22,180 nt of DNA from a virus: positions 1 to 22,180 of the IMG/VR virus record IMGVR_UViG_3300045932_000099. One strand, 5' to 3'. Both the position numbers and the translations under genes were made by a program. A model generated the notes under the pieces. That model made no database searches. It was not told the origin of the DNA and was given only the letters and a program-made list of their open reading frames with translations. Of the stretch, positions 1 through 22,180 are shown in pieces (positions within the stretch are counted from its first letter, which is position 1; each line of letters starts with the position of its first letter).

Positions 1-10
1 GGGCGGTCAT
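1..10 (-). CDS. Start of next early gene, cut by window edge
   Basis: An ATG read on the minus strand at 10-8 overlaps the stop of the neighbouring upstream gene as ATGA. It is preceded by GGGAG with a 5-base spacing. Only three codons (Met-Thr-Ala) are in the window, so the product is unknown. The overlap matches the junctions of the other genes in this operon, which suggests that the operon continues to the left. Confidence 0.4.
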
Positions 11-222
11 CGAGGCTCCCGCTGCGCCATCAGCGCATCGAGCCGGCCCTTGATCCTCGCCTCCTCGGCTTCGAGGCACGTGGTCAGCTCCTCCTGCAGC
101 GTCTCGATCACCTCCCAGAGTGCTTGTACATCCACATCATGGATCACGTCGGGGTTGATCAGCCGCACGTCGTAGAAGGCGTCGAGGCGCTCGAGGATGT
201 CAGCTCGGGGGAGATAGCTCAT
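7..222 (-). CDS. Small unknown early protein (71 aa)
   Basis: I do not recognise the family. The 71-residue product is acidic and mostly helical: an N-terminal part rich in Asp, Leu and Ile is followed by a Glu-rich helix that could form a coiled coil (about residues 38-66). The start at 222 has GGGAGG eight bases upstream and overlaps the previous stop as ATGA. A longer reading frame exists upstream, but it runs through the neighbouring small gene and has no better start. It lies in the replication operon, so an early accessory role is likely, but the sequence shows nothing more specific. Confidence 0.6.
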   Translation of the reverse strand: MSYLPRADILERLDAFYDVRLINPDVIHDVDVQALWEVIETLQEELTTCLEAEEARIKGRLDALMAQREPR

Positions 223-359
223 CGATGGCCCTCCCGTCCCGCCTCCACGGCGGCGTCTTTTGGCTGCGGTGCAGGCGTCACCACCGGGGGCCTGCCAAAC
301 GGCCATGGGTCATCCGGCGTGGGACGCCAGGGGGGCTTGGGTGATCCGTTAGTTGCCAT
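219..359 (-). CDS. Proline-rich 46-aa early protein
   Basis: This short gene is easily missed. It starts at ATG 359, six bases after a perfect AGGAGG, overlaps the end of the previous gene by 11 bases, and its stop overlaps the next start as ATGA. The product begins MATNGSPKPPWRPTPDDPWP and is about one quarter proline, so it is probably disordered. No family was recognised. The evidence for coding is the strong ribosome binding site and the fit into the chain of overlapping genes, not homology. Confidence 0.6.
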   Translation of the reverse strand: MATNGSPKPPWRPTPDDPWPFGRPPVVTPAPQPKDAAVEAGREGHR

Positions 360-717
360 GCCTCGCCTCCTCGCCTTCCCACATGCTGAGTTGATGATCG
401 GCTAGCGTCATGGGCCGCACTTCGACGACGGCGCCGGTGTCGGTGCGGATCAGCTCGACGCATTGCCGTGCCACATTGGGGCGTTCCTGGCAGGGCACCT
501 CCCGCAGCTCTTGCTGCCGCTCGATGCGCTCGGCCAGGTCCAGGATGAGCCATCGCACCTCGGCCAGCGCCTCTTTGGCCGCCTTGGCCGCGTCTTTCGC
601 GCCTTGGGCCTGCCGTTCATAGGTGCGCTCCAACCGCGCCAGCGTTTCCCCATGGGCGCGGCATTCCTCGGGTGTGAGCGTCACGGGCAACTGACGGGTG
701 ATCGGCATCTCGGTCAT
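349..717 (-). CDS. Coiled-coil early phage protein (122 aa)
   Basis: The function is unknown. The start at 717 is chosen because AGGAGA lies seven bases upstream and the ATG overlaps the previous stop as ATGA. An ATG two codons earlier is too close to this site. Residues about 20-75 are rich in Ala, Glu, Lys and Arg and look like a long helix or coiled coil. The C-terminal part has the pattern VELIRTDTGAVVEVRPMT, which resembles a tail I recall from small proteins of unknown function in replication regions of phages (recollection, not searched). Confidence 0.65.
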   Translation of the reverse strand: MTEMPITRQLPVTLTPEECRAHGETLARLERTYERQAQGAKDAAKAAKEALAEVRWLILDLAERIERQQELREVPCQERPNVARQCVELIRTDTGAVVEVRPMTLADHQLSMWEGEEARHGN

Positions 718-902
718 CGGCATCTCTCCTCGCGCTTGGCCTCCACCGCCACGGCCATCTGCGCTTCGCGCGCCTGTCGCGCCAGGGTCCGTTGATACGC
801 TTTGCCGCGATGGCACGCGGCTTCAATCTCGTCCAGGGTAAACACCAACAGCATGTCGGGCACGTCCAGGTGCCAGCGCTGGCCAACCTTGGTCAGGGTC
901 AT
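714..902 (-). CDS. Small unknown early protein (62 aa)
   Basis: A 62-residue protein with no recognised family. The start at ATG 902 has GGAGG five bases upstream and overlaps the stop of the zinc-motif gene as ATGA. A TTG four codons earlier is in frame but lies upstream of the ribosome binding site. The C-terminal half is a basic, Ala-rich helix. Its position between the replication genes and other small genes suggests an accessory early role. Confidence 0.6.
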   Translation of the reverse strand: MTLTKVGQRWHLDVPDMLLVFTLDEIEAACHRGKAYQRTLARQAREAQMAVAVEAKREERCR

Positions 903-1627
903 GACCGCCTCCAATCGCGGTAATTCTCCAGAATGGCGTCAGCCGTGGCGGCGTCAACGGTTTTGAGGTATGTTGACAGGATCGGTGGCATGTCACGGCG
1001 CGGGCCTTCGGTATATTCCGCTTCCTCGGCCGTCACGGGGATGTCGGCCATCAACTGCGGCACGATGGAGCGGACGAAGGCCCGTCCTTTCGGCGTCATG
1101 GCGGCCACAATGGCGAGCTTGTCCTCACGGGTGACGGGTTTGCCATGGCTATGGTCGGCGCGGTGCGGTGGGCACAGCCGCTCCATGCTGTCTGACGGCC
1201 AGCGCAGCCGATGGCGACAGCCAGGATGCTGACAGGGTATCCACGTCGCCGGCTCTTCGAGCCCCACCCCTAACTCTTGATCGCTCATGGCCGTCGCTTC
1301 CGCCAGGGCCTTGTCGCTGAAGTCTCCTGCCTGCCAGTGGTCATACTGGCGCCGCCAACGTTCCTCGTCCTGGTCGACCACGAGGGGCTGCGGTTTCGGC
1401 TCATGATGCCGGGCCATGGCCTTGATCTCGGCGGCGGTGGGCATGACTTGCTTGCGCATCTCATGGCCGAGCAGATCCAGGCAGGCACGCCGGACGGCCT
1501 CCATGCGGTAACTCTTCAGGATTTTCCAGTAGGCTTCGGCGAAAAAGTCGTTATAGATGGTGCCTTTATACATGGCGGCCATCTCTTGAAGCATGCGTTG
1601 AAATTCTGCGCGGTCGCTACTCTCCAC
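899..1627 (-). CDS. Putative helicase-loader-like protein with zinc motif
   Basis: A 242-residue protein directly after the replication initiator, overlapping it by 11 bases. Residues about 8-72 form a helical region (FQRMLQEMAAMYKG ... MPTAAEIKAMA) that recalls the N-terminal domain of phage helicase loaders of the G39P type. This is a pattern resemblance only. Residues 132-155 carry Cys-x4-Cys-x14-Cys-x2-His (C132, C137, C152, H155), a likely zinc-binding knuckle. The start is GTG at 1627, with AGGAGA about five bases upstream. Position after an initiator fits a role in bringing the host replicative helicase to the origin. An alternative is a general DNA-binding accessory protein. Confidence 0.6.
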   Translation of the reverse strand: MESSDRAEFQRMLQEMAAMYKGTIYNDFFAEAYWKILKSYRMEAVRRACLDLLGHEMRKQVMPTAAEIKAMARHHEPKPQPLVVDQDEERWRRQYDHWQAGDFSDKALAEATAMSDQELGVGLEEPATWIPCQHPGCRHRLRWPSDSMERLCPPHRADHSHGKPVTREDKLAIVAAMTPKGRAFVRSIVPQLMADIPVTAEEAEYTEGPRRDMPPILSTYLKTVDAATADAILENYRDWRRS

Positions 1628-2474
1628 GGGCTCTCCTTTCTTTCGCTTCGCGCTCCTCCTGTTCGTCCCGCTCCCGATTCAGGCGCCGGTACTCTTCCAT
1701 ATCGACACCGTTGATTACTTCGCGGCTGACTTCATCCTCCCAGCGCTGCTGACTCAGCCATGAGGCCGGGAAGGGGATGTATTGCCCGCTATCGCGCTGC
1801 CAATCGGGACTCTTGGCCTGGGCCGCAATGGCGGTGAGGATGGTATCGATGAGGTGCGGGGAGGGCTTCAGGGCTGCCCAGGCTTTCAGGGCTGTGCCTT
1901 TGGCCTTCTTCTTCGGATACGCTTGCCAGAACTCGTCAAACCGTGCTCGCCACGCGCTTGTTGCGGGCGATGCACAAGTACTTGGATCAATAGTTTTTTC
2001 TTGTTTTTCTCCATAATGACTAGAATCATTAATTACTAGTGTGCGATTGTCCGACTTCGGGTTTTCCGACATCGGGTTTTCCGAAGTCGGAATTTCGGAC
2101 TTCGGTACCGAAGTATGAATTTCGCACGTCGGTTCATCGAGCGTGCGATCTTCCTGATCCAGTGCTCGTAATCGTGGCGATTCATAGACGACCGTGACCC
2201 AGCCCACGAGCTGGCCTTTCTCGTTGCGCTGCCGCTGCCGATGGATGTAGCCTTCCCGCTCCAACTCTTGCAGGGTGGCGCGTATGGCATGCCGCCCGTC
2301 TCTCTTGGATTGCGCTTCGAGGTGCCGAATGTTGACCTCCCAGGAGTCCGGCTTACTCATCAGGTAGGCATGGAGACCACGCGCCCTGAAGCTCAGGTGC
2401 TCGTCATTCAATGCGGTAGTTTCCATGATGACGTAGGGATGTTCACGGCGCTTCTGGACGCGGATAATACTCAT
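1617..2474 (-). CDS. Winged-helix phage replication initiator
   Basis: A 285-residue protein with the layout of phage replication initiators. Residues about 20-100 form a winged-helix domain with a beta-hairpin (GYIHRQRQRNEKGQLVGWVT). A low-complexity linker follows (about 105-175). The C-terminal domain begins RFDEFWQAYPKKKAKGTALKAW and includes YIPFPASWLSQQRWED, a signature common in phage replication proteins. The linker contains four 5-residue repeats (P124-N143: PKSEI, PTSEN, PMSEN, PKSDN) encoded by 15-bp DNA repeats next to an AT-rich stretch, so the gene probably contains its own origin as lambda O does. The start at 2474 has AAGGA eight bases upstream. It is the first gene of the replication operon. 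Confidence 0.8.
   Translation of the reverse strand: MSIIRVQKRREHPYVIMETTALNDEHLSFRARGLHAYLMSKPDSWEVNIRHLEAQSKRDGRHAIRATLQELEREGYIHRQRQRNEKGQLVGWVTVVYESPRLRALDQEDRTLDEPTCEIHTSVPKSEIPTSENPMSENPKSDNRTLVINDSSHYGEKQEKTIDPSTCASPATSAWRARFDEFWQAYPKKKAKGTALKAWAALKPSPHLIDTILTAIAAQAKSPDWQRDSGQYIPFPASWLSQQRWEDEVSREVINGVDMEEYRRLNRERDEQEEREAKERRARGE
1985..2133. other. Putative replication origin inside initiator gene
   Basis: An AT-rich stretch (1981-2040 is 16 G+C of 60, 27%) adjoins four tandem 15-bp repeats and a fifth diverged copy at 2120-2133. Iterons beside an easily melted AT-rich element, located inside the initiator gene, is the arrangement of the lambda origin (established knowledge). That this is the origin here is inference. 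Confidence 0.55.
2047..2106. repeat. Four tandem 15-bp repeats (iteron candidates)
   Basis: The units start at 2047, 2062, 2077 and 2092. On the plus strand they read ttgtccgacttcggg, ttttccgacatcggg, ttttccgaagtcgga and atttcggacttcggt. Units 1 and 2 match at 13 of 15 positions; unit 4 is the most diverged. A related tttcgcacgtcggt lies at 2120-2133. Each unit has a partial palindrome (CCGAnnTCGG), typical of a protein-binding site. Confidence 0.8.
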
Positions 2475-2496
2475 GGGGCAGGTCCTTCTTGACTAC

Positions 2497-2510
2497 GCGG
2501 GATCTCCCGC
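2497..2510. promoter_or_regulatory. Inverted repeat upstream of replication initiator
   Basis: GCGGGA tc TCCCGC has perfect 6-base arms and lies 23-36 bases before the initiator start. It could be an operator or a leader hairpin. It also sits in the 17-base spacer of a weak plus-strand promoter-like pair (TTGACT at 2489, TAGCCT at 2512). I saw no convincing minus-strand promoter in 2475-2680, although the operon needs one. Confidence 0.4.
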
Positions 2511-2545
2511 CTAGCCTATAGATGGATGCTTCGTTGTCGCTCCTG

Positions 2546-2579
2546 ACGGCCTCTGTGGCGTGCCCTGCCCGGAGGCCGT
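2546..2579. promoter_or_regulatory. Inverted repeat in the 2475-2680 intergenic region
   Basis: ACGGCCTC (2546-2553) and GAGGCCGT (2572-2579) are perfect 8-base arms around an 18-base loop. There is no T-run on the minus strand, so this is not a clear terminator for the gene ending at 2681. It may be an operator or an RNA hairpin. The rest of 2580-2680 shows nothing I can name. Confidence 0.35.
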
Positions 2580-2680
2580 TCCTTTTCGCACGATGAATGC
2601 CCCCACCGAGCCAGCCCGGCGCCGTCGAGGCCCTGACTCCTGGCAGGGATGGGGCCTCAGTGCCCGGTGGGGCGCACGGC

Positions 2681-2911
2681 TTAGCGCGGGGGTGCCGCCT
2701 GATAGGCTTCACTCAGCCGAATCGAATCCTGAATAATGCGCCGCAGCAGCCGCAGCGGCTCGGCGCCATAGGTCGCACTGGCATACGCTTCCCAGTCAAA
2801 GTCGCGCAGCGCTTGCTCGATGACATAGGTGCGCGTCGTCCCTTGCTGGGCAGCGGCCTGATCGATACTGGCCACGAGGTCATCCGGGAGGGTCAGCGAG
2901 AGGCGCGCCAT
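2681..2911 (-). CDS. Ribbon-helix-helix (CopG-like) regulator
   Basis: A 76-residue protein. Its N-terminus (MARLSLTLPDDLVASIDQAA, then GTTRTYVIEQAL) is a classic ribbon-helix-helix domain: a DNA-contacting beta strand followed by two helices. Such proteins act as dimeric repressors or as antitoxins. No toxin gene is adjacent, so a transcription regulator is more likely. The start at 2911 has GAGGGG six bases upstream; an in-frame GTG at 2917 overlaps that site. No promoter was seen between the gene and the terminator just upstream of it (2938-2984), so it may depend on read-through. Confidence 0.75.
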   Translation of the reverse strand: MARLSLTLPDDLVASIDQAAAQQGTTRTYVIEQALRDFDWEAYASATYGAEPLRLLRRIIQDSIRLSEAYQAAPPR

Positions 2912-2937
2912 GCGCACCCCCTCGCCGGCGGCAGGCG

Positions 2938-2984
2938 AAAAAAAAGGCGAGACTCCACGGATCGCGGAGCCTCGCCTCGTTTTT
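2938..2984. terminator. Bidirectional intrinsic terminator
   Basis: GGCGAGACTCC (2946-2956) pairs with GGAGCCTCGCC (2966-2976) with one mismatch and a 9-base loop. Eight A residues precede it (2938-2945) and five T residues follow (2980-2984), so it can end transcription on both strands. On the minus strand it would stop transcripts from the two regulator genes to the right before they reach 2911. Confidence 0.8.
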
Positions 2985-3104
2985 CTGCTTGAATTGTCCT
3001 ACAAAATGCGCTATACGGATAGGTGGTCATCGTTACCTCTCGCTGGGGTACAGACCATTCTCACCGCGTGGGGGCGTTTCCGAGGCGCCCCTGCGCGCGC
3101 CGGC

Positions 3105-3323
3105 CTACTCTATCTCATCGGAGACCTCTCCCGGCTGCAAAAAACCTTCGCGCTCTAAGGACAAGCGCACCAAGCGCCGAATCGTTTTCGCCACGCTGGG
3201 GCGCTGATCTTCCGGGTGTTTACGGGCGTGGGCGCGGCGGGACTTCTCGATGGCATCCCACATGGGTTGCGAAAACCGAATTGGATGGACGGGCTTTTTC
3301 TTTGCCATCAGCAGGTCTGCCAT
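3105..3323 (-). CDS. Small ribbon-helix-helix-like DNA-binding protein (72 aa)
   Basis: A 72-residue, basic protein. A lysine-rich start is followed by VHPIRFSQPMWDAIEKSRRA and a helix PSVAKTIRRLVRLSLERE. A short strand and two helices of this kind suggest a ribbon-helix-helix fold; this is inferred from pattern. The start at 3323 has GGAG five bases upstream, while the next Met at 3308 has no such site. A near-consensus promoter lies just upstream at 3381-3409, so the gene may be transcribed on its own as well as from the gene to the right. The terminator at 2938-2984 ends this unit. Confidence 0.65.
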   Translation of the reverse strand: MADLLMAKKKPVHPIRFSQPMWDAIEKSRRAHARKHPEDQRPSVAKTIRRLVRLSLEREGFLQPGEVSDEIE

Positions 3324-3374
3324 ACCCTCTCCACAGCATTGGGGAGCATGAACCACTTGACAACTTGCACGATG

Positions 3375-3707
3375 TTAGCTATCATAGGATATGTGGTTAG
3401 GCTTGTCAAGAGGTTTTTCGTCGCGCCCACAGCGCGCGTGTGGAATCAAGAGCATGGCGGTAATTTCCTCCACTTTGCGGCGGGCTTCGGTCGTCAGGAT
3501 CAGGAGCTGCGTGTGATGGTCATGCACGGGGCAGGACTGCTGACGGGCATGGAAGGCGTCAATGCCGAGGCGAAAGATCAGCCGGGCGGCGGCCGACAAC
3601 TTCAGGCGGGGCAACTGGTTGGCACAATCCAACAACTCATCATACATGGCCTCCTCAAAGCGAAATCGCAGCGGTTTGGTTTTCGGTGGCTTGCGGCGTG
3701 GCTGCAT
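3375..3707 (-). CDS. Putative ribbon-helix-helix-like regulator (110 aa)
   Basis: A 110-residue basic protein. Residues about 10-55 (TKPLRFRFEEAMYDELLDCA ... LSAAARLIFRLGIDAF) recall the strand-helix-helix layout of the neighbouring 72-residue protein, including a similar basic tail and an R-F-x-x-x-M-[YW]-[DE] pattern; the two may be distant paralogues (inference). The C-terminal part contains His and Cys residues (SCPVHDHH) of unknown role. The start at 3707 has GGAGG eight bases upstream and follows a promoter at 3753-3781 by a short leader. It is first in a likely two-gene regulatory unit. Confidence 0.6.
   Translation of the reverse strand: MQPRRKPPKTKPLRFRFEEAMYDELLDCANQLPRLKLSAAARLIFRLGIDAFHARQQSCPVHDHHTQLLILTTEARRKVEEITAMLLIPHARCGRDEKPLDKPNHISYDS
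3381..3409 (-). promoter_or_regulatory. Sigma70 promoter for gene at 3105-3323
   Basis: Read on the minus strand: TTGACA (3409-3404), 17-base spacer, TATGAT (3386-3381). The predicted start is near 3374, 51 bases upstream of the coding start. The -35 box lies in CTTGACAAG, the same nonamer found at the late promoter (5532). ATCATAGGAT around the -10 is a near-palindrome (8 of 10) and could be an autoregulatory operator. Confidence 0.75.
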
Positions 3708-3752
3708 AGGCTGGGCCTCCGGTGTGCGTGCGGCATGAACGTTTGTGCTTCT

Positions 3753-3781
3753 CTTATACACTTTTACGCGCCCGTTATCAA
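3753..3781 (-). promoter_or_regulatory. Sigma70 promoter for the regulator pair
   Basis: Read on the minus strand: TTGATA (3781-3776), a 17-base spacer, then TATAAG (3758-3753). The predicted start is near 3746, giving a leader of about 40 bases before the ATG at 3707. Confidence 0.7.
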
Positions 3782-3796
3782 CGATATTTTGCCAAG

Positions 3797-3893
3797 TGTA
3801 GGACGTTTATGGCGCATGATATTCGCTGACAGGACACGACATAGACGTATAATGGCTGACAAGTCGGGGGGTGAACCGGGAGGGCTGTAGGAC
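3797..3893 (+). repeat. Recurring TGTAGGAC motif
   Basis: TGTAGGAC occurs at 3797-3804 (between two divergent promoters) and 3886-3893 (after the plus promoter), followed by GTTT and ATTT. A third copy lies on the minus strand at 3003-2996 beside the bidirectional terminator, followed by AATT. Three 8-base matches in one regulatory zone may mark sites for a phage regulator; chance is not excluded. Confidence 0.35.
3826..3853 (+). promoter_or_regulatory. Orphan plus-strand sigma70 promoter
   Basis: CTGACA (3826-3831), a 16-base spacer and a consensus TATAAT (3848-3853). No plus-strand gene with a ribosome binding site follows before the HNH gene, which lies on the other strand. It may make a small or antisense RNA, or be unused. 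It is divergent from the promoter at 3753-3781. Confidence 0.45.
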
Positions 3894-3930
3894 ATTTCGG
3901 GAAAAAACTGGCCGGGACGGAGCTAGGATC

Positions 3931-3982
3931 CCATAATATTCAATTCTGTCAACTCGTATCCTGTTGATATTATGGAATATCA
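3931..3982. repeat. AT-rich inverted repeats at end of HNH gene
   Basis: CCATAATATTCAA (3931-3943) and TTGATATTATGG (3964-3975) are complementary apart from one bulged T. Overlapping them, TGATATT ATGG AATATCA (3965-3982) has perfect 7-base arms and includes the HNH stop codon. The two structures exclude each other. They could act as a terminator-like element for converging transcripts or as protein-binding sites. Confidence 0.5.
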
Positions 3983-4567
3983 GTCATGGGTAGCGTTTCT
4001 ATTTGATCGTTTCTTATCAAGATTGACATGACTGGAGGGATGGCAGTTGACCAAGGTGAGCATAGCGCCTAACCGATCGTGGATATGTCGTTCGAGTGAG
4101 CTCCGCGGCAAGGGAATGGGTATTCCCGTGGATGGTTTCGGCTCTTGTGGTCTGGGACGTGTGGGTTTGATGACCGCGGCCGTGAGGGCGTGATGCTGGC
4201 TGATTCGGGCTTGCAAGGCTTTGATCTGCTGGAGGATGACCCGTGCCCAGGCCCGGCGATACCACGCATTGCCGCGATGGCCTCTACGCGGCGTTTCGGC
4301 CCCGGCTAGGTGCTGCCAATCTGCTTCGTCGCAGAGCGCCAGCAAGGGCTGAACAGGGATCAGCGGGAGGCCATCGCGTTTGCGACTATTACAAGACTGG
4401 CAGGCGGGGACGATGTTGCTCATCGTCGTGGGGCCTCGTGCCGCTCTGGGCGTCACATGATCTTTCGTGAGTGATCGTGAGGACTTCCCACAATAGACAC
4501 AGCGTCCATGATAATGCGCTTTGATCATGTCCCAATGGGCAGGCGTAAGCTTCGGGAACGTATCCAT
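3980..4567 (-). CDS. HNH endonuclease
   Basis: A 195-residue protein with a complete HNH core near the N-terminus: zinc-ligand pairs C23-x2-C26 and C56-x2-C59, the D36-H37 dipeptide that begins the catalytic motif, N51 and N60. HNH nucleases of phages cut DNA; some assist terminases, others are homing enzymes. The C-terminal 120 residues are basic and do not match a family I know. The start at 4567 has GGAGG nine bases upstream. It is alone, on the opposite strand to the late genes, and separated from the terminase genes by three small genes, so a packaging role is uncertain and a mobile, homing-type gene is possible. Confidence 0.85.
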   Translation of the reverse strand: MDTFPKLTPAHWDMIKAHYHGRCVYCGKSSRSLTKDHVTPRAARGPTTMSNIVPACQSCNSRKRDGLPLIPVQPLLALCDEADWQHLAGAETPRRGHRGNAWYRRAWARVILQQIKALQARISQHHALTAAVIKPTRPRPQEPKPSTGIPIPLPRSSLERHIHDRLGAMLTLVNCHPSSHVNLDKKRSNRNATHD

Positions 4568-4669
4568 GCGTAGCAACCTCCAGACAGGTTGGATGATCCA
4601 GAGGAACAGACGTGCGGGCAACCGACCTCTGGAAGTCGGCTATCGGGCGTCCCCTAGCCCGCACACGTG

Positions 4670-4678
4670 ATTATACCA
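4670..4678 (-). promoter_or_regulatory. Extended -10 promoter for HNH gene
   Basis: On the minus strand TGG-TATAAT (TG at 4678-4677, TATAAT at 4675-4670) is an extended -10 box. The -35 region at 17 bases is poor, as is allowed for extended -10 promoters. The leader to the HNH start would be about 95 bases and contains a small hairpin (CCGAC/GTCGG, 4622-4639). I see no clear promoter for the divergent lipoprotein gene. Confidence 0.5.
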
Positions 4679-4733
4679 TATGCGGTGTGCGTGGACCAGA
4701 TACTGGCGGATACTGACAGGAAAGGAGCGAACG

Positions 4734-5051
4734 ATGCGAAAGATAGGATTGCTGGTACTCTTCGTGCTCCTCGGTTGTAGTGCCCACTACCAGGGGGCCA
4801 TGGATGCGACCCGCAGCGGCCAGTGGGCCTATGGGGTGCCCTTTATCGGCTTGCGCTTCGACCGGGAGCGCTACGTGACGGACCCGGAGTATCGGGCGGG
4901 CTTTGACTATGGATTAGCCAACAGTCGCGGGGCAAATTTTCCCACCTATCGGGATACCAGCGGGTTGGTGCGGGAGATGCTACGCTTGGATGAGCTGAAC
5001 GCGAAGATTGCGGCGCGGGAGGCCGCCCAGGCGACCCCCGCTGGACCTTAA
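4734..5051 (+). CDS. Phage-encoded lipoprotein
   Basis: A 105-residue protein with a short bacterial lipoprotein signal: MRK, a hydrophobic stretch, then the lipobox LLGC with the lipidated Cys at residue 15. The mature part (about 90 residues) has aromatic and Arg residues and ends in an Ala-rich helix. The start at 4734 has AAGGAG about six bases upstream; an upstream in-frame ATG at 4680 lacks this. The gene stands alone between two minus-strand units, and its stop overlaps the convergent gene's stop (5048-5051). Lone lipoprotein genes in phages are often expressed in lysogens and may block superinfection or alter the envelope; that role here is inference. Confidence 0.8.
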   Translation: MRKIGLLVLFVLLGCSAHYQGAMDATRSGQWAYGVPFIGLRFDRERYVTDPEYRAGFDYGLANSRGANFPTYRDTSGLVREMLRLDELNAKIAAREAAQATPAGP

Positions 5052-5194
5052 AGCTTGCGCAGGAGCTTGCCGGCCTGACGCCCGGTCACCTTACGGGCAT
5101 AGCGGCGGGCCATGGCGGAGGGGCCTTTCCTGATCGCCTGGTAGTCCCCGAGCAGCCGGGCGAGCCAGTACAGCAGCGAGCGGAGCGCGTTCAT
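5048..5194 (-). CDS. Small basic protein (48 aa) paired with repressor
   Basis: A 48-residue protein, MNALRSLLYWLARLLGDYQA followed by a strongly basic part rich in Arg and Lys. The N-terminal 20 residues form a hydrophobic or amphipathic helix. The start at 5194 has GGAGG seven bases upstream and overlaps the repressor stop as ATGA, so the two are translationally coupled. I do not recognise a characterised family. Possibilities are a small nucleic-acid-binding or membrane-associated protein. A toxin partner of the repressor is conceivable, but nothing in the sequence proves it. Confidence 0.65.
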   Translation of the reverse strand: MNALRSLLYWLARLLGDYQAIRKGPSAMARRYARKVTGRQAGKLLRKL

Positions 5195-5397
5195 GGTCGA
5201 GCCTCCTGGGTGAGATGCGGCAACCATTTGACGGCGATCATGGGGATGCGCCGCAGCCCTTGTTCCCAATTCTCGATGGCCCGCACACTGACGCCCAACG
5301 CCTCGGCCAGTTGGGCTTGCGTCAGGCCCAGGCGGGCACGCAAGGTGCGGAGGTCGGTGGCGGTCATCGCCCGGCGTGGTTCTGGGGTCAGGGGCAT
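5191..5397 (-). CDS. XRE-type helix-turn-helix repressor (68 aa)
   Basis: A 68-residue Cro/C1-type DNA-binding protein. The helix-turn-helix spans about residues 14-60 (LRARLGLTQAQLAEALGV then SVRAIENWEQG, the recognition region). There is no dimerisation or protease domain, so it resembles Cro or an antitoxin more than a full CI. The start at 5397 has GGAGG five bases upstream. A hairpin touches that site. Its promoter (5462-5490) contains a near-palindrome in the spacer, which fits autorepression, and the divergent late promoter begins only about 40 bases further on, so it may also control late transcription. Confidence 0.85.
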   Translation of the reverse strand: MPLTPEPRRAMTATDLRTLRARLGLTQAQLAEALGVSVRAIENWEQGLRRIPMIAVKWLPHLTQEARP

Positions 5398-5401
5398 GAG
5401 A

Positions 5402-5424
5402 TCCTCCTGGGGGCCGTAGCCCCC
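5402..5424 (-). promoter_or_regulatory. Hairpin abutting repressor ribosome binding site
   Basis: GGGGGC (5409-5414) pairs perfectly with GCCCCC (5419-5424) around CGTA. On the minus-strand transcript the stem ends one base before the AGGAGG (5407-5402) of the repressor gene. It could affect ribosome access or mRNA stability. Confidence 0.5.
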
Positions 5425-5461
5425 TGTGGGTGAGTTGCCGATGTCCCTGCTGTCATGTATC

Positions 5462-5490
5462 AATATAGTCCCTCAATGGGGGAGTGTCAA
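5462..5490 (-). promoter_or_regulatory. Strong sigma70 promoter for repressor unit
   Basis: On the minus strand TTGACA (5490-5485), a 17-base spacer and TATATT (5467-5462): a perfect -35 and five of six -10 bases. The predicted start is near 5455, about 58 bases before the repressor ATG. Confidence 0.85.
5469..5483. promoter_or_regulatory. Near-palindromic operator in promoter spacer
   Basis: TCCCTCAATGGGGGA is a 15-base near-palindrome (outer pairs symmetric except one, central base unpaired) that fills the spacer between -35 and -10. This is the usual position for an autorepressor site. The assignment to the adjacent XRE protein is inference. Confidence 0.5.
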
Positions 5491-5532
5491 GGGGAGAGGA
5501 GGCCGGCGAGCAAAAAAACTTTGGCCCCTGCC

Positions 5533-5562
5533 TTGACAAGACGATCGGTGGTCGGGTACAGT
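5533..5562 (+). promoter_or_regulatory. Late-operon promoter candidate
   Basis: TTGACA (5533-5538), an 18-base spacer and TACAGT (5557-5562). It is the nearest promoter-like sequence upstream of the terminase genes and is divergent from the repressor promoter. The predicted start falls at about 5569. Confidence 0.6.
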
Positions 5563-5565
5563 GCA

Positions 5566-5584
5566 GCCATCCTGGCAGGATAGC
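5566..5584. promoter_or_regulatory. Inverted repeat at late-promoter start site
   Basis: GCCATCCT GGC AGGATAGC has 8-base arms with one mismatch and overlaps the predicted transcription start. It could be an operator or form a 5' hairpin on the late mRNA. It lies upstream of the small terminase start and could alternatively be a terminase recognition element; no evidence separates these. Confidence 0.45.
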
Positions 5585-5600
5585 CTATGGGACTGCACCC

Positions 5601-6008
5601 ATGGCGGGCAACACGCCGCTGGAGAGGAAATCCTCTGAGTCTCACGGAAACATTGACCGTGAGGTTTCCGCACCCGTTCGCCCTCAAAACAAACACCTCA
5701 AACGTGGTGGTTCTCCGGGTCGCCCGAAAGGCATACCGAATAAAGCCAGCTTTGAAATCAAGCACTTCTGCCGAAGCATTACGGAAAGCCGGACGTATCA
5801 AGCCAGCCTGAAGAAACGTCTCATCGAAGGCAAGGCTCCGCACATGGAGCCGCTGATCTTTGCCTATGCCTACGGCAAGCCCGTCGAAAAAATCCAGATT
5901 ATCGACCGTATGGAAAACCAGATCGAAGCCATGGCGCAGAAATATGGCCTGTCGCCTGAGCAGATTGTGCAGCGCCTGCAGCTCATGCTCGGTGGGAGGG
6001 TGGCCTGA
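5601..6008 (+). CDS. terS: Small terminase subunit (putative)
   Basis: A 135-residue protein directly before the large terminase. A basic Gly/Pro/Arg/Lys region (GRPKGIPNKASFEIKHFCRS, about residues 38-57) is followed by helices (KRLIEGKAPHMEPLIFAYAY, then QIEAMAQKYGLSPEQIVQRL). The GRPKG-x-x-NK start and the APHME-x-L-x-x-YAYGKP pattern are common in proteins encoded just before terL. Its likely job is to recognise viral DNA and hand it to the motor. ATG 5601 is the only in-frame ATG after the promoter; it lacks a good ribosome binding site, so the start is uncertain. An out-of-frame ATG at 5587 with AGGA may couple translation. Confidence 0.7.
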   Translation: MAGNTPLERKSSESHGNIDREVSAPVRPQNKHLKRGGSPGRPKGIPNKASFEIKHFCRSITESRTYQASLKKRLIEGKAPHMEPLIFAYAYGKPVEKIQIIDRMENQIEAMAQKYGLSPEQIVQRLQLMLGGRVA

Positions 6009-7531
6009 TGCCGCTCATGGTGCCAGAGGCGTTGCTCAGCGAAGAGGGCATGGTGCTCCTGGCCGCGCTGGATAGCCTGCTGGCCCAAGAGTTGGCCGCC
6101 AATCCCCCGATCCGACAGCCCGCACGCGAACTCGCCACGCACCTTGAGGCCCTGAGCCTGGGCCTGCAACCCAAGCAACAAGTCTTTTCGGATACGCCGG
6201 CGGATATTGCCATTTTCGGGGGCGCCGCCTATGGGGGCAAGACCTATGCGCTGCTCCTCGAACCGCTGAAGCATATCAGCGTGCCCGGCTTTGGCGCGGT
6301 CGCGTTCCGGCGCACCTATAATCGCATCACGGAAGAAGGCGCCATGTGGGATGAGAGCCAGGGCCTGTATCGGCCGCTGGGGGGGGTGCCGAAAAAGGGG
6401 GAGCTCACGTGGGAGTTTCCCACGGGTGCCGCCGTGTCCTTTGCGCATCTGCAGTACGAGGATGATAAGCACGCCTGGCTGGGGGCGCAGATTGCGCTCT
6501 TGCTGTGGGATCAGTTGGAGGAGTTCAGTGAGGGGCAATTCTTCTACTTGCTGGGCCGCAACCGCTCCACCTGTGGCGTGCGGCCCTACTGCCGCGCCAC
6601 CTGCAACCCGGAGCCGGATAGCTGGCTGGTGCGCTTCCTGGATTGGTGGATTGACGACAAAGGCGATGCCATCCCCGAGCGCTCGGGCGTGCTGCGCTGG
6701 ATGATTCGCCTGCCGGATGACTCGCTGGCGTGGGCGGATTCGCCGGACGAACTCAAGGCCACGTATGGCGAGGCGCTATGTCTGGGCCTGCAAAGTGTGA
6801 CCTTTATCCCGTCGACGATGGACGACAATCCCATTGGCACGGCCGCTGATCCCACCTATGAATCCAAGTTGATGGTGCAGGCGGGCTATTTGCGCAACCG
6901 GCTGCGGTTCGGGAATTGGAAGGCGCGGCCATCTGCGGGGGAATTCTTCAAAGCGCACTGGTTCGGCGTGGTGGACGCGGTGCCGCCGGGCTCGAAGTAC
7001 GTGCGCTTCTGGGACTTAGCGGCCACAGAGCCCAGCCCGACGAGTCCCGACCCGGATTATACGGTGGGCGCCCTGGAGGCCATGAGCCCGGATGGGAGCT
7101 TTACCCTGTGCGACATCCAGCGGGATCGGGTCAGCCCCGGCGCCGTGGAGCGCATGATCCTGCACACGGCATCCCAGGATGGCCAGGCGGTGGAGATCGG
7201 GATTGAGCAAGAGCCGGGTGCCAGTGGCAAGATTACGGCCTTGGACCTGGCCAAGAAGCTGGCCCGGCAGGGCTTTATCGTCCGCACGCATCCGAAGCGC
7301 ATTAAGACGGATTTGGCGGCGGGGCCGTTGGCCAGCGCCGCGGAATTGGGCGCGGTGCGGATCTTGCGCGGGGCCTGGAATAAGGCGCTCCTGGATGAGC
7401 TGGTGAACTTCCCGGACGCGAAACATGATGATCAGGTGGTGGCCTGTACGGGGGCGCATGGCGTGCTCACCAAAACGCTGAAGGGGGAGCGCGTCGGCAC
7501 GGCCTGGACGTTTGCCCCGGTGGGAGCGTGA
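6008..7531 (+). CDS. terL: Large terminase subunit
   Basis: A 507-residue packaging motor. The ATPase part shows a Walker A-like loop GGAAYGGKT (residues 71-79) and a Walker B strand ALLLWDQLEE (163-172, D168 with E171/E172). The C-terminal RNase H-like nuclease has D336 (FWDLAATE), E400/E402 (GIEQEPGASGK) and D474/D475 (KHDDQVVA). This fits the Terminase_6 type (established family features). It pumps DNA into the prohead and cuts the concatemer. It overlaps terS by one base (TGATG), with GGGAGG upstream. Length and motifs appear complete. Confidence 0.95.
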   Translation: MPLMVPEALLSEEGMVLLAALDSLLAQELAANPPIRQPARELATHLEALSLGLQPKQQVFSDTPADIAIFGGAAYGGKTYALLLEPLKHISVPGFGAVAFRRTYNRITEEGAMWDESQGLYRPLGGVPKKGELTWEFPTGAAVSFAHLQYEDDKHAWLGAQIALLLWDQLEEFSEGQFFYLLGRNRSTCGVRPYCRATCNPEPDSWLVRFLDWWIDDKGDAIPERSGVLRWMIRLPDDSLAWADSPDELKATYGEALCLGLQSVTFIPSTMDDNPIGTAADPTYESKLMVQAGYLRNRLRFGNWKARPSAGEFFKAHWFGVVDAVPPGSKYVRFWDLAATEPSPTSPDPDYTVGALEAMSPDGSFTLCDIQRDRVSPGAVERMILHTASQDGQAVEIGIEQEPGASGKITALDLAKKLARQGFIVRTHPKRIKTDLAAGPLASAAELGAVRILRGAWNKALLDELVNFPDAKHDDQVVACTGAHGVLTKTLKGERVGTAWTFAPVGA

Positions 7532-9810
7532 TGGAAACGCGACGTTTTGCCCAGACCATGAAAGCGGCGATCAGTGGCCAGGGCGTGCAGCTCAAGGCGG
7601 CGGACCAGACCTTTTTCCCGCGCTTCCTCTCACACATGGCCTCCTGGGTCATCGGCATGCCCCGCACGGCGCATAATTATGCGGGCGAGGTGGGCCATGG
7701 GCTGCTGAGCAGCAGCGTCATGCCGGCGTTGCAATGGGGCATGCGCACGTTTCCCGAAGCCACGCTGATTGTGCAGCGCCAGGTACAGGGCACCTGGGAA
7801 ACGATCGACGACCATCCCCTCGTGGAGCTGGTCAACCGTGCGAATCCCTGGTACGACGGGGGCGTGCTGTGGATGGCCACGGTGCGCGATTACCTGTGGG
7901 ATGGCAACGCCTATTGGCGGATCTTGCGGCGGCGCTCGAATGAGCCCGGCGAGCTGTGGTGGATGCCGCCGTGGTGTGTGCAGCCCCGTTGGAAGTCGGA
8001 TGGCTCGGAATTCATCAGCTACTACGACTATACGCCCATGGAAGGTGCCAGCTACGAGCAGCTCCGTCCTGAGGAAGTGATTCACTTTCGCCATAGCCTC
8101 GATCCGGTCAATCCCCGGCTGGGCCTGCCGCCGCTAAGGGCTATTGTGCGGGACATCTGGACGGACGACGAAGCCGCCAACTTTACGGCCACGTTGCTGC
8201 GCAACAGTGCCGTGCCGAGTACCTTGATCAGTCCCGATCCTCAGGGGGGCGAGGGCACGGTGATCACGTCCGAGCAAGCGGAGCTGATCAAGCACTACTT
8301 CGATGAGCGCTTTACGGGGGATTCGCGGGGCCAGACCGCCGTGGTCAATGGCCCGCTCAAGGTGCAGCGCCTGGGCTTTGCCCCCAATGAGATTGACCTC
8401 TCAGCCCTGCGCAATGTGACCGAGGAGCGGGTGTGCGCGGCCGTGGGCTTCCGGGCCGCCGTCGTGGGCTATGGAACGGGTCTGGAGCAGACCAAAGTCG
8501 GGGCCACCATGGCCGAAGAGACGAAAATGTGCTGGGTCAATGGCCTGATTCCGATGCAGCGCGTCATGGGCACCACGCTCGGGCGTATGCTCCTGCCGCT
8601 CTTTGGCGAGGATACCAGCAAGGTCCGGGTGACCTGGGACTATAGCGAGGTGCGCGCCCTGCAAGAGGAGGAGGGCACCAAAGTCACCCGCCTCAGTGCG
8701 GCGGTGCAGGGCGGCTGGATGCGCGTGGATGAGGCGCGGGACGCGGCGGGGCTGGAGTCGGAGGAGTCGGATAAGGTCTACCTGCGCACGTTCGCCATGA
8801 TTGAGGTCCCCGCCGGTGAGCCGATGCAGCGCCCACAACCCACGGGGCCGCAGCTCGTGCCCAACGACGGCGAAGGCGACGTGGAGCAGCGAGCGCTCAA
8901 GGCGGCACCCTACCAGACCAAAGCCGATCCGGCGGCCATGGATCGCCTGCTGAATCGTCTGGAGCCGTCGATGCGGGCGGCGTTCTTGCGGGCGGTGCAG
9001 CAGACCAAAGCAAATATTGACGAGGAGGCGCTCAACGCGGCGCTGCGCATCTTCGACGCGGCAGGCGCCAGTGCGGCCATTCCCTGGGACCAATTCGCGG
9101 CGTCGTTCGGAGCCGAGGCCACGGCGCTCTTGCGGCAAGCGGCGGGGGAAGGGGGCGCGGTGGCGGCGCGGGGGCTGATGCAGGACTTGCATGTGCTGTA
9201 CCGCTTCGATGTGCTCAACCCCAGTGCCGTGCAGTGGGCACAGCAGCATGCGGCCAAAATGGTACGCGAGATCACCCTCAACACCGAGGAGGCGATTCGG
9301 GATCTGGTCACGGCCTCGATGCGCGGGCAGATGACCTGGCAACAGGTGTCGCGGCAGGTGCATGACATCGTCGGCTTGCACTCCCGGCAGGCCCTGGCCG
9401 TGTCGCACTTCGAGCAACGGCTTCGGGAAGAGGGGGTGGGCGCCGAACGCCTGGCCCTGCGCGTGGAACGCTACGCGGCGGCGCAGTTGCGGCTACGGTC
9501 GGACAATATCGCCCGCACGGAGATCCTGACGGCCAGCAATGCCGGCCAGATCATCGCCTGGGACCAGGCCGAGATGCAAGGGCTGCTCGACCGACAGACG
9601 ACATTTAAGGTCTGGATTGTGGCCGATGACGAGCGGCTGTGCGAGCTGTGCGAGCCGTTAGACGGCGAAGAGGTGGCCTTGCATGGAACATTTCCTGGGG
9701 GCCTGCAGGCGCCGCCGCTGCATCCGAGCTGCCGATGCGCGGTCGGGCTGGTGTTCCATGCGGCGGCGGTGCCGAGTGCGCCGTTAGGTGCAGCGGTAGG
9801 AGAGGCGTAA
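7531..9810 (+). CDS. Portal protein fused to MuF head-morphogenesis domain
   Basis: A 759-residue fusion. Residues about 1-430 match HK97-type portals (for example VRDYLWDGNAYWRI, EEVIHFRHSLDP, GVGYGTGLEQTKVG-like region, DYSEVRALQEEE). After a linker with Pro and Gly, residues about 465-755 form a MuF-type domain: a long helical part, NIARTEILTASNAGQIIAWD, and the C-terminal CELCEPLDGEEV ... HPSCRCAVG, the characteristic Cys/His pattern. The portal forms the 12-fold ring for DNA passage; MuF proteins are minor head proteins often injected with DNA. Start ATG 7531 overlaps terL by one base (TGATG) and has GGAG four bases before it; a GTG one codon earlier is less likely. The fusion needs about 12 MuF copies per head (inference). 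Confidence 0.9.
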   Translation: METRRFAQTMKAAISGQGVQLKAADQTFFPRFLSHMASWVIGMPRTAHNYAGEVGHGLLSSSVMPALQWGMRTFPEATLIVQRQVQGTWETIDDHPLVELVNRANPWYDGGVLWMATVRDYLWDGNAYWRILRRRSNEPGELWWMPPWCVQPRWKSDGSEFISYYDYTPMEGASYEQLRPEEVIHFRHSLDPVNPRLGLPPLRAIVRDIWTDDEAANFTATLLRNSAVPSTLISPDPQGGEGTVITSEQAELIKHYFDERFTGDSRGQTAVVNGPLKVQRLGFAPNEIDLSALRNVTEERVCAAVGFRAAVVGYGTGLEQTKVGATMAEETKMCWVNGLIPMQRVMGTTLGRMLLPLFGEDTSKVRVTWDYSEVRALQEEEGTKVTRLSAAVQGGWMRVDEARDAAGLESEESDKVYLRTFAMIEVPAGEPMQRPQPTGPQLVPNDGEGDVEQRALKAAPYQTKADPAAMDRLLNRLEPSMRAAFLRAVQQTKANIDEEALNAALRIFDAAGASAAIPWDQFAASFGAEATALLRQAAGEGGAVAARGLMQDLHVLYRFDVLNPSAVQWAQQHAAKMVREITLNTEEAIRDLVTASMRGQMTWQQVSRQVHDIVGLHSRQALAVSHFEQRLREEGVGAERLALRVERYAAAQLRLRSDNIARTEILTASNAGQIIAWDQAEMQGLLDRQTTFKVWIVADDERLCELCEPLDGEEVALHGTFPGGLQAPPLHPSCRCAVGLVFHAAAVPSAPLGAAVGEA

Positions 9811-10698
9811 ATGACCATCGAGCGCAAATCGGGCGCATTCGCTATCAAAAAGGTCGGCGCGGGCGAGGCCACGGTGGTCATTGCCACGCTGGGCGTCAGG
9901 GATAAAGACGGCGATGTGATCATGCCGGGATTCTTTGGCGAGCAGCATGTGCCGGTGGTGGGGGCGCATGACTGGCAATCCGTGCCCCTCGGCAAGGCGC
10001 ATGTGTACGAACAGGGCAATGAGGCCCTGGCCGACATCACGTTTAACCTGGGCACGACGGAGGGCAAGGACTGGCACGCGGCCATCAAGTTTGACTATGA
10101 CCATCCCCCGGCGCGGCAGGAGTATTCATTTGGCTTCCGCGTTTATGAAGGCGCGGCGGAAATGGGTGATCATGCCGGGGAGCGTGTCCGCTTTCTAAAG
10201 CCGCTGCCGGATGGACGGCCAGGCTTAGATATGGCCGAGGTGAGCCCGGTGTTACGGGGGGCGGGGCAGAATACGCGGACCTTAGAGGTCAAGGCGGAAG
10301 AAAAGATACAGGCCACGCCTGAGCCGTCGCAGACGGATGCCAAAGACTTGAATCTGGAGCAACTCATCACCTTATTGGATCGGCAAATCGACCACTTAAC
10401 CTTTGTCCAGGAGGTGCGCGCCCAACACAAAAAGCGCCTGAGTCATGACACCATTGCCATGATTGATGAAACCAGTAAGAAATTCGAGCGTTTGCGTTAC
10501 GCTGTGAAGCTGCCACCAGCCCCCAGCCCAGAAGAGACGGTGGCGCTGGTCAAGGAAGCCCATGATGTCCAGAGCTGGCTCGATGCAGAAGCCTCAGAGC
10601 GTCAGGTGCAGCAGCAGACGGCCAATGCGGCGCTGATTGAATCGTTTGAATCGACATTTGATGCGATCCAAGAGACCTTGCACCCAGTCAGCCGTTGA
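9811..10698 (+). CDS. HK97-type prohead protease (S78) with helical extension
   Basis: A 295-residue protein. Residues 1-160 have the S78 protease signatures: GVRDKDGDVIMPG, catalytic His53 (VGAHDWQSVP), catalytic Ser106 (QEYSFGFRVYE) and EVSPVLRGAGQNTRT. The protease trims the capsid protein and scaffold during maturation. Residues about 175-295 are helical and charged, unlike the protease core, and could act as a built-in scaffold; the capsid itself also has a helical N-terminus. The ATG follows the portal stop directly, with AGGAGAG upstream. The 3' half has visibly lower GC than the first half, which hints at a module boundary. Confidence 0.9.
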   Translation: MTIERKSGAFAIKKVGAGEATVVIATLGVRDKDGDVIMPGFFGEQHVPVVGAHDWQSVPLGKAHVYEQGNEALADITFNLGTTEGKDWHAAIKFDYDHPPARQEYSFGFRVYEGAAEMGDHAGERVRFLKPLPDGRPGLDMAEVSPVLRGAGQNTRTLEVKAEEKIQATPEPSQTDAKDLNLEQLITLLDRQIDHLTFVQEVRAQHKKRLSHDTIAMIDETSKKFERLRYAVKLPPAPSPEETVALVKEAHDVQSWLDAEASERQVQQQTANAALIESFESTFDAIQETLHPVSR

Positions 10699-10754
10699 CA
10701 TGCGGCTGGCCTATCGTTGTCCCGCCTGAGATTGAGATGTCTCCGGCGCGACTT

Positions 10755-10772
10755 ATCGACCGTGCGGTTGAT
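10755..10772 (+). promoter_or_regulatory. Hairpin in capsid gene leader
   Basis: ATCGACCG tg CGGTTGAT pairs along all eight positions in RNA (one G-U). It lies about 35 bases before the capsid start in the 107-base gap. It may stabilise capsid mRNA or mark a processing site. A TTGACA at 10695 has no fitting -10 box. Confidence 0.35.
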
Positions 10773-10805
10773 ATGCCGCGACTTTCCATCACTGGAGGCA
10801 TCTCT

Positions 10806-12149
10806 ATGTCACAACTTACCGAAGCGATGAACGAGTTGGCCACGAAGTCAGCCGCCCTGATGAAGATTATCAAAGAAGCACGGGTGGGTGACAATGATTT
10901 GAATCTGCTCAAGGCGCAAGCCTTCGCGCATATGACCGACGACCAGGCGGCACGGGAAATTTTCGACAAGAAGAATGCTGAGCTCAAAGAGTTGCACAAT
11001 AAGGTCAAGGCACTACAAACACTAGAGCAGACGACCCAGGAAATTGAACAACGCCATAAAGATCTGCAACAAATCAACGAGACGCATACGCACGCGGGTA
11101 GCTATAGCAACGGCAATGGTCACGGCACCAGTTATCTCCCCGTGCCGCAAGGCTATCAGATGCTGGCCAATGGGCAAATCCCGAATGCCATGCTCACTGT
11201 GGGGCAATGGGTGAAGAAGCACTATCCACCGCCAGGCGAGCGCAGCGGCAAGGTTCTGCTCGATCGGGAATTTCCTGAATGGGATTTGAAGCTCTTTCTG
11301 GATAAGGACTATCAGCTCAAAGTCATGACGACCACCACAGGCTGGCCACCGTATTCGACGCCAATTCCCCGGCTGGCCGAGTACGCCATGCGGCCCCTGC
11401 AAGTGATTGATCTTTTTCCCACCGCCACGGCCACACAGTTCCAGGTGTCCTGGTATGAGGAAAATGCCATCACGAACGCGGCCGCGGAGCGAGCCGAAAA
11501 TACCACGTTCCCCGAGCAAAGCCTGGGCACCACGCTACGGACTACGCCGATCGTGAAGATCCCGGTGTTCTTGGTCGTCACGGATGAACAATTACAGGAT
11601 GTTGATCAGGTCCAAGCCTACATTGATTCGCGCTTGCGCTTTCTGGTGCAACAGCGCTTTGATGGCCAGCTCTTGAATGGCAGCGGCACCCCGCCGGATC
11701 TGCGCGGCACGCTGAATACGTCTGGCGTACAAACCCAAGCCCGTGGCGCCGATACGAATCTCGATGCGATCTATAAGGCGATGGATAAGGTCCGCGTCAC
11801 TGGCCAGGCGGAGCCCAATGCCGTCCTGATCCATCCGACGAATTTCCAGCCGATCCGCTTGCTCAAAGATACGACGGGCCAGTATATCTGGGGGCCTCCA
11901 CAGGATGGGGCTGTAATGCGGATGTGGGGCGTACCGACCCTGCTGCCGCAAGCCATGCCACTTGGCACCGCTCAGACAGGCGATTATGTCAATCATACCC
12001 AACTGTGGATTCGTCAGGGCGTCGAAGTCCTCGTAGGCTACACCGGCGATGACTTTATCAATGGGCGGCAGGTCGTGCGATGTACGATGCGTGCGGGCCT
12101 AGCAGTCTATCGTCCGGCGGCCCTGTGCAACGTGACGGGCTTGACCTAA
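10806..12149 (+). CDS. HK97-fold major capsid protein
   Basis: A 447-residue protein. Residues 1-90 are predicted helical and charged, like the delta (scaffold) domain of HK97-type capsids that is removed by the protease. A Ser/Gly/His-rich linker follows (about 98-110, SYSNGNGHGTSY). The remainder has the fold's usual elements: TGWPPYSTPIPRLAEYAMRP (shell start), QVSWYEEN (E-loop region), VQQRFDGQLLNGSGTPPDLRG, AEPNAVLIHPTNFQPIRLLK and the C-terminal VVRCTMRAGLAVYRPAAL. The start at 10806 has GGAGG seven bases upstream; upstream in-frame starts lack one. It forms the icosahedral shell. Confidence 0.95.
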   Translation: MSQLTEAMNELATKSAALMKIIKEARVGDNDLNLLKAQAFAHMTDDQAAREIFDKKNAELKELHNKVKALQTLEQTTQEIEQRHKDLQQINETHTHAGSYSNGNGHGTSYLPVPQGYQMLANGQIPNAMLTVGQWVKKHYPPPGERSGKVLLDREFPEWDLKLFLDKDYQLKVMTTTTGWPPYSTPIPRLAEYAMRPLQVIDLFPTATATQFQVSWYEENAITNAAAERAENTTFPEQSLGTTLRTTPIVKIPVFLVVTDEQLQDVDQVQAYIDSRLRFLVQQRFDGQLLNGSGTPPDLRGTLNTSGVQTQARGADTNLDAIYKAMDKVRVTGQAEPNAVLIHPTNFQPIRLLKDTTGQYIWGPPQDGAVMRMWGVPTLLPQAMPLGTAQTGDYVNHTQLWIRQGVEVLVGYTGDDFINGRQVVRCTMRAGLAVYRPAALCNVTGLT

Positions 12150-12165
12150 GCCGAAGGGAGGAACG

Positions 12166-12672
12166 ATGCCAACGGAAACCATCGGCTATGCCTATCTCAA
12201 TGCGGGCGCCCCAGTTGCAGGGACAGATGAGGTCCAAACCCTCACGATCGGCGGGACGGGCGGGGCGTTTAGCTTCCGCTTGACGCATCAAGGTATCCAT
12301 ACCGAGGCCATTGCCTGGAGTGCGGTCAATGCCACCCTCCTGGCAGCCATGAATGCGGCCCTGGATGCCAAATATGGCACTGCACAGATCGTCGCCACCG
12401 CCGGCACGGTCACGGCGGGCATTGGGACGGTCCTCCTGACCTTCTCGGGGGCCAATGTGGCGAAGCGAGCCCAGCCCACGATGCAGGTTGCCCAACTGAC
12501 GGCGGGCTCGACCCTGACCTTTGCCATCGCCGAGACGACGGCCGGCGTTGATGCGACCATGGGTGGGGCGCCCAAGGGGGCGTTGATGATTGATACCACG
12601 AATGCCAAGCTCTACATCAACACCGGCACGGCTGCCGCGCCGACCTGGACGCTCGTGGGGGCGCAGACCTAA
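12166..12672 (+). CDS. Possible head decoration or head fiber protein
   Basis: A 168-residue protein, rich in Ala, Thr and Gly and predicted mainly beta. It follows the capsid gene, with GGGAGG and a 4-base gap before ATG 12166. The C-terminus GALMIDTTNAKLYINTGTAA, then PTWTLVG, is a beta motif seen in phage head fiber and other surface proteins. Decoration of the capsid surface is the most likely role, by position and composition. It lacks any enzyme motif. Confidence 0.55.
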   Translation: MPTETIGYAYLNAGAPVAGTDEVQTLTIGGTGGAFSFRLTHQGIHTEAIAWSAVNATLLAAMNAALDAKYGTAQIVATAGTVTAGIGTVLLTFSGANVAKRAQPTMQVAQLTAGSTLTFAIAETTAGVDATMGGAPKGALMIDTTNAKLYINTGTAAAPTWTLVGAQT

Positions 12673-13034
12673 TGCCGCTGAACTTTCGTCGCTACTGGAG
12701 GGAGCATGACAACCACGCCGACACGGGGAAAACCCGCAAGCAAGCCCAAGGCCAAGCCCAGGAAGGGGAAGGCGCGATGATGCTACCACGGCGGTTAGCG
12801 AGGACGGCTGAAGGGGAGTTGTGCGAGGAGAATGATCCGCATGCTGCATTCCTGGTCGGGGGGCTGGGGGCAGCAATCGAGGATCGGGAGGCGGAAAAAC
12901 TTGGGCTCGCTGAGTACCTGAAGGCGCATCCGAATCCTCCAACACCTCAGCCTGAAGGGGCGGTGGAAGCAAAAGAGGAGGGCAAGGAAGCATATGAGGA
13001 CAAGGCCGAGGAGCCACGCGGGAGACGACGCTAA
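12672..13034 (+). CDS. Unknown head-region protein (120 aa, start uncertain)
   Basis: No family recognised. The frame runs from ATG 12672 (1-base overlap TAATG with the previous stop, weak ribosome binding site) to 13034. The sequence from ATG 12777 on (MMLPRRLARTAEGELCEEND, a central helix, then a Glu/Lys-rich tail) is the more convincing protein part. The first 35 codons are low complexity (Gln, Gly, Glu). A 24-codon ORF in another frame (12707-12780) with a perfect ribosome binding site ends in ATGA at 12777, so the true gene may start there and be translationally coupled. Confidence 0.5.
   Translation: MPLNFRRYWREHDNHADTGKTRKQAQGQAQEGEGAMMLPRRLARTAEGELCEENDPHAAFLVGGLGAAIEDREAEKLGLAEYLKAHPNPPTPQPEGAVEAKEEGKEAYEDKAEEPRGRRR
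12707..12780 (+). CDS. Possible 24-aa basic peptide, alternative frame
   Basis: ATG 12707 follows GGAGGGAGC and opens a 24-codon frame whose product begins MTTTPTRGKPASKPKAKPRK. It is rich in Lys, Pro and Ala. Its stop overlaps ATG 12777 of the next frame (ATGA). The strong ribosome binding site is the main evidence. It conflicts with translation of the overlapping frame from 12672. Confidence 0.35.
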
Positions 13035-13037
13035 TCC

Positions 13038-13643
13038 ATGGCCCTCACCGATGTGATCACCTATGCCGAAGCCCTGCAACGCCTGGGGTTGACGCCGGAA
13101 GATATGGCCTACGAGCGCATGGTCCCGCTCATCGAGGCCGTGACACGGCGGCTCGAAGGGGCGACCGGGAGTTACTTTGTCCAGCGCGCCTACAGCGAGC
13201 GGCATCAGATGCCCCTGTGGGGGCTGCGCACGCTATTTCTGAAGCGCCGCCCGGTGCAGAGCATTGCCAGCATCATCGACGATGAGGGGCATACGGTGGA
13301 GGCGTCGGAGTATTACCTGGCGGGCGAGCTGGGGCAACTCCAGCACAAAAGTGGCTGGCCGGCATCCTGTGGGGCTTGGACGGTGAGTATCACGAGCGGC
13401 GGCTGGTGGCCCGAGACGGCGCTGGTCGGTGAAGATGTGAAGCAGGCGGCGTGTCTGCTGCTCAGCGATGGCATGCGCAGCAGCGGGACCAGTGCGGGCA
13501 CGGTGATTAGCGAAAAGGTGGGGCCGGTGAGTGTGACGTATGCCGATCCGACCAGTGGCGGCGGCGCCGTGGGGGCGACGATTCTGCCGGGTGAGGTGCT
13601 CTTTTTGATGGCCCCCTATCGCATCAATGTGAGGGCCTGGTAG
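13038..13643 (+). CDS. Head-tail connector protein (gp6-like)
   Basis: A 201-residue protein placed after the head genes. The N-terminal helices (VITYAEALQRLGLTPEDMAY, then ERMVPLIEAVTRRLEGATG) match the pattern of phage gp6-type head-tail connectors, in which helices pack under the portal ring. A beta part and a C-terminal segment (VKQAACLLLSDGMRSS) follow. It would form the first ring below the portal. ATG 13038 has only a distant GGGAG, so translation is probably coupled to the upstream gene, whose stop is a few bases before. Confidence 0.75.
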   Translation: MALTDVITYAEALQRLGLTPEDMAYERMVPLIEAVTRRLEGATGSYFVQRAYSERHQMPLWGLRTLFLKRRPVQSIASIIDDEGHTVEASEYYLAGELGQLQHKSGWPASCGAWTVSITSGGWWPETALVGEDVKQAACLLLSDGMRSSGTSAGTVISEKVGPVSVTYADPTSGGGAVGATILPGEVLFLMAPYRINVRAW

Positions 13644-13963
13644 TGAGCGCCCGTGACGTGCTGCTCGCCTGGAGTCACGACACCATCCAGCATGCGGCCT
13701 ATGCCGGGCCGGATGCCTATGGGCAACGGAGCTATGCGGCCCCGGTGGCGCGCAAGGCCCGCATTGACTACAGCACGCGCCTCGTGCGGGATTTGCTGGG
13801 CGAGGAAGTCGTGAGTACGACACAAGTGTATATCGCTACGGAAGCGGCCATGGGCGTGCTGGATCGCTTTACCTTGCCCGATGGCAGCATGCCACCCCCG
13901 CTGCGGGTGGATCGCTTAGCGGATGTGAACGGCGTCTACTGGTGCGCAGCGGTGTACTTCTAG
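13643..13963 (+). CDS. Putative head-closure (stopper) protein
   Basis: A 106-residue beta-rich protein starting with GTG that overlaps the connector stop by one base (TAGTG). Sequence features such as VARKARIDYSTRLVRDLLGE, VVSTTQVYIATEA and PPPLRVDRLADVNG look like the small beta barrel of head-completion proteins, and the position after the connector fits. The assignment is by pattern and position. Confidence 0.6.
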   Translation: MSARDVLLAWSHDTIQHAAYAGPDAYGQRSYAAPVARKARIDYSTRLVRDLLGEEVVSTTQVYIATEAAMGVLDRFTLPDGSMPPPLRVDRLADVNGVYWCAAVYF

Positions 13964-13973
13964 GAGGTTCCCC

Positions 13974-14321
13974 ATGGAAGCGACGATCAACGATACGCAA
14001 ATGGTGCTGGTCACCCTGAACCCCGATGGCCCCATTGACGGCGTGCCGACGTGGAATGTCGTGGCCGGCAACGGCACGCTCCTGAGTGATCCAGCGCATC
14101 CGCTCTGGGATGGGAGCAAGCCCGACGGGCATCAAATGTTCCTCGTGAGTGAAACGCTGCCCGGAGGGGAGCCCGGCCCGGTGGACACGCTGTATGCGGT
14201 GGAAGCCGATGCCGATCTGGGCAGCGGCATCGCCAGCATTCTCGAAGAGATCACGCTGCATGTGATCAATCAGGCGAGCAGTCTCGGGCTCACGTTCAGC
14301 GTGCCGCAGTCCAAGCCCTAG
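13974..14321 (+). CDS. Unknown small structural protein, Ig-like candidate
   Basis: A 115-residue protein, predicted mostly beta. NPDGPIDGVPTWNVVAGNG and PVDTLYAVEADADLG followed by ITLHVINQASSLGLTFSVPQ suggest a small Ig-like fold like those found on phage heads and tails. This is a pattern judgment. AGGAGG lies five bases before the ATG. It sits between neck genes, where extra surface or accessory proteins are often encoded. Confidence 0.5.
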   Translation: MEATINDTQMVLVTLNPDGPIDGVPTWNVVAGNGTLLSDPAHPLWDGSKPDGHQMFLVSETLPGGEPGPVDTLYAVEADADLGSGIASILEEITLHVINQASSLGLTFSVPQSKP

Positions 14322-14341
14322 GCGACGGGAGGAAATCCGCA

Positions 14342-14620
14342 ATGGCCACGATGCCTATTTTAGGTCATGAGGTCGGTCATGCGTTATCTCTATTATGGCC
14401 AGGATTCCCAGAGGAATGCACACATATTCGGATCGATCTTCCAGCCGAAGATAAGGCCATCGTGACGTTTACATGCAATCTCACGGCCACTCAGACGAAA
14501 AGCTTGTGTGAAACGCTGAGGCATTATCGTCTCGTCCCCATTCCGGCGGATGACCCACAACATGAGATACCCGCCCCGGCAATCGATGAAATGGCATGGG
14601 CGCGACGGCAAGGCATCTAA
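14342..14620 (+). CDS. Unknown protein with low-GC gene (92 aa)
   Basis: A 92-residue protein of unknown family. The centre has alternating hydrophobic residues (HIRIDLPAEDKAIVTFTCNL), suggesting a beta hairpin, followed by a helix (TQTKSLCETLRHYRLVP). GGGAGG lies upstream with a 9-base spacing. The first 240 bases are 48-50% GC, while the flanking genes are about 67%, so it was probably gained recently from another source. A role as virion protein is not shown. Confidence 0.55.
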   Translation: MATMPILGHEVGHALSLLWPGFPEECTHIRIDLPAEDKAIVTFTCNLTATQTKSLCETLRHYRLVPIPADDPQHEIPAPAIDEMAWARRQGI

Positions 14621-14790
14621 TGGATGACCTGGCACGGATTCAGGCCACCTTTCTCGCGGGGCAGCAGTTGATGCTGCAAGCGTTTAATGAGTTGTTCCGC
14701 ATGGCCACGAAGCCACTACCGGCCACGACGCTGGGCCTGACGCTGAGCGAGCCGGTCCCCAAGGAGGCCCATGGCACAGCAGACGGTTAG
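14620..14790 (+). CDS. Unknown small protein (56 aa)
   Basis: A 56-residue protein starting at the ATG that overlaps the previous stop by one base (TAATG). Its N-terminal 32 residues form an amphipathic helix (MDDLARIQATFLAGQQLMLQ). The end overlaps the gp10-like gene by 20 bases. Family unknown. The compact overlaps and the codon pattern support real coding. Confidence 0.5.
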   Translation: MDDLARIQATFLAGQQLMLQAFNELFRMATKPLPATTLGLTLSEPVPKEAHGTADG

Positions 14791-15154
14791 CCTCACCTGG
14801 TCGAACCTGCCGCAGTTTCGGCGGGCCTTAGAGCGCTACGGGGTGCAGAAAGTGGCGCGGGCGGGTGGAGCCCTGTACCGCGAAGGCGAACGCATCATGA
14901 CGGCGGCGAAGTTGCGCACGCCGGTGGATACGGGCGCCCTGCGCTCCAGTGGGCTCGTGTCCGCGCCGGTGACCGTGGGGCAGAGTATCACGGTGACGCT
15001 GAGCTTTGGCGGGCCAGCGGTGCCCTATGCCTTGATCGTGCATGAGGACCTGACGGCGCGGCATGTCGTCGGGGAAGCGAAGTATTTGGAAAAGAGCGTC
15101 CGCGAAGCGCTGCCGGGCCTGGATGCCCGCTTGGCGGCGGACTTGCGCGGCTAA
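14771..15154 (+). CDS. HK97 gp10-like neck/tail completion protein
   Basis: A 127-residue protein. It has the gp10 pattern: a helix at the start (FRRALERYGVQKVARAGGAL), TAAKLRTPVDTGALRSSGLV and PYALIVHEDL, ending with YLEKSVREALPGLDARLA. Gp10-type proteins sit at the head-tail junction. AGGAGG lies three bases before the ATG, which is close but usable. Confidence 0.85.
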   Translation: MAQQTVSLTWSNLPQFRRALERYGVQKVARAGGALYREGERIMTAAKLRTPVDTGALRSSGLVSAPVTVGQSITVTLSFGGPAVPYALIVHEDLTARHVVGEAKYLEKSVREALPGLDARLAADLRG

Positions 15155-15167
15155 AGGAGTCTGCACG

Positions 15168-15581
15168 ATGCCTGACCTGACGATTACTCCGACGCAAGTC
15201 GTGGTCGGGACCGGGGCCCAAGTCGAAACGCGCTATAGCTCGGTCGCGGTCACGGCGGGGCAGAGTCTCTACCTCAACGCCAACAATCAATGGGCGCTGG
15301 CGCAGTGCGACGGCACGGCCCTGGAGGCCAGTTTTGGCGGCATCGCCCTGAATGGGGCCGGGATTGGGCAGCCCGTGCAGGCGGTCAAGACGGGGCTGAT
15401 TACCCTGGGGGCTGGGGCGGCGCCTGCCGTGGGGCAAGTCTACGTGGTGCCCCGCACGGCTGGGGGGATTGCCCCCTATAGCGATTTGCTCTCCACCGAT
15501 CGGGTCACGGTCATCGGCTACGGCAAAGCGGCGAATCAAATTCTCGTGGCACCCATGGTCACGGGCGATCAAAAGCCATGA
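15168..15581 (+). CDS. Putative DUF2190-like beta protein
   Basis: A 137-residue beta-rich protein. The pattern AVTAGQSLYL, GGIALNGAGIGQPVQAV and ITLGAGAAPAVGQVYVVP resembles capsid decoration proteins of the DUF2190 type, which carry repeated short strands. Its place among neck genes rather than directly next to the capsid is unusual, so this is a modest assignment. AAAGGAG lies eight bases before ATG 15168. Confidence 0.5.
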   Translation: MPDLTITPTQVVVGTGAQVETRYSSVAVTAGQSLYLNANNQWALAQCDGTALEASFGGIALNGAGIGQPVQAVKTGLITLGAGAAPAVGQVYVVPRTAGGIAPYSDLLSTDRVTVIGYGKAANQILVAPMVTGDQKP

Positions 15582-15835
15582 GCCACCCGCTGCGGCAGAA
15601 CGCCTACGGGGAGACGATCGCCCCGCTGGTCGATGCGCGCTTTGAGCGCATCAAGCATAATCCGGCCAATGAGCAAGCGATTGTGGCACTCCAGGCCATC
15701 TTAGGTGAGCTGTGGGATCGCACGCTCTGTCGGGGGTGGTATGGAGGTATCACGATTGAAATTGTCATCAAGGATGGTATAATTGCACAAGATGTAAGCC
15801 TTATTGACAAGACATCCCGCCGCTTGCGGGAATAG
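15578..15835 (+). CDS. Small protein of unknown function (85 aa)
   Basis: An 85-residue protein overlapping the previous gene by four bases (ATGA). The N-terminal half is helical (ARFERIKHNPANEQAIVALQ). The C-terminal half (YGGITIEIVIKDGIIAQDVS) is a short beta unit that weakly recalls DUF2292-type small proteins. Bases 15740-15810 are clearly more AT-rich than the rest and carry a promoter-like sequence. A perfect hairpin (TCCCGC/GCGGGA, 15815-15831) ends the gene without a T-run. Confidence 0.55.
   Translation: MSHPLRQNAYGETIAPLVDARFERIKHNPANEQAIVALQAILGELWDRTLCRGWYGGITIEIVIKDGIIAQDVSLIDKTSRRLRE
15756..15783 (+). promoter_or_regulatory. Internal promoter candidate for tail genes
   Basis: TTGAAA (15756-15761), a 16-base spacer and consensus TATAAT (15778-15783), preceded by TG at 15775-15776, which makes an extended -10. 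It lies inside the 85-residue gene, in a locally AT-rich stretch, and points at the tail terminator and tube genes. The predicted start is near 15790. Confidence 0.5.
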
Positions 15836-15926
15836 ATCACTCCGCTGGTAGCATGAACCACCGCGCCTCACGGCCCGGCAGGAAGAAGCCCCAGCCAACG
15901 GCATGTTGGTGTGGGGTATTCACTCG

Positions 15927-16301
15927 ATGGGCCTCCTTGAAACACTCGCCACGACTCTTGAAGAGGCCAACCTCGCCACACGGGGCACCGATCTGTTCTT
16001 AGGGCTTTTACCCGATGCCCCCGACGCCGCCCTGGCCCTGTTTGAGACCGCCGGGCAACCCCCTTCGTACATCCACAATCAGCCATGGCCCGCGCTGGAT
16101 CGTCCCGGCGTACAACTCTGTTGCCGTGATGATGACTATGCGCAGGGCCGCGACCGCATGCAGGCGGCGTATGAGGCGCTGTGCGACAGCACCAGCTATG
16201 TCGCCATTCAACCGATCCAGCCCCCGTTCGCCCTGGCACGGGATGAGCGGCACCGGCCGCGCTGGGCGGTCAACTTTGTCGTGACCCAGTTAGGAGGCTA
16301 A
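15927..16301 (+). CDS. Tail terminator protein
   Basis: A 124-residue protein with the pattern of the minor capsid / tail terminator family (like PF12691): MGLLETLATTLEE, FLGLLPDAPDAALALFETAG, PALDRPGVQLCCRDDDY, YEALCDSTSYVAIQPIQPP and the end RPRWAVNFVVTQLG. The family closes the tail tube end and joins it to the neck. The start is uncertain: ATG 15927 gives the family-like N-terminus, while ATG 15903 adds eight residues; neither has a good ribosome binding site. The 67-91 bases before it hold no clear gene. Confidence 0.8.
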   Translation: MGLLETLATTLEEANLATRGTDLFLGLLPDAPDAALALFETAGQPPSYIHNQPWPALDRPGVQLCCRDDDYAQGRDRMQAAYEALCDSTSYVAIQPIQPPFALARDERHRPRWAVNFVVTQLGG

Positions 16302-16304
16302 TCC

Positions 16305-16736
16305 ATGGCCAGCAATGCCGTGTCCGCGCATGGCACCCTCTTGCAGCTCACCGATGGGGCGGGCGGGTGGATCACTGTCAGCGAACAAACACAGGTGGAT
16401 TACAGCACGAGCCGGGACGAGGTGGATACGAGTATCCACAATGAGCCCTTGAGCTATCGCAATTACATTGCCGGGCCGGCCAGTGGCGAGATTGCCCTCA
16501 CCATCAACTGGCTGCCCAGCGATCCCACACACGACAACACCAACGGCCTGCAGAGCCTCTATACGTCTGGGCTGAAAAAGCTCATGCGCCTCCTGTGGAC
16601 CGGCTTCAACCCCGATTACTCGATGACCTTTACCGGCTTCGTGCGGCAGTGGAATGTGGCGGCCCCGGCCGGCACGGCGACAGCGATTCAGGCGCAGAGC
16701 GTCATTCGCGTCGATGGCACGCCGACCTTTGCGTAA
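16305..16736 (+). CDS. Major tail tube protein
   Basis: A 143-residue protein. Its N-terminus (MASNAVSAHGTLLQLTDGAG, then WITVSEQTQVDYSTSRDEVD) and the following pattern are typical of siphophage tail tube proteins, whose stacked hexamers form the tail channel. The gene lies between the tail terminator and the chaperone pair, as usual for tail tube genes. AGGAGG lies six bases before the ATG. Confidence 0.9.
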   Translation: MASNAVSAHGTLLQLTDGAGGWITVSEQTQVDYSTSRDEVDTSIHNEPLSYRNYIAGPASGEIALTINWLPSDPTHDNTNGLQSLYTSGLKKLMRLLWTGFNPDYSMTFTGFVRQWNVAAPAGTATAIQAQSVIRVDGTPTFA

Positions 16737-16745
16737 GGGGATCTG

Positions 16746-17171
16746 ATGCCTACACCGCCACTGGTGCCGATCACCTTGGATAAGCCGCGCCACCTCTGCC
16801 TGGACATTCCGGCCCTGGAACGGGCAGAGGAAGCGTTGATTGCGCTGTCAGGGAAAGACCTGAGCATTTTTGAAGTATTAAGCAGCAGCCAGCTCATGCG
16901 GCTGCGCAACCTGCGCTACATCGTCTGGGCGGCGCTGCTCTACGAAGATCCTGGCCTGGCCCCGAGTGATGTCGGCCCCTGGCTGCACATGGGCAACCTG
17001 GCCGAAGTCGTGGAAGCCCTGCGCCGCTGCATGGAACTCAGTCAGCCAGCGCCGAACGGCAACGGAGGGACACCCGATGACCGCCCTTTGGACAGCGCTA
17101 TGACTGGCTCGGCCTCTGGGCCTTTGGACGGATCGAGCTTGGCCTCGGTGACGGGGAGTACCGAGGGATGA
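16746..17171 (+). CDS. Tail assembly chaperone (G-type), frame 0 product
   Basis: A 141-residue protein. The first 100 residues (ITLDKPRHLCLDIPALERAE, then LIALSGKD, SQLMRLRNLRYIVWAALLYE, DPGLAPSDVGPWLHMGN) follow the pattern of tail assembly chaperones such as lambda G and GTA-type homologues. They bind the tape measure and help tube assembly. After residue 113 the product becomes low complexity (Ser/Gly/Thr), which fits this end being an optional tail. A -1 slip at codon 114-115 would join it to the next frame and give a fusion of about 237 residues, as lambda G/GT does. Confidence 0.85.
   Translation: MPTPPLVPITLDKPRHLCLDIPALERAEEALIALSGKDLSIFEVLSSSQLMRLRNLRYIVWAALLYEDPGLAPSDVGPWLHMGNLAEVVEALRRCMELSQPAPNGNGGTPDDRPLDSAMTGSASGPLDGSSLASVTGSTEG
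17084..17090 (+). other. Programmed -1 ribosomal frameshift heptamer
   Basis: C CCT TTG fits the X XXY YYZ rule in the exact reading phase of the chaperone gene (codons CCT 17085, TTG 17088). Slipping one base back reads CCC TTT GGA and enters the next frame, which is open from 17081 because its last stop (TGA) is at 17078-17080. That frame codes a chaperone-T-like sequence to 17458. Confidence 0.75.
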
Positions 17172-17458
17172 CCTTTCGTGCCTTTGACGCCCTGACGCAG
17201 ACGTGGCGCCGGCGGGAGCAACGCGCGGATCGCCGCGCCGCCGTGACCGCCATGGTGTTAGCCAACATCCACCGGGGCAAACAGACGCCAGCGTACCGCC
17301 TGGAGGACTTTCTCGTGCATCAGTGGGAGACGCCGGAGGCGCCGGAGGCCCCCGCGCCCGCGCAACGGACCCCGGAGCAAGAGATTGCGCTGGCCAAGGC
17401 GTTTGTGCGGAGCCTGGGCGGCACCGTGATCGAGCGAGAGACCGATGGCCCAGATTGA
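17168..17458 (+). CDS. Tail assembly chaperone (T-type), -1 frame
   Basis: The frame has an ATG at 17168 overlapping the G stop (ATGA), giving 96 residues, but it is open from 17081. The part before this ATG (YDWLGLWAFGRIELGLGDGE) looks like real coding of the W-x-x-A-x-x-x-I-E type seen at the start of T-like regions, followed by REQRADRRAAVTAMVLANIHR and YRLEDFLV, the conserved T pattern. The most probable product is the G-T fusion made by the frameshift at 17084-17090; separate initiation at 17168 cannot be excluded. It overlaps the tape measure gene by 14 bases. Confidence 0.8.
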   Translation: MTFRAFDALTQTWRRREQRADRRAAVTAMVLANIHRGKQTPAYRLEDFLVHQWETPEAPEAPAPAQRTPEQEIALAKAFVRSLGGTVIERETDGPD

Positions 17459-19598
17459 GGACGTGGTCGCGCAACTCCGACTGGAGACGGCCCGGTTCAA
17501 TGCGGCCCTGAAAGATGCCGAAGGGCAGATGGGGCGCTCGACGACGGCCATGAGTGGCATTGTGGATGGCCTCTCACGACGCTTTACCGCGCTCGGGACG
17601 GCGATTTCTGCGGCCTTTGTGCCTATCACGGCTGCCGCCGCAGCGGGCGTGGGGTTGCTCGCCTTAACCAAGAGTGTGACCCAGGTGGGCGACGAACTCA
17701 ACCGCCTGAGCATCCAGACCGGGGCCACCGTCGAGGATCTGTCGGCCCTGCGGGTGGCCGCCCAACTCAACGACACCAACATCAGCGATGTCGCCCGCAG
17801 CATCCGCTTTCTGAATCAGTCCCTCATCGAAGCCACACAGCAAGCGGGCGATGCCCGAGACGCCTATGCGGCCCTGGGCATCAGTACCGCCGACCTCGCA
17901 CAGCTCTCTGGCCAGCCGGTCAAGATGCTGGAACTCGTCGCCAAACGCCTGGATGAGGTGACCAATAGCAGCAATAAGAATGTGATTGCCCTGCGTCTGA
18001 TGGGGCGCAGCGCCAGTGAAATGTCGGCGTTTATGCAAGACCTAGCCGATCGCGGGATGGTCGGGCTCCGCGAAGAATCCGACCGCCTGTTTGCTACCTG
18101 GAGCCAGGAAAGCGCCAGGGCGGCCGACGATTTCAACGATGCGATGGACCGCATTCGAGTCTCCGCGGGCGGGCTCGCCAAAGATTTGGTTGTGACGCTG
18201 CTGCCCGTGTTCCAGCGCATCTTTCTGGCCATCCGTCAGGTGATGGGCACCACCACGGGGCTGGACAAGACGCTGGGCCGCACGGTTGAAATTGCCGGCG
18301 AACTCGAAAAGCTGAATCGGCAACGTGGGTTACTCTTGTCACAGCAAGACAAGCTTCCGGCCCTGCTACAAGAGGAGAATCTCCGCAAGATCAAGGACAC
18401 TGAGGCGGCGATGCAAGCGCTGAATCAGGAGGCGCAGGCCCTCAGCAAATCGATTGCCCTGGCCACCGAACCACCGGGTACCGTGGGCTTTGGGCTAGAG
18501 CCGCCGATCACGCCGCCGCCACGTCCCACGCGCACGGGAGCCCTCCCCGACAAAGACGCCGCCGCCAAGGCCGCCAAGGCTGCCACCGACGCCGAACGCG
18601 ACGCCCGACGCGAACTCGAGGAGTTTGTGCGGGAGTCGAACGCCCGCATGGAGGCCGACGACAAGGACCGCGCCGACGCGCTGACAGCCGCCATGGAGTC
18701 GGCGGAAGCGCCCATTGATACCTTCCGGCGCCAACTCGAAGAACTGCAACGCTTACAACCCTTCTTGCCCGTCGAGACGTTCTCCAAGGCGGTTGGGGCG
18801 TTATCGCAAGAATTTAGCCGCGCCGATCCGGCCACGCGCCAGTGGCTAGACAACCTCGAACGTGCCGGGGCGATTCTCCAGGCCAACGAAACGCCGCTCG
18901 ACACCTACAATCGCGCCCTCGCAGAGCTGACCCGGCTCCACGAAGCCGGGGCGCTGTCCGCCGCGCAATTTGAGCGCGTGTTGGGCAACCTCGATGCCGG
19001 GCTCTATGAGCAACTGCAGGCCCTGAACGAGACCAACGACGCCGTGCGGGACTTCGGGCTGGTGTTTACCTCAGCCTTCGAGGATGCCGCCGTGGCGGGC
19101 GCGGATTTCAACGAGGTGTTGGGCGGGCTGGTGGAGGATTTACACCGGCTGGCGCTGCGCCTGATCGTCACGGAGCCGTTGCTGAAGGCCCTAGAACAAG
19201 CCTTTAAGGATCTGAAAGCGACCGATATTACCACGTTTTTTGCCAAGGTCGCCTCCTGGCTCGGCACGCTCATTCCGGGCGCTGCGGCTCCGGCCAGTGG
19301 GACACCGGCGGTCAAAACGCCACCCGCGCCGAATGTCCCCTCCGTGCCCGATCCCACCATCACCATGCCTGATGTGCACACAAGCCGGTCGGCAGCGGAC
19401 GCGGTGACCGTCAACGTGATCAACAACGCCAACAACACCACCGTCAGTCAGCAGCAGACGACCGGGCCGAATGGCAGCGTGCAACTCGATGTCGTGATTG
19501 ATGAAATGATGGCCGGGCAGGCGGCGAGTCCCAACAACGCCTACGCCCGGACCATGCGCGGCACGTATGGCTTGCAGCCCCAGCTCATCGGGAGATAA
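17445..19598 (+). CDS. Tail tape measure protein
   Basis: A 717-residue protein, the longest complete tail gene in the window. The N-terminus (MAQIEDVVAQLRLETARFNA) is typical of tape measure proteins. It has a hydrophobic, Ala/Gly-rich stretch (about residues 45-75), long helical segments, a charged helix (about 375-425), a Pro-rich linker (about 350-370) and a second hydrophobic segment near 600-615. The C-terminus is rich in Asn, Thr and Val. It sets tail length and reaches the membrane during injection. By the usual rule of about 1.5 angstrom per residue, the tail would be roughly 100 nm (inference). The start has GAGAG close upstream. Confidence 0.92.
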   Translation: MAQIEDVVAQLRLETARFNAALKDAEGQMGRSTTAMSGIVDGLSRRFTALGTAISAAFVPITAAAAAGVGLLALTKSVTQVGDELNRLSIQTGATVEDLSALRVAAQLNDTNISDVARSIRFLNQSLIEATQQAGDARDAYAALGISTADLAQLSGQPVKMLELVAKRLDEVTNSSNKNVIALRLMGRSASEMSAFMQDLADRGMVGLREESDRLFATWSQESARAADDFNDAMDRIRVSAGGLAKDLVVTLLPVFQRIFLAIRQVMGTTTGLDKTLGRTVEIAGELEKLNRQRGLLLSQQDKLPALLQEENLRKIKDTEAAMQALNQEAQALSKSIALATEPPGTVGFGLEPPITPPPRPTRTGALPDKDAAAKAAKAATDAERDARRELEEFVRESNARMEADDKDRADALTAAMESAEAPIDTFRRQLEELQRLQPFLPVETFSKAVGALSQEFSRADPATRQWLDNLERAGAILQANETPLDTYNRALAELTRLHEAGALSAAQFERVLGNLDAGLYEQLQALNETNDAVRDFGLVFTSAFEDAAVAGADFNEVLGGLVEDLHRLALRLIVTEPLLKALEQAFKDLKATDITTFFAKVASWLGTLIPGAAAPASGTPAVKTPPAPNVPSVPDPTITMPDVHTSRSAADAVTVNVINNANNTTVSQQQTTGPNGSVQLDVVIDEMMAGQAASPNNAYARTMRGTYGLQPQLIGR

Positions 19599-19600
19599 CC

Positions 19601-19954
19601 ATGCCGGCGTACTGGCCTGTGGGCCTACCGACAGGATTTTTGCTGGGTAGCGAGACGCACACCTACGAGCAGCCGCTCGTCTTTAGTGCCATGGATACCG
19701 GCCCAGCCAAGGTGCGGCGCCAGACCACGGCAGGAGTGCAGACCCTAGAGGGCACCTTGCCGCCGATGACCCAGGCGCAACTCGTCCTCTTCGAGCAATT
19801 CTGGCGCGGCACGCTGCGGGGGGGGAGCTTACCCTTCTTTTTCATGAGCCTCTTCTTACGCTTCAAGCCGGGCACGCCGCCGGTGAGGACCACGCTGCGG
19901 GGGGCCAGCGAACTCCTGTACACCATTCGCATCGCGTTAGAGGTGCTGAACTAA
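19601..19954 (+). CDS. Minor/distal tail protein
   Basis: A 117-residue protein directly after the tape measure gene, with GGGAG upstream. Sequence MDTGPAKVRRQTTAGVQTLE and LVLFEQFWRGTLRGGSLPFF recalls small tail proteins found at this position in many siphophages (M-D-x-G-P-A-K-x-R-R pattern). A role at the distal end, like lambda M, is likely by position. Confidence 0.7.
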   Translation: MPAYWPVGLPTGFLLGSETHTYEQPLVFSAMDTGPAKVRRQTTAGVQTLEGTLPPMTQAQLVLFEQFWRGTLRGGSLPFFFMSLFLRFKPGTPPVRTTLRGASELLYTIRIALEVLN

Positions 19955-20436
19955 TGCCGACCTACTGCACGATGCGCGACCAGGAGCATACGCCGCGCTT
20001 TTTGCTGGTCGACGCGGAAGCGGACCAGAGCAGCGCTGAGCTGCAGGCGCCGGTGGCGGTGCCGCCGTTTGGCGCGGACCTGACGCCCTCGGCCCCGTAC
20101 TGGCTCGAATTGCCGGATACCGTGAGCGGGCTCTGGTATCTCTCGCTGGATCGGCTGGGCGATGTGCAGGTCACAGACGCGCCGCCGGCGATTGGCACGG
20201 GCCTGGCCCGCACTAACGGCTTGAGCCTCCTGGACGCCTATGCGCAACTCTGGCATGTGTCGATCTCGGGGGCGGGTGGCGTCAGCGGCGGCTTTCTGTT
20301 TGAGGCGGGGCTCTTCGAGCCGGGCTTGTTCGAGGGCGGGACCGGAGGCGTCCCGTTGCTGTCGCTGATCTGGGAGCAGCGCAGCACCATTCAGCGGCCG
20401 CCGCCGCAAGGCTTGACCTGGAGGGTGGCGCTCTAA
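19954..20436 (+). CDS. Tail protein of unknown family with LFE repeat
   Basis: A 160-residue protein overlapping its neighbours by one base at each end (TAATG type). It is predicted mostly beta and contains a short repeat near residue 110-128: FLFEAGLFEPGLFEGGTGG, three L-F-E units spaced by four to five residues. I do not recognise the family. Placement between two distal tail genes suggests a tail-tip or central fiber component. Confidence 0.55.
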   Translation: MPTYCTMRDQEHTPRFLLVDAEADQSSAELQAPVAVPPFGADLTPSAPYWLELPDTVSGLWYLSLDRLGDVQVTDAPPAIGTGLARTNGLSLLDAYAQLWHVSISGAGGVSGGFLFEAGLFEPGLFEGGTGGVPLLSLIWEQRSTIQRPPPQGLTWRVAL

Positions 20437-20939
20437 TGCCGCTATCGTCGACATTTCTGCAAGCCATCTTCGCGCAAGAGACGGACGAGGTATTGATTTG
20501 CCTGGTCACCATCGTGCATGAGAGCAATCCGAATGCCATCTATCGCTTCAGCAGCGACCCGACCACGCGCATCGACAACGATCTGCCGCGCTATGCGACG
20601 TTCAGCCGGGGCAACTGGTATGAGTTTGTCCCGTTCGATGCCATCCCGCCGGAGTCGGGCGACGATGCCCCCCGTGGGGCGCGGCTGGTGATTAGCAACG
20701 TGGGCCGGGAGCTGGTGCCGTTGTTGCGGAGTGTGGTCGGGGCGCCGCGCTGCACCTTGGAGCTGGTGCTGGCCAGTGACCCGGAGACGGTGCAGATGAT
20801 GCAAACGGGGCTGGAAATGCTGAGCTATTCGCTGACCGAGGAGAGCATTGCCATTCCGTTGGGCTATCGCTCGCTCGTGCTGGAGCCCTACCCGGCGGGC
20901 AGCTTTACCCCGTCGGCATTCCCAGGGCTCTTTCGATGA
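20436..20939 (+). CDS. DUF1833-type tail protein
   Basis: A 167-residue beta-rich protein. The features match the DUF1833 pattern of distal tail proteins: VTIVHESNPNAIYRFSSDP, FVPFDAIPPESGDDAPRGAR, LVISNVGRELVPLLRSV and a C-terminal half ending in YPAGSFTPSAFPGLFR. The position before an NlpC/P60 gene and TipJ is also the usual one, comparable to lambda L. It overlaps its neighbours by one and four bases. Confidence 0.75.
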   Translation: MPLSSTFLQAIFAQETDEVLICLVTIVHESNPNAIYRFSSDPTTRIDNDLPRYATFSRGNWYEFVPFDAIPPESGDDAPRGARLVISNVGRELVPLLRSVVGAPRCTLELVLASDPETVQMMQTGLEMLSYSLTEESIAIPLGYRSLVLEPYPAGSFTPSAFPGLFR

Positions 20940-21310
20940 TCCCGCGCTGGGTCGAAGCCTATGTGGACGTGCCGTATGTGCAGCATGACTGCTATAGCCT
21001 CGTGCGACTCATCTACCGGGAGCGCTGGCAGATTACCTTGCCGCACTGGACGCCAGGGGCGCGGGGCGTGACCCAGGAGCACATCGTCACCTCGGGTCCG
21101 GCCTGGCAAGAGGTGCCCCGTGATCAGGCGCGTGAAGGGGATCTGGTGGCGATCACGCAGGGGCGCTGGGTGCGCCATGTGGGGCTCGTGGTGAGCCCTG
21201 GGTACATGCTGCATACCGATGTCGGCTTAAATAGTGTCGTGGAGCGCTATGACGGACTCGTGTTTGCTGCCCGTGTTGCGGGCATCTATCGCCATCCCGC
21301 TCGCGTCTAG
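20936..21310 (+). CDS. NlpC/P60 cell-wall peptidase (tail)
   Basis: A 124-residue protein with the NlpC/P60 catalytic set: Cys19 (QHDCYSLVR), His81 (RHVGLVV) and His93 (MLHTD). Such enzymes cut peptidoglycan peptides, here as a tail component comparable to lambda K. The sequence matches the small tail version of the family in length. It starts with ATGA overlapping the previous stop, and its end overlaps the next gene by 62 bases. Confidence 0.88.
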   Translation: MIPRWVEAYVDVPYVQHDCYSLVRLIYRERWQITLPHWTPGARGVTQEHIVTSGPAWQEVPRDQAREGDLVAITQGRWVRHVGLVVSPGYMLHTDVGLNSVVERYDGLVFAARVAGIYRHPARV

Positions 21311-22180
21311 GCCACAAACCGCCCTGGAGGTGCGGCACTGGGTGCGGGTGGCGGTGTACGCCAATCCCTTCCGCACGCAGCCCGACTGGGCGGAGTTTCC
21401 GGCCGGGCTGAACATCCTCGAAGGGCTGGCAACGCTCGGCTTGCGGCCGATTCGAGACTGTACGCTACAAGTCTGGTTCGCGGGGGAGTCCATCGAGCCC
21501 GCGCACTGGCCGCTGATTCGGCCCAAGGGCGGGCACACGCTGCTGGTGCGTTTTGTGCCGCAAGGCCGCGTGGTGCGCACCGTGTTGATTGCCATTGCCG
21601 GGATTGCGGCGGCGCTGGTCGGGACACTCGTGCTCGGCCCCCTCCTGGTGCCGGTCCTCGGCAAGCTGGGCGCGGGGATTGCCGGCGGCATCTTAGGGGC
21701 CGGGCTCTCAACCGGCGTCACGATGGGCTTGAACGCCCTCATGCCGATCCGCCCGCCGATGCTGGCCCGTGCCAATGCGCTGGTGCAGAGCGGCGGGGGC
21801 TCCCCTGAGCGCAGCCCCACCTTTAGCCTCACCCAGGCCACCAACGATGCGCGGCCCTGGGGCGTCATCCCGGCGCACTTCGGACGCCACCGCTTTGTGC
21901 CGCCGTTTGGGGCCTTGCCCTATACCGAGATCGTGGGCAATGAGCAGTACTTGCGCTGCCTGTTCGTCGTGGGCTATGGGCCGCTCGTGGTCGATGCGCC
22001 CATGATTGACGAGACGCCGCTCTTTGAGTTTCAGGATGTGCAAATCGAGGTGCGCGAAGGCCGCTGGGGCGATGCGCCGCTCAACCTCTATCCGGGCACG
22101 GTGTTCGAGGATCAAATGACCGTGCTCCTGACCGCCGCCGCGTCCTGGCAGCAACGGACCTTTGCCGATCCCGCCGATGA
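21249..22180 (+). CDS. TipJ-like tail tip protein (5' part, cut at window end)
   Basis: At least 310 codons are present and the frame is open to the end. It starts at ATG 21249 with GGAG four bases before, inside the NlpC gene. Residues about 35-100 (HWVRVAVYANPFRT ... HTLLVRFVPQG) resemble the small beta-grasp part of lambda I. Then a hydrophobic segment (TVLIAIAGIAAALVGTLVLG ... VTMGLNALM) precedes a TipJ start (RPWGVIPAHFGRHRFVPPFG, ALPYTEIVGNEQYLRCLFVV). The product would be the host-specificity hub at the tail tip; the I-like part fused to TipJ is a known arrangement. The receptor-binding part is outside the window. Confidence 0.9.
   Translation, partial: MTDSCLLPVLRASIAIPLASRPQTALEVRHWVRVAVYANPFRTQPDWAEFPAGLNILEGLATLGLRPIRDCTLQVWFAGESIEPAHWPLIRPKGGHTLLVRFVPQGRVVRTVLIAIAGIAAALVGTLVLGPLLVPVLGKLGAGIAGGILGAGLSTGVTMGLNALMPIRPPMLARANALVQSGGGSPERSPTFSLTQATNDARPWGVIPAHFGRHRFVPPFGALPYTEIVGNEQYLRCLFVVGYGPLVVDAPMIDETPLFEFQDVQIEVREGRWGDAPLNLYPGTVFEDQMTVLLTAAASWQQRTFADPAD

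Follow-up and report, generated by a model that had tools for sequence, protein, structure and literature searches.

The replication origin of the phage represented by the window (a virus record of 22,180 bp with a mean GC content of 62.4%) very probably lies at positions 1976-2132, in the linker-coding part of the phage's own initiator gene, where it would be bound and opened by the initiator. The segment consists of tandem 15-bp boxes and an adjoining AT-rich stretch (Table 1), and it is a precise, testable candidate origin for an uncharacterised high-GC phage. Comparison of homologous genes shows that the DNA of the box, rather than the linker peptide, is conserved in this initiator family.

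Table 1. Features of the window and the basis on which each was assigned
Feature	Position	Strand	Basis or remark
Four tandem 15-bp boxes, consensus CCGANNTCGGAAAAN; putative initiator-binding iterons	2046..2105	(-)	Repeat analysis and family-wide DNA conservation
Box copy 1 (gene strand), CCGAAGTCCGAAATT	2091-2105		Encodes PKSEI
Box copy 2 (gene strand), CCGACTTCGGAAAAC	2076-2090		Encodes PTSEN
Box copy 3 (gene strand), CCGATGTCGGAAAAC	2061-2075		Encodes PMSEN
Box copy 4 (gene strand), CCGAAGTCGGACAAT	2046-2060		Encodes PKSDN
Diverged fifth box, CCGACGTGCGAAATT, encodes PTCEI	2118..2132	(-)	Sequence
AT-rich stretch beside the boxes; putative DNA unwinding element	1976..2042	(-)	Lowest-GC 60-mer
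Replication initiator gene, 285 aa	1617..2474	(-)	ORF, PHROG_270 match and AlphaFold2 model
Winged helix-turn-helix domain, residues 1-101; putative box binder	2172..2474	(-)	Structure and sequence matches
Initiator linker, residues 107-168; encodes boxes and AT-rich stretch	1971..2156	(-)	Low model confidence, no predicted structure
C-terminal helical domain, residues 172-285	1620..1961	(-)	Model; PHROGs 9474 and 9327
Next operon gene, 242 aa; candidate helicase-loading partner	899..1627	(-)	Position only
CopG-type ribbon-helix-helix gene (PF01402)	2681-2917	(-)	Upstream of initiator
Small gene, no informative match	3105-3356	(-)	Upstream of initiator
HNH endonuclease gene (PF01844, E = 2e-11)	3980-4621	(-)	Between early genes and terminase region

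The four boxes have a mean pairwise identity of 0.77, a value that was reached by none of 1000 codon shuffles of the initiator gene; elsewhere in the window the identity never exceeds 0.56. A period-27 array found by TRF at 2081-2133 is further evidence for the diverged fifth box. A better description of the 15-bp unit is that of a 10-bp near-palindrome (CCGA-NN-TCGG in three of the four copies) with an A-rich spacer of 5 bp after it; over the 10-bp core, copies 2 and 4 are each other's exact reverse complement. The AT-rich stretch contains, at 1976, the lowest-GC 60-mer of the whole window (25% GC). The first-pass annotation had described four 15-bp repeats and a diverged copy, the pentapeptides that the repeats encode, and an AT-rich element next to them, and each of these is borne out. 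GC skew, which it had put forward as a means of mapping the origin, gives no independent support and is rejected as evidence, because the skew follows gene orientation.

The ORF that contains the boxes is a real gene, and the assignment of its product as a likely replication initiator is upheld by a match to PHROG_270 ('replication initiation protein'; E = 1.9e-36) over residues 9-251, that is, most of the sequence. The protein also matches several further PHROG families of replication-initiation, primosomal, and DnaD-like loader type, and relatives of it are present in 278 phage records, where they are often annotated as replication initiator or DnaD-like protein. In the AlphaFold2 model the pLDDT is about 85-96 for residues 11-100, below 50 for most of residues 107-168, and 80-96 for residues 172-245. 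The boxes and the AT-rich stretch sit between the DNA-binding and C-terminal domains, the order on the gene strand being the winged-helix domain, the diverged box, the four tandem boxes, the AT-rich stretch, and the C-terminal helical domain.

Most of the best structural matches of the initiator N-terminus are to replication initiators or to proteins of the primosome. They include RctB domain 1 (Z = 7.7), Geobacillus DnaB (7.2), 4pql (6.8; a DNA-binding-protein N-terminal domain), DnaD (6.4), the MDR initiator 4pta (5.8), and the Rep-DNA complex 5kbj (5.7); these matches should be taken as an indication of a shared common fold only, because Z values below 8 are common among winged helices. At the sequence level the N-terminus has MarR-type HTH matches. 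A plain Foldseek search of the PDB gave no match below E = 0.001, and no solved relative was found in a sequence search with the single protein. The window initiator lies below the Pfam gathering score of HTH_36 (PF13730), which is passed by the relatives L057, L101, L055, L102, and L063. The C-terminal domain matches the replication-initiation or primosomal PHROGs 9474 and 9327, and is the putative contact to the helicase or a helicase loader.

Given the encoded peptide, the synonymous codon choice of the window boxes is mildly more alike than expected (p = 0.015), and because this signal is weak, the window alone barely separates a constraint on the peptide from a constraint on the DNA. The value leaves room for the repeats to be a low-complexity PxSEN linker that arose by recent tandem duplication, with a DNA likeness due to peptide and ancestry; tandem duplication gives alike copies without selection, and the linker is disordered in the model. 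As the window is indecisive on this point, it is the comparison with relatives that decides.

A search pattern was defined by DNA only, as a pair of CCG-NNNN-CGG-AAAA boxes at a distance of 15 bp, with 20 bases fixed in all. It occurs at no fewer than 119 loci (at least 119) in IMG/VR and likewise at at least 119 loci in the GTDB genome set, while the chance expectation, for uniform composition, is about 0.5 match in the 257 Gb of the genome set. Among the matches listed, the array lies in sense inside a gene with the window's winged-helix domain at 102 of the 118 analysed viral loci, and in antisense inside winged-helix initiator genes at seven more, which gives 109 viral loci; the median distance from the winged-helix domain to the array at the analysed viral loci is 8 aa. 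Of the 111 genome loci analysed among the matches listed, 56 are of the sense type and two more (L176 and L180) are antisense, and the remaining ones resemble repeat proteins, truncated genes, or chance. A pattern found by DNA alone is thus strongly concentrated in the initiator gene, which argues against the PxSEN-linker explanation. Two such boxes, 15 bp from each other and located after a winged-helix domain, make up a rule by which origins can be predicted in many small plasmids and phages not yet cultured.

When relatives were picked by protein similarity, ignoring the DNA, significant 15-bp arrays (p ≤ 0.005 by codon shuffle) were present in most of the distinct genes tested, and so the repeats do recur in relatives with the same initiator, their absence having been named beforehand as a ground for rejection. 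A minority of the homologues (L013, L014, L015, and L287) have no significant 15-bp array by codon shuffle, L018 has a borderline one outside the linker, and in a few relatives the best 15-bp array is the AT-rich part itself and not the boxes. Searches for near relatives of the window phage through its initiator or terminase yielded distant kin only, and the terminase relatives are without this initiator. The window's own array is therefore not traceable in near kin.

The reading frame and the orientation of the boxes vary within the family. After dereplication at 90%, the rows among the matches listed are distributed as 101 in S0, 15 in S1, 3 in S2, 5 in A2, and 4 in A0. In sense frame 0 the boxes encode PxSEN peptides, as in the window; in sense frame 1 they encode xGKxx peptides, e.g., VGKTEVGKTEVGK; in sense frame 2 they encode NRxRK peptides; and in the nine antisense rows among the matches listed the peptides are of the kind GFPSSGFPSS and GFSVNGFSVNG. 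Such differences exist between close homologues: L084 and L123 differ in box frame despite 88% identical winged-helix domains, and L063 and L069 differ in box orientation despite 78% identity in that domain. In L084 (minus strand of the locus) the frame even changes within the array: two boxes share a frame and the one that follows is in another, because one spacing is 16 bp instead of 15. On the winged-helix tree, frame or orientation needs to change 21 times, at least seven of these changes being forced by well-supported branches (S0 versus the rest); the exact count is uncertain because the tree is short (98 columns).

Selection on the peptide cannot yield boxes in several frames and two orientations, while selection on the DNA box can. 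Since the boxes occur in three sense frames and in antisense, the DNA box is the conserved element and the linker peptide is a by-product, in agreement with the first-pass proposal that a DNA constraint shapes the protein linker. The PxSEN-linker explanation is largely refuted by the unrelated peptides that the same box encodes in homologous genes, and the occurrence of the multi-frame arrays in independent contigs argues against assembly artefacts; this explanation is considered extremely unlikely. The multi-frame arrays thus reveal, without experiment, a peptide-independent selection on linker DNA, which is otherwise hard to achieve for an in-gene origin, and in annotation the PxSEN or xGKxx repeats should not be taken for protein motifs. 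No earlier description of a frame- and orientation-free box family was found in a non-exhaustive search of mainly open-access literature, and as far as searched, the family across phages and small plasmids is apparently undescribed. In the linker of L284 (about nt 266-325 after the match start at 1501), a single array contains boxes in both orientations, with the peptide PSSGFPSSAFPVSEN.

The box core and the flanking DNA also have features common to the family. Inner box positions are complementary more often than in permutations (0.40 vs 0.29 and 0.38 vs 0.30; 277 copies, among the matches listed), which is modest evidence for a dyad site because the excess is about two standard deviations when one copy per cluster is used. 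In 88 clusters among the matches listed, the 60 bp on the 3' side of the array have a mean GC of 0.29 versus 0.44 locally, and the lowest-GC 50-mer within 1 kb starts in these 60 bp in 65% of the clusters versus 3.5% for a uniform random position, a signal that is partly inflated because the linkers of low-GC relatives are AT-rich anyway. For seven of the nine inverted arrays, the lowest-GC 50-mer in the gene likewise begins on the gene's 3' side, at a distance of no more than 25 bp. Because the AT-rich side stays 3' in most inverted arrays, box polarity seems irrelevant, while the order from boxes to AT-rich stretch matters, and the AT-rich element, which had been proposed as part of the arrangement, retains its place 3' of the array far above chance.

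A motif, TAAATACT, is found in the AT-rich stretches of 20 of 85 clusters among the matches listed, versus 0.8 expected from dinucleotide shuffles, and the commonest spacing of ACTRA in these stretches is 15 bp. The motif can also be given as AATACTRA. The AT-rich part of the window (2011-2042) has a weak version of the motif only, CACTAGTAATTAATGATTCTAGT. The motif TAAATACTRA is possibly a second recognition element, either for the initiator on the single strand or as DnaA-trio-like triplets on the other strand, and its signal could partly reflect an N-rich peptide in the preferred frame. In L131, 15-bp units of the type AATTCTAGTAATAAT are regularly repeated in tandem within the AT-rich part 3' of the boxes.

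Two features of the in-gene origin architecture of the oriLambda and SPP1 oriL type, tandem repeats in the initiator gene and an adjacent AT-rich element, are present in the window. The parallel with lambda O that had been drawn in the first-pass annotation is a fair one. oriLambda, within gene O, has four dyad (hyphenated) iterons joined by adenines and adjacent to an AT-rich region, and the iterons lie over the linker between the DNA-binding N-terminus and the partner-binding C-terminus of O (PMC6022878). The window is alike in having four iterons and an AT-rich region inside the initiator gene over an interdomain linker. In contrast, each lambda iteron includes an 18-bp inverted repeat, while the window has 10-bp boxes at a pitch of 15 bp; and at the protein level the window initiator matches the O-like phrog_345 only weakly (E = 3e-4) and has no match to Pfam Phage_rep_O.

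The likeness to SPP1 oriL and to pSK41 is no less close. In SPP1, oriL lies within gene 38, where its direct repeats are bound by gp38 and adjoin an AT-rich DUE (PMC6316719); this is the same architecture of repeats and AT-rich element within an initiator gene. In pSK41 four Rep boxes are located centrally in rep and are bound by the N-terminal winged helix, and Rep can function in trans without the linker that the origin encodes (PMC5703833). The window resembles RepA_N plasmids such as pSK41 in this architecture. Its initiator model matches 4pql, 4pta, and 5kbj at a fold level that is common among winged helices, and its initiator has no match to the RepA_N Pfam domain (PF06970) at E ≤ 1. 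The hybrid Rep of pPR9 joins a phage-like pfam13730 N-terminus with its own origin to a pSK41 C-terminus, which shows that an N-terminus of phage type and the origin within its gene can be exchanged together as a working cassette (PMC5703833). By this description pPR9 resembles the window family, many relatives of which have an HTH_36 (PF13730) N-terminus together with the same boxes, although the window protein itself is below the HTH_36 threshold. Judged by sequence features, the arrangement in the window is of the oriLambda, SPP1 oriL, and pSK41 type, and its protein is of the PHROG_270 initiator class.

From the observed anatomy, homology, and frame- and orientation-independent conservation of the boxes, we infer how the boxes would be bound, the DNA melted, a helicase recruited, and the origin fired. 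The initiator would bind through its winged-helix domain, probably as dimers, to the near-palindromic 10-bp boxes that recur every 15 bp, and the resulting complex would strain and open the adjoining AT-rich stretch. The C-terminal domain would then recruit either a loader or the replicative helicase itself, and replication of the theta type would begin. The linker peptide would have little sequence requirement of its own and would be whatever the box DNA encodes.

Genes of this family with an embedded array are also found on small plasmids. The ends of two Paenibacillus contigs, L240 and L244 (the latter with coverage 534 in its record title), overlap exactly, which implies circles of 4379 and 4175 bp. 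Each carries a single initiator-family gene, in which three exact boxes lie together with an AT-rich stretch, and no second initiator gene was recognised on either circle. The two have in common a segment of 1254 bp with the initiator gene (95.5% identity) plus an HTH gene, and elsewhere they differ in part. This suggests that an initiator gene with its embedded array can support a replicon. In comparison with the window, the circles have a 46% identical winged helix, the same CCG-N4-CGG-AAAA boxes, and an AT-rich stretch, but they are plasmids and not phages, have a different C-terminal domain, and are low in GC. Relatives of the window initiator protein are present in 127 plasmid records of PLSDB.

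In relatives such as L057, L102, L121, and L240 the same winged helix and boxes precede quite different C-terminal domains (e.g., Phg_2220_C in L102), which suggests exchange of the partner-binding module. It is likely, though with less assurance than the origin itself, that the winged helix, the frame- and orientation-free 15-bp boxes, and the AT-rich element (with its own motif as a possible second recognition element) form an exchangeable cassette on varied C-termini in a large family of phage and small-plasmid initiators, the linker peptide being dictated by the origin DNA.

The boxes may instead bind the initiator mainly for the repression of its own gene or the limitation of copy number (as an operator or by handcuffing), with the origin elsewhere. 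Many initiators of iteron plasmids autoregulate through their own iterons, and the frequency of such autoregulation favours this explanation, as does SPP1, which has a second gp38-bound origin, oriR, about 13 kb from oriL (PMC6316719), so that one array need not be the sole array. The window, however, has no second box array anywhere in its length. The boxes are located in the middle of the gene, far from the start codon, the AT-rich stretch stays on the same side of them in most cases, and in the small plasmids the array lies inside the only gene recognisable as an initiator gene. A mainly regulatory role is therefore regarded as unlikely, and an origin at the boxes is preferred.

The neighbouring genes bear on the third explanation, that the array belongs to a plasmid-like phage as a centromere-like partition site or another protein-binding site, and is recognised by some protein different from the initiator. 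Short repeats in tandem are a usual feature of parC/parS sites as well, and the CopG-like ribbon-helix-helix gene is nearby. Against a partition site, the array goes together with the initiator's winged-helix domain, inside the gene, across many phages and plasmids, and no partition genes were recognised in the window; this explanation is considered very unlikely. In several annotated relatives, a DnaC-like loader or DNA replication gene lies directly or nearly directly downstream of the initiator gene. Neither a helicase nor a loader could be recognised among the genes of the 22-kb fragment, and the gene in that downstream position (899-1627) has no informative family match in Pfam or the PHROG profiles and no solved-structure match. 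The reading of this gene as a G39P-like helicase loader, in a module such as gp38-gp39-gp40 of SPP1, found no support, as a search gave no relatives and the single-sequence model is unusable. Upstream of the initiator gene, the CopG-type gene is a candidate regulator of the replication operon.
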